Source: Cylindrodendrum hubeiense
Taxonomy: Eukaryota; Ascomycota; Sordariomycetes; Hypocreales; Nectriaceae
Assembly (NCBI GenBank): GCA_014621425.1
Contig: JAANBB010000046.1
Coordinates: 62,001 to 126,000, forward strand
Reading direction: 5' to 3'
Length of the DNA stretch: 64,000 nucleotides
Made by a program: the position numbers and the translations under genes. This document shows positions 1 through 64,000 of the stretch, piece by piece. The notes under the pieces were generated by a model. That model was not told the DNA's origin. It made no database searches and saw nothing but the letters and a program-made list of their open reading frames with translations. Position 1 is the first letter of the stretch. Each line of letters opens with the position of its first letter.

Positions 1-1226
1 AAAGGCCTCGTCCTCGTTGGACTGGGCATTTTGCACCGTCCTTCGTGCCGGCCAGATCTCCCGCCCCAGTTTCCTCTCCTCCTCGACATGCTTCTTCAGT
101 GATGTACGAAGGACTGTCTCGAAATACTCGACTGCCTTCTCCATGTACGGGTGCAGCGGCCCCGCGGTGTACGTGTCGCTGTTCAGGCCCTTTTGGGCAT
201 TGTTGCCCAGGTACTTGTCCTCGTTCTCGACCTGCTTGAAGAAGTCGACGGCGTCCTTGACGGCTTGGGCGGGCGAGTTCTTGTTCCGGTACACCTCGTA
301 GCGCATGCGCGATGTGGTGGCCGAGGTGGGGATGATGAACATCATGTAGAAGAAGTGCTTGGAGATCGTGACGGAGGCGTTGGGGAACATGTATGTCGGG
401 CTGGCAACGATGTCGCCGGCTTCCATGTCTTCACCCAGGTGGCGGATATAGCACAGCACAGGCTCGACGTCGAACTTGGTGTCCTTTTTGATGTAAGGGG
501 AAATTCCCGGGTGAGCTGTAGAGCAATGATAGCACTATGTAGACCGTCAGCATCCTTTCTGAAGCGCCGAATCGCTTGACTCACCTCATTGTAGTTCTCA
601 ACTAGCGTTTTCCAGTTAAAGTTGCAACCATCAAGAGACCAAGTGTGGTCAAACTCATAGTCGTCCATGTTGTAGACGTTGGTGATGCGTTCCTGAGTGT
701 CGATATCCTTGAATTGCTCCTCCCAGCTGATGCTCGGCTTCTCAGATCCGTCGAGATTGACCCAGACAAAGCCTAGCTGGTCAATGTGCATGTGGAGTTT
801 GTACAGGGAGTATTGATCCTTGTCAAACTGACTAGCCGGCACAGTGTCAAACCGGGGTGCTTTGGCGAGGTTTCCCTTGAGGCCATAGCTCCAGCCTGCA
901 GCAGTTAGTCTCTGTCATAATTCCGGCTGGACTCAATACAAACCGTGATACTTGCAGGCCAGAATGCTGGCCTTGCCCGTCTCCTCGTGCACAATGGGAA
1001 ACGCCCGGTGCCTGCAGACATTGAGAAAGGCATTGATGTTGCCCTGGCGGTCGCTGACGACGAAGAAGGGATACCCCGCGACCTCGTAGCGGGCGTACTG
1101 GCCAGGGGTGGCGAACTGCGACTTGTGCGACACAACCAACCAGGTTTTGGAGAAGATGGCCCGGCGCTCCAAGTCGTAAAACTCGGGCTCTCGGAACCAG
1201 GATGAGGGCAGGGTAGTGGTAGTCAT
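1..1226 (-). CDS. Rieske 2Fe-2S oxygenase, choline monooxygenase type (3' end outside window)
   Basis: Exons 1226-944, 895-585 and 534-1 are joined through introns of 48 and 50 bases, both GT-AG; the frame is still open at base 1, so the C-terminus is missing (376 residues seen). The Rieske centre is visible as Cys71-x-His73 and Cys91-x2-His94. The mononuclear iron site follows the second intron, with His201 and His206 in an ENYNECYH...AHPG context. This layout is that of fungal and plant choline monooxygenase-like enzymes, which oxidise choline to betaine aldehyde; the substrate here is inferred. The start at 1226 (MTTTTLPSS) was preferred because the frame upstream has no in-frame ATG before a non-ATG codon. 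The gene is divergent from a permease 370 bases away, which suggests a shared uptake and catabolism unit. Confidence 0.9.
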
Positions 1227-1596
1227 GTTTAATTGCGGCGGCAAGTCAATGAGAAGTGTTGGATGCAATCTCGCGTCTACCGAGGCGAACTAAGCAGCAC
1301 AGCAGCTGGCAATAAATAGGCACCGTAAATACATACAAGACATCCTCTGCAAGCCTCCCCCATCCAAGGGAAATTACCGTGATTGGTTGGAAGCATCCGG
1401 TGCCCCCTTTGATGCTAGTTGGGAATCGCGGGAACGTTATTGGGCGAGATTATCCAGCGCCGGCAGTCGAGGATGGCCCGGGGGAGGGGTTCGGAAACGA
1501 AGCTAGTTGTTCCTCTGTTATAAGCCACGCGAGGAAGCAACATGTTTGAGCTCAAGCAGCTGTTTTGGACTCTACCGAAATATCACCACTTTCAAT
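1227..1596. promoter_or_regulatory. Shared divergent promoter region of the oxygenase and permease genes
   Basis: These 370 bases separate the start codons of two divergently transcribed genes, so both promoters must lie here. I see no certain TATA box or named operator. The spacing is short enough for co-regulation, which fits a substrate-induced uptake and oxidation pair. Confidence 0.5.
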
Positions 1597-3337
1597 ATGG
1601 CTGACACGTATTCCAACGACGGCGGCCCCGTTGTCAAGCGGCGCACCGCCGACGATGCCACGCTGGACAAGCATCTCATCAACAACGACACCGACGACGC
1701 GGTGCTCGACAACCTGGGCATCGCGCCGTCCAAGCTGGAGCGCAACTTCAACATCTGGTCGCTGATGTTCATGTCCTTCTGCACCACCGTCACCTGGGAG
1801 GCCGTCGCGTCCGCCGCCGCCCAGGCGCTGACGAGCGGCGGCAGCTCCAGCTTGGTCTGGGGCTTCGTGGCGTCGGCGCTGGGCGCCATGCTGATTGCGC
1901 TCCAGTACGCGAGCATGATTCCCACGGCCGGCGGCCAGTATCACTACGTCTCGGAGCTGTCGCCGCTCAAGTACCGGCGCGTCTTTGCCTGGTTCGCGGG
2001 CTGGATCACCATGATCGGATGGGTCCTCTGCGCTGCGGCGGGTATCTTCGCCACTGCCATGCAAATTCAGTCGTGGGCCATTCTCTTCAGCGAGGGTTAT
2101 GTATACGAGAGATGGCATACTTCCCTGGTAGGTTATCAGTAATAGCCCTTCACTGTCGTGTCTGTGTTAACCTGCTGTGCCACAGATTGTCATTGGCCTG
2201 ACGACTTTCTACACCGTCTTCGCCGTCTATGAGATCAAGCGCCTCCACTATCTGATCTTCGTCGCCATGTTCGGCCACGTCTTCGGATACTTTGCTACCT
2301 CTATTTACCTCCTCGTCCATGTATCCCCCAAGAACTCGGCCGAATACGTCTTTACGGACTTTACGAACCTGAGTGGGTGGGAGAGCCCTGGTGTAAGTCT
2401 TCTCCTCGCGGCTGCTCGTCACTGTTATACTAATTCAAAGGGTGCAGATTGCGTGGTCTATCGGCCTTATGACTTCAGCCATCGGTTTTGTTGGCTGGGA
2501 TAGCTCTACGCACATGGCTGAGGAGATGACGCATGCCGCTCGGGATTTGCCCCGAACCAGTGAGTGTTTCTGATACTAAAACTGAATGATGTCGCCTAAC
2601 ACATCGCAGTGCTTGCCAACATCGCAGTCAGCGGACTTCTCACATTCCCCTGGATCATCGCCGTCGCCTTCTGTATAACCGACATCCAAGGCCTCCTGAG
2701 CGGACCCGTGGGAAGAATCAGCCCGTTCGCACAGCTGTACTACAACGTCTCGGGCGGAAACCAAGCAGCCACCATCGGGCTGACGTCGATTCTGCCCATC
2801 CTCGGGTTCTGCGGAACGGGATCGAGTATCATTTCCGCAACTTCGCGCGTTATCTGGGCGTTTGCGCGAGACGGCGGTCTTCCCTCTCGCTTTGCGCAGG
2901 TCGGCGATCGAACCAAGGTGCCGACGAATGCGCTGGTTCTCACGGCCGTCCTCATCTCGGCTATTAGCCTGATCTACGTTGGCAACGCCACGGCTTACTA
3001 CGGCATCTCGTCTGCCTGCACACTGGCGCTCATCGTCTCGTACGCGTTCCCTCTCTTCATCAATGTGGTTTGGGGGTTCGAGCACTGCACCCTGCCGCGC
3101 GGAGTCTTCACGCTTGGCCGTTATCATCGCCCCATTGCGGTTGCGGGGCTGGCCTGGAGCACGTATCTCATTATTTTCCTGTGCTTCCCGACCATTTACC
3201 CAGTCACGGCTGCCAACATGAACTACGCGGTGGTGGTGTTTGCATTTGGTCTGCTTTTGGCTGTAGTGAGCTGGTTTACTTACGGGAGGACGAACTACCA
3301 TGGAATCACACATAGGCTGGAAGGGCAACGAGAGTAG
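1597..3337 (+). CDS. APC-family permease (GABA/choline/amino-acid type)
   Basis: Exons are 1597-2127, 2186-2392, 2448-2559 and 2610-3337, giving 525 residues; introns are 58, 55 and 50 bases. The protein has a hydrophilic N-terminus of about 55 residues and then about twelve hydrophobic segments. Landmarks are the segment around TAGGQYHYVSELSP (residues ~108-121), the FVGWDSSTHMAEEM stretch and the FARDGGLPS loop, all typical of fungal GABA permease and Hnm1-like choline permeases of the APC superfamily. It would carry an amino acid, GABA or choline across the plasma membrane with protons; the substrate cannot be read from sequence. The divergent choline-monooxygenase-like neighbour makes a quaternary amine plausible. 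An upstream in-frame ATG exists, but the start at 1597 gives the usual N-terminus. Confidence 0.92.
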
Positions 3338-5779
3338 CGAGGGAAGCTAGTGGGGAAGGGGAGCCGCCCTATCGCGGCAACGTGCCTGTATCAAGATAGT
3401 AGTTTCCATAGCATCAATACCTCATTTGTTGATCAAGGAACAACTTCAATTATCGTGGAAAAACACCGTTATCATTTGTGACAATCAGCAACGAGGTTAT
3501 CGCACATCCCCCCTTGTTGATTCCGAGTTTCCGAGCCACCCATAAATAAGGCCGGCGACAGTCGAGATATCGATAGCTATCTGCATCTAGGGAGATAGGA
3601 GCCGCACTACGGGACGCGCGGGGTCCGAAGAGAGCGTGTGGTATCTTCTGCGACCGCCAAGGGGAGCGCTCCCGACTGATAGCGTCGATATTTCCCCATG
3701 GGGATGATTGGAGTGGGTCGGTGCCAGGCCATCTCGACGTCCATCTCGATAAACCGATCGCCAATCGTCCAATTGGGATGGATGGATTATCATTGAAGGT
3801 GGCAGATAGAGGCCTCGGCCCAGTGCTGGCTGCTCGGAAATGTCGGAATTTGAAGATGAAAGAGATGGTGATTCCCTTACTGGCCGTACCCGAGATGACG
3901 GGCCTAACCCAGATAGGGAGCGATATGAAGTGGGGAGGCAAGAAGGGTTACGGTGCACGGCATCAATCCTATCGAGAGGTCATATGATGTCTGAGCAAAG
4001 GAGATATCTGGCGAAGGGGAGGATGATCCGCTGGATTTTCCGACCGACGGCAGATATGGACGAGTATGCGCCATGAGTCGCGGCGTATCTCGGAAACGAA
4101 CCTTAGGGTTTTGTGCGGTATAGGGTAGCGTGTTTGGGATTTGGTGGCTGGACAAAACCTCTCCATGTCAGCATGAAACGAGTGGTAAAATGCTGGAATT
4201 GGGGGTTGGGGCATTCAATGGCTCAATTACAATGAGAAGTTTGTTTGGTATTATACAAACTTGTGTTGCAGGATTTTAACGTCGGATATTGGTTTAAAGA
4301 AGGCGTCTTGGAGTAGCTCTTAGAAAACAACAATGACAAATGGATCACCCACAACAAGTACCGATCAAAAAGACGGAAAAGGGAGACAATGAAAACGGCG
4401 TTAATACTGCCCGTTACCGTGTGCTCCGAGCCCATGCCGATCCCTAGCATTAGGTATGTATGACGGTGACGGTGACATCTTCACCCGTGTCTCGTGACAC
4501 GATGCACAAGCAATCCTCCCGAGGATCAGCACGCACCATTCACCCACCATCCCGGATCCTACCACTCACAACATCAGCCGCCCCTCCAGACTCGTCGGCA
4601 CGTTCTGTCAGAATGGCAGTGCAACGTCTGCTCCAGGTCCGTCCCCGTGGGCGTCCGCACTTGCAACCCCAGCCCCGACACTGCAGGTCAGGGAGCGGGG
4701 AACGATTGGACGATGCGCCATCGACGCATTCTCGTCAGCGCCGGTACTTCGGGGGCCCCTGCGTTAGCAGTGCACATTGGATGCGACGTGGGACGGGGAG
4801 ATGGGAGATGGGAGGGGCGAAATAGGTACGATGCAACCAGAGGCCAATGATGGTCCCAGGCCGCGGTTGTCAGGGTCGACGCTGACGGCATCGTCACAGT
4901 GACTGGCCGCCCTGTTTTCTCAGCTTCGCTCTCGAGTAAGCGGCCATGACCACAACCGTCACTGGCGGTGCGCCATAGGCCTGGAATAGACACCTTCGCT
5001 GGCATTGCAGAAGTCTGGCCTCTCCCTTCTGGCCTCTCAATTCTCACTGCTCCACGAGTCACTTCACTGTCCTCGGGCGGTGTGCTTCAGCCAGCTTCCC
5101 CAACTTCTCGCGGTGCCCGATGCCGACGTTCTAGGCCCTCCACAACCGCGCCAGAAGCCGACATGGCAGCGAGTTAGCGTCGCATGTCTCGCATGGGAGG
5201 GGCCCGTGACATCATTTCGCAGGCTATATATAGGGCCCCCGAGCTAACGGCTGCCCATCGTCATTTGCCGACGCTAGCTCGCGGCCAAAGCATCGCTGCG
5301 ATGGTGATCTGTGGCTCGCCCAGTGCTGGCTCTGCCCCTGGTGAATGGCAGGCTGACCCAAGCCTCTTCGTATGCGACCCGCGGATATTGCTGCAGCTGA
5401 GAGTCGGGGCATGCCGCCGCCCTCACCGAGTTCAATATAGTCAGAGTGTGGCTTTTTGCCCGACGGAAAACACCACAACTCGCCCCGCGGTTGGGCTTCT
5501 TCGGGACAGAAATGCCGTCTGACGATGCTAGTGGAAAATAAAAGTTCGTATCCGACGGCGCACAGCCCGTCCCTGCGGGTCTCACCAAACCGTCATTGAG
5601 CACACGCCCGGTGGGTATTTTTTGGTTCAGAATAGCGCAACCCAGCTGCCATGTAAAAGGGCCATGCCGTCGCTCCAAACTGCCGTGTCTTGGCCCCAAG
5701 CATCCTCTCCCACCAAGCATCAAGCCTACTTCCAAGTCTATTTCCGAGCTTAATCTATTTCCAAGCTTAAGTTGCAGAC
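3338..5779. other. Intergenic region, no gene recognised
   Basis: About 2.4 kb between two plus-strand genes. Short open frames occur on both strands, but none shows a domain, a convincing intron chain or a sensible start. A TATA-like run (gctatatatagg) lies near 5222-5234, some 550 bases upstream of the next start codon. The last few hundred bases must hold the promoter of the oligosaccharide oxidase gene. Confidence 0.5.
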
Positions 5780-7308
5780 ATGTTCCTGACGCGCCTCTCC
5801 TGGCTCGTGGCCAGCCTCGCCCTGTCGGCGTCGGCCGTCCCAACCAAGCGTGATGCCATCACCAGCTGTCTCACCAGCGCCAAGGTCCCCATCGACGTCG
5901 CGGGAACCGCCGACTGGACCCAGGACGGCACCGCGTACAACCTGCGCCTGCAGTACCAGCCCGTTGCCATCGCCGTGCCCACCACCGTTGCCCACATCTC
6001 GTCGGCCGTCAAGTGCGGCGTCAAGCACGGCGTCAAGGTCAACGCCAAGAGCGGCGGCCACAGCTACACGTCCTGGGGCTTCGGTGGCGACGACGGCCAC
6101 CTGATGATCGAGCTGGACCGCATGTTCAGCGTCAAGCTGGCCAAGGACAACACCGCCAAGATCCAGCCCGGTGCGCGCCTTGGACATGTCGCCACCGAGC
6201 TGTATAACCAGGGCAAGAGGGCTCTCGCGCACGGCACGTGCCCGGGGTAAGTTATCAACTCCAAGACTCTGATGCGGAATATCTTGCTAACAAACGCAGT
6301 GTCGGTATTGGCGGACACTCGCTCCATGGAGGCTACGGCATGGTCGCCCGAAAGTACGGCCTCACTCTGGACTGGATCAAGGGCGCCACCGTTGTGCTCG
6401 CCGACGGCTCCATCGTCCACTGCTCCGCAACCCAGCGCCCCGGCCTCTTCTTCGCCGTCCGCGGAGCAGGCTCGTCCTTTGGCATCGTCGCCGAGCTCGA
6501 GTTCAACACCTTCGCCGCCCCCACCCAGCTGACCTACTTCGACATCGGCCTCAGCTGGAACCAGCAGACCGCCGTCAAGGGGCTGCAGGCCGTCCAGGCC
6601 TTTGGCAAGACCATGCCCGCCGAGATCAGCATGCAGGCCTTCATCTCCAAGAACGGATACAGCCTGGACGGCACCTACGTCGGCGACGAGGCTGGTCTGC
6701 GCGCCGCTATCCAGCCGCTCTTGACCAAGCTCGGCGTCGGCATGAGTGCCCGCACCATTGGGTGGCTCGACCTGGTTGCCCACTTTGCCGGCAATGTCGA
6801 GCTCAACCCCACCAGCGCCTCGTACAACGCCCATGACACCTTCTACGCCAGCAGCATGGTTGTCCCGGAGGTCTCTGGAAGCCAGTTCAAGGCCTTTGTC
6901 GACTACATTTCCACCACTGGCGCAACCACCGGCCACTCGTGGTGGATCCAGATGGATCTGATGGGCGGCCAGCACTCCGCCGTGTCCAAGCCCAAGCCGG
7001 GCGACACCGCCTTCGTCCACCGCGACAAGCTGCTGCTCTTCCAGCTCTACGATGCCGTGCCCCAGGGCACCCAGTACCCCAAAGACGGCTTCAACCTGAT
7101 GAAGGGCTTCCGCCAGAGCATCACCAAGCCTCTCTCCATCAGCAAGTGGGGAATGTACGCCAACTATGCCGACTCGGAGATGACCGCCGACGTCGGACCT
7201 CAGCTGTACTGGGGCAGCAACCTGGCCAAGCTGCAGGGTATCAAGGCTGCCTACGACCCCAAGAACCTCTTCAAGAACCCCCAGTCTATTAAGCCGATCC
7301 CTCTATGA
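5780..7308 (+). CDS. Secreted FAD-linked oligosaccharide oxidase (AA7, berberine-bridge-enzyme fold)
   Basis: Exons 5780-6246 and 6300-7308 flank a 53-base intron and encode 491 residues. An N-terminal signal peptide (MFLTRLSWLVASLALSASA) shows secretion. The FAD-binding PCMH domain carries KSGGHSYTSWG with His94, and HGTCPGVGIGGH with Cys154. The 60-residue spacing matches the His70/Cys130 pair that bind FAD bicovalently in Acremonium glucooligosaccharide oxidase (a comparison from memory). The C-terminal BBE segment ends around AAYDPKNLFKNPQSI. By family the enzyme oxidises the reducing end of cello- or malto-type sugars to lactones and makes hydrogen peroxide outside the cell. The exact sugar is unknown, and some AA7 members act in secondary metabolism. 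Codon use is strongly C-ending, as in a well expressed gene. Confidence 0.93.
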
Positions 7309-7629
7309 AAATAAGGACGGCAGCAGGACATGATATGATGAATAATTGAATAATACTTCCTTTCAATAGTTGTTAAGGATGGAGCATAGATATGGAGTTA
7401 CATGTATGGAATGGATAATAATAATTACAATTTTACTTGATATAACATTGCTTTACCATATGCTAAAATTGAAGTGACCTAATTCGTAACCACTTGGAAA
7501 ATATTCGAAAGATTTGGAGGACACGAGGGTCTGGTAATGCCTGCGACTTCTCTATCAGAGAGCGTTTTGATCTAGAGGCGCTAGTAACAATGCAAGAAAG
7601 ATGATAGGTCATTTCATTTCATGACGAGC
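7309..7629. other. AT-rich 3' flank of the oxidase gene
   Basis: AT-rich sequence with several AATAAT-like stretches just after the stop codon, likely holding the 3' end of the oxidase transcript. It runs into the degenerate gag relic; no gene is seen. Confidence 0.4.
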
Positions 7630-8664
7630 GAGGATTGAAATGTTCCTGGTGCGAAAATGGAAAGCACTCAAAGGCTGGTTGGTCTCCGGCCACAGCTGAT
7701 GGGTTTCCTAATTGTACCACCAGGGCTTCTCTCCCTGTTGAATGTTGCAAAATGCATTTGACTCAGTGTGTCTGTGGATCGCAAGCCCTTCTGGAGCTTT
7801 GACGGCATTTGCGACTGTAAACCCAGACCGTTCTCCAGTCAGTTCAAGAGTATATTGTTGGCGTGGCCGTGGATTAATTGTACGACAGAACAGAATATGT
7901 CATACCTTATATCTGGCAGGAAGGAGCCCTCGAGGACTTTATAATACCGCTCCAAAACCTCCTGCTCTTTGAGCCAGGTAGAAGACATGATCCGGACTTG
8001 AAGGAGTACCAATCCTTCGGCAGCGTCATCTCCATTGAGTATGACATCCCGATAGTTTCTGACAGTCAGAGACATCCGTTATTGGATAGTAAACAAGGCT
8101 TTTTGATATTTGTAACACACCCGGTTCTCGTTGCAGTACTGGTCTTGAAGGTCATTGTAGTCAATGTTTTCCTTGTCTGAGGGGTCAGATGGACTAGCTG
8201 CTGTAGTATTGACAGCATCAGGTGTAAGAAAGGCAGATTTGACCCTGAAAATCTTGTTATTTTGTTGGTGGGAGCGGTCTTTAGCGCAGAGCATCCCCGT
8301 ATGTAGGGTAGCAGTTGGAGAAATGGGAGCAAGCAATGATGTAGACAGAACCTGGGAACATGGAAAATGGGAGGCAATGGTTACAATGCTTCCCAAATTC
8401 TCCAAAGAAAAAAAGAAAAAGAAAAGATAGCTCCGTACCTCATTAAAATTCCAGAGTGGCTGTTGGCACCCTCACAATATCCTCAGAAGAATCGATACAG
8501 ATCCATACCCCTTTCGATTTGGCCGATTTTCGGGTAGCAGAATTCCAGTGTTCCCAATCACTGAACTCGCTGAGCTTGACCCAGGAAGAGATATACGTAT
8601 CTGAAGCACTCATCACAATAGATAACTTGTGTACGAAAATGGAAGTCGATGATCCAGATTGCAT
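7630..8664 (-). pseudogene. Degenerate Ty1/Copia-type retrotransposon gag relic
   Basis: Read on the minus strand, several short frames in order resemble one Copia gag protein. Near 8613-8450 there is an N-terminal piece starting MSASDTYISSWVKL with WEHWN and KGVWICID. A middle piece near 8250-8080 has PSDKENIDYNDL. A third (8075-7840) has VRNYRDVIL and a Lys/Arg-rich helix with WLKEQEVLERYY. A last piece (about 7765-7640) has NAF/FATFN, split by a one-base shift, and KPISCG, like the FATF...CxCG zinc-knuckle region of fungal Copia gags. Stops and frame changes between the pieces show it is dead. No protease, integrase or reverse transcriptase remains, and no LTR pair was recognised. A multi-intron host gene derived from gag is less likely. 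Confidence 0.55.
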
Positions 8665-11600
8665 GCCGATGCTAGGAAAGAAAGGAGATCAAAAAGATGA
8701 TCAACATTGTGATGACAGCCGAGTCGGAAAATACAGCTAGAGGTCTATTTATTTTAGATCTGATAAGGGTTTTTTTTATAGAACTTGTAAGGTGTCTGCC
8801 AAGACAGCCTGATCAAGAAAGAAGATATCGTCCGATTCAATCATGTGCAAACCGGAATCATAATTGTCATAGCTGAAAGGAAGGGGTGTATGAGGTAATG
8901 GAGATGATGGTGCATCCCAAGGAAAAGAGGTTGCATGGGGTCGACAAGAAGTTATTGACTTATAGCTAACTTGGTGCCTTAGGGACCGTATTTAAAGAGG
9001 AAGACAGAAATAGCGAATGCCTTCGACCTAAATATCAGACGTGTCGGTGCTGCATATATAATTCTTGTCTTCATAGTAATGGCTGCAGCTTTTCTTCAAC
9101 ATTCTCGTTGATTGACTAACATCCATTGCACTGCACACATCAAGGGTCATAATTGTCAATTCAGTCGGTTTTATGAAATGAACCCCGAGCGACAGGTAAT
9201 GAGACACTGGTGGTTGCTTTTACGGACACTTCACTTCTCGGATTGACCTCGGCTTAGCTATGTATGAGTGTAGTCCCGCTGCACAGTACTTGCATAAAGT
9301 ATGAATGTAATAAAATTGTCTAACGCTTTAGGTTTCTGAGACGTAAATCCCAGTGATTGAAATTCCGACGACAAATGAGAAAATAGGAGATATGTTATTC
9401 TAGAATATGAACCAAGATTTAATTCGGGTTGTTTATACTAATTCCCAATGCTGTTCTATAAATGGCACAAGGGGAGGAGGGTTGCTCACAGATGTTCACA
9501 GTTACAGCATTTCTTCGTGCCAGTGACCACATGTACCCCTCACTATAGAGCTGACTTGCCGGGCACGCAAATCAAGACAAGGATTAATAGATAGCCGACT
9601 GATCAAGGCTGGGGGGAATGTTGAGCGAGATGACCAGCACGCACGGCGTGTCTAAATGCAAAATCAAGCGCAAATTAAGATGATGTGTCGGGGATCCTTG
9701 GTCTTTTAGTGACGAATGCCCAAAGGCATTCCTTGATTTTGGTACAAGCAAAGATGTAAGCCCATTGGATTAGGTCATGTCAGCGGGTTGTCTGCAATGA
9801 AGTCCTGCGCTATTCTAGGACTATTGCCCCGACCCAATTGGCCAGTCATTGAGACCGCTGGGGGAAAGACTTTGGGACTGCAGCATAAACTGTCTACCCT
9901 CACCATCGGCATCTTTGGCATCGGCATCTTTGGCATCAGCGTCTTCAGTCATCTTTAGAGTCATCTTTAGCTATGCTCGATTATTGCACATTTTTGTGGC
10001 ATGTGTTAGTGATTGATCTGATCAGGTGATTCTGCAAAGTAGTATCAACTGGACTTGTCTTTGTTATTCATTTTTATTTATCGTCCCTAGCCTTAGACTT
10101 TTTCCTTATTGTGGATATATCGCCATCAAACATACCACAGGCATCATCACCGGCCTTTTGGGCTGCTAGTTGGGTTTTACTCCCCCACAACATAATGATT
10201 TGATGGAGCGACATAGTAACTGTGCTTCAATTCTTCAATCACGCTGGAATGGGCTACGAAAATCTTCAAGCTGTGGACAACGTCGTACTAAGGGGTAACG
10301 ATCACCGCTCAACAATTCGGCTCATCAGCAATATTTATCAGTCCACCCACGGAGAGTAATCAGGCTGAATCCCACTGTTATCTCCCCGGCAGGTCTTGGA
10401 GGTCCGGGCCAGCAACCCAGGGTCGCTTTGACTTGCCAAGCCCTCAAAAGCCGTGGTTGTTGGTGGTTGTGGATGTGAAGCTTTGTTGGCAATAACTGTG
10501 CTCCGCCTGTGCCCCTGGCTGATCCCCACCTCTACCACATGACTTTGCGCAGAGCCATCCAATACCCGCCGACCAAAGCGTCACTGGAATATGCACAGTT
10601 CTCCTGCTCATTTCCGGGATTCTGTATCGCACTTTCCACGTGCTGCTTTCCGTAGTAAATACCACCACGGGCTTGGCCGATTGGTCTGATAGCGGAGGAC
10701 AGAGAGAAAATGAAGCCCACCCAACAAAAAGTCATGGCCGCGTGCATGGAGCCCCTGACCAAATGGGACTCTTTCAGCCACTCCTTGGCAAGCACCATTA
10801 CGGCTCCACCCGGGATCACACGTCTAGCCTACTGGCTGGTGAACGAGCAAGTACAATTTGCGTAATTTATTACATATGAGTGGCTGACTGTAGTCGTTCG
10901 CCATTGCCATACAGAGCACTCCCGACAGTTGGTAAGGTCTGACTGAGCTGGCCGTTCATTGTAGGCTCTGCAAATGCCGTCGCATTGATGATTATTTCCG
11001 AACATCCATGGTGGCGCTGGACCTGAATCGATAGTGCTGTTGTCCCTGCGGCGTACGCGTCCAGCTGCGGATGTACGGGGTAAGAAGGTATCAGCCCCAC
11101 ACCGTGGAGCGTTCCCTATTCGGATCTCTGGGTGACTTGAAGACAGCTGAACAACCAGCCCTGTATCTGCTTCCACCGATCTAATGTATCGCTGCAGGGA
11201 ATATTGAGGCTGGAAATCCTATCCAGGATGCTCACTTTCCATCCAGATCTAATCGCGTCTCTTCCCATGTCAACATTGGTGGATCCCTGTCGGCCTCAGC
11301 CGCAGCAACGTTGACGCTTCCCCACAACACCATCACACTAAGCTGTGACTATTGGCAAATAACTGGGCCAATATATTGACTAGCGAGTCTGCGTGCTGGA
11401 ACTGGTTTCCTTCTTCCCAAAGCTGGCTGGTGTCCAACTCCCTCTTTGGGAAGATAAATTCTGCTTGCGTCTGCCCACATGGATAGCGACAGCCCCTGTC
11501 TGTGCCTGGCGCCTTGAGGAACGAGTCAAGTGTCACGAAGCGAATTGGAGATCCATTACTCTATAGTACGCGTCACCGCTCTGGTGTACTCTAGCCACCG

Positions 11601-12008
11601 TACACCAACGACAGTGTTCATAGTGACGACTACCGGGTACATGCCACAAGAATTCCAATATTAATCCGACACCTCCCCTGCTCTTACATATACTTCTGAG
11701 TGTGATGTGAGTATCCCAGAAGAGGAGGTATCTGGTATGTGCAGCCTTTAGTATATGCGGGTACCTACATAACAAGCTTCCAACAGAGCCCCTTAGCCTA
11801 CTGTCTAACTCAACATATGAAAGCTGCGTTGTGGAGAACGTATGCAGGTACGAGCGGGTTGACCGTTTGGAACCCCTGTGACTTGGACTGTGGCGCCTTT
11901 GTGTATTCTTAGTTTTTCTTCAAAAGCCGCTGGCTCCCGTTCATGATCTGGGGGGCTTGCCGATCATTCCCTCCTTTCACATCAAGTCAGCCAGTCACTC
12001 ATTTCAAA
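8665..12008. other. Gene-poor, fairly AT-rich region
   Basis: About 3.3 kb without a gene I can support. Minus-strand frames around 10338-11775 include short cysteine-containing peptides, but they lack a signal peptide, an intron logic or a recognisable domain. The low coding content next to the gag relic suggests decayed transposon or intergenic DNA. Confidence 0.4.
9904..9972. repeat. Short direct repeats (15-mer and 12-mer)
   Basis: The 15-mer catcggcatctttgg occurs twice in tandem (9904-9918 and 9919-9933), followed by a diverged third copy and then two copies of tcatctttag. It looks like a small local slippage repeat in non-coding DNA. Confidence 0.75.
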
Positions 12009-13276
12009 ATGGTCTCTGTTAAAGGATTGCTCGTTACTCTCGCTCTGGGCCGCAAGGCTCTCGCCTACCCGGCCCCAGGCGCAACCCCAGGTGCCACCCC
12101 GGGCAGCAATGATGCCGACTCAGTTACCTGCGTCACAGAGCTTGGAACCCATCGCGCCAGGTACATCGAAACTGAGACATCTACGACAACCCGCACCATC
12201 ACTCAAGAAGAGAACTTCTACGAGTCTGTCGACGGGACCGTCACTCCCAGCCCTACGACCATCACCATCAGTGAGACCGAGACGTCTACTGCTTTAGCGA
12301 CCGCGGAGACAGAGACTGACACTGTTACAACTACTCTGATTGGTAAGAGCCCTGTCCTCTCAAAGTTGACCTAGCTCACGTATCGCAGAAACCTTCCTTG
12401 AGACTGAGACCAACTCTATCACGGAGACCCAAACGGATACCACTACGGTCTACAGCACCAGCACTTCCACCAGCACGGTGCCCGCCCCCGCGACCTTCAC
12501 GCCTATCACCAGCGAGTCTGGCTATGTCGCCAAGCGTGATGCCAGCTGCCCCAACAACAAGGACAAGGTTATCTTCAAGTGTGACAAGGATGACAATGGT
12601 CACTTGACCCCCTCGCAATACCCTCAGCGCGTTGAATGCATCCGCACCATTGTTGAGACGCAAACGAAGACCGTCACAACTACTGTTCCTGGAACCACCT
12701 CAACTCTGGATGTCCAAACCTCATCTGAGACCACGACCTTCAGCGAGACTGTCACCTCGACCGAGTACCCTGCCGACGCCTCGACTACTATCACTGAGAC
12801 CTCCTCGACCACCATCACGACCACAGTGGATGAGACGTCTACGACCACTACTACTGCTACCTGTACGTTTCTCTTCTTAATTCCTAGGCTTTGACTAATG
12901 AGATCCAGCTACCGTTGAGACCGTCGTCCCTACCACTCTCTACGCTGTGTGTGGCTCCAATAACCTGGTCAACACTGCCAACGGCGGCAAGTACATTAGC
13001 CAGGCCCAAACCAGCGGAACGGGCACCTTCAAGATCATCAGTGGCATTACAACTCCTTACGACTGTTGTGTTTCATGCCATAACTCCTACAGCACCACTT
13101 GCCGAGGCGCTTTCTTCTTCAGCTCAAGATGCTATTTGTTCTACTCTACCGTTTGCTCGGCAAACAGCTTCACTACGGATAAGTTCTGGAGTAGTAGCAC
13201 CACTGCTGTTGGATCATCTATTTGGATGTCCAACGGTCCCTGTGGCTTGGTTACCAACGGTGGAAACCTGAATTAA
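12009..13276 (+). CDS. Secreted Thr/Ser-rich protein with C-terminal cysteine-rich (PAN/apple-like) domain
   Basis: Exons are 12009-12342, 12389-12862 and 12909-13276, with two 46-base introns, giving 391 residues. The N-terminus (MVSVKGLLVTLALG...) looks like a signal peptide ending near YPAP. Residues ~40-140 and ~180-270 are dominated by Thr, Ser and Glu-Thr runs, as in O-mannosylated fungal wall or matrix proteins. Between them lies a dibasic Lys160-Arg161 before a segment with three cysteines, a candidate Kex2-type cleavage site. From about residue 283 a domain with a YDCCVSCHNSYSTTC pattern, then CYLF and a final Cys, resembles PAN/apple folds that bind carbohydrate or protein. The function is unknown. 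No GPI signal is evident at the C-terminus (GGNLN). Confidence 0.82.
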
Positions 13277-14129
13277 AGTAGAAAATGAATTCTGATGAAG
13301 GAGCTGTTGTCAAGGAGTATAGTCCCTCTGTTCGCTTCTCTACTATCATTACACTTACTTTACATAATAACTCGTAAATATTGAGGGAACAACTCGTTTG
13401 ACAATGCGTTAAGACATATTGAACACTTTGACGACCCTGTGTTTCAGTAGGAAGAGCCAGTTCCGTACATCATATCATTGTTCGCAGTGTACTACTAAGC
13501 ACCTATCGAAATAATAATTATTCTGAGCACAAATATAATGTGATGTGTGTGTATGAATAGAGGTCAAAGCTATTAACAACCTGTGATTTGACTTTGCCTT
13601 AGCGTTTTGCTAGCCAAAATGTCAGAAACTTCGTAACTTGAATGATGAGTCTAGGCAACTTTAGAGGGCTCATGTAATCTTTCCCTAGATTCAAGTCACT
13701 GTGCAACCAGAGTAGCCATGGCGCTGTGTCATCGTCTACATAAAATAACCTGTCGCTTCTATTGTTCAGCAATCCCCTGGGTGGGCTATCCAAGAGCTTC
13801 ATAGGTTCAATATTGGGAAGGCTTTAAAGTTTCATACGCGATACCGATAGATCCGCTGCCGCGCTTGCAATCCCTTCTGCAGTCCCAGGTTCCTGTACCG
13901 CTGAATTAACCCAGCTGCTCAGAGCAAGGTTGAACTGCTGCTGCCCACCGAAAAAAGTACTCAGTGCTAATGCGTTGTTGCGTAGGTCCACATTGAACGT
14001 TATCGATAGTTACGAGAATGACGTTGAACTTGGAAACTTTTCGCGAAAGAAAGCTGAGGGGGAGCTACGACCATATGCCACTCCTCAGACTCCTTGAACT
14101 GGCACTTTCTGCTCTCAATTATATGACGG
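13277..14129. other. Convergent intergenic region
   Basis: About 850 bases between the 3' ends of two convergent genes. AT-rich, with no supported gene. Confidence 0.45.
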
Positions 14130-15756
14130 TTATTCGTCTGACTGAGGCACGAAGGCACTCCCAACTTGGGCTGCACCTAAAATGACTTGAATCACAGTCA
14201 GGAATAAGATGATGGATCCGAAGCTTGGGTTTCTGTTAGCTAACCAAGACCAGGACATCGTTTCAATTATCACTCACAGGAACGTCCAGTATTGGACCGT
14301 ATCGCGACTATCGCGGAAAAGGACCCAAAAACTCCACGGCCTTGTTTTTCGCAAGTGGGAGTCAAGGGCTGAGATTCGCGGCCACAATTGTTTGAATTCG
14401 GTCTGATCCCATTCTGTAGAATTACTTGCCATGAGGATTTCAAGTGTTGGGTCGTATTTAACTTGGCATCGTCCTGGATCATTGCCTTTTAAAGTCACGA
14501 GAACCCGTTTCCGTAATCTATAAGAAGCACAATTTAAACACCAGCACCAGTAACAAAATCCCTTGAGTTTTGTGAGCTTCTGGTGGAAATATGAGGGCTT
14601 GCTGGGATTGAATAGGGTGGCGTATGAGGATTCGATTTCGTCGATCAATTCGGTAGAGATGCCCATGTCGGGGAGGAGACTCCCAGCACCGTGGAGGGCA
14701 CACGGGAGGGCAAAAAGTTCCAAGCAGTCGGTTTGCCCGTGTTCGGACAAGAGCAGATGTCGCGAGATGTTTGCTGTCCATGTGAACGTGACCCCTCCGA
14801 GCCTTGATAGCTTTACAGCATTTAGTCGCTTAGGATTGATTGAGAGTGATTCCAATAAGCCCACTGAGTCGTGGAGACCGAAAGGCTCTATAATTTCGTC
14901 GGTTGATGAATTTTGAAGTGCAATCAGTTCAGACCCAGCGACCTCGTATGCATTTGGCAACAAACCACTTTGACTCAGAAGCCTGGGCACTGATTCAGAG
15001 AGTGCCGCCTTTTCAGAGTATTGCTGCTTTTTTTGAACACAATATGCAAAGACTACTCGTCTCTGGTCATGTCGAGTCGGGATAAAGTACGATTGCATTA
15101 GCATCCAGGTCCCAAGAATAAGAAGTACGACTTCTGTCACACTCGTGACTCGTGATGAGGAGTCGGCAAGCGTGTCATTGAAGTAAGAGTGGTTATTTCC
15201 GGTGACGAGACGACCTATATACTCCTGTATGTTGGGTTGGGAGGCTTGGGAAGTGGGTGGAACTAAAAGATTGGGCCTCAGATTAGCTCGCGGGAGAGTG
15301 CGGGACGGGCCGCGTGTTTGACTCTGACCTACCGTGAAAATGAAGAATCACATCAAGGAACAAACGCAAAAAGTCTTCCAACTCTCCGCGACCTGGCCAA
15401 GAAGACTCAATGTACTGCATATATGGCTCTGCCGATGCAGTATGGACAAGCCCAAGAGCTGAAAACAGCGCAACTCGAGGATTGTCGCCATCTGACGTTA
15501 TTGAAACAAGTCCTATAGGCTCAAAAGCCATATGTATTACTCTGTTAATAAGTAAGAAGTGAGAAAGCTCTACGGTAGTAAATTTCGAAGCAAAACAATA
15601 TTGTGTGGTAGGAGAGCAGGCTACGAGGCTGGCGAGAAGATGCTGACATGCGTCCTTCACGCGATCCACTTGCATGGGTCTGTGATTGGTTTGAGGTTTC
15701 ACGTGCGATGCGTGATGAGAGGTTACCCGCCCAAGAAGTCCTGGTATTTGCAACAT
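14130..15756 (-). CDS. Fungal membrane protein of unknown function
   Basis: Exons 15756-15333, 15262-14278 and 14232-14130 are phase-consistent and give 503 residues; introns are 70 and 45 bases. The N-terminal part (to about residue 140) is globular, with many Cys, Ser and Leu residues. A hydrophobic segment (EVVLLILGTWMLMQSYF) follows the first intron. The C-terminal region carries a patch TRPWSFWVLFRDSRDTVQYW, then a last membrane helix encoded across the second intron (SIILFLTVIQVILGAAQ). I recall this patch plus terminal helix from uncharacterised Pezizomycotina proteins, but know no function. The start codon is only 78 bases from that of the divergent FHA-pseudokinase gene, so the two promoters overlap and the genes may be co-regulated. 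Confidence 0.8.
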
Positions 15757-15834
15757 CAATCTTGTTTGGCGGAACTCGATCTTAACATCTTAGCTGCTTC
15801 CCTCCGCTATATTTGCGGCTACTAAGCATTCGCC

Positions 15835-18800
15835 ATGTCGCTCGCTATCCCCGCTGCCACACGGGACGGCGCTTGGGGATATTTGGTGAATATGTCCCAT
15901 GGGAAACAAGGCGGAGAACGCCTGACTCTCGGAGGAGTCCGGCCAAGAACCGACTCATCGCGAGCAAGAGAAGAACCACGTCTCGACCTCAGGTTCAAGA
16001 CACGCAAGGAGGCAGTGCCGAGTGATTTGAGCGGTGGTGACGACCTGAACATCAATGAAGGGTACAGTCTGATAGGACGCGACATTGATTGTGGTGAGTC
16101 TGAAAAGAACTCATGTTTGATAGGTGGACACATGACTAAAACAAACTCACAGACATCATCTTCACGGGAGATTTTGTCTCGAAGCGGCACTGTCTTCTGT
16201 TTCCCATTAGCAAGGAGGGTCAGATAGTTGTCATATTGCGGAATCTGTCCACCAACGGTACCCTGGTAAACGGGAAATCTCTTAGGTTCTCTAAGATGAA
16301 ACAGCTCACAGCCGGGGATCGGATTTCAATATCTCCTGATATTGAACTGGTTTTCTCACCCTCAACGCATCTTCTCCCCTACCGATTCCATGACAAATAT
16401 TCCTACTGGGAATGCTTCAGGAAAGGTCGATTCGCAAATGCTTACCTGTGTTCATCACGACTAGGCTTTGGCGAATTTGCCGTTAAATTTCGAGCAACTC
16501 CCCACCCTGGAACGCTAGATTCGAGGTCAAATCTAATCCTCATGGGACTTCGACACCCAAATATAGTGACCATTCGGGAAGCCTTTGCAGAGAACGGCCA
16601 GATGGTTTACGTCACAGAGTTTATCCCCGGCGGCGACCTGTTCAACTTCATTACTTTGAAGCAGAAGTTAAGTGAGCTTGAAACTGGCAAGATATTTCGG
16701 CAAATCTTTGATGCCATCAAATTCCTTGTATGAATAATACCCATCTCTCGACATACATATACTGAAGGTCGCAGCATTCCCGCAACATTGTTCATCGCAA
16801 CATCAAACCGGAAACCATCCTTTTGGTTGATAGCACAAGTCTTCATGTTAAAATTGGTTGTTTCAACTCGGCTACCTACATCCTTCCTAATGCTACACTC
16901 GACGATAAATGTGGGACCCCGAGTTATTTAGCTCCTGAGGTAATCCAAGACAGCAAACATCGGCACTATGGGAAAGAAGTCGATATTTGGTCTTTGGGAG
17001 TCGTTATGTACATCTGTCTCTGCGGGTTTCTCCCATTTTCTGATGAACTTTACTTGACAACAGTTCCCTTCACCCTGTCACAACAGATCCAGAGCGGCAG
17101 ATTCGACTACCCGTCGCCGTATTGGGACTCGGTTGGCGATACAGCCCGTATGTACCCAAGGCTCCCCGTTTGTTTCATGACCTACTCACACTGATATAGT
17201 TGATTTGATTGATTCAATGCTTGTTGTGGACCCTGAAAAAAGATTCACAGTGGACCAGTGCTTAACGCACCCTTGGCTCGTCTCTCACGACGATAGGTCT
17301 GGCTCTAAAACATTCCTAGAACAAACCCCACCAAGTTCGCCACGTCTTGAAACGCCCCTACTGGCAAAAAGCTGGCGCCCCGAAACTTCCCCACATAAAG
17401 AACTTCCTAAGACAGCTGACGCTGAGGAATCGGTACTGCCGCTTTTTAGCCGTACTGATTCATCATCATATGGCGGCCCTCTCTATGAAGCATCATATGA
17501 AGGCGACGAGAGGACCGTGCAGATACTGATTAAGCAAGATGCAGATGTCAATGCCAAGCGTGGCGAATATGGCAAAGCCCTCCAGGCTGCATCTATCGGA
17601 GGCCATGTCAAGATTGTGCAGATACTGATTGAGCAAGGTGCGGATGTCAATGCTACGGGTGGCGTATATGGCAACGCTCTCCAGTGCGCATCTTTCTTAG
17701 GCCATGACAAGGTTGTGCAGATACTGATTGAGCAAGGTGCGGATGTCAATGTGCAGGGTGGTATATGTGGCAACGCTCTCCAAGCTGCATTATCTCGTGG
17801 CCATGGAAAGATTGTGCAGATACTAATTCAGCATGGCGCAAATGCCAATACTCCCGGCGGCACATCTTATAATACGCAGCCTTCTACCAACTCCATGCCA
17901 TCGAAGGAGCCAAAAGGCAAAGAACCCATGGAAAGCTCGTCTCTGAGATTCAATCCTTCACAGGAACCTCGTTCAAATTTTGAAACCTACCCAGCCGCTT
18001 CCAACAGCCGATCCGGCATCGTAAAAGTCCGTCGGCCATGGGTTCCAGTCCCAACCAGTAATGTACAACGCACTCGAGGAAGGGACCAAGATGAAAATGA
18101 AGAGGACAAGTATGTGCCTTGCTCGGTAGGCTATCGTACAGGCTATATGACTGACTCTTTGCTCAGATACAACATCACCAGAAGCGAAGACCTTCCCACA
18201 AGGACTATTGGTGCGGTGAAAAGGGTAAGAGAAGGCAGTGCGGTAGGAGCTCGTTTAAGTAAAGAGGATCGACAGAAGTCAAGTTCCCGATCCGAATGGC
18301 GCCGTGCCATTGGATCTCAGGCGAACTCATCTGAAGGATCAACATCGCACCGCAACACAGGCGAGGATGATTTCCTATCCGGAGGTTCCCAGGCCGGTGT
18401 TGAAAGGAGATCCAACCGATCCGTAAAGGCCACAAAGGGGGGCGAGGCGTGGAACTCTTCAAGGATACATCCACCCTCCCTATCTTCCTTTACCGAGCCA
18501 GTAAATATGGTGCCAACACAGGAGTCGGTATCCGTAAAACTAAGTGAGTTGTCAGAGGAGGCTCGAGATGACTTAGAGTTGGACGATTTGGGTGATAGAG
18601 GCGTTTTCTGGACTTTCACACCTGGGGAAACCCCAGAAGAACAGATTCCACTGGTTGTCGACGGATACCCTGTTGTCATCCCAGTTCGCTATCAATATCC
18701 CCTGATAGCCATTGCATCACCTCCTCCGGATCCACATCCCCATATAATCTCCACTACCGACTACTTACCCGATGGCGTCATTTCAGAGATATTCGCTACA

Positions 18801-20159
18801 TTTACCGAAGCCATTGGGTTTTATCTCCTAATTAATGGATATCTCCAGATCATTGTACCCGAAGATTTCGACTACGAGAGTAGCCTCTCAAAACTACCCA
18901 ACGAGTTTGGAGGTCTCAAAGTCAGCTTCATTACTCAGTCCTTACTTCCAACAGCAGGTGATCCAGGGTCTACAGCGACGGCCTCTTCTACAGCACAGTC
19001 AAGTTCTAGCACGGCTGCGGCAAGTTTGACAACTGTAGCAGGAACACACTCAACTGAACCTTCATCAACGATAAATCTTCCAATCAGAACGCCAGCAAGA
19101 CCAATCAATCAAGCTGAAACAGAGAATTTCAAGAGATTTTATGGCAGCACTATCCGAGCTGTCGTGAAAGGCGTCAAATCCAAAGAACTTTTTGAAGGAA
19201 AGATTGGTGTGTTGCTTTCCCCAGTAGGAAGTGATGCGAGATACGCAACTGTGTCGACACATGTCTTTTCAAATGCATGCAATGTTCCTAAGATCAGATC
19301 CATGCAAATCGCAGACTGGATTGACTTTGTGAGCGTTCTGTCTACGAGTCGCTTGACCGAAGTAAGTAATGCCAGGAGGCACATTATCCCCTCCCCCGTC
19401 GCATGTGCGTGGTTAACTCCGGTCCTGTAGCTGGGAAATTTGGTCAAGGTTTTCGATCCTTGCCCCCAATCCTTTCCTATTGGATTTACCTCCGATGTAA
19501 GCCTTGTCGATATTAGTAAGATTTCAATTGCGGCCCTTCGTTCCACCGCTGGACCCGAACCTCCGACAATACAGTGGTTGGATCAACACAACTGGATGAA
19601 CATCAAGTACAATTCCAGTAACCTAGTGCTACTGGATGGAGAGCCCAGGGAAGCCAAGAGCATTGGTATTGTAGACAGTCGTTGTCAGGTATGCAATCAG
19701 CTCGAGTTATTTTCACGTCCTCTGGACTGTGTTTCAATACTACGTACTAACAACCTCATTTAGATGGTCGGCCAGGGGATTTTCCGCACTCAACAACAAT
19801 CCAAACGCCGCTCATTTTTTAGTGCGATGTCTAGCAGCTCAGTGGACCCAAAAGACGACCCCATGACTTGGACCAGCTTGGTGGCAAGGTCAATACTGTA
19901 TCGTGTACGCCAGGATTTCCACATCAGAGGTGGCCAAAGCGGCACTCCAGTTTGCGTAATGGAAGAGGGGCCTGACGTTAATGCTGCAAAGGTAGCAAAG
20001 GTAGCAGGGTTTGCATCGTTTGTGCAGATGGTGTCGGATGTACAGAGATATGATATGGAGGGTGATAAGCTGTACAAGAGACTGCAGGAGGGAAGGGTGG
20101 CGTTTTATGGTGCTTTCCAAGTGCCAAATGAATTAAGAGATGAGTATCGTATTATATAA
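15835..20159 (+). CDS. FHA domain - pseudokinase - ankyrin repeats - serine-protease-like fusion protein
   Basis: Exons 15835-16093, 16153-16727, 16775-17147, 17200-19361, 19431-19688 and 19764-20159 give 1,340 residues. Residues ~75-155 form an FHA domain (Gly81-Arg82, Ser96, His99, NLSTNGT at 117-123), which by family binds phosphothreonine. Residues ~168-425 form a CAMK/Rad53-like kinase fold with Lys198, a GTPSYLAPE activation segment and DIWSLGV. The catalytic residues are lost: HRD reads HRN (Asn287), KPEN reads KPET and DFG reads CFN (Cys307), so it is probably a pseudokinase. Four 33-residue ankyrin repeats follow (~500-630), then a long Ser-rich disordered part. The last 280 residues hold His1090 (STHVFS), Asp1145 (TSDVSLVDI) and Ser1268 (GGQSGTPV) in the order of a PA-clan serine protease; this domain call is tentative. 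An in-frame 57-base stretch (18110-18166) looks like an intron; if spliced, the product is 1,321 residues. Confidence 0.85.
17517..17912 (+). repeat. Four tandem 99-base coding repeats (ankyrin units)
   Basis: The phrase gtgcagatactgatt recurs at 17517, 17616 and 17715, exactly 99 bases apart, with a close variant at 17814. Each unit encodes one 33-residue ankyrin repeat (VQILIEQGADVNA...). The second and third units are identical over about their first 37 bases, more than protein selection alone requires, pointing to recent duplication or conversion. Confidence 0.9.
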
Positions 20160-20286
20160 ATAGTACCAATGGCGGGAAAGAATCCCTTTTATGCTCTTCG
20201 ATATCTATTGATGCTAAGCAAAGAAAATCCGAATATCTCGTCAACACCATAGGGATTTGCGCCCAGATCGCTCTGACGCTCATGTT

Positions 20287-21348
20287 TTAAGCATCCAGCT
20301 GTTCCAGCAAGCTTGTGGGCGGAGCGAAGAAGGTTGATCCAGTCACCGGCGTTGAGAAATCGAGGATCCTATCATGCAGCCCAGGGGGGTTTCCGATAAA
20401 CATGCGTTCCATCATCCCCTCAATAACCCAAAGCTTGCGTGAGTATCCGATAAAGTAAGTACCGAACTCGTCGGAACCCGGAGATCCGAATGGCATGTTG
20501 TCCCGCAGAATGTCGTGCTCATTGCCATTTTTGTCTTCTAGCGTCGCCAGTGTCTTGTGCGATTGCTGCTGGCCCTCCTCGGCATCGTCCAGCTCAATGT
20601 TGTCAATCTTAGTCCGGCCGATGATGGTTTCTTGCCGTTCTGTCGAAAGGGCTTGCCACGATTTCAAATTGTGGAGGTATTTCTGAACGACGATGTAGCT
20701 GCCTCCTGCGGCATATGTGTCGTCTGACTCTGTAATGAGGACAGTATCCTGCACGTCGGGGCCCACTGGATTTGCGGTGCCATCAATGAAACCTAGAAGG
20801 TCTCTGGCATCGAAATATCGGAATCCAACAGTCGTGTCCTCCATCTTCACTGCGTCTCCAAGCAGATCCATTAGCTGCCGCTCAAACTCGAAACAAAAGT
20901 CACGCCTCTCAGATCGAATATGAAACAGCAAATCTCCTGGAGTCGATACAGCAGTATGCGTGGCGCCTCGCACCTCAGGGAAAGCATGCAACTCGGCGGG
21001 TCTGGGGAGCTTCATGAGGCTATCCCAGACGGAGGCTCCAATTCCGACGATGCATGTGAGGTTGGCGGCGGGATGCCGGATGGAGACGTTCTTGATAATG
21101 CCATTGACCTTAGATAGGGCCTTCCGGATCTTCCTGATCGAGTCGGATGTATGTGTGGCAGAGACAACAAGGAAGGTTGCCGATGTGGTGAGGGGTGCGT
21201 CCACGGGTTGAGGATTCATGATCGACGTTGCCTTTTGGCTAATAGACCGTGATTGTAGGTAAAAGATCCTTGTTGAAGGGCGTGGAATGCTAGCTATTCT
21301 TGGAAACAGGAGTACTCGAGGGCACGTTCTGGATAGCGTGATGGCCAT
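20287..21348 (-). CDS. DyP-type heme peroxidase with probable mitochondrial presequence
   Basis: A single exon of 353 residues. The start at 21348 (MAITLSRTCPRV) is the first ATG of the frame; codons further upstream in frame are not ATG. About 45 leading residues are rich in Arg and Ser with no acidic residue, as in a mitochondrial targeting peptide. The core has the GXXDG signature (GFIDGTANP), the FHIRSERRDFCFE segment and a C-terminal FIGNPPGLHDRILDFST region. This layout fits the YfeX-like (type B) branch of dye-decolorising peroxidases, which use hydrogen peroxide to oxidise dyes, phenolics or porphyrinogens through heme. An internal ATG (MNPQPVDAP) would give a cytosolic form. The gene converges on the FHA-pseudokinase gene, with only 127 bases between stop codons. 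Confidence 0.92.
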   Translation of the reverse strand: MAITLSRTCPRVLLFPRIASIPRPSTRIFYLQSRSISQKATSIMNPQPVDAPLTTSATFLVVSATHTSDSIRKIRKALSKVNGIIKNVSIRHPAANLTCIVGIGASVWDSLMKLPRPAELHAFPEVRGATHTAVSTPGDLLFHIRSERRDFCFEFERQLMDLLGDAVKMEDTTVGFRYFDARDLLGFIDGTANPVGPDVQDTVLITESDDTYAAGGSYIVVQKYLHNLKSWQALSTERQETIIGRTKIDNIELDDAEEGQQQSHKTLATLEDKNGNEHDILRDNMPFGSPGSDEFGTYFIGYSRKLWVIEGMMERMFIGNPPGLHDRILDFSTPVTGSTFFAPPTSLLEQLDA

Positions 21349-22448
21349 GTGTTGTTGTTTTATCGGTTGGCAATTCAAGGGCGGTTGGAGGTCGAAAACC
21401 CGGCCGCGGCGACTTTATCCAAGTGCGTATTAATGAGGTGGCCAATCCGATGGCGCGTATTACCAGTCCATATTGATGCTAGGGTACCCAAATTGTCTCC
21501 CTTCGCTACGGAGTGTGCATACTGTGGCGAATGACGGGTGTAAGGCTTATAATGCTACCGTACATCCCGCGACAGTAAGCACCCTCTCTCTGCCAGCTCC
21601 CATCAAGCCCCGCAATAGACTATTAGGATCAGGGCTTTCTCACAATTGTGTGAGTGAATGAATGAAAGACTCATATTGTGATGGATAGTCTGAGATGAAG
21701 TAAAGCTACACGAAATTAGACACAAATAATCCGTTTACGCCGTGCTTTTGCGCTGATCCAGGAATTATGATGCTTCATCGGGTAGCGTCGCCGAGAGTCG
21801 CCGAGCTCGCCGGCAAGGCCGGACACTAGCGCGTCATTGCCGCCATAATTCAACCTACGTCATTCTAGATTCACTCAGCGTAAGCCGTAAGCCTGAATAG
21901 TCATTGTGTGATGGTTACCATAATTGACGCGAATGAAAACTGAAGTCTATAGGGTGAACTAACTCGTTTGCTCCTCAATAAATGACTTGGTTGCAGTATG
22001 TGTATACGCTCAGCAAAGGAATAAAGCTTACGCATTGAATTTATGTCTCTTACGGACGCACGAAGATGCCATGGGTTTGACACATTCGGTTATCCTCCCC
22101 AGAAGGTCTGCCATCAGCGAGCTCATCAGAGACAGAGAGTGCCCTGCTGGAGGACTCGCCCCACTGGTTTTCTTATCTCCTTCCTAAATCTAAAACTCCA
22201 TATATTATGCTTCATTATAGGTTTGGCTTCACAGGCCATCCGGTTCTATTTCTCCAATAGCTTGTTTTCTTCTTGTCTCCTACATCGTGTGGTTTATTTT
22301 CTCCTCCTTCGCCCCGTCCAGCCTTTATTACGATTTTGCGTCCAGAAATCGTCTATTTCCCTCCTGTTCTTCGTTGGACTTTTATGACTTTGATATGCCT
22401 TGGTACCGAGAATATCTTAGGCTAAGCAAAATATGTTAGCTTGGTGTT
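21349..22448. other. Intergenic region upstream of the DyP gene
   Basis: About 1.1 kb holding the DyP promoter and the 3' flank of the PHD-finger gene. Open frames here are short and unlike any family I know. Confidence 0.45.
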
Positions 22449-24589
22449 TTAATGAGGGTTGTGCATGGGTAGCACTGTGATTTCATACCCATTTGAGTCC
22501 GTTTGGATCTTGTGCAAGTCCTTTCGGCACATTTCGCAGAAATATTCATCAGGAAGCTCCTCTTCTGAGAATATTCCCATGCAAGCGCCGTGCTGCCAGA
22601 CTTTGCAAATATCGCATTCGATATATAGTCCCTCCATATTCGCGATTTGTTCCGATGTTCTTGGGGGTCCGGGCTGTCCAGCGGGAAGGCCTGGGTATTC
22701 TTCATGACCACATATGCATCGCACGACTTCATCCGCCACATCTGAGCTGTCGTCTTTGGGTGCGTGCCTCGACGCCTGCCTACTTCGAGCGCCAGAAATA
22801 TCCAGCGGTCGGGGATTGCAGCTGTTACAAAGATGTTCAAAATCTTCGCTCAATGCCTGATCGGGGTCCTCGTGATAGTAGCAATCGATATGCTGCCAAG
22901 TGTCACACTTTTCACAGTAAATACTGTTACCATCGTCTTCATGGTTCCCACAGATGCATTTAAATGTGAGGGGATCATCTTCATCAGCTGGTTCTGGCTC
23001 TGAATCAGCGCCAGATGCCTCCTCGTCCGGATTAGTTGGGAGAGCCGACAGAGATATTTCTTCCAGATGACCAGCTAGGTGACGGGTAATTGCTATTTGT
23101 CCTTCCTCTGTAATCTCGAAGCATAATGGACATTCGATTGATTCCCAGTCGGGCTCATAGTGCTCAAGAGCAAGATGGGAGGCCCATTCATTGCGACTGC
23201 GAAAGGCGGGCATACCGCATCTTGTCTCAAGGCATTGGTAGGGTTGGAGATCCGAGTACAAATGGCGTCTAGGATAATAGTGTCAGCCCAAATAAAGTCG
23301 CACAAGCAATGCTAGGAATATCACCCACTTCCATGCGGAATTATTTACGACTCGGACAGCCATACCACAAGCGACGCAGGGAAAAGGCTTTCCTCGTTTC
23401 GCCTCATCCGTGAGTGGTGGAATGCGTGTCTTCTGGCCATCAGAACCGCTGTAGGTCATGACTGTTTCGGCATATGAACTCATCGTTGGTAATGAGGTCC
23501 CTAAGCCCGAGTCCTGGAATTTAGAGCCAGCCACTGTTTCAGCTTCTCCACTGGTTGTTTCCAGCTGCTGTTTCTCAGCAAGCTCATTTTTGACTCTTTG
23601 GTCTTGACAACGGAGATATCTCTCCATGTTCATCTCTCCCAGCTCCGAGGTGAGTGACTTATCGGCTTGAGGGAAGCGCTGCTCGATCTTGTCCTTAAAC
23701 GCTTTTTGAGGTGCCCATGCGGCCTCTTCAAGTTCTTTCTGCTTCTGCGATAGTAGATCAAACACAGGGTTTCTGATCATAGGATCCAGTTCCATTAAGC
23801 ACTGCACATCAGTTCGCAGATCCTGCGCTATTTCGGTGATATCATCTTGCTCAAAATCCAAGGAGCTGTCACTCGAAGAGTCTGAGCTGGCATCAGTTGA
23901 TTCGTGGATGAGATAGGACGCTTCTGCATCCACTGCAGTGAGTCGAAGCCTTAAATCGTCGAGTCTTTCTAATTCGCCTTGAACTACGCAAGGCTTAAGT
24001 CCTACCAAGTACGTTAATCGCCGTTCATTTTCCAGCCGGGCTTTAGTAGTTGCTTTGTGAATGCTAACATATAGTGAAATATTTGAGAATACCAAGATGC
24101 AACGATATCACACAGTGATCACCTACTTTCTGATAATGCATTTGTGATGCTCGATAAAATTCTAAGAGTTGATCTCCGAATGCTCCGTGACTTGGTAAAA
24201 ATATTGTCTAGCGAGCCGCCTCGAACACCCCACGCATCTGACCACAGAACCATGAGGGAATAAGTCCGCTCAAGGCTCATCCGAGTTGACTTTGGGATAT
24301 CTTCATTCTTGGAAATGTGGCGAATCATTTCCTTGTAGAAACTAAGTGCAGCAGCGCAGAGCCGGGCGGCGACACTGATGTCTCCCGACCAAGATTCGGA
24401 TACCGGAGCGTTGGCCTGCCATTCCTGGATAGCCTCGGCGGCATCGCGACGTTCCGCCATCGGGACCATGGTGCGGTCAGCCATTTCCATTCTCGTCATT
24501 CGATTGCTCATCTTGTAAGGCTGAGATGGAAATGGACAAAACCCAGAGTCGCCGAAGGCTGTAAGATAATCGCGTGGCGGGGCAATCAT
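22449..24589 (-). CDS. Zinc-finger protein with two PHD fingers
   Basis: Exons 24589-24123, 24063-23329 and 23268-22449 give 673 residues; introns are 59 and 60 bases. The donor of the first intron (GTGATC) is weak, so that junction is uncertain, and a start at 24511 is also possible. The N-terminal ~390 residues are an alpha-helical fungal region with an acidic Ser-rich stretch. Next comes a Cys/His cluster (CVACGMAV, then WxxH, DLQPYQC, CPLC, RHLAGH), typical of fungal C2H2 proteins. Two PHD fingers follow: CICGNHEDDGNSIYC...CDTWQH (~505-555) and CICGHEEYP...CDICKVWQH (~590-655). PHD fingers of this Cti6/Bye1-like kind commonly read histone H3 tails, so a chromatin role is likely. Joining to the fungal N-terminal module is unusual. 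It is divergent from the next gene, with 159 bases between starts. Confidence 0.85.
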
Positions 24590-24748
24590 GCCACGGCTCA
24601 AAATAATCCTCGCGTGGAATACCCCGCCTTCAGCCGCACTCCGCTTCCTTCTGACCGCTGCCGCGTCTGATGATCTCTCAACCTGAACGACGTGATTTTA
24701 TCGGTAACGACTTCATTCGGCGAGGATCATTCATGTTGCGCTGCAGAG
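24590..24748. promoter_or_regulatory. Short shared promoter between PHD-finger gene and DUF7580-like gene
   Basis: Only 159 bases separate the two divergent start codons (237 if the PHD gene starts at 24511), so their promoters must overlap. No specific operator was recognised. Confidence 0.45.
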
Positions 24749-26638
24749 ATGGACCCTGTTTCGCTCGTTCTGGGCATCGTTCCTCTTCTCGGCGGCGCTC
24801 TGAAGGTGTACAAATCCACATATTCCAAGCTCAAAACCTTTCGTCATTATTCAAGAGAAGTCGACCGTGTACGAAAGCATTTCGACCGTCAAAGGCAGTT
24901 CTTTCTCAATGAGATTCATCTTGTGCTCCGTTTAGTCTTGGATGACGAAGCCTTGGTTCAGGACATGATTGATGATGGGGTACACAAAAAATGGAAGAGT
25001 CTCAGTTTGGAAACTGCCATGGTCGACTGCTTTGGTAATAACTCCCAATCACTCAAGGAAATCATTGAAGATATTGGCACCATTATCGATAATGTCCAAA
25101 AGGGTCTAGAGTGCTTTAGCTGCTTGGATGAAGAGCGACTACAGGTAAGGTGACCGACGAATCATATCCCCGATACGATTACTGATGATATACCGTTTCT
25201 CCAGGGTGAGCGACTTAAGGACACAGTGAAACGCGTGAGAGATCGCATGAAGATTTCGTTTGACAAATCTAAGTTCGAAAAATGGACTGCTGAACTTCGG
25301 GACGCCAACAACGACCTCAAACTCCTCCGTGAGCAGATGGGTGAGCTTTGCAAGCCGATGATGCGGACACGTCAATTGCATTATCCTTATTCCGTGCAAA
25401 CTTTATACAAACACACATTTAATCACTACCTTAACACAAGGGAGGCCTCAAAAGCACTTCACAAAGCCTTTTGCACTGCCTGGTCGACACCGGATTCTGC
25501 CCACTTTAGACACTTTGTCAGACTCTTCCTCGAGACGAAATCTCGCGACGAGGTCCAGCTAGATCTGGCTATTTCATGTCTGGAGCAAGATTCTATGCAA
25601 GGGCAAGAAAAGACTACATCATCTAGCGGTATACTGATACCTAGTATCGTCCTAGCGAACATGATCACAGTCCACGTCAAGTCAACGGTCACAATGATAC
25701 TGGGTCCAGAATTCCTCGCGGAGTTTCCGGATTTCGACAATACGCAACGAAAGCGGCAGAGAGTTGTGAAATTTGCGGACGAAAAAGCAAGACCCCGGGA
25801 AAGTGATTCGTCATTGTCGGAATCGTCTCCTGTTGAACCTCTGGACCTTCAGAGCACTCAACACTTTTGCTCAGAACTTCTTCCCAAGGGCGTGCATAAC
25901 CAGCTTGAAGTTGTTCGCAAAAGGGGTCGCGAGAAACGAAAGCACGACCCCACATGTATTGGGTATATGGGTTCGTGGGCCCAGGATGAGTATCGACACT
26001 CATTTTTCCCATGTTGTGAAGGAGTCTGCAACCCAAATCTTTGCAAGGGAAATATCAAGTCAAAGGGACTGGTACGAATGGATGAGATGCTTGCACGACC
26101 TCGAAGTGAAGAGCTATCCGTCCCAGAGCAACTGCAACTGGCAGCCCGTCTAGTCTCGTTTGTGTTGAGATTCAACTCGACACCATGGCTTGGGGAATGT
26201 TGGGGCCTCCAGGACTTGTACCTGTTCCAGCAAGATTCTGACCTGGCTGCCTCGTTGAAGACGCTGCATATTAATGTCGATTGGGCACAAAGGTCTACGG
26301 GAGAGCTAATGGAGGTGGACTCAGCTAGCGACTCAAGGGCCTTTGAAGACGCAAAGCTGGTTCACGGTATATACGATGCCACGGTTTATAATCTAGGGGT
26401 GGCGCTGTTGTCAATTGGGCGTTGGGAAAGGTTTGACTCTAATGATGTCCTACGCGTTCGCCGGATGGCATCTCAGGCATGTCCACTTGGAACCAAGTAC
26501 CAGGAGATGACCCAGAAAGTTATCGAGTGTGACTTTGGCTGTGGCAAAGACCTAAGTAAGTATCGGCTGCAGCAAGCGATATATAACGGAATTTCTCTTG
26601 AGCTAGAGGCTATGATAAATAGCCTCACTCTCAAATAG
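24749..26638 (+). CDS. Fungal DUF7580-like protein (prion-inhibition/HeLo-like N-terminus)
   Basis: Exons 24749-25144 and 25205-26638 with a 60-base intron encode 609 residues. The N-terminus (MDPVSLVLGIVPLLGGALKV) is a hydrophobic helix followed by amphipathic helices. This organisation is seen in fungal proteins with HeLo or prion-inhibition-like N-termini that act in programmed cell death signalling. The C-terminal part (GVALLSIGRWE and a C-terminal helical stretch) matches my memory of the large Pezizomycotina family annotated DUF7580, which looks like a degenerate kinase-like fold. The middle holds a basic, Ser-rich linker (RKRQRVVKFADEKARPRESD). No enzyme residues were recognised. The start at 24749 gives the canonical MDPVS opening. 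Function is unknown; involvement in self/non-self response is inference from family context. Confidence 0.82.
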
Positions 26639-27328
26639 GCTATTTACGGACCCCAGGAGTTTACGTTTGCTTCGATGCGAGTCCTTGAAGACAGCGCTTG
26701 TTTCTTCCATAATTTTGCCATGGCAGCATATAGAAGCAATCTAGCACTAGCTCAAAACCTCAAACCAGGCTGGGTAGACAAATGATGATTTGTGTGAGTG
26801 CAGTGTGGCCAGACAAAATAACCATTCGCAGGAAGGTAAATGCAGGTTGGTTGGAAACATACACCTACTTCTAAGTGGATTTTCTGCGAACTGATAGATT
26901 GTCCAAATTTTCTTGCCTCAGATGAAGCTAGTCAAAACGCTTAGTGGTTTGAGTCAGTGGATGTATCGCAGGAACTGGGAGTAGTTCAAACAATCTTCAC
27001 CGATAGGCCCAGTCTCACTTGAAAAGGCGGTTCAATCATGGTGACGCGCATGTGGGGTCGGGAGATTGCTAACTGGCCTTGTAGGCGTCAAGTGTCACAT
27101 TCGGTATTTAGGCATATTACAGGCTGCATTACTGAGAGTGCGTATGCCACTTTTAGTGGTCCATTTCGATGCAACATCAAGAGTGTGAGTGTGTGCCATT
27201 CAATGCCGGCTAAAAGGATGAGAGGAATTATCCTGTGCTCTATAGAATACACATCAATCGCAGTAGGATGATAGAGTAGTTACATGTGACAACCGTGCGA
27301 TGTTATTCATTTGCCTAATGTCACTAAG
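26639..27328. other. Convergent intergenic region
   Basis: About 690 bases between two convergent genes. No supported gene or clear repeat. Confidence 0.45.
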
Positions 27329-29220
27329 CTAAACCTCGTCCAAGAATCGGATGTCCCGATCCCGTCGAGGAGTTGTCGTCCCCGACTCGTCATGCGCCTG
27401 AGTTCCGGTACCAGCAGAAATATCGGCCTCATGCATATCGCTTGCGGCATTGGTCAATACGCCTGACGGCTGATGGAGTGGGCGACTATCCAATATAACT
27501 ACAGGACCTGTAGCCCTAGGTTGAACGTCGCCATTGCCACCTCCAACAAGATATTTTCCAATGATGGGAATCTTCCGCCGGGCTTCCACCAAGTGGGGCT
27601 CATCGCTGAGGCTCTTGCTTAGAACCCGGCCCATTCTCCTGGGAGCGAGATATCCCAATTTTCCAAGCGGAATGCTCAGTCCGTGAATCACCTATTAATC
27701 GGTTAGTGGAGAACAACCCCGGCACAAGGATTACACTTACAACACTACAGACAGTAAGAAACCAGACAACAACACGAACCAGTTCGCTAAGGTCCTTGAC
27801 GTCGCTTCTAGCAACCCCATCCTCGTCGCTTAGATGCTCTTTGATGAAATCCAGGGTAATGAAAAGGTAGAAGATGGCTGAAACGCCAATGGGACCAAAG
27901 AAGCCTACGAAAATGGCTTGCTTAGTGTCCACGATCTGGGGAATCCGCTTGTGCATGAGGAATACCCAAGGCAAGCGGCGCAGAAGGAGTACTAAAAGAC
28001 CAAGAACGACCACGCGCCAGGTAGAGATTACAGAGCTGTTACCAAACTCGTCCCAGGGAAGAAACGCGCCATACCACAAGAAGATGGTGACGTTGAGAAG
28101 CATATCGATAGTCGGCTGGAGAGAGTCGTCTTCGGTCTCGATTCGGAACCAGTCGTCCCACGTAAACGCGTTTCCCGCGACGAAGCAAGCAAGAACATCG
28201 TCTGTCCCAACCAGTCCGCAGGTGCCAAGGACAAACAAGGCGAGTGCGATTGCAAAAACGAGAAAGCTTTCGCGATCAACGTAGTTGCGATTCTCGGCCC
28301 AATGAAGTAGCTCTTTCGCAAGCCAGCCGACCACTGCACCATATAGGATACTGAGAATGATTGTGTATGCCCAAGTATAAGCAAACCAGAGACCCATGGC
28401 GTCACCGGCATCGCTAGACGTGGCACCTGAGCCGACATACTTGATGAGGTACAGTGCAAAGAAGAGAAAGGGATAGCCGAGGCCATCGTTGGCACCCGAC
28501 TCAGCAACAATAAGGTTTTGAAGGTCCTTGGGGATGTTTTGATCCGCGAACTTGCCCTTGACTATCACCGCTGATAGCACAGGATCCGTTGGCGTCACAC
28601 ATGCGCCGACTGCGAGGGCATGCAGAAAGCTAGATGTCCCAGAGAGGCCCCAGACGAGGAGGCTCGTTGCGATCCACATGCATGTCATTCCCGGCCCGAG
28701 GAGCAGGGAAAGGGCTTTCCATTCCGTCCGCAGGTACTTGCTCGGGAGTTGTACACCTGCCAAAACAAGCTGAACGCCCAGCACCAGCCGTGAGAAGTTG
28801 AGAGTGATGGCATTGAGGTTGTCTTGACAGTCAGCATCTGAGACACCATCTAGAGAACACTGCGCATAGTCCTTGGGTCTTATGAAATTGGCGCCATTGG
28901 GTCCAAATGCCACGCCGACCAGGAGGGCGATAACTATTTTCTATGTGTCAGCCACCGAGATTCCGCCAAGAATTCTTCTGCCAAGAGATCATCCGCCGAG
29001 GCGCGTTCGCCAAGACGACTTTGAATGCCAAGGCAGCGCCAATGCAGAGTGCAGCAATGCGGGGGTGCAATAGGGACGACTGACGGGCTTCTGAGAGATA
29101 GTAATTCTCCTTTAAGAGAAAGGACACCAGGCCAAACAGCGATATGAAGCCTCCTAGAAGGGCCAAGATGATGTTAAAGTTGGTAGGCTGGAGCGGGACT
29201 GCCCAAATATCGCGCGACAT
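27329..29220 (-). CDS. Plasma-membrane Na+/H+ antiporter (CPA1, Nha1/Sod2 type)
   Basis: Exons 29220-29085, 28933-27741 and 27691-27329 give 563 residues. The first intron is long for this window (151 bases) and rejoins the frame as SEALIALLVGVAFGPNG, the conserved second helix of fungal Nha1. About twelve membrane segments follow. The ion-binding region is visible as ACVTPTDPVLSAV and the paired ESGANDGLGYPF, where the acidic Asp residues are the cation site in this family. LACFVAGNAFTWDDWF and FFGPIGVSAIFYL are further landmarks. The cytosolic tail is short (about 120 residues) compared with budding yeast Nha1, as in Sod2. By family it exports sodium, potassium or lithium for protons and supports salt tolerance. 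The start at 29220 (MSRDIWAVPL) is the first that gives the usual N-terminus. Confidence 0.93.
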
Positions 29221-30327
29221 GCCAGGCACGAAAGCCGACGGAAGCGAGACAGAGGAGCGGGAGCAACAAAATGAGAGGCGTTCAAGGACAATTCGAGGCT
29301 CTATTTCGGGTGAGTCAAACAACGACGGCAATAAAATCGTTGACGATGATGACGGAATCAGGATTGAATTCTCAGTTGACTTCCAGGGCAGTTTTCTTAT
29401 CGCGATTAGGCCCAAACAGTGTTTTGCCCCTCATTTGTTGTGGGGCCTTACGGAACTAGACTAAACCCATTTCCGTAAAACCGATGCTGCTGTGACGTAC
29501 TTGCAGATGGGAACAGTATGTGAGCTCGTACTTTACTTCGACCAAGAATCACAAGCCAAATACATTAAGTTTGATGACCATCTCGCTGCATCTGGGGTGA
29601 CGGGACAATAATATACCAGGCTAGTATTATGTCTTTAATTCAGCTGGTTATGAAGTGCACTCCTGAGTCCCACTACGGGGCCGTGTCTTAGACAAGGAAG
29701 ATAATTTACTACCATAGATAGCAACTTATAGAATGAATCAATAAACCAGTACGACTGACTAGTGCTGGATATTTTCTACATTATGCTGGTGATGATTAAC
29801 ATATGTCGTATCGCGAAAAGTAGACCCGGGGCAACAATAGCAGCACATTTGAGTAGTAAGGCGTCGCGGTAGTGGAGGCATCTTTACATTTCGCATGAGC
29901 CTGTATGGCTTTGAACAGCAGCAGCAATACAGTGTGTTTACCAATCGAGTCGGTTCTACGTCGTCAAAATAATGCATAATCCCGATGCGATTTATGCCAC
30001 CATCATTTTGACCTGATTGGCCCCCGACTTCATATTTCACATGCTATCGTACAGTGCCAAACACGCCGGCCAGTCCATGGCCCAATCAACACGAGCAAAA
30101 CAGCTCCGCTTTCCAGACGCGACGCCCAGAAAAGTGGTTGGGCACCAAATATTGCCACGTCATGAAAAGCGGTGAAGAGGAGTGTCTGGCAGATGTCAGA
30201 TTCCTACCTGCTCCCCAATCTTGTGCTTCTTGATCGATGCACGGCCTGATAGTTCAGTCATTTTGTTCCTATATTTGCCGTTTAGGCGATTCAAACCCCT
30301 CCACTCAGTCGCTCATTCCAAATCACC
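29221..30327. other. Divergent intergenic region
   Basis: About 1.1 kb between the divergent antiporter gene and the next plus-strand gene, holding both promoters. No other gene recognised. Confidence 0.5.
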
Positions 30328-31560
30328 ATGGGCGTCAAAGACTTGTCCGAATGGATGATCAACAACAAGATCCTTCGGGAGAAGGCTGTTAAGAAGGTCA
30401 CCGACATGATTGAGCAAGCCGTACCGCTTGTCAGGACACTCCAAGCAGGATATCACCTTCTTGAATCCGGAGAGGCAGTTCATAATGTGAATAACGCGGC
30501 TGCGACTTTGAACCACTTCATCCCTGTCATGCAAGTCATGGGCAAGTCGATCAGCGACAGCGCAAAGATATTTACGTACTTCAATGTGGCCGCACTCACT
30601 ATCGGAATCGGCGCCAATGTAGTGCCGACCTACCAGGGAGTCCAGGTTCTCCAACTTATAGCAGCCAGGCTGAAGGACATCTCAACAAGCCTTGCCGCCC
30701 AAACTGCCCTTGTCGCCCAAAAGGAATTCCCACAATATGTCTACGAAATGATTCGAGAGCGCCTCGGCCAGACCTCTGACGACAAGACTTGCGACCACTT
30801 GTTTTTCGTCTATCATCCCGATGACGACTGGTACCCCAAGTTCTATCACCTTCTTGAAAAGAATCCACCAGGCCCTCGATTTTGTGGGTATACCAACCAG
30901 ATCGATACCATTTTCATTTTCATGCTGGCGGTTAGACGACGAATCCAAGAAAAAGAGCGCCGGGCCGAGGAAAAAGGACGACCAAAACGACCGACAAAGC
31001 TGCACCTCATCATCCCGGCATACCAACCTATCCTCATCCTTGAAGCGCTGAAGATCCCGGAGGAAATCGGCGACTTTGTTATGGAGGGCCGAATCAACAG
31101 CAATACCGAGTTTGTCTGGCTAAACTTGCCCGAGGAACAGAGACACTATGTCTTGGGCATTGGGCATTGGACTCCTCCCACTCTGGGATGGTGGGACTGG
31201 AGCATGACCAAGGTTGGCATGGCCGAAGAGCCGCCTGTCCTACGTGCGCCAAGAGTCTTAGGTACCAGCCAGCAAAAGGACGAAGACGAAGACGAACGAG
31301 TCTCTGTGAACAGCGAAGACAGTGGCTACGATGCTCCCGACGACACCGCTTTGACTGGTCAGGGGATGATGTCAGATCCTGGACCAAGTGCTGGTTATCC
31401 AGGGCCTAGCGGGGAATCAAGTCGGCACGATGCGACGCCAGTTCACCACCGCCGCCGACGGAAGCACAAAAAGCCTTCAAGTAAGGAGCAGGGCGCAAGT
31501 AAAGGGAGAAGTCGGCGTGGGAGTGATTCGGCCTCGGTTAATCCTTGGTCTGGGTCATAG
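30328..31560 (+). CDS. Uncharacterised fungal protein with central hydrophobic helix and basic tail
   Basis: One exon of 410 residues, ATG in a good context (accATGG). The N-terminal half is helical, with a hydrophobic segment near residues 85-105 (VAALTIGIGANVV) followed by an amphipathic helix (LIAARLKDISTSLAAQ). This arrangement could span or bind a membrane. A second, more globular part contains CDHLFFVYHPDDDWYPKF and VWLNLPEEQRHYVLG. The last ~110 residues are acidic, then Ser/Gly-rich, and end in a strongly basic stretch (HHRRRRKHKKPSSK) that could act as a nuclear signal or bind nucleic acid or phospholipid. I recall similar single-exon proteins from sordariomycetes without known function. 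Confidence 0.8.
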   Translation: MGVKDLSEWMINNKILREKAVKKVTDMIEQAVPLVRTLQAGYHLLESGEAVHNVNNAAATLNHFIPVMQVMGKSISDSAKIFTYFNVAALTIGIGANVVPTYQGVQVLQLIAARLKDISTSLAAQTALVAQKEFPQYVYEMIRERLGQTSDDKTCDHLFFVYHPDDDWYPKFYHLLEKNPPGPRFCGYTNQIDTIFIFMLAVRRRIQEKERRAEEKGRPKRPTKLHLIIPAYQPILILEALKIPEEIGDFVMEGRINSNTEFVWLNLPEEQRHYVLGIGHWTPPTLGWWDWSMTKVGMAEEPPVLRAPRVLGTSQQKDEDEDERVSVNSEDSGYDAPDDTALTGQGMMSDPGPSAGYPGPSGESSRHDATPVHHRRRRKHKKPSSKEQGASKGRSRRGSDSASVNPWSGS

Positions 31561-32419
31561 ATTTGAGGTCAGATGGGCATTTCAACAGAAGAATACACGA
31601 GTTTTAGATATACAAAGGGATCAAGGGAGACAAGAAAGTCATCGGCGCATTGGGTAGCTTAAGTTTGCAAGATTGTAGCATCATTTCAGTATTAGTCACC
31701 AGCATCGCAGTTATAACCCTTTACCAGAAAGGAAGGGCTGCCAGATTAGATTTCGGCTACACTAAAGGTGTAAGTCGACCCACGAAGACCCATTTGTCTG
31801 CGACTGTGAATGCGGTGCCATTAATGTAGGAGCGGAAGCTGGCTGTAGTGCTATTGCAGGCGACCCATATAGATTCGAGATTCATCCGGAGAGCGAACTG
31901 GCGGCGGTCCAGACTTTTCGCTGTCGGCTGTCGATAAACCATTTGAGGTGCTCTCGTCTCTCTTCGCAGTAAAAGCATCAAGGGTCTCAATGACAGACCG
32001 GTAGCCTCGAAAGCTACTAACACAGTGGATAGAGCGAGGAGTAGCATAACCTGTCCAACTTAAACTCACTCCCCGTAGGAAACTCCGAGAATTCAATAAG
32101 CAGATCCAACGAGTGCGAGAAAATACATGCTGAACAACAATGAAAGCCATAAGACAGGATAGACTGGATGGAACAGCCTGATGACAACGGGAGATCTTGT
32201 ATTTGTCTATCTATCTAATAAAGAGTAAGGAGGACCAGCTATTTATTCCTGGGGATCCGGATACTCCAGATACCCTTGGATCAATGATGCCGTTGAATGC
32301 CGACGATATAGATCATTGAGGTTGGTCGACGTTTGAAGTCTATTGCTAAGGATGACCGCAACCGAACCCAAGTTCTATTACAGATCCGGGCTTTTGCAGA
32401 GGTGACTTTCCTATGAGAT
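31561..32419. other. Intergenic region with one weak small ORF
   Basis: About 860 bases between two genes that end toward each other. The only candidate is the short minus-strand frame listed separately. Confidence 0.4.
31757..32047 (-). CDS. Possible small secreted protein (weak)
   Basis: An uninterrupted minus-strand frame of 96 residues starts with a hydrophobic stretch (MLLLALSTVLVAFEATG) that could be a signal peptide, then a basic segment and an N-glycosylation-like NGT site. It has a single Cys and no recognised domain. It may equally be chance or one exon of a longer gene; a real gene is not certain. Confidence 0.25.
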   Translation of the reverse strand: MLLLALSTVLVAFEATGLSLRPLMLLLRRETRAPQMVYRQPTAKSLDRRQFALRMNLESIWVACNSTTASFRSYINGTAFTVADKWVFVGRLTPLV

Positions 32420-33954
32420 CTATTCGTTTGACAGAGGCTTTCTTCCCCAAATAAAATAGACCGGGGTGTAGAGATGAATTGAAGGATTCTTCAGGTCACT
32501 CTTTACCTTGGCTACAAATACCTGGATTTCCTCCTCACTCCAGCCGAGCACGCGGCCAAAAATGCCAGGCGTATAAGAGTCGATTACATGCTTCTCCTGG
32601 ATGGACTGGAACTTGCCAATCTCCTTGAGCTTCGCGTCTTTAGGCCACAAGCCAATTGGCACCTAGCTTCTTGTCAGCACTCACACCTTCAAGCCAGATA
32701 ATTTGAGAGTTCCTGACCTTGAGGACTGATTGTTGGACATCAACAAATCCTGCGCTCTTTAACTTTTCTTGCCAAAGAAGTGCGCTGTCAAGAGGCTTCC
32801 CGAACCTCGCTGCACCCTCGCGCATGTTCTTCATCCAGAGCTGAGCATTTGTAGCCTTGTCAGCTGTGTCATCGTCAGAGACGAAATCTGGATGAACAGC
32901 CTGAATCTCAAAATATCCGCCAGGGGCAAGGTGCTGGAAGGCTTGCTTGAACAGCCTGTTGTCGTCGGATATACATCCTCCTAGTTCCCGGGCGTGTATG
33001 AAATCGAATGGTGTATGGTATACCCATTCCGATTCAAAATCATCAACTTCAAATGAGCAGTTCGGTGGAGTCCTGTATCAAGTCAGTCAAGAAAACATAG
33101 ATTGTCAACAGTCGGAGATTGTATTTACCATTTAGGCTGTATGGGACTCAAATCAGTCCCAAGCACTTCCGCAGATGGATATTCGCTAGACACCAGTTGT
33201 TAGAAAAGGTTCTGCTGGGTAGTTTTGCAGAAAACGAAGAAGAAAAGGCATGCTGAGGTCTTACTCCGCAAAATCTATTGCCCAGATACCGGTTCCAGTG
33301 CCCAGGTCAAGCACACGCTGGGGGTTCTTGCTAATCGGCGCAAGGTTTAACTTTCCTCCAAGCACCAGACGATAAATGTGATGCCCTAAATCCATGCGTT
33401 CCTGTTCCTCATCATCATTAGGCTGTCACGAATCCAGTTAGTCTTTTGAAGTGCGAATCACAATTGCGCAGCGGGGTAAATACCACCAAATAGGCGCCTT
33501 CGTGGAATGCATGATAGCGACGCCCGTTCTATATGTGTGTCAGCGTATGGTGATTTGTTTTATGCAACTGGAGTTACGAACCTCGTATCTGAATCAAGCG
33601 GACGATTAACCGTTAGAAGGTCTTCCAAGTATCACGATAGGTCACTTCATAACGTACTTGTAGTTAAGGACGCTCGAGTTCAGAGATGTCATCTCACTTG
33701 CAGCTGATTCTCTAGAGACATTGTCAGACTAGTTCGGTTATGATTCATGATAAAAAGACTTACGAATCATCGAAGGCCGAATCATTTTCGTCCAAATCAT
33801 CCTAAAGAAACCGGGTCAATATTTGGCGCACATTTCTGGGGCGAAATTAAGCACGCACATCGGCCTGCAAAGGGTTCTCCGCCAACAAGTCCTGCAGTTG
33901 CGCTACTGCCTCTTGTGGGGATTGACTCCGCTCTTGGACGGTTTGTTCAGCCAT
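32420..33954 (-). CDS. LaeA/UmtA-like SAM-dependent methyltransferase
   Basis: Nine exons are phase-consistent: 33954-33859, 33801-33764, 33711-33658, 33588-33582, 33528-33487, 33422-33265, 33185-33129, 33072-32718 and 32662-32420, giving 349 residues. The fourth exon is only 7 bases. Before the domain lies an acidic Ser-rich N-terminus and the YKYENGRRYHAFHEGAYL box typical of fungal LaeA-related proteins. SAM binding is shown by VLDLGTGTGIWAIDFAD (residues ~116-132), LGTDLSPIQPKW and a downstream HLAPGGYFEIQ strand. Many relatives sit near secondary-metabolite genes or regulate them; others are of unknown substrate. No biosynthetic core gene (PKS, NRPS) is present in this window, so a cluster role is not supported here. 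The product is probably cytosolic or nuclear. Confidence 0.88.
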
Positions 33955-34693
33955 GATCTACGTTGCTTTTGGAGTGGAAGTGAGATGTAAAGAAGAAATG
34001 ATCATCACGAAAAGCCACCCTCCTCTTTTCTTCTTCGCTCGACCCCGCTTTGGCCACCCGTTATCATACCACACAATTCTCGACGAGTAGAGAGAGAGTG
34101 GGCCTTGTGTCGCGATTCCGCAGCCAGGGCCGTGGGTGTTTTACCAACAACATCCATGCATATTTACATGGTTTGGACGAATGAGGATGAGAAACGTACG
34201 AGCCCGTGCATGAACATGCTACAAACCAACAACCTCGGCATAAGCACGATTTATTGGTAGGTCCCCTGCAATCCAATTGCTGCGCATGCGGCTTTATCAC
34301 GCTGCAAGAGGAAGTTGGTTCATCACTCCGGCCAGCACCGCCTACGCCACACTCATGCCTGTCCCTCCGGGCACAAATCACACCAATACGTGAGTAATAT
34401 AATTAAAAGTCGGTGAGTTTAACCCACCACACCATATTGCACTTGCCTGCTACATGTACTCGTTCTCCAGAATACTGCACTAATGTAATCAAAATGGCAT
34501 TGGCAAAGACCAGCCACCCTGCCGATTGACACACTAGGTGCCCATAAATCATCCGATTCGTGAGTAGGATATGCCCGCGCGCCCGGCACATGCGTTGTCA
34601 AATAAAAGCATGGTCCAAGTATAGTGTAAGTCCATTCTTGTCCATGAAAAGTCTCCATTCAACATTGAGAAATATGTGTAACAAAGAAATAGC
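33955..34693. other. Intergenic region
   Basis: About 740 bases including the methyltransferase promoter. No gene or named element seen. Confidence 0.45.
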
Positions 34694-36623
34694 TTAGAGT
34701 ACTTCAATCTCAACTAAAGTGTTCTCAGAATCCACCGTAGGGGCTTTCCTCCAATCTATCTTCACTCTCACCCTCAGATCATCCATCCTAAATTCGCGGT
34801 TCATAGACCCATTTTCCTGTAGCCAACAGATCCTCGATGATTGCATAAAACGGGCTATTGAGCGTTTTTCAAGCAAGTACTCCTCCTTGACGGCTGCTGG
34901 TTTGTCGAATGAGCTGCCATCTGTAGAAGGAGCGTCCTTCAAGCTCAATTCGATATCAAGAGGCACGCATAGGACTAAAAGACCCCGGGGCTCGGAATCC
35001 CCTGCCAACTGACGCGCCAGCTTCCAACCATATGGATCAGCGCTATCTACTGGAAGATTCTGGATATTGTCTTCCATGTACTTTCTCCATTCTCCCCGAG
35101 TCCCCCGAGCCAGAATGACTGTGAATGCTTGTTTCTCATACGCCCTGAACACAAATGCAGCGAGTAGTGCATCGCCACGTTCATTGCACTCCAACACGTA
35201 ATCTCTCTTGTTCCATTTGGCCCCCTGGTTTGATCTGACACGCGAGAGGGTATATCCCGATGCTGCATATGGAATTTGACTGAGGTTGATCATATACTTA
35301 GGATGGTGCTTCGGGACCTTGATATCCAGAACTTTGATCTGTTTTTCCAAGTAAGGATCTGCTTTGTCCCAGAAATCCTGCGAATCAGTCCGCAGGATGA
35401 CCGGGTTTCCGCATCTGGCGAAGAACCTGGCACCCCAAGGGCGGAGCAACAAGCCGATAATCGTTTTGTGCTCACGTTCGACACGACACCCAAGAATAGC
35501 CACGGAAGCTTCCTTCAACCACGGTAGTCCAATCCGACTCCCATCGGGAAGCCCTTGCTTGGCGATAGGAAGACCTATTCGCACTCCGCCTCCAAAAAAC
35601 ACGGGTGGAATCCCAATACTCTCGAATGACCGGAGTTGCGTGATATTTCCGTTGTTTTTGAACGCCTGGGGAGAATCCGCCAAAAGTCCAAGCAAAGGTT
35701 CATCAGCTTTAAGATGAATTATGTTCTCATCCTCATTGTCGCCTGGGATATCTTCATCAAGTTTCGATCGTTTGTGAGCCAAGTTCGCATTCCTTTCTTG
35801 GAGCAAAAAGCTGAGATTGTATGGACTCCCCCATGAGAAAATTGAGTCGTCGCCTGACGCTCGATACACTTCCTCCTGCAATCGAAGAAATGAATTTTTT
35901 CCTTCCCCATAGAGGAGCGGCATATTCACATCGAACAGGCCTAAAAGGCAGTAGGCGATGTCTTCAGTTCGAGAAGTCTTTCGATGGGCCGCCCACGACA
36001 TCTTTTTGGCCACACTGGCGAAATCCAAATTTTGTCCTAATAGGAAGTCCGTTTCGATTCCCGTGATATCTGAGATCAAAGCCTGCATACTATCCCGTTC
36101 ACCAAGCCCAGTCCAGTCTTGAGAGAAGAACAAAACATGACGGGGTGCTAGAAGCTCTTGTAATGTCCACCCACGGGTGAACCATCGGCTGTTTCTGAAT
36201 TCGAGCTGTCCTTGTTGGGAATTGAGAAATGAAGTAACGTCTGCTAAGTACACATAGCAAACAACTGCCGCCTCATACCAGCGGTACATAGAATTGATTG
36301 CTTCAGATAGCTCTGCGCTGCTTCGCTTGTCTATACAGCAACTAGAAATGTCAAAACAAATCGAGATGGGAATGGGGAAAAGGTGATAAAAATATTCATC
36401 CGTACCTATCAATCCAGACCCAACCTAGCCCGTCTGAAGCAGCTTGTGAACAGGCGTAGAGAATCTTTTGATACCCTTTCTTATCTAAACCTGAAGAGTT
36501 AAGCATTTCCTCGTACTTGACTTCCTCATCGGACCATGTGTGAGAAAATATGGCATATTGAGGAATGCTCTCGTCAGAAATGAACTCTTGGATTTCAAGA
36601 CTTGTTGTATTAATAAGGCGCAT
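34694..36623 (-). CDS. HET-domain protein (heterokaryon incompatibility type)
   Basis: Exons 36623-36406 and 36341-34694 with a 64-base intron encode 621 residues. The HET domain opens with MRLINTTSLEIQEF, YAIFSHTWSDEEVKYEEM and GLGWVWID, continues after the intron as SCCIDKRSSAELSEAINSMY, and ends near SRWFTRGWTLQELLAP. The intron falls inside the WID-CCID motif, a usual place. The segment AHRKTSRTEDIAYCLLGLFDVNMPLLYGEG is typical of the HET family. The C-terminal ~350 residues contain no NACHT, WD or ankyrin repeats that I can see, so it is a stand-alone HET protein. HET domains trigger cell death when fungal partners differ at incompatibility loci; whether this copy is active cannot be told. 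Confidence 0.93.
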
Positions 36624-37326
36624 GATGAGTACATAGGAAGTGAATACGACGGCGAGTCCGGATTGGAATGGTATGAAGTTTACTGAAGCTAAGGTGACGA
36701 GAGGTGCGTGATGTTAATGTAATATACCCCGCAGCTGACTAAATCTTGGAATATCCCTCAATGATCCAATGTCAAGTCGTCTTATCTTGGATCTTATGTC
36801 GCATGATCGGCGCTTATATTTAAGCGGGATAGAGTAAACACCGACGTTAGCCCATAAGCTGTGAGAGATCTTTCTCTTCATCCCAGATGTCAGCCCTACC
36901 GCCAACACGAGACATCAAGGGTATAGACCTTAAAGAGTTTCGATTTATTTACAGTCGTACTAATTAGTGAAATAATACGGCATCTCGTTTGGGGCCTTTA
37001 ATTGCTCATACGAAAGTTGCTTATTTAATTTAAATCCAAGGATCAAACGACTCCAATCGTGAGATATATAATTGCGCACCTTAACTTCAATTTCTTGCCA
37101 CTATAATTATCTTGTCGTATTAGTTGAAGATGGCCAAACTTTGCACCGCAGGGCATCTAAATATTACGACTATCTGTGTTTTATGAGGAAGAACATCAAA
37201 TAGTGGAAATAGCATCACTTCGGCCAGATAAAGGGTGATATGAAAGATCTAAATCGAATCGAATGTGTATTATGGTTACAGAGGTATAGTCTGTAAATCC
37301 AATCACTACCAGCTTAGCATAGACCA
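36624..37326. other. AT-rich intergenic region
   Basis: About 700 bases with high AT content, holding the HET gene promoter and the 3' flank of the next gene. No gene seen. Confidence 0.45.
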
Positions 37327-38148
37327 TTATTGTCCCGAGCTTTCAACGGCAGTAACAAGGATGTCATCAATGAGAACACTAGCACCAATTCCACCATATG
37401 CTTGGGTGCATCTCATACGAAGAGCATAGAGCGGGCCTGCAACATCCGCGTCAAACTCGAAACTGTAGGTGTCCCACTCGGTTGATACCACAGCAGGAAG
37501 CGTCTGGGTCGAGACGATTTGTTCGTCGATTACCGACTCCAGGCGGCATGTGGAGTCTCGGAACTCCGTAGAAGAGTCCTTGGTTGGGACCGAAGAAAAT
37601 AACCAGGAGTAGGAAAGACGATAGGATTTAGTCGTATCGAGGCCGGTCATGGTTTGGTTGATGATGTGAGAATACGAGCGGTAGTAGTAGGTGGATTGGT
37701 AAAATCGACTAATAATCATTAGTAAACAAAATGAGCCTGAAGGGAAAGAGTGCACCAACAGATAATGATCTCCTGAATGAGCCACAGCCGCATTATCTAG
37801 AATCTGAACGCCAATGGAGCCAAGCGTCCATGGCAATACATAAGCACCATTCTCATCAAGTGTATCAAATCCGCCGTTGATGACACCAGTTGGTGCTGCA
37901 GCCGTAGAAGTGGTTTCGGTGGTGGATGCTGCTTCGGTGGATGTTGCTTCAGTAGTGGATGCTGCTTCGGTGGTAGATTCTGCTTCGGTCGAGGCAGTGG
38001 TCACAGGAAAGGTCGATTCCGCGACAGAAGGAGTTGCAGTCGTAGCCAGTTCGGCAGTGACAGACGAGCTCGGCTTGCAGGGAGTCGCAGCAGCTTCCCA
38101 GAAGGAGAGGACAGCCAGAAGGCCAGTGAGAGCTCTAGCAGAAACCAT
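37327..38148 (-). CDS. Secreted Thr/Ser/Glu-rich protein with carbohydrate-binding-like domain
   Basis: The frame from the ATG at 38148 gives 273 residues. It starts with a signal peptide (MVSARALTGLLAVLSFWEAAA). Residues ~26-86 are a low-complexity linker built from Thr-Glu-Ala-Ser units (TEAASTTEATSTEAASTTE), likely O-glycosylated. From about residue 88 a beta-rich domain starts GVINGGFDTLDENG and ends near VLIDDILVTAVE, like the CBM4/9 or galactose-binding folds common in fungal secreted proteins. An in-frame 51-base stretch near 37706-37760 (gttggtgcac ... actaatgattattag) has a branch-point and acceptor like a fungal intron; splicing it gives about 256 residues. The protein is probably a wall or surface protein; no enzyme motif is seen. 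Confidence 0.8.
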   Translation of the reverse strand: MVSARALTGLLAVLSFWEAAATPCKPSSSVTAELATTATPSVAESTFPVTTASTEAESTTEAASTTEATSTEAASTTETTSTAAAPTGVINGGFDTLDENGAYVLPWTLGSIGVQILDNAAVAHSGDHYLLVHSFPSGSFCLLMIISRFYQSTYYYRSYSHIINQTMTGLDTTKSYRLSYSWLFSSVPTKDSSTEFRDSTCRLESVIDEQIVSTQTLPAVVSTEWDTYSFEFDADVAGPLYALRMRCTQAYGGIGASVLIDDILVTAVESSGQ

Positions 38149-40551
38149 TTTGACGTGTCGCGGGGTGGTAATGGATCAAACGAAGGAATACGCGTAGTTC
38201 CCAGCAGTTGGTTGAGCAGGCTCCATCATTTATGTGTCCGGCGCATCATGAAAACAAAGCTTGAAGCCAAGATGAGGCTTAACCGCCGTCGGGGACGTGC
38301 AGAGGACTATTGAATACTATCGCATACTTGGAAACAATAGTTTGCTTCCGCAGTAGCAGATATTCCTTCTCTGTGCTAGCGTGTGATCTTCCGATTACGC
38401 TAGGATAATTCAGCTGTCCACATCGTGGCATTGTCCAATATCCAGGATCCACACTGGGCAACAAACAAATAAACAAACAACTGCTGCAAATAAATGGTTG
38501 AAGCTGCAGTACATCCCTTTCCATTAAGAAAACTTTGGAGGGCCAATGTACAAGCCTTTACGACGACCTCAAATACCCCCGCGACAGCTCCGGATTTACG
38601 TCCAGGTGAGCTCGTATTTCCCCCATGGTATTACAAGGGATTTGCCACTAGTGAATGGATAGCGGCGATTGGTGATTAGGGGAAGCAGGAACAAGCCCAT
38701 GGGTCGTTTACCGGGGGGTGATGAGATTGCCATCTTCTCAACCAGGTTACCACAATCCAATATAGAGAGTGGGGATATAGGTGGATCAAGCAATCTCAAC
38801 CTTGGGATCCATAATTGTGCAAAGACCGACCGCTACATCTGAACCGCAGGCAGCTGAGATGTACGCATTCACAGCACGAGAGCAGGTTCACTCTTCAGCC
38901 TGCCGCACCCAGTGAGAGTACGCCCGTTTCTGTCTCGACGGATGTCGTAGGGAATGAAGCGCGGGTCTCATTCTCCATCAAGGGAACGAGGCCAGACATT
39001 TCATCGGGAAAAAAGGTGGCGGTGCTAAATCCGCCGACTCTGATATAAGCCTAGTAGGTGCCCGTTAAGCCCGTTCCCGTAGTCGCATGCACCTTATCAT
39101 CTAAACGTCGATCTGAAGGATGGTTATGTACTTGTGCTCGGTCGGCATAACAGTGGCATGGAAATGATGGGCCATACTGTGGTACATGGACATGAGTTTG
39201 CCGCGGTTCTGGGTGCAGACCATGACTTATTTTGTATCGGGCAATGGTGGCAACGAGCCAGAAAGAGAAGTCCTTAACTACATCTGCAACTGTAACGGCA
39301 GGTGAGGCAACGGCTGCACATCACAAGTCGATAGAGTATTTCGTCCGTCCCTCTCGAACAACTGTTATGGCGGCAACGGCCCGCAGCCACCAGCTGCGCC
39401 CACGCAAAGATGGCGAGCGCCGTTGGAGTCGGCGACGGAAGTATCGGGACTAGACGGGTGTGGTGTCGCGGGAATTGAATCTAGCGGCCGCTTGGTTGTG
39501 TGTACCGCAATTTGCAGTTGAGAAACTACCCTCCTGTGAGAGAGACTCCAGGACAGGAGTGGGCGATTGTATTCAATTAGTCAAGCCCCTCGACCGCTCC
39601 TTGACCCTGAGCACGAAGGAAAAGTCCTTGTTTAGCGATTACGACGCCAGTATGTCAGTTCCCATGGATCCCGCATGTTCAAAATTTCGACCCGCAGATG
39701 TAAAATGACCTAAACCCACATTTCCAAAGTATGCGAAAGGCCAATTGCGATTTGTCCACCAAGCTATCTCTAGCGGCCAAAAACAACAGTCAGAAACGAT
39801 AGCGCCAGATAGCCCATGAACTAACTATTCCCCACCTCTTAGCATCGGCGACAATTCTGTGGTCGAGAGGTGACGCGTTCCCGACCATTCGGGACAGATC
39901 GCCCTCGCTTGCTGTTGACGGAGCTGCAGCGGGAGTTACGGCTTCTGCATCCCAAGTAGCCCATACAATCTCACACCACGGAGAATGAATGTACTCTGAC
40001 TGTAGCTCAATGCAGTATTGGGAGACTGGTTAGTTCGATACTGAGTTGAGTTGTCAAATGTATGGAAATAATACATTGAAGCGTGGGCGCTGAAGTGTTC
40101 CTGATACAGGCATCCACTGTGATAACACCTAGAGAGCGAGAGTTTGGCTCTGTAATCTCAATTTCCATGGGGTATTCTTTGCAGGTCTATTTGACGTCAA
40201 ACTTGAAACTATGGATACTGTTTTAGTAATTATAGCGATTGACGAGTTCCTCCGCGCTCTCACTCTAGGGTAGCTTTTATCCTCAATCTGCTCCCACAGA
40301 GTCCACCTTTTGAATGCCCTGCTCTGCCTAATTCACCCTGCGGGGTTCATATCAGATGGTAGGACTGAAAACCACATTGAAGAAACAAGGTTAAGGGGCA
40401 AGTCACCGAGCGTTCCCAATGTGTGGTAAATCTGGTTCATTTTCTCGTTGATCAGAGCGTGATGATGTATGTGTGGATTTTCCTGAGTGCAGAGGGCCAT
40501 CTCAAGTGTGTTAAAGTTTAAAGTGAACCAGTCGACCATCAAATCTCAAAT
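38149..40551. other. Intergenic region, no gene recognised
   Basis: About 2.4 kb. Several short frames occur (for example near 39232-39708) but none has a domain, signal peptide or believable exon chain. Confidence 0.45.
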
Positions 40552-43500
40552 CTAGTACAAAGGTCGCTCCCAGTTTCGAAGAATGTTCGCTATAGTCCTG
40601 TGGCCCGCCACGTCGGCGAACTCTGCCGCCTCCTTACATCGCTCTTCCAGAAAATCCACTTCGCCATCATTCTCTAATAAAAGATGAACTATATCAAGTC
40701 GGCCATGCTCTGCCGCGCCCTGTAATGCGGTTCGGCCTTCCTTATCTGATGGTGCCGCGTTTATATCTGCTCCCTTTTCCAGAAGTTGAACAACGAGATC
40801 GAGATTACCATTGATTGCTGCATATTGCAATGCTGTAGCGCCTCCCACTCTGCAGGGCGGAGCGTTAACGTTGGGGTTGCGGCTCAGAAGAGCTTGAGTA
40901 ATTTCATCATTGTCTTTAAAAGCGGCTGCTTGTAGCGCTGTAATTCCCCTTTCAGAAGATGCAGGGGCGTCAATTTCGGCCCCAGCATCCAGCAATCTTT
41001 GAGTTAAGTCATTATTGTTGGTGAGAATGGCCGCTTGGAGAGCCGTAAATCCAATCTCTGCCCTCGCAGGCGTGTTGATATGGGCGCCTGACTCTAACAA
41101 AGCTTCTATCAACTCGCCATGGCCTAGAACGATGGCCATTTGGAGTGGGGTGAACTCTAAGCCTTCTTCCGGAAGGTTATTTATATCTGCACCATTCTGA
41201 AGCAATAATCTTACTGCATCGTCTAAGGCAAACATGACGGCCGATTGAAGAGGTGTTGTCTCCATATCCCGAAAGGGATACTGAGAGTAAAAGTTTGTCA
41301 TCTCCATAATGTCTTCAACAAACATTTCCACCGCAACGAAAGAATCGATATTGACGTCCGCACCATGTGAAATAAGTGCGTTAAATATCTCAAAAGGAAA
41401 AGGTTCATATATCCCTATCTCTGCGAAGTAGGCATGCTCAAGTGCTGAATGCAGGAGCGACTTGTCAGAGGAATTTCGGCACTGGGTAGGATTCGCTCCT
41501 TGATCTAAGAGAAGTTCGACAACAGAGAAGTTGTGAAATTCAATCGCGGCTTCAAGAAATGTGCATGAATCCGCATGGAGACTGTAACTATTGATATCTA
41601 CCCCTTGCTGAAGAAGAGCTAGGACAATCTCGATCCGATCAGACTCTTGCTGCGTGGTACTATTGTCACGCGACGACCGAGGTTTTGTGCCTTTGACATA
41701 TCTGATGTCCGCTCCGTACTGAAGGAGCAGGTTGACTAGTTTGAGGTCGTTCTGCCTCACTGCCATTTGAAGGGGTGTGCGGGTAGAATCTGGGTCACAG
41801 CAGCAATCACCACCGCAGCAAGCCACGCCATGACAATCTTCGTCAAAGCAATCCATACCGCAGCAAGACACTTCATCGACGCTTGCGCCAGCATCCAGAA
41901 GGAGTTTCACAATTTCAACTGATTTGCGTGGAGTGGAAACAGCGTCATGAATGCTCATGGGGTGTGGATGCGGTCCAGCTTTGAGTAGTGTGGTGACCAG
42001 CTCTATGCTTCCGACTTCAACCGCGGCTTCCAAGGCTGCCCGGCTAGAGTTGGTGTTGAGGATGTGAAATAGCAGGATCCCGGCCACCTCGCCAATTCCG
42101 TGTTCAGTGGCTCCCCGGAGCACCGTTTTGTCGGCGTTGGCCCCGTAGCTTAGCAGCACTCTAACCACGTCCAAATGATTGGATTCGCACGCTCTCTGTA
42201 AAGGGGTATAGCCGAAATAGTCTGTCAGATGGATATTCGCCCCATGATTCAATAGCATTTCAACCATGAACTTGTTGCCATTCCACGCTGCCTGATGGAG
42301 CGCTGGTTTGGGCCCATGTTCGACAAACCATGGACGAATGTGCTGGCGGTATTGAGTGGCCGTGCGAGTAGCTAAGTGATCCCAAGGCACCATGACGTTT
42401 GCATCAGCACCGAGGTTAAGAAGGAGTTGAGTCATGTCGACGTAGTCTTTCTTGGCTGCGATTGCTATGGGCGTAGTCCAACAACTGAACTTGTTCATTA
42501 TCTTGGGGCTGCATTCGAAGCGAAGACTCAAACAATTGACATCGACTCCATGGTTATTCAAAACTTGAACCATCTCCAATTCGTTTCTCTCTATTGCCCA
42601 TTGCAATTTAATTTTGGTCGACGCCGGAGACTCCTTAAGCTCTGACGCAGACTCCAACAGCAATTCGATGAGCTTAAAGTTTTCGATTTTCAACGAGGCT
42701 TCCAAGATTCGGTCGATGTTGGGGGTTATTCTTCCGCCTGCCTTGATTAAGATCTCCATGATCGGGATAATGCTATCGTTGTCTTCAATTCCATTGCAAT
42801 TCCAAAACGAGTCGAGAATTGTGTATTCTGAGTGGCCCGAGTCATTTGGATCAGCCCCGCAACTTAAAAGGAGATCAACAATGCGCAGATTGTGCTCCTG
42901 TGCTGCAATGTTTAGTACTGTGCTTGGATTCCGTCCGTCGATGTCTGCGCTACTAGGGTTGGCTCCACCAATGAGCAGCATGCGCACAAAATTGACGTTG
43001 TTCAGTCTGGTAGCGCCGACTAGCAATTTTGAAGCGAACACTGCCACTGTCGGTCCATTTAGTTTTATTAAACTTTTGATGGCCCATGTGTGTTCATTTT
43101 CATCAATCCACCGAACAAGATTGGTTATTGTGTCCTGGGAAACAAGTGAATTTGTCGAAATGTATATAGCATTATGCAATATCTGGAGCAGGGGTTTGGA
43201 CCGGACGATTTGTTGGGCTTGATTGCTGTTGCATTGCATTTTGATCATTTCCTCGAGGCGAAATGACATCATCAACGACCCATTGTTAGATTCGAACTCA
43301 GGCAATACATCTTTCATCTGAAACGCGATGTGATTGTCACTTCTGAATGTATGAGTCGGTTGAAGTCGAAACGGCAGCATCTCGGCTTCAGGAGACAAAA
43401 CTGAAAAGAATTAGAAAATGGAAAAGGCTGTTTACAGTTGTTTGTCTTACGAAAAGATTCCATGGAGCTTTGAAATTTGATCCAAGGCGTGTTGAGGAAT

Positions 43501-44039
43501 ATGAGTAGCGGATTGTCCGAAGGTGGAGTGTGAGCAATGACTCCGAGGGAGGTGTCGGCCGAAACAACTAGGGGCGATTTGGTGAGTATGTAATCTACGG
43601 TGCCAAAATTCTGTTGAGGAATGTTACCTGATAGACCCCCGAGTCCATGACTGAGGTAGGAGTATCTGCTCATTTCCTTCTTCATTCTCTTGGCGGAGAT
43701 GTTCATGCCATCGATAATAAGTTTCGTTTCTTTTCCTAAAGCCTTCCGTCCCTGAACCAAGCTGACACTCTTCTTCCATTGGTGGCTTCTGACGTTCTTC
43801 TTCATGCCCCAGTTTTTGAGTTTACGCACGTATTGCTTATCCCTAGTCACCTCGTCAGTGTCTCAAGTAAAGCGAGTGGAAGACATGGAAGCGGTCACGA
43901 ACGTTGCAGAAAATCCGTAGCGATTTGTCATGATTTTGATCGTCTGGTCCAGAGTGTTGTCTTCGACTAAATATAATGTGCGGATTTGCTTCTTGTGCAA
44001 TTCCCATTGGGCGGTGGGAATCCTTGGTGCGTACGACAT
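40552..44039 (-). CDS. Clr5-domain ankyrin-repeat protein
   Basis: Exons 44039-43903, 43842-43451 and 43400-40552 give 1,125 residues; introns are 60 and 50 bases. The first ~60 residues are a Clr5 domain (RIPTAQWELHKKQIRTLYL, MTNRYGFSATDKQYVRKLKNWGMKKN), named for a fission yeast silencing protein and thought to bind DNA. After a linker comes a long array of well over a dozen ankyrin repeats (~250-1110), the last eight or so of regular TPLQxAxxxGxxxLVxxLLxxGAxIN type. Near residues 685-713 the array is broken by a cysteine-rich insert with about ten Cys residues in under 30, rare in ankyrin proteins. Clr5-ankyrin proteins are a large, variable family in filamentous ascomycetes of unknown role. 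The product may be nuclear. Confidence 0.9.
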
Positions 44040-45562
44040 TGTGCGAGTCGAAATGACAAAAAGCGCTGCTACTTGGGAGAGCAAATGAACAACGGTGAGT
44101 GAAACCGAGAAGAAGCCTGTCGGGGACAGTGTGTGAAAATGACGATGGATAGAGAGTGATCAGAGTGGAGGGAGGTCACAATTATATGGGATTTGAGCCT
44201 GCGTCAGCCCCACCCAAGGTAATCGAGAGTGAGTTTCTGTGTATGCCAGAATTCGCATTGCGAGTGGTCTTGGCACAGACAAGCCACTTGGCCGGGCGCA
44301 TCAATGGGCTTTACGGCTTGTTTAACCCATGCAAGCCAGGCCACAACGCCTCATAAGAGGGCAAGCCGTTTCACTCAGATACCATGAAGTTTGTTTATTG
44401 GCCAGTTCCAGAATTCGCATTCCCCGCTTCATGCACATTGGGTAGCATGTGGCTGGCGGTACTTTGTGCCTAACTATCGATGATTGGATATGTTTGTAAT
44501 TTGGCTCTGTACACCTCTACGACAGGTTGGCCACGGCCGGAATTTTGTTTTCTCCGCCTTGATTCACCAGGGTATGTATCGTGGCACTATTCAGCTTGGA
44601 GATAAAATGAAAACTACACTTCATCATTGCATCTAGTAGTTCATGAACTCCGCCCCAAAATCGTCCATATTACCCGCCATGTTCTATCTGATTATTACGC
44701 ATATAAACCCATTCAATGATGTCACAAACACCAATATTTACGACTTTTATCGCCCTTAGTACCCCCATGTCCACGTCTCCGATAACCGTGCCGAGGACGG
44801 CGCGGATTCGGGTATAAACCGACCAGCTTGCTGCCAGAAGCAGTATGCAACACTATTCTGGTCGCCCATGACAGGGACGCGGTTACTGATTATAGTTCGG
44901 GGTGTCGTGGCCCATGCGATACAAGGATATTCTGGGGCGCCTTGTAGCTCCACAGCAAATTCATCATAGTGCTAGATTCCACGCATAATGCGTCGAAAAA
45001 TGGACTCGCCACTGAGGTCATGGGGTTACGTCTCCGCCCGGACCGCTGCGTAGACTATAATATCTCAATTAGGTAGCTTCGGTCGAAAAAGGGTTCATTA
45101 AGCAGCTTCATTTCTTGTATTTCCTACAATTCGAGGTAAAGACGGTAAAGATATCAATCTTTAAATGCATGTAAACATATTCCCCTCATGTTAAGTTCAT
45201 GTCAAGGTAAGTGAAGAAAATGATGCGAAGGCTAGAATGGTCACGCCTTGCTTTTTGCCCACTTTCCGTACTACAGTCATGTCAGAAGTGCGAGGAATTA
45301 CGTGGCGGGCGTGTAGAGTGCAGAGCTATTCTGCCTCGTGTTCAGTGTAGGATAGAAGAGCACCAATTGACTGTTGCGTCTCGTTTTTCTCATTTATCTA
45401 GCTCAGGATCTAATATCCTTGGATCTCTATTATGAAAATTAAAAAATGTATGAATGAATTCTATGTAAGCCGCACGAAAATAAATAGCATGGCAGAGACT
45501 GAATGTAACAAACGATAAGCGCGAATGAATGAAAAATCCGAGCATGTGTTGTCGTCCTCACT
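44040..45562. other. Intergenic region, no gene recognised
   Basis: About 1.5 kb holding the promoter of the Clr5-ankyrin gene and the 3' flank of the ABC gene. No supported frame. Confidence 0.45.
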
Positions 45563-48500
45563 TCATTGAGCCTTCTTGGAAGTCTTAGTTCGCAGCTTCA
45601 TCAACATGTACACAAGAGAGTAGGAGCTCAATACGAAGATGACGACGATACCCGCATCTCGCCATCCGTAGTAGTATTCCTTCAGGTTAAGCGTCTCAAG
45701 ATAGTCGCTGCCGTCACGATATGGACAAATGCGACATTCAGCCATGGCTTCTGGGTTGATGAGGTTGCTAACGGCGCCCATGCCCTCCGCGGATAGGTAC
45801 GACGACAAGTATTCGCCGCAAGTGGAACCATTCGGCGGGTTGATGACGGCGAATTCAATGTCGTCGCAGTTAACTGGCTGGTCCCAGACATCAAAGACAA
45901 GCAGACTGCCCATCAAGTAATTGAATGGGTTCATCCAGTAAATCCAGTAGCGCCAGAATGCTGTCATCTGTTCGTATGACACGAGCACGCCGCAAAACAT
46001 AATCAGCGTGCCGAGGACAAAGGGATTGACCAGAGAGGCAAATACGGCATTTGGTGCGTAAGCTGCGATGAACTGTCCGATGCCCGTATATATGAACTCG
46101 TACATCAGCATGACAAAGAAGGTCGAGCCGGCTTGAGAGGAGTCCGTGGGAAAGCCAACGGTGTAGTACCAACACACGTAGTAAAGTACGGCGCAGATGA
46201 CGAGGTAGGGGATCTCGGACACTATCAGTCCGGTAACGAAGGCAACCCACGAGTACATTTTGGATTTCTTCTCGCGCGCCTCGAAAATATCGCGACGTTC
46301 AATGAAGAGCGGTTGCAGCTGGTTGATGACGCCGGGTGCGACGAATATGAAGTTGAAGACGGTAAAAAGTCGCAGTTGCAGGTCACTAGGCGAGTCGCCG
46401 ATCTTCCAGAACGAGAATCCGTTGTACAGTGCGCAGAATATGTGTAGAATGAACTTGTTGTTAATGTAGTCAGTATTGCGCAGCATCGACACGTTCATCC
46501 GGTGCGTAACGATCTTGATTTGCTCCCACATGGGCGTCGCGAATTCGTGGCCGTCGTCCACCGTCGCAGGTGGCTTTGCCGCTGCGTCGGAAATAATGCG
46601 ATCGAGCTCGGCTTCCACAGCCTGGTGTTCTGGGGAAGTTAACCACACGTCGGCCCAGTCCCTGCCTTGCGACAGGTGGCCGGAGACGACATCGATGATA
46701 AACTCGGCTGGGTTAGACTCCGGGGGACAGGCAGCGCCGCGTTGATCGAAGTAGCCCTTGACTGTTTCTGCGTTGTCGCCAATATCGCCAAAGTAGACCG
46801 TCTTTCCGCCCTTCGCTAGCAGCAGGAGGCTGTCGAACTGGGCGAAGAGCTGAGCTGACGGCTGGTGGATCGTGACGAGCACAGCCTGGCCGACATCGGC
46901 TAGCTTTCGGAGGAACCGCACCGTGTTGAAGGCTGACTGTCCGTCAAGACCCGACGTCGGTTCGTCGAGGAAGATGAGAATGCTGGGCTTGGATACCAGC
47001 TCAACGGCGATAGTGACGCGCTTCCTCTGCTCGACCGAGAGTCCGTCGCCGACAGTGCCAATCAGTGTATCAGAGAGATCGCCAAGCTCAAGCAGGTCGA
47101 TGATGGTTTCAACATATTCAAGCTTCTCCGCTCGGGGGACATGCCGAGGCTGCCTCAGTAACGCGGAGAATTCCAATGCCTCGCGAACTGTTGCGAATGG
47201 TTCATGAACATCGAGCTGTTCGCAATATCCAGCTGATCGTTGGAAGGAAACCGGAAGGGGACGTCCGTCAACCATGATCGAGCCCTTGATCGTACCGTCG
47301 GTTTTCCGCTGTGCGAGGACATCGAGCAGCGTTGTTTTTCCAGCGCCAGAAGCACCCATCAGCGCGCCGAGCATGCCTGGCTTTACCCAACCCTGCACGT
47401 TATCCAGCAGAATCCTCTCCCCAGCCGGCGTTCCGATAGTGTAGTAAAGGTTCTTCCAGGTGAAGACGGATGTATTTCGGACAAGGGCGCTGTCTGCTAC
47501 CTCGGTGTTGTCGGACTGTTCGTTCAGTGTGCTGCTCTCGGTGGCCCCATGGACCTTCTCTGTGCCCTGTGACTCCTCGTCGGCGCGGGGAGCTCCAGCA
47601 GCCTTGGTCTTTTCTCTAGGGATGCGCTGAGGCGAATTACCAGGCGCAGAGAAGCGCCAATTCGAGGTTGCGGCGATGGTAATGAAGACAAACAGCGCCC
47701 ACCAGGCCCATAGAATGCCCAAGTTTCTCCAGAGGTGCGAATGGTCATACGACATGGCCTTGAGGTAATTGTCGCCCAATACAAATGTCTGCCCGGGGAT
47801 GGCACCGCTAACACCAGCGCAGGACTGATGATCCGTATCGTTATATCCAGGGCCTACGGGGGCCAAGTTGCCTCCAACGCAAGGAATAACCTTGTCGTGA
47901 AACTCATTCGACATGAGCCCTTCGAAGGCATAAGAGAGAGGGTTGATCCAAAAGATCCACACGAACCACGGGTGCATTTTCGGCTTGGGAATCATGTACC
48001 CGTTGTATAGGACAGTTGCAATAATGACCAGCCCAGATACCTTCGTTGCCTTGTCAAAAGTTGAAAATGTGGCGCCGACGGATCGGAAAAGAGCCGTCAT
48101 GACCTGTAGCGGTGGAGGTTAGCATAGCGTTCCTATCCACGTAGCGGAGAGGACGAATGACTAACCATTGTTGTAGTGGTAAGGATAATCCAGAATGTGA
48201 AGAAAGATTTAGCAGCCATTGTTAGGCCAACCATGAAGTATAGGATGCCTGAAAATACGGAGATCTGGAATATCACAATTGGGATGTCGGCCGTAATCTG
48301 GGCGAGGCAGTAGGTCGCGGGGTGAATGAGAGCAAATGACCTGTGTTTAGCAAGGACCGGGCGACCAGTGAAGGAATCCGTGACTTCAGACATGGCCAGC
48401 AGCGAGTTGAACATGATGGCAAAGAACAGCGCACCCGACTTGACAAAAAGTCCAGCCGAGGTATTCGGGGCGTCGTAGAAGAGGGAGCCTGCAACGACTG

Positions 48501-49938
48501 CCTGGAGCAGGACGCTTAGCTGCTTAGCGAAGAAGGTCACTTTGTCGCCCCAGATAATCTGATATTGTCTGATGACGCACGTTTTGATCTGAGAAATGAA
48601 GCCGACAGTCAGAGGGCTGCTGGCAGACAGCTGATGATCCTTCTCAATGGAGATGCCCTCCTGGAAAAGCTTGGTGCTGTCTTTTGCGGCTGCCGTCGAG
48701 GGGTAATCATACTCAGAGATCATCTTGGTATAGATGGGCGACTTTTCATATGCGCTCTGGAGAGCTTCAGCAGTGCGCGGAAACGTATTCTCATGACCGT
48801 CGCGAATCTTGCGTTCGGTCGGAACGGTGATGCCCGTGAGGAAGTCGGCGACGTTTGCGCCGTCCTGACAGACGAAGCCGAGTTCTTCGGCGAAAGGACG
48901 TGCCTCGTCCCGTGGGCCATAGAAGACCTGCTTTCCGCCGTCAAGCACGAGCACCTTGTCGAAGAGGTTGTAAATGCCGTTGCCGGCCTGGTAGAGAGTG
49001 ACGATGGTGGAGAGGCCGAGCACGTCAGTGAAGGCGCGGATGGCTTTGGTGTACTCGAGTGCGCTGGTTTCAATTAGCCCGGAAATTTTTATCTCAATGA
49101 CGAGATGCGTTGAAGTTCTTCGAAAATGGTACTTCGCAAATACAAGTTCAACTTACGTGCTGGCGTCCAAACCTCTGGTGCTGTTATCCCAACAGTAGAC
49201 TGAGCCTCGCGTCGCGAGACACTCGATAATCGACACTCTTTTCCTCTCGCCACCGGAGACGCCACGGAAAAACTCGTTGCCAACCTTGGTGCCGACAGTG
49301 TGCTCAATTCCCATCGACTGAAGCAAGAAGTCCCGAGTTTCTGTTCGCAATTCTTCCCTTGACGCAACCGATTCAGGGAGCTTAAACGGCGTCTTCAGTC
49401 GTGTTGCAAAGTCCATGGTCTGGCTTACCGTCAAAGAGGGAAAGAAGAGTTCGTCCTCGGTATTCAAAATTATCTGGCCGCGATAGTGCTCTGCTTCGGT
49501 TGCATCCATGGAGCCGTAGTGCACATCGCCGCTGACGGAGGCGTAGCCGCGACGCTGATTGGCCAAGATGTTGAGCAGCGTGGTGCATCCAGACCCAGGG
49601 CGACCCAGCACGAGCAGCATCTCGCCTGGCTTAACGCAGCCATGGCTGTTGTCGAGAATTGTCTTTAGCGTTTGCTTGTGGCGCAGTTCCTGGATTTTCT
49701 GGAAGGCATTGAACTGGGTGATGATGTTGTCGTGGATGGCGGCTTCGGCGCTGACAGCCTGCACTGTTAGGTTCTGCCAGGTGATGCCTAGCTCTTTGAG
49801 AGGAAACCCCGATTGGGCGTCGCGTTGTCGGAACTGCTCGACACGTGGCTTGAGAGACCATGCAGATGCATCTTTGGCGTCGGGGGCTGAGGAACTTTTC
49901 TCGTAGTCAGGCTCGTTGGCGTCCATTGCTAGAGCCAT
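45563..49938 (-). CDS. PDR-type ABC transporter (ABCG full transporter)
   Basis: Exons 49938-49157, 49063-48166 and 48103-45563 encode 1,406 residues; introns are 93 and 62 bases. The order is NBD1-TMD1-NBD2-TMD2, diagnostic of fungal PDR pumps. NBD1 has a degenerate Walker [10 protein letters not shown] (112-120, Cys in place of Lys), and signature [14 protein letters not shown]2 has a canonical Walker [10 protein letters not shown] (~810-818), signature LSVEQRKRV and Walker [15 protein letters not shown]. Each TMD has about six helices. Such asymmetric ATP sites are normal for the family. These pumps sit in the plasma membrane and export drugs, toxins or secondary metabolites. The upstream repeat array and the divergent Zn2Cys6 gene suggest regulated expression. 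The start at 49938 is first; an alternative ATG lies four codons later. Confidence 0.95.
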
Positions 49939-49991
49939 GAAGGATCTATCACGGGCTGGACGACTGCCTCGACAATCAGGGAAAAGGAAGG

Positions 49992-50010
49992 GAAGAAGAA
50001 GAAGAAGAAG
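49992..50010. repeat. GAA/TTC trinucleotide run in the ABC gene leader
   Basis: Six to seven GAA units on the plus strand, so a pyrimidine-rich TTC run in the presumed 5' leader of the minus-strand ABC gene. Pyrimidine runs are common near fungal transcription starts. Confidence 0.7.
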
Positions 50011-50156
50011 CTGCAGATGAGGACCTGGTTTCTCACATCATCATGGAACGAAATGGGAGTGCTCTGCTTTTATGAGAGCGTCATCATGGCAGGGTTTCGT
50101 TGCTGGCGGTATTTAGACGGCTTACACGCGAGGCACAGGCGCGGCCAGGGCAGAGA

Positions 50157-50180
50157 CGGCGGACGGCCCGCTGACTCATC
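50157..50180. promoter_or_regulatory. Box B copy 1 with CGG triplets and TGACTCA
   Basis: Reads cggcggacggcccgctgact followed by catc. It joins direct CGG triplets, the half-site of Zn2Cys6 factors, to a perfect TGACTCA (50172-50178), the Gcn4/CpcA or AP-1 core. It is the copy nearest the ABC gene, about 220 bases upstream of its start. Binding is inferred. Confidence 0.55.
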
Positions 50181-50402
50181 GACGTGTGAAGAATTGGAGA
50201 ATAAGGATAGGAGCATTTTATACGAATGAATTACCTAGATGGGATGAAGGTCCACTGTGAGGAAGGCTACTCGCCGGGACTCTGCCAAGTCAGTTGCGGC
50301 CGTCAGCGTCGTATCTCCACCTGCTCCGCAAGTACCAAGCATTTCACTGTAACTCTAGTGCTTGGAGGGGAGCTGGGTGGGCATCGCAGCGTGTTGGCTT
50401 CT

Positions 50403-50432
50403 CGGGGGACGGCCCGCTGACTCATCTGCTGG
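50403..50432. promoter_or_regulatory. Box B copy 2
   Basis: Same box with a perfect TGACTCA at 50418-50424 and one CGG changed to GGG. Followed by the spacer gtgaataatagttgtaatgt shared with other units. Confidence 0.5.
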
Positions 50433-50676
50433 AGGGACAGTGAATAATAGTTGTAATGTTTGTGCCAGGGAATAGCTAGACCAGACGGAGTTCTAATGCA
50501 AGGTACGTGCGACTGTCAAGTCAGTTGCCATCGTTCGTGTCGTAATCCCGCAGCTAGTCCAGATCGAGAGCGAGTCGACCGACCCCCGATTTTTCACTGC
50601 AATTTTAGCACTTGAAGGAGAGTTAGGTTGCCCCACTGAAACCACCTGCAGAGCATTTCTGTCAAGTTAGCATCTC

Positions 50677-50705
50677 AGCGGACGGCCCGCTGACCCATCT
50701 ACTGG
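50677..50705. promoter_or_regulatory. Box B copy 3 (core TGACCCA)
   Basis: Box B with CGG and CCCG kept but the bZIP-like core changed to TGACCCA, so probably weaker or decayed. Confidence 0.45.
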
Positions 50706-51023
50706 AAAGAAAGTGAAAAATCATTGTAATGTTTGTGTCAAGGAATAACTAGGCTGGACGGAGTTACATTGCAAAGGCTCAAATCTAGCGCGAGTCACGG
50801 AATGGCGACAGTAATTTTCACTGCAAAGGTTCCCCCACGTCCGGCATACGAGTGCGGTTTCACTGCAATTTTAGCGCTTGCAGGAGAGCTGGGTGAGTGT
50901 GTTTTGCACTGAAGGTCCCTCACGTCCCGCATACGAGCACGCTTTCACTGCAATTCTAGCGCTTGGAGGAGAGTTGGGTTGCCCCATTCAAACCTACAGA
51001 GCATTTCTGTCAAGTTAACATCT

Positions 51024-51050
51024 CGGCGGACGGCCCACTGACTCGTCTAC
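51024..51050. promoter_or_regulatory. Box B copy 4 (core TGACTCG)
   Basis: The cggcggacggccc part is intact; the core reads TGACTCG. The preceding gcatttctgtcaagttaaca is shared with copies 3 and 5. Confidence 0.45.
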
Positions 51051-51405
51051 TTACAAAATCAAAATTAACAGTACAGAGGAGTCGCAATATTTATGTCAGG
51101 AAATATTTACTCCGTAGACCGGACCAAGTTCAATGCAAAGGCAATGTAAAGGGCGTGCGACTCTGTCAAGTAAGTCGCTATCGTTCGCATCGTTGTCCCG
51201 TGGCTGATCGAGACCGAGAGCGACTCTGCAACTTTAGCACTTGAAAGGGATTCGGGCTGGCTCACTGAAGCCTTCAGAGCATTTTATTGGGGGTTCAGCC
51301 TTTTGCGTGGAGCGCCCACACGCTTTTCACTGCAATTCTAGCATTTGAAGGGAAGTTGGATTACCCTACTCAAACCTGAACACCATTTCTGTCAAGTTAG
51401 CATCT

Positions 51406-51436
51406 CGGCGGACGGCCCGCTGGCTCATGTACTGGC
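51406..51436. promoter_or_regulatory. Box B copy 5 (core TGGCTCA)
   Basis: The CGG-rich part is intact; the core carries one change, TGGCTCA. Confidence 0.45.
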
Positions 51437-51830
51437 GAGACAGTGAAGAATAGGTGTAATATTTGTGTCAAGGAGTTCCCAATGCAAGGTACGTGCGACT
51501 GTGTCAAACCGGTCGCGGTCATTAGCATCGTATCGTATTCCCCACGAGTTGCAGCAGACTAGAGCAGATGTGGAAGATGAAGGTTGCCTGATGGTTTATC
51601 TTTTTTTTACTGCAATTTTAGCGATTGGAGGAGAGTTGGGGGTTGCCCCACGGTAAATAAGTATTTCACTGCAATTTTAGCACTTGGAGGAGAGTTGGAC
51701 TGTGCTACTCAAACCTGCAGAGGCCCGGAGCACCGACATGAAATTGTCTCGAATGTCTCTTCACTGCAATTTTAGCGCTTGGAGGGAGTTGGGTTGCTCC
51801 ACTCAACTCTGTTACAGGTGATTGGTATCT

Positions 51831-51860
51831 CGGCGGGTGGCCCGCTGACTCATCTGTCGG
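51831..51860. promoter_or_regulatory. Box B copy 6
   Basis: Reads cggcgggtggcccgctgact with a perfect TGACTCA at 51846-51852. Confidence 0.5.
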
Positions 51861-51942
51861 AGAGCCGGCCAACCTGTTCGTTTCGCTGCAATTCTGGCTT
51901 GGAGACTCAAACGTGGATCTTATCTATTCCGGTTTAGGATTT

Positions 51943-51965
51943 CGGCGGACGGCCCGCTGACTCAG
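51943..51965. promoter_or_regulatory. Box B copy 7, nearest the regulator gene
   Basis: A full cggcggacggcccgctgact with TGACTCA at 51958-51964, about 270 bases upstream of the Zn2Cys6 gene start. Copies 1 and 7, at the two edges and close to the two genes, are the best preserved. Confidence 0.55.
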
Positions 51966-52234
51966 CGGGCACCGTGGCCGAGCGCCGAGCGTCCAATGAA
52001 TGACCGGGGCCGCGCTCGGTCTCGTCGGATGGCAGATGGATGGCCATGATCTGGCCGTCGGGGCGTCGAGAATATCCTTCTCTATTGTTTCTCTCTTCTC
52101 CAATTTCGTATTAACACCCTCTCCTCGCTAACATCCCTCGGCCCGCAACCCCATCGCGGCCCGCCCAAGACCCAACTGCCGACCCTCACGTTGCTTCGTT
52201 CCCTGTGGCGTCGCTCCACGCCTCTTATGCAACC

Positions 52235-54520
52235 ATGGCCAAGATGGCCAAGATAGCCTGTGATTCCTGCCACCGCAGAAAGGTGTGTTACCGTCATCAT
52301 GTCTTACCTCCTTCGGGCCGCTTCCTTCTTCCATCCCCCGTCCCGCGCTAGGGCTGATGCCGCTCTCCAGATCCGATGCGATTCTGCCGTGCCGCAGTGT
52401 GACTGGTGCAAGCATCACCATCTGCGCTGCTCCTACGACCGCATCAACAACACCAAGAGGCCGGCGAATCCCAAGTCAGTACCATGCCCCCGGTCCCCGG
52501 TTCCCAGCCGCATGTCGTGTCACCTGTGCTTCTGGGCTCCACATGCTCCCGACAGATGCTAACCGCTGATCGCCCCTGCAGGCAGGACATCGCCTTGTCA
52601 GACCGCATTGGGAGGCTGGAAGATGCCCTTGCAAACGCCCTCACAAAGTTAAAGGCGGCCGAGACACAGAGCAAGCGCGACCCCCACCGACTTTACCGTC
52701 TCAGACCCTAACATATCTCCAATGTAGCCGTAGCCGCGCCATCACACAACTCGCATGCCCCGCCACTCTCACACGCCCCTGCCGCTGCCAGCTACTCTCC
52801 GCCGTTCATATTCGCCAAAATCCACTTTGCCGGCTTTCTCCTCGGCCAGGTCAACTCCGGCAGCGGCATCCCCTCTTTCTCCCCCGACGGCCTGAGGTGG
52901 ATCCAGTCCCGCACCGGCGAGACCCCTGCTTTCCTGGGATCCGATAGCCTATCTGGGGGTCTCCAACTCTCGCATCTGCCAGGCATGCCTCCGCTTTCAG
53001 CAGGCCCCCAGCAACTATCATCATGGCTCGAGCTCCCCGATCGAAAGGTTGTATTGGAGTATCTGCGCGTCTTCTCGGCCTCCATGTGGGCGCAGTTTCC
53101 ACTCGTGGACCCCGTCCTGTTCCAGCAAACAATTGATCTCGCCTATGAGCCGCAGTCATCATCTCCATCCATCGAGCACATAGGAGCCAAAGCATGCATA
53201 TTCATATTTCTAACCGTCATGTCCTCCATGCAGGAGGAACCTAACGAGTTGATCCCCCAAATTGATGCAGATGCCTGCGCCGCAAAGGCGCAGTACCTAT
53301 TACCACAGACCCTGTTGGCAGTCAACACTGTCACTCTGCAAACAACATTCATGCTTGTAAGAATTAATAATACCCCTTACCACACTGTTCCCGGAAATTC
53401 AGTCGATAAATAATTAACTTGCCATTTGCTCTAGGCCATGTATCAGGCCTTCTGTGGACAACTTCCTGCCGCTGTGGTTTCCCACTCCTTGGCTTGTCGA
53501 ATAGTTATTATGCTTGGTGCCCACTCAGAACCCGCTGCAAGGGCCGTATCTACCGATGGTACAGACCATCCCGCGCGGACTAAATGTCATCTACGCGACT
53601 TGTTCTGGATCTGCTTTATCTTTGACAAGGAGCTCGCACTCCGCACCGGTCACCCACCTTCCATCGTCGATGAATATTGCGACCTCACTCTCCCTGACGG
53701 ATATCTTGAAGCCCAATATTTAGAGATTGAAGGTGAATCCCTTGGGTTGAATGACCGCTTAGCCACAGCACCCTCATTCCCCGGTGATCTGAGGTTGTGT
53801 CTACTTAAATCTAAAACAAGTCGACTCTTATACTCAGCCGAGGCCCGTCGCAAGTCAGATGCGCAGCTTCTCAGCGATATCCGCGAACTCGACGATGAAC
53901 TGGAGCAATGGCGCCTCTCTTTGCCTGCCAAGTTCCGTCCCTCCTTATCCATTTGCAGAGAATCCCGGCTGGAACTTGATGCCAAACAGCTCATGAGTAC
54001 ACGCATCATCACGAGGCATGTCGACTACCATTATCTCATGGTTACCATCCATCTAGCAAGCGGCAGGTGTAGAGCCATGCCAAATAGTAACGGAGGGGAG
54101 CTCGAGGGCGTCAGTTCCAGCCTGGCTCTGTCTGTCGAGGCGAGTCGGTCGACGCTTTCCTATTTACGAGCCGCGAACCACGCACTTTTCGGCGGTGCCT
54201 TCTGGTAAGTCATTTGCGATACTCAAATTAGCCATCTCCATTAACGAACTTTCTTTAGGATCATCTTGTTCCATCCTATTGCTGCCGTCATGACCATTTT
54301 CTGCAATCTCCTACAAAACCCGCTTGACCCGGCGGCCAACAACGATCTCGATCTGCTGAAAACAGCGCCAGAATTGATCAGACGCATGAGGGTGCAGCAA
54401 CTACCACAGGATATTCTACACATCAAGCAGGTGGATAGCTTTGTGGCGGAATTAGTGCGACTGGGGAATTTTGCCATCAGAAAGGCAATTGAAAAGAGTG
54501 AGGAAATGGACGAGGATTAG
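52235..54520 (+). CDS. Zn(II)2Cys6 transcription factor
   Basis: Six exons: 52235-52282, 52371-52474, 52582-52670, 52728-53356, 53435-54204 and 54259-54520, 633 residues in all. The binuclear zinc cluster is complete: Cys9, Cys12, Cys19, Cys26, Cys29 and Cys36 (CX2CX6CX6CX2CX6C), split by the first intron as usual. A coiled-coil-like stretch (RIGRLEDALANALTKLKAAE) follows and would let the factor dimerise. The rest is the fungal middle-homology region (DLFWICFIFDKELALRTGHPPSI). The third intron is best read as GC-AG (52671-52727, branch CTAAC), because the only in-phase GT donor would give a 30-base intron. The gene is divergent from the PDR transporter and upstream of an MFS exporter, so control of efflux is a strong inference. 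Confidence 0.9.
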
Positions 54521-55241
54521 GGCTGACATTTTAAAAGAATAGACCGATATTTTAGACTACGTGACTGGTGAGCTGTGACCATAGATACCATAATGTTAAT
54601 TTCACGAGCGTTTGTTTGCCACAAGCTTGCGGCTTGTCAACCAGCCTGTTCTCTAGACCAAAATTTGCATAGGGGAGACTTACGTGTTTGGTCAGATATA
54701 AAATCTGGTTGCGAAACCAGTGGCAAATTTGATCTTGAATATGATTTGGATGTCTTGGATGCCATTCTAGCATTTACGAATCAAGTGCTCGTAAGATTTT
54801 GTCGACAACCCATGGACTGTAAGAAGATTGCTTACCCGTGCCAGGGACCGCATCAAACGTGAAAAATATTTGGAACCCCGAATCCCATGAAACCTGCCTC
54901 TGTTTGGCCCTACAATGTACCCCAATAATCTTGACTAATTTTAGCAGAGAATTTAATCACTTAATGATGCCGTGTGTTCCGTGTTTTTGTATTAAGTGTC
55001 TGTCCGAAGGATCATTAAAGAATGATTCCCAGAAGTCCAATCTCGGTGGTGAGTCATTGCCCGAGCGGCGGCCAATCGTTGCCAAATCGGGCAATCACCG
55101 TCCTGATCCCAGCTCACAGCACGACAACACTCAGCCACAGACGATGAAGCATTAAAGGCCCTATAGATCTCTCTGGGTATACTCGAAATATTCCACAATG
55201 CAGGTCATTTCTTTAATACTTTTCGTTCTATCCTCCCCTTC
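54521..55241. other. Intergenic region
   Basis: About 720 bases between the regulator and the MFS gene, holding the MFS promoter. No other gene seen. Confidence 0.5.
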
Positions 55242-56982
55242 ATGGTCAAAATGTCTAGACGAGCCTCGACTGAGGACCAGGCCACCACTGGCCCTGTCCA
55301 GACGGACACCGCTGAGAAAAAAAGGGTGAAGCAGGATGATACTGAGTATCCCGGCATCTATAAGCGAGTTGTTATCATGGTTTCACTCTATCTGGCCATG
55401 TTCTTGATAATTCTTGTAATTTCCTTACCCTTCTGCAAATGATGACAACAAGAGCTGCCACTTACATGTCCAGGACGGGAATATCATCGCGACAGCTATC
55501 CCCCGAATAACAGACGAATTCCACTCAATTAGCGACATTGGCTGGTATGGCTCCGCTTACCTCCTCACCACCTGTACTTTCCAACTCCTCATGGGCAAAA
55601 TCTACAAGTTCTACCCGGCCAAGCCCGTCTTTCTCGCTGGCATTATACTCTTCGAAGTCGGTTCCGCCATCTGCGGCGCAGCACCCAACTCCAAGGCTTT
55701 TATCGTCGGTCGCGCCATTGCTGGGTTGGGCGCCTCGGGGTTGTTTTCGGGAGTCATGGTCATCATGTTCAATACCATTCCATTGCAGGAGCGTCCTATG
55801 TGGCAGGGAGGTATTGGCGGTGTCTTGACTATTGGCTCTGTTATTGGGCCCCTCGTCGGTGGTACATTTACTGATAAGGTTACCTGGCGGTGGTGCTTCT
55901 ACATCAACCTCCCCGTCGGTGCCGTCTCCATCCTAGTCGCACTCTTCATCCTAAAGATCCCCAACCAGAAACTCGACAAGCCCGCGGACGGCTGGATTGG
56001 CAAGGTCAAGCAGCTCGATCCTATCGGCAACTTCTGCTTCTTCCCTGGCGTTGTGTGCCTGATCCTGGCTCTACAGTGGGGAGGCACCAAGTACCCCTGG
56101 GGCGATGCCCGCATTATCGTCCTTCTCGTTGTCTGCATCGTCTTGATTTTTGCATTTATCGGCATCCAGATCTGGAAGCAAGAGGATGGCACCCTTCCCC
56201 CTCGCCTGGTCAAACAACGCAGTATTGCTGCGGCAACGTTGTATTCCTTCTTTAATGGCGGCGGCCTGATGATCATGTCGTACTACCTTCCCATCTGGTT
56301 CCAGGCCATCAAAAATGTCAGCGCCATTAAGTCTGGTATCATGCTGCTGCCCACGGTCCTGGCAACCATCATTGGTACCATCTCCTCTGGAATCATCATC
56401 TCCAAGACGGGCTACTACACTCCCTTCTTCCTCCTCAGCTCCGTAATTATGCCCATTGGTGCTGGCCTCATCTCGACCTTTACGCCCACCACTGGCGCCG
56501 GCAAGTGGATTGGCTACCAAGTCATTCTGGGCCTCGGCTTCGGCTTCGGCGTGCAACAGCCCTTGAACGTTGTTCAGACCATCCTCGACAAGTCGGACAT
56601 TGCGACTGGCTCCGCGCTGGTCACATTTGTGCGCTTCCTTGCCTCAGCCATCTTCCTCCCTGTCGCCGAGAACATCTTCCTCAACACGCTCGTCAAAAAG
56701 CTCACCAACTTACCCGGAATCGACCCAAAGGCCGTTACTAACGGTGGTGCCACTCAGCTAAGGCGTCTAGTCTCCGGTGACGACCTCAAGACGTTGCTAG
56801 CTGATTACAACGTCGCCATCAGGAATGTGTCATATCTGGCAATTGCCACATGCGCCGTCACCATCCTTGGCAGCGTATTCGTGGAATGGCACAGCCTGAA
56901 GGCCAGCGCGAAGAAGCAGCCTGGTGGTGATGCTGACAAGGCTGAGGAGGGGAAGGCCACTGAGGCCGATCAAAATTCTTGA
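55242..56982 (+). CDS. MFS exporter, 14-TM drug:H+ antiporter type (DHA2)
   Basis: Exons 55242-55415 and 55474-56982 with a 58-base intron give 560 residues; a second ATG at 55251 would shorten it by three. After a hydrophilic N-terminus the first helix runs across the intron into DGNIIATAIPRIT, the family's D1-like motif. Other landmarks are IGWYGSAYLLTTC, GRAIAGLGASGLFSG (motif C region) and TWRWCFYINLPVG, all typical of fungal toxin and drug exporters with 14 helices. The C-terminal tail is hydrophilic and Lys/Glu-rich. By family it expels small molecules with proton exchange at the plasma membrane. It lies 721 bases downstream of the Zn2Cys6 factor on the same strand and near the PDR pump. 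Confidence 0.93.
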
Positions 56983-57595
56983 TCACGTTTGGTAACTACT
57001 TCCGACCCTTCGAAGCTAACCATTTTGATGGTACTGGCTAGCACACTAGAGACTTTAACACGAGTGGGAGCAGTCGCTAGCTGGGTTTCCACTCAAGGTG
57101 GTAGCTCTGCCCAGTCTTGGGGGCGGACATCTTTTTCCTTCAATCAATACAAGTACACCATTGGCCTTGCCTTATTTTCCCTACCAAGTGGTCGCAGCAG
57201 CTCTTGGTATTATTTTTAGCCGATTACGCGACTCTACCACCAAGCCAAAGTTCTCTTGCTAAGCCACCCAGCATGCACAGTGTCCCTGGTGAATACATTT
57301 AGATGTGCGCCACTGCCTCCACCGACGTAGAAATGGGCAGATGAAATACTTCCATGTAACCTGCAAACTCTTCAACAGTATTGGCCAACGGCGATGTATA
57401 ATTGTAGTTGCATATTGGTTCCTGTAAATAGCTGTTTGCTTGACCAATTCCCCACTCTTAGGTCACCAATGATCTAGACACAATAACAGATACGTTATTA
57501 GACACAAAACTCAAGAAACACACATAGTCTCGCTCAGGTATATTGCAAAACACTGCTCAAAAATAACGAACTTGGAAATGTATATGCCATAAGAC
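56983..57595. other. Convergent intergenic region
   Basis: About 610 bases between the stops of two convergent transporter genes. No gene recognised. Confidence 0.5.
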
Positions 57596-59332
57596 TCAAA
57601 CAGTAACATTCTTCTCTCGGTGGCCGGGGGGGAGCACGTCTGCGAGGGAGTTGTCGGTCCCCTTAAGATCATCCTCAGTGGCAATATGGTCGCGGATCTT
57701 GAGGAGAATAACCGGAGCGGCACAAATAAGCGATGCGGAGAGCAAGGCCCAGTTGCTAATAAATTCCGCCCGGAAAGAGAGCTTGCGAGCATCGAGGTTG
57801 TTGACAACAGCGGCTCCAGCGGATTGAATACCCTTGTAGAAACCGACAAAGTTTGCAGAGCGGCGGCCAGAGTTGGAGAGAGCGCCCATGAACCTTCGTT
57901 TGTGAGTATTGTGTAGACAGAATATCAGGGATTGAAGGACATACCAGTAGACTGTGGCTTGCCAGGCAGCGTCGTAAAACCCATAGAAGATGTAGAGGAA
58001 CATGGGCCCAACATAGCCGGAGTCAGTCCAGTCAGTTGCTTGAAAAGACGGGTCGGCAACGGTGGCGCGAGTATATGTCTTCTCATAGGCATAACCACCA
58101 CCCCAAATGGCAAATGTAAGAACAAAAAGAACACCAAGGGCTGCCTTGGCGCGTACCGTACGAGGAATACGCTCTATATCAAGGAGATATCCCCAGATAC
58201 CGGCGGCAAAAATTTGTGCAAGCCAGTACAGGAGACTGTTGAGGGCCTTGGTTCGAGTATCAAAGTGGGCACCATTTACCGCATTCTGCTGGTAGACGTA
58301 GAACCAATTAGACGAGAAGAACATGGGAAAGAGGAACAGCACGAATGGCTCAAATTTGAGCGTTTCGTAAAGCCCCAATAGTTCACTCTGCCAGGTAGGG
58401 TTCTTCATCAAAATGACCCGGGTGCCGTCTTTGCGGATAATGTCATTCGCATTGCAAAGAGTGAGTGCAAGAAGAGCTCCGAAGAACATGAGTGCGATGA
58501 AGCCAATGTAGGTGCCGTCGGTGACTGTTACGTTCGCCTTGATATTGATGTTTTCGCCAAGAGGAATCTAGATAGAATATTAGGAATTGGTCCACATTAC
58601 AAAGTTGCCTCTACAAGTAACTCGAAAAGGCTGGCGTTGGGTATGATCGAGGGAAGACTTACCAAGCTTCCAATAACAGCTCCCATATTGAAGATTCCCC
58701 AGAACCAGGCAAAGTAGTGGCCCTTCTGATCCTCGTTTGGATACGAAATCATGATGGTGCCTTGGGCTGTCCACAGCATAGCTGCGCAGATACCAAGCCA
58801 CGCACCGGCGAAGAGGTTGAAGCCCGGAACATGATGGTGCACCGATACTAACAAGCTGATGGCGTAAAGACCGTATCCGACTCCTCCAAAGGCCAGTGTT
58901 AGTTTCACGCCGAGCCTATTCACGAAGGTTCCGCCAAAGAAGCCGAAGACAGCAAATGTGCTGTACAGGGCTGTGTTCTGTGATACGCAGCGGTGAGCAG
59001 GAGCATGCCGGCGTCGTCAGAGTCTCACTCACCATGTTGTCAGCCAACGTCGCGTCCGTTTTGCCACCCCCTCCCATGCCGCCCAGCGCGTTGAACATGC
59101 CGGGGCACATGAAGCACACAAAGGCCACCATGCCCAGCTGGATCTTTGGCGACGCATACCAGGGAAGCGTGTGGCCGAAGATGCGGTACTGTCGATACTT
59201 CCATCCTGGAGGCAGGTCTACCACACCGGTTGAATGGTTGAATAATGGATCGTCGTTGTCGTTGTCGTACGCGACAGCTTCCGGGTTGGCGACCGGGACG
59301 GACTGGCCCGCGACGGGCGTGTTGAAGGACAT
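57596..59332 (-). CDS. UNC93-like MFS membrane protein
   Basis: Exons 59332-59033, 58977-58663, 58567-57945 and 57893-57596 give 511 residues; introns are 55, 95 and 51 bases. The last intron is in frame and free of stops, but splicing restores VYWFMGALSNSGRRSANFVGFYKG, the family pattern. About eleven to twelve hydrophobic segments are present, with KIQLGMVAFVCFMCPGMFNALGGMGGGG in the first and LWTAQGTIMISYPNEDQKGHYFAWFWG in the middle, both hallmarks of fungal DUF895/UNC93-like proteins. In animals UNC-93 regulates potassium channels; the fungal members are uncharacterised and perhaps ion or small-solute carriers. The N-terminal ~45 residues are hydrophilic and acidic. Confidence 0.92.
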
Positions 59333-62143
59333 GGCTGGCGTTCTCTAGGTATCAGGGAGCGTCTGGACCTCTGGGCGACCGTGGCTTACGGTGGAGGGGA
59401 ATATTTGTCTATTTAATAATTCATCGACATCTCGGCTACAGTAACAGTAAAATCCATCCATCTAAAGTTGTAACGTATTATGCAGATCAGCTCAAAATTA
59501 GAAAGTTCCTGCGAAACGGGTAAGGATCCGCCTACCCCAACGGCCTTAAAATGCGGCTATGGCGGCACCATATCAAGCAGGCCAGCAGTGACCAACAGCC
59601 CTGGGGGCGATCGCAGTGCCTCTATTCGCCAGCCTACGATGCGTCACGTTACATAGGAATGCAGTATGCGGGGAGGATGGCAGGATGGCCCCCAAATAGC
59701 GACAGCTGAATGCCGGCTGGGAGCGGGATGGAGCTGATTGGGCTGGCCGTGTCTCCCCATGCTGCTCAGCCTGGACGGCAGTGTTGGCGAGGGCGCAGAG
59801 GAAGACAACCAAACACAGCCAAGACGCGGCCCGTTGTGGCGCAGGAGAGTTGAAGGCTCACAAAGTGCAATAGTTGCCGATAAACCAACAAAAAGGCCGG
59901 CAAAGAGACTGACACGTAAGCATTCTGCGGCAAAAGTGCACTGCGTAACCGTCTTTTCACCGCCTGAGCAAGATCACGTCAGCTCCAGGTCAGCCACCGA
60001 TGCAGCCCTCTGAGTCCAAGTCATACCACTGCGTTGCACCACAGATAAGGCTGGCAAGTATCTCACCACAAATCTGCCGCATCCAGGTATTAATTACCTT
60101 GCCGGTCCCGTGGCCAGAACCCCGACCACTGTTACCCCTCGATAGGGCCCTCAGCCCACACACCCATGACGCAGCCGGAATCCTGGTACTGCCGAGAAAC
60201 GCCCCCGGCCGACAGGCAGCTCAGCTCAGTCGAGCCATTTGCCGAAATGAATACGACCTACTTCCAGCTCGCGACGGTCCGGGACAGGGTATCCGTCCAC
60301 GCGCGAGACGGACATCGGCGTTGGGCCTGATGTGATAGGCAGCAGGGTGACAAAGTTGAAGACAAGCTGTTGGTAACAGCCAATGCAGAACCACCAACCA
60401 AAAATAGAATCAAGCCTGGCAACGGATGCATTTCGTTCGTTCGTTCATTCATATCCCGTGAGAGTCATCGACGCACAACACGCTAAACCGCTGCAATCAC
60501 AGCAGCGACAGCGACAGCCTTGGCGGCCACTGTTTCCAACATGACACCCTCCCTTTGCTAACACTTCGCAAATGGCTACCACCAAATTCCCCGCAGATGG
60601 CGGTCGTGTTATGAGCAGTAAAGAATAAGCAAATCCATGACAGAATGATTTAGGCTTCATGACCGGATCGCTGATCCCAGCGATATCCATCCGGCCGAAG
60701 TGAAACAGCTCTGACACCGGCTCTTACTCAGTACGGGCACATTGACCCCAACTGCCAATTCTCTATACGAGAATCTCGTAAAGCCTTAATTTCATCCAGT
60801 CAGCTTAAAACTCAATAAGGCAAAGTCAATTTTCTCCTGTGGCTTGAGCGCACTGTTCACATAGTTCAACCCATCTTAAACCACTTGCATTGAGAAAACA
60901 CCCCTTCACCACAGGCAGACATGTAAGATATTAGATATCATTAATCACTCAGGTTCACTAAGCTTGGTTCAAGGTCAGGGCTCAGTGCACTTAGTGAGTG
61001 GAGGGCGAGTAGGGCCATCACCCCATGTCTGAGATGCGCAGAGGTAGCGACAAGTTCCGTCTAGACTCATCATAAAACACAATAATGGCTGCATTGCGGC
61101 GCTGTGCACTGTGCATTAGCGTCAGCATAGACCGAGTCTCGGAACTTATTAACCAAATCGTGCAAATAGAGTCATCCTGTCCCTGCCTGGGAGCCGTGTC
61201 TCACAAGCCGGATGTCAATCCGATTGGAGTCTTTTGGAATCAACTCGCATAAGCCCACACTGAAGACATGATTTACAACGGAAGTCTCGGGTCACTTAGG
61301 GCCCGCCAGCCTCTAAGCCCTAGAATATGAGACAAGATGGAATACGAGAACAAGACATAGCCCAGTGAGACTAGCAGTCGGTAAACCCGCCACCCCTACA
61401 GCTAAACCGCCAGGCTATCTCGTATGCTGCACCTACTCCCCTAGCCTTCGCCGTATTCTTGATCACTGAAACTGCCGTTGAGAAGCCAAAGATAATGTCA
61501 CATCACCGTGGATGAGATTAATTGGAGTTGGTAAACGAACGTGATCCACTTATACGATGTTGAGGACAACGCCAAAGACAAGGGGCGTACTAGCCTTTCA
61601 GTTTTGTTGTAGGCTCAGCCCTGTAATATATCGAGGGTCATCCGGAATATGTTTGCCCAAAGGATTGCACTTCTCTTTGCAATACACTGTTGAGGCAGCC
61701 CGTCTCTCGGAGTGAGGGACGAGGAGTATATACGTGGATGCCAACAACTCGCCTGATGCAATGAGATTAGCTCATTGGTGGTACCCGGCCAAGTAGAACC
61801 CAAGAAACAAACATCCCTACTCCGAAACCTCCTAAAAATCAACATGGAACTCGCTGAGGGCTCTTTAATACACGTAGAGTTGACACAACGCATCCAATCC
61901 GATGTCAGGTGATATGATTCAGACACTTACTTCACTCTGCTCACTGTCACATTTAACCCATGTACAAGCAGGTTATCAGCGTGGCAACAAAGCGGATACT
62001 TCAAAATCCCAAGGCTATTAGAGAGTCACCACACTGAGATGTGGAAATGGCAGTATTTTCATTCAGTAGGTGCGCCAGCGTACTAGATTGTAAAAAGACT
62101 ACCAGATGTTGAAGGTTAGAATAAACCAATTGACAGAGTAAAA
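59333..62143. other. Long intergenic region, no gene recognised
   Basis: About 2.8 kb between two minus-strand transporter genes. It holds the UNC93-like promoter at its left end and the sugar transporter 3' flank at its right. Small frames exist, but none shows a domain or a plausible splice pattern. Confidence 0.45.
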
Positions 62144-63918
62144 TCACATGAACTTCTCCATCCCCCCTTCCATCTGAGTCCCAGCCAAATCCTCAACCTC
62201 TGGGACAGGCGCTTTGCTAAACTTCCGAGTCTTAGTCTTTGCTTCAAAGAGCAAATCAAGCTCTGCATATGTCCTTCCTTTAGTCTCAGGGACCAACAGC
62301 CAGATGACAAAGTATGATAGAGCACTTGTGCCTGCAAAAAAGAAACCAATCTTGCCACCCCAATTCGCTTCATCGGTATTGTACATGTAAGGCGTAAAGA
62401 ATCCAAAGGCCCAGAAGGCAATACACTGGGCAGCGAGGCCAATTCCAGCAGACTTTGACCGAAGGCGTACGCAAGAAATTTCAGAGCTAATGACTGGCAC
62501 AGCACTTGCCACACCAAAGCTATTGAAGAATCCAAAGAGCAGAAGAGCAACTCCCACAAACCTGAAAACCAACATTAGCAAAAGTGGATACTAGCCACGA
62601 GCAGAAAACTTACCAGTTAGCCGCCGAGGTCTTAAAGCAGCCTGCAACACCCATTCCTACCCACGCGCAACAATCCAGGGCAATACTGAACAGGATCATA
62701 GTCCGGCGCCCAAATCTCGGAATGGTATACCATGAAGCCATGTTAACAACCATGTTGGAGGCAATACCAACTAGGTTTACCATGAGGGAGTATTTAGCAG
62801 ACATGCCGGCCATGAGCAGAAAGTAGGCACCATTCGAGACGAGAGCGATGCCGACGAATTGTTGAAGGATATTGAGGATGACAATGATGTAAGTTCTGCG
62901 AAAATTAACTCCTTGGAAGCACTCCCAGTACGTAGGGGGACCTTGGGTCTCCAATAAGCCTTCGTCTTCGTGTGCCACTGTAGCCTGGATTTTCTGAAGC
63001 ATATTTTCGCCACTGGTCCCGAGTCTTTGCAAAGACTTTTGGGCATCCTCGAATCGATCTTGGGAGACTAGCCAAACAGGGCTCTCCGGCAGGCAAATAA
63101 ATGCAAGGATCGAGACCCCGCCAAACGCCCACTGTGTGGCGAAAGGTATTTGATATGCGGATGTATTCATGTTGCTGATTTGACCGAACACAACTGCCAT
63201 CGCCAACAGGTGACCCAGAGACTGTTGATAGGATTAGTATCTCCTCAAAGGAACAAAGCCCATGATACTAACAACGTTGAAGGCATAGAAGCCAAGAATA
63301 ACACCTCGAAGATTTCTAGGCGCAATCTCAGAGATGTATGTCTGGCAGGTGGACATGAGGACACCACAGCCCATGCCGACAACAATCTTGGCAAACAAAA
63401 ACAAACCCCGTCGGTGATCCTGATCGATCGGCATTCCGGAAGTGTACGACGCAGCGGTTCCAATAAGGCCCAGAATCCCCCCGAGGAGGAAATTTGCTCG
63501 GCGACCAAACCGATCCTGGAACCAGCCGGCGAATATTGAACCGCCTGCAGCGCCTGCTTGCACGAGGCCGTTCCATAGACCTAGCCAAAGAGCTGGTAAG
63601 ACGTACGACCCAGCGATGTTGTCCCCGAAATCCATCCTGTCGATTATGGTTAGCACATGGCTAGCAGATCAGTGCGAGAACGGATGACGCAGGATTCTCT
63701 TACCGAAATCGTAGTAGGGCAGAAATTGCACCAACAATCACCATATCATATCCAAACATGAGCGGCCCTATGTTTGCAATGGTTGCGTATAGAATCAGTT
63801 TAGGATGGGAGAAAATGGTCTGCCACGGTTTTTCAACCGGGTGTATCTCCTGGGGGAGTTGCTCTTGATGAGACATTGCTATCTCGACGGATGATTTCGC
63901 ACGAGTGTCTAGTGCCAT
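62144..63918 (-). CDS. MFS sugar transporter (hexose/alpha-glucoside type)
   Basis: Exons 63918-63704, 63636-63273, 63221-62614 and 62561-62144 encode 534 residues; introns are 67, 51 and 52 bases. Twelve membrane segments are expected. Diagnostic sugar-porter motifs are FQDRFGRRANFLLGG in loop 2-3, CLPESPVWLVSQDRFEDA after helix 6, ILQQFVGIALVSNGAYF in helix 7, RFGRRTMILFS in loop 8-9 and LVPETKGRTYAELDLLFE after helix 12. The N-terminus (EKPWQTIFSHPKLILYA) resembles fungal maltose and alpha-glucoside permeases more than hexose facilitators, but substrate cannot be fixed. It would import sugar with protons across the plasma membrane. The start at 63918 leaves 82 bases to the window edge. Confidence 0.94.
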
Positions 63919-64000
63919 TTGTCGTCTTGTGCCGAGATGTTACTCGATTGTCCAATCTTTAGCTTTTAATATTGGATGGCGATGGCCCGAAGTAAAGAAA

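Follow-up and report, generated by a model that had tools for sequence, protein, structure and literature searches.

One gene on the forward strand of the window, the whole 64,000-nucleotide stretch of Cylindrodendrum hubeiense DNA that was analyzed, is predicted to encode a 1,340-residue protein that joins an FHA domain, a CHK2-type pseudokinase, four ankyrin repeats, and a C-terminal module ending in a putative trypsin-like serine protease. The protein may be an intracellular sensor–executioner that lacks a nucleotide-binding domain and in which a dead CHK2 copy would be the bait, the ankyrin repeats would carry recognition, and the protease would be the output. We regard the case for this reading as evenly balanced. 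The features are as follows.

15835..20159, + strand: whole gene, six coding exons, 1,340 aa (predicted splice model with one terminal stop)
15835-16093, 16153-16727, 16775-17147, 17200-19361, 19431-19688, 19764-20159, + strand: coding exons (predicted splice model)
16069..16331, + strand: FHA domain, residues 79-146, split by intron 16094-16152 (Pfam PF00498, E 9.6e-14; motif alignment)
16422..17279, + strand: CHK2-type pseudokinase, residues 177-429, split by introns 16728-16774 and 17148-17199 (Pfam PF00069, E 1.4e-53; tree clade with the genome's own CHK2-like gene, 97/99)
16793..16801, + strand: HRN replacing the catalytic HRD, residues 285-287 (motif alignment)
16859..16867, + strand: CFN replacing DFG, residues 307-309 (motif alignment)
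17469..17864, + strand: four ankyrin repeats of 99 nt, residues 493-624 (Pfam Ank, E 3e-20; repeat comparison)
18110..18166, + strand: probable additional intron, a frame-neutral 57-nt GT-AG stretch (sequence; absent from the public model of the gene, P0070)
18528..18962, + strand: module part A, a conserved companion domain, residues 846-990 (alignment with 22 relatives; model of relative P0026)
18963..19124, + strand: Ser/Thr-rich linker, residues 991-1044 (low-confidence stretch in the relative's model)
19125..20156, + strand: module part B, by prediction a trypsin-like double beta-barrel serine protease domain, residues 1045-1340 (P0026 model, fold comparison)
19362-19430 and 19689-19763, + strand: introns inside part B (splice model)
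19260..19262, + strand: candidate catalytic His1090 (STH motif); His in 22/22 rows with a letter and in 58/60 rows of the larger alignment (one gap)
19494..19496, + strand: candidate catalytic Asp1145 (DVSLV); 19/19 rows with a letter and 43/44 with a letter in the larger alignment (16 gaps)
19938..19940, + strand: candidate nucleophile Ser1268 (GGQSGTP); 17/17 rows with a letter and 39/39 with a letter in the larger alignment (21 gaps)

Origin of the FHA-kinase part and the ankyrin block

The motif alignment shows that the phosphothreonine-site residues of the FHA domain (Arg, Ser-x-x-His, and Asn), which we take to be those that bind phosphothreonine, are all present. The kinase differs from an active enzyme in the HRN and CFN motifs, and further by Thr in place of the catalytic-loop Asn and Arg in place of the first Gly of the glycine loop. 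The FHA domain and the pseudokinase proposed in the initial annotation are therefore borne out, the first by its Pfam match and the second by these motif changes. That annotation had also described a phosphothreonine reader and a scaffold. The FHA domain is there, but the tree and the introns identify a decayed CHK2-type copy instead of a generic phospho-reader.

An intact CHK2-like gene is located on contig C663 of the same genome, and its kinase is 60% identical to the window kinase over 262 residues. The three introns of the FHA-kinase part match those of the C663 gene in position and phase (3/3; splice sites predicted in both). The kinase tree included the genome's own CHK2-like gene and no named CHK2, and it places the FHA/CHK2 kinases linked to the module in one clade (98/96) within the CHK2-like clade (97/99). 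The DFG Asp is lost in 6/6 module-linked kinase copies, which count as five distinct ones because P0005 and P0006 are identical over the kinase, and it is kept in the C663 kinase and in the kinase of an NLR-type gene in the same genome. Judged from sequence, the FHA-pseudokinase descends from a CHK2-type gene with its introns, and the window kinase is catalytically dead by motif, so it is derived from CHK2 yet would not be a checkpoint kinase. A decayed CHK2-type copy points to a bait rather than a scaffold. The host-derived, decayed domain of an integrated decoy is present, but its carriage by an NLR is not: with an E limit of 1, Pfam found no NB family (NACHT/NB-ARC/STAND) in the window protein, which is thus not classed as an NLR. 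By analogy, the window protein would work like an NLR integrated decoy but is not classed as one.

The ankyrin repeats, also called in the initial annotation, were recovered by Pfam. Repeat pairs are identical at 12-24 of 33 aa, and this only moderate likeness contrasts with the high similarity reported for the arrays of some fungal NLRs. Repeats 2 and 3 are alike at 83/99 nt and their codons differ by nine nonsynonymous and two synonymous changes. These differences are too few to support a claim of diversifying selection.

The C-terminal module and its partners

The fold evidence for the window protein comes via the predicted structure of P0026, a relative that is 64% identical in the module. 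The model was built from 60 rows drawn from the 80 retrieved proteins and was usable. Part A is mostly a high-confidence alpha/beta segment in this model, and part B has the double beta-barrel trypsin fold of the PA clan, with the candidate His, Asp, and Ser each adjoining a strand and following one another in the PA-clan order. Fold matches to the model include FAM111A, alpha-lytic protease, NAL1, and factor B, with 6-16% identity among the matches listed, and the Foldseek TM-scores are low (TMq at most 0.27 among the 50 matches listed). The structure prediction supports a trypsin-like protease fold with an assembled triad in part B. The initial annotation had proposed a trypsin-like domain here and named a non-protease C-terminal fold as the result that would count against it; the model of the relative favored the protease fold, and the His-Asp-Ser order is conserved. 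An earlier structure model of P0004 (17 rows) was poor, with a mean pLDDT of 49.7 and PDB matches essentially on the kinase part.

Sequence searches gave no family assignment. No Pfam family matched window residues 1045-1340 at E up to 1, and the window protein had no S8 or CHAT protease Pfam match. When 60 module proteins were scanned with an E limit of 0.5, the matches listed (25 of the 68 Pfam families, every one with two or more matching members included) contained no trypsin family, and none was found in four module members at E up to 10; the module is therefore not placed in a named family. Against the PDB, phmmer and profile searches remained without a meaningful match (best E 0.34 and 0.7). 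In the proteins scanned, the module had no significant match to a Pfam, NCBIfam, or PADLOC model (for Pfam over 60 members, among the matches listed). PADLOC matches to the N-terminal half fell on the kinase and ankyrin stretches (25 of 36 listed). A viral fold library returned one match with E below 1e-3, to a 1,415-residue entry with an rmsd of 37; the others were weak and many were polyproteins.

A search with window residues 900-1340 found 22 relatives (best E 2e-135); 80 module proteins were retrieved overall, and 60 were used in the larger alignment and the Pfam scan. The module is joined in other proteins to HeLo-WD40, DUF7779-TPR, ankyrin, EF-hand, DUF7580, or kinase partners. The domain order had been presented as undescribed in the initial annotation, but the FHA-kinase-protease-module order also occurs in P0002, P0003, and P0005. 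P0003, from Ilyonectria robusta, aligns with window residues 14-452 (50% identity) and 873-1209 (69%). The intervening ankyrin block between kinase and module is unique to the window protein among the 80 retrieved. The open-licence literature searched yielded no description of an FHA-pseudokinase-ankyrin-protease or of a fungal trypsin-like receptor module.

These partners bear on the idea of a DNA-damage protease, in which the FHA domain would bring the protease to phosphorylated checkpoint proteins, the protease would act on chromatin proteins, and the pseudokinase would be a docking part and not a bait. The human trypsin-like protease FAM111A removes or processes chromatin proteins at replication forks, but the model resembles the trypsin fold in general and not FAM111 specifically. 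Most module proteins lack a kinase or FHA match (Pkinase 7/60, FHA 4/60), and ankyrin, WD40, or TPR repeats take their place in at least nine of the 80 retrieved proteins, not counting P0070. The N-terminal partners also changed repeatedly: the fewest-changes count of architectures on the module tree is 15 with unassigned short rows left out and 20 with a 'short' label, and four N-terminal labels occur within one clade. The labels are clustered on the tree (0/200 shuffles as low), so partner exchange was repeated but not rampant. We consider the DNA-damage protease unlikely.

Slightly less probable still is that the module itself is the sensor or bait, as a protease look-alike or substrate trap, with the output located outside it, perhaps in a partner protein that the FHA-pseudokinase recruits. 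In the DUF7779-TPR and HeLo-WD40 proteins, the module lies behind the repeats, where a sensor would usually be, and HeLo is itself an executioner domain; the output of those proteins may therefore not come from the module. Part A holds 21/40 invariant columns in ~145 residues compared to 19/40 in the 296 residues of the protease half, which fewer rows reach, and such a concentration is what a binding surface might have. The triad residues are conserved nonetheless (His 58/60, Asp 43/44, and Ser 39/39), which argues against a non-cutting bait, since such a bait should have lost them just as the kinase lost its own catalytic residues. Rows P0020-P0022 and P0073, from metagenomes, stop short of the Asp and Ser, and a complete triad is thus not visible in these fusions (the NB part of P0022 was called by eye).

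Proposed mechanism and related systems

In the sensor–executioner reading, the FHA-pseudokinase would be a captured, catalytically dead CHK2/PRD-4-type copy serving as bait or CHK2 docking mimic, and its target would be a factor of an intruder or rival aimed at the real kinase. The ankyrin block would be an added, changeable recognition surface. Part A and the flexible linker would hold the trypsin-like protease in check until binding or modification released or clustered the C-terminal module, and the freed protease would then cut a host protein, with a pore-forming cell-death protein as the most plausible substrate. We infer the bait function, the release on binding, the substrate, and the cell death, as we do an immune role, the latter by analogy from the partners of the module in other proteins and from published fungal systems. 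More tentatively, the module may represent a so far undescribed fungal family of execution modules with a trypsin fold, common to many intracellular receptor types, NLR and non-NLR, with one branch without a nucleotide-binding domain (Ilyonectria-type, Diaporthe, Triangularia) wired to a dead CHK2 copy, guarding the DNA-damage checkpoint, and answering interference by proteolysis.

If the sensor–executioner reading is right, a trypsin-fold type joins S8 and CHAT among fungal sensor proteases, CHK2 capture occurred outside NLRs as well, and the decoy idea can be tested cleanly in fungi, since one genome holds the kinase in intact form, a dead copy, and a candidate output. The dead CHK2 copy and the candidate output are one protein. 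Podospora anserina is a classical laboratory model of non-self recognition, and its module relative, P0042, makes genetics in that model possible. For annotation, the module is conserved in 80 retrieved proteins, and no family model was found for it in Pfam, NCBIfam, or PADLOC.

The window protein has an FHA domain and a CAMK-type kinase in common with CHK2, PRD-4, and Rad53, along with the kinase identity and introns shared with the genome's own gene, but its kinase is dead by motif, and ankyrins and a protease module come after it. FAM111A, alpha-lytic protease, NAL1, and factor B have the same predicted double-barrel fold and H, D, S order, but they have other companion domains and no kinase/ankyrin part. 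FAM111 proteases carry N-terminal ubiquitin-like domains before the protease.

One report describes CHK2/PRD-4-like kinases at the C terminus of nine Sordariales NLRs, proposed to be integrated decoys (PMC12258605). These NLRs and the window protein both fuse a CHK2-like kinase of the same parent type with ankyrins in a receptor-like arrangement. Unlike these NLRs, the window protein has retained the FHA domain, carries its kinase near the N terminus, has lost the catalytic residues, and ends in a predicted protease; no NB domain was found in it. Protease-bearing fungal sensors, where the protease lies beside WD40/TPR/ANK or kinase-like domains, are reported to act on gasdermins (PMC12881547). 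The Q2L / HET-Q2-type and CHAT sensors share with the window protein the fusion of a protease to ANK, TPR, WD40, or kinase-like domains (PMC12881547, PMC10197012, PMC10989679). The proteases named for them belong mostly to the S8 subtilases or the CHAT cysteine proteases, whereas that of the window protein is predicted to be trypsin-fold, and they activate gasdermins, with the gasdermin gene expected within about 10 kb, whereas none was found in the C. hubeiense genome with PF04598, a weak test with no fungal positive control. On the modeled fold, the window protein would work like an S8- or CHAT-type Q2L but is not classed as one. Bacterial conflict systems are reported to swap a trypsin-like peptidase among effector positions beside STAND NTPases, FHA, or kinases (PMC8195603); they are prokaryotic and are likened to the window protein by architecture.

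Gene model and genomic context

The initial annotation had the gene as a single phase-consistent unit, and its coordinates proved exact, with a 1,340-residue frame and a single terminal stop. The five introns are all GT-AG and 47-75 nt long. The frame 17181-19430 runs for 749 codons with no interruption and encodes the kinase end, all ankyrin repeats, and the start of the C-terminal module together with the candidate catalytic His; a large part of the fusion is therefore independent of splicing. The public model P0070 (613 aa) starts at the same Met, and 598 of its residues are six exact pieces of the window protein. Window residues 87-224, 260-375, 403-470, and everything after 971 are absent from it, which means that most of the FHA and kinase and the whole protease are missing there. 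These gaps would fit an artifact in which neighboring FHA-kinase and ankyrin-protease genes were joined across a boundary, but this is very improbable because one open 2,162-nt exon connects the kinase end, the ankyrins, and the module up to the His, relatives in other genera fuse the same FHA-kinase and module, and P0070 itself extends from the same Met into the module. Two separate genes were rejected on these grounds.

The genome was searched for module copies with three queries (the window module, P0076, and P0033), and the module matched only at the window locus; local expansion was thus not seen. The P0076 query also matched two other genomic places with its EF-hand part only. The NLR-type gene of this genome, at C290:135578-139696, combines an NPHP3_N NTPase, ankyrins, and a CHK2-like kinase that keeps both HRD and DFG.

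Gene structure and the public model

The initial annotation placed a gene for an FHA - pseudokinase - ankyrin - protease-like fusion at 15835..20159, and these coordinates proved exact to the single base. The six exons encode 1,340 residues with one terminal stop, and Pfam matched the FHA, kinase, and ankyrin domains as claimed. Residues 1045-1340 have no Pfam match.

Features of the window gene (+) and its protein
15835-16093, 16153-16727, 16775-17147, 17200-19361, 19431-19688, 19764-20159 (+): coding exons, splice model
Residues 79-146: FHA domain, Pfam
Residues 177-429: protein kinase domain, Pfam
Residues 493-624: four ankyrin repeat units, Pfam and repeat comparison
Residues about 846-990: part A of the C-terminal module, alignment with relatives
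Between parts A and B: Ser/Thr-rich module linker, alignment with relatives
Residues 1045-1340: module part B, alignment with relatives

Much of the fusion is independent of splice guesses, since the long exon 4 by itself runs from the last part of the kinase through the ankyrins and into the C-terminal module as far as its His. A frame-neutral GT-AG stretch at 18110-18166, left out of the public model, may be a further intron. The four 33-residue ankyrin repeats share 63-83 of 99 nucleotides and 12-24 of 33 amino acids pairwise.

The public model of this gene (P0070; Cylindrodendrum hubeiense G7Z17_g3653) has 613 residues. Of these, 598 are identical to the window protein in six collinear segments, beginning at the same Met. 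Window residues 87-224, 260-375, 403-470, 708-726, 745-776, and everything after 971 are absent. The greater part of the FHA-kinase is therefore missing from P0070, which stops within part A of the module. Surveys of domains in annotated proteomes would thus miss the architecture of the gene.

Descent and decay of the FHA-kinase

Outside the locus, the closest gene of this genome (contig C663) encodes an FHA domain and a kinase with HRD and DFG intact. It is probably the true CHK2/PRD-4 orthologue, judging by its FHA and kinase pair. The C663 and window kinases share 60% identity over 262 residues. All three introns of the window FHA-kinase part match C663 in place and phase, with splice sites assigned by eye in both.

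Introns shared with C663
Intron 1: directly after the FHA Cys codon, phase 1
Intron 2: upstream of the catalytic loop, phase 0
Intron 3: at LDLIDSML, phase 1

A tree of 17 kinases was built with P0001 set as outgroup and no named CHK2. The six module-linked FHA/CHK2 kinases (window, P0002-P0006) form one clade (98/96), which groups at 97/99 with the C663 kinase and the kinase of a same-genome NLR-type gene (contig C290); the tree does not resolve the order among these three. P0001 and P0039 are other kinases on long branches. In the PDB, Chk2 matches the window FHA-kinase over both domains, and CaMK-type kinases score slightly higher. Judged by sequence, the window FHA-kinase descends from a CHK2-type gene.

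The call of a pseudokinase is borne out by the motifs. In the window copy, R replaces the first loop glycine, the HRD Asp has become N and the catalytic-loop Asn T, and DFG reads C-F-N; the VAIK Lys is retained, as are the FHA Arg, Ser-x-x-His, and Asn. The DFG Asp is gone in all six module-linked copies (C in the window copy and P0003; S in P0002, P0005, and P0006; G in P0004) and present in the C663 and C290 kinases. HRD Asp loss is confined to the window copy among the kinases compared by motif, and P0003 lacks the FHA Arg. By these motifs, the window protein carries a dead copy of a CHK2-type kinase.

The C-terminal module and its partners

Searches with window residues 900-1340, an alignment of eight modules, and an Alternaria module returned at least 22, at least 55, and at least 23 proteins, respectively, and at least 80 different proteins when pooled (P0001-P0080). 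Each search scored about 8,000 candidates, so these counts are lower bounds. In the window genome (47.5 Mb, 798 contigs), the module matched at the window locus alone, even with queries that find this locus at 37-38% identity.

Part B is predicted to adopt a trypsin-like protease fold. In the window protein and the first 22 relatives, 40 columns with a letter in at least 14 rows are invariant; in rows with a letter, H1090 is kept in 22/22, D1145 in 19/19, and S1268 in 17/17. Alignment A3 holds 60 of the 80 retrieved proteins, with 20 left out and the window protein not included. There, His is kept in 58/60 (D in P0045, a gap in P0046), Asp in 43/44 rows with a letter (16 gaps; E in P0041, where the Asp segment is apparently missing from the model), and Ser in 39/39 (21 gaps). 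Judging by the sequence ends, many gaps reflect gene models or open frames that break off early, probably at an intron.

The module also follows FHA-CHK2 pseudokinase, ankyrin, and short or unassigned N-termini. DUF7779 is a mark of fungal NLRs.

Other partners of the module
HeLo + WD40: P0020 (scanned); P0021, P0073 (precomputed Pfam)
DUF7779 + TPR: P0022, NTPase-like start called by eye
TPR: P0074, P0075
TPR + ubiquitin: P0080
EF-hand: P0076
DUF7580: P0077
DUF7514: P0008
Clr5: P0011, P0013, P0014
bZIP/PHD-like, below cut-off: P0016

The P0034 start has a P-loop GTPase-like motif (Pfam E 0.21 at best, not significant), and the P0025 N-terminus looks vWA-like by eye, with no significant Pfam match.

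Mapped on a tree of 38 modules, 15 hand-set architecture labels require 20 changes. The least possible is 14, the shuffled mean is 26.2, and none of 200 shuffles was as low; without the ten 'short' rows, 15 changes are needed. Partners were therefore swapped repeatedly, yet the labels still track the tree. One seven-member clade (100/100) carries four N-terminal labels on closely similar modules. The seven FHA-CHK2 labels, counting P0026 and P0040, whose models keep kinase remnants only, all fall within a 13-row clade (100/100), whose other six rows comprise four short forms, an ankyrin form, and a different kinase. Individual architectures may be mistaken, since several relatives are metagenome predictions and several models are cut short; the pattern is drawn from many of them.

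Among the at least 80 retrieved proteins, ankyrins and FHA-kinase occur together in the window protein only; P0012 and P0015 have ankyrins and the module without FHA-kinase. The stretch that separates kinase from module holds a MIT domain in P0002 and an LsmAD match in P0003, which shows that the protein's middle part can be exchanged.

Proposed mechanism and known systems

The proposed mechanism unites two published ideas, possible CHK2-like decoys in Sordariales NLRs and protease-bearing, gasdermin-activating sensors. PMC12258605 describes integrated CHK2-like kinases in Sordariales NLRs as possible decoys. PMC12881547, PMC10197012, and PMC10989679 describe fungal protease-bearing sensors that activate gasdermins; their proteases are mostly of the S8 or CHAT type and can be joined to repeats or kinase-like domains. 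In the window protein, the dead CHK2 copy would serve as bait, the ankyrins would add specificity, and the module protease would be the output, set free once the bait is touched. By analogy, the protein would work like a protease-output decoy receptor. Against the protease as output, the HeLo-WD40 and DUF7779-TPR proteins carry the module at their sensor end, and the full triad was not seen in them. Possibly, the protein is instead a FAM111-like DNA-damage protease.

The window protein is not classed as an NLR, because no NB domain was found in it, as a checkpoint kinase, because its catalytic residues are lost, or as an S8/CHAT Q2L protease. In the open-licence literature covered (including PMC4986451 and PMC9815663), no account was found of this domain order or of fungal receptors with a trypsin-like module. 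Trypsin-like effectors do occur in bacterial conflict systems (PMC8195603).

The product of the NLR-type gene at C290:135578-139696 has a PigL_N-like start (E 0.0022, below cut-off), then an NPHP3_N NTPase and ankyrins, and at its C-terminus a CHK2-like kinase that has kept HRD and DFG. The gene resembles the published Sordariales decoy NLRs; together with the window gene, it gives this genome two examples of CHK2 capture by receptor-like genes.

Neighbors of the window gene
20290-21414 (-): DyP-type peroxidase gene, convergent with the window gene, ends about 130 bases off
22452-23282 (-): PHD-finger protein; P0016 has bZIP/PHD-like segments, below cut-off, ahead of the module
24674-26635 (+), about 4.5 kb downstream: gene that starts PigL_N-like (E 0.024) and ends in a below-cut-off DUF7580 match (E 3.8e-5); in P0077, the module is fused to DUF7580
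30286-31557 (+): gene with a DUF6579 match (E 1.7e-14)
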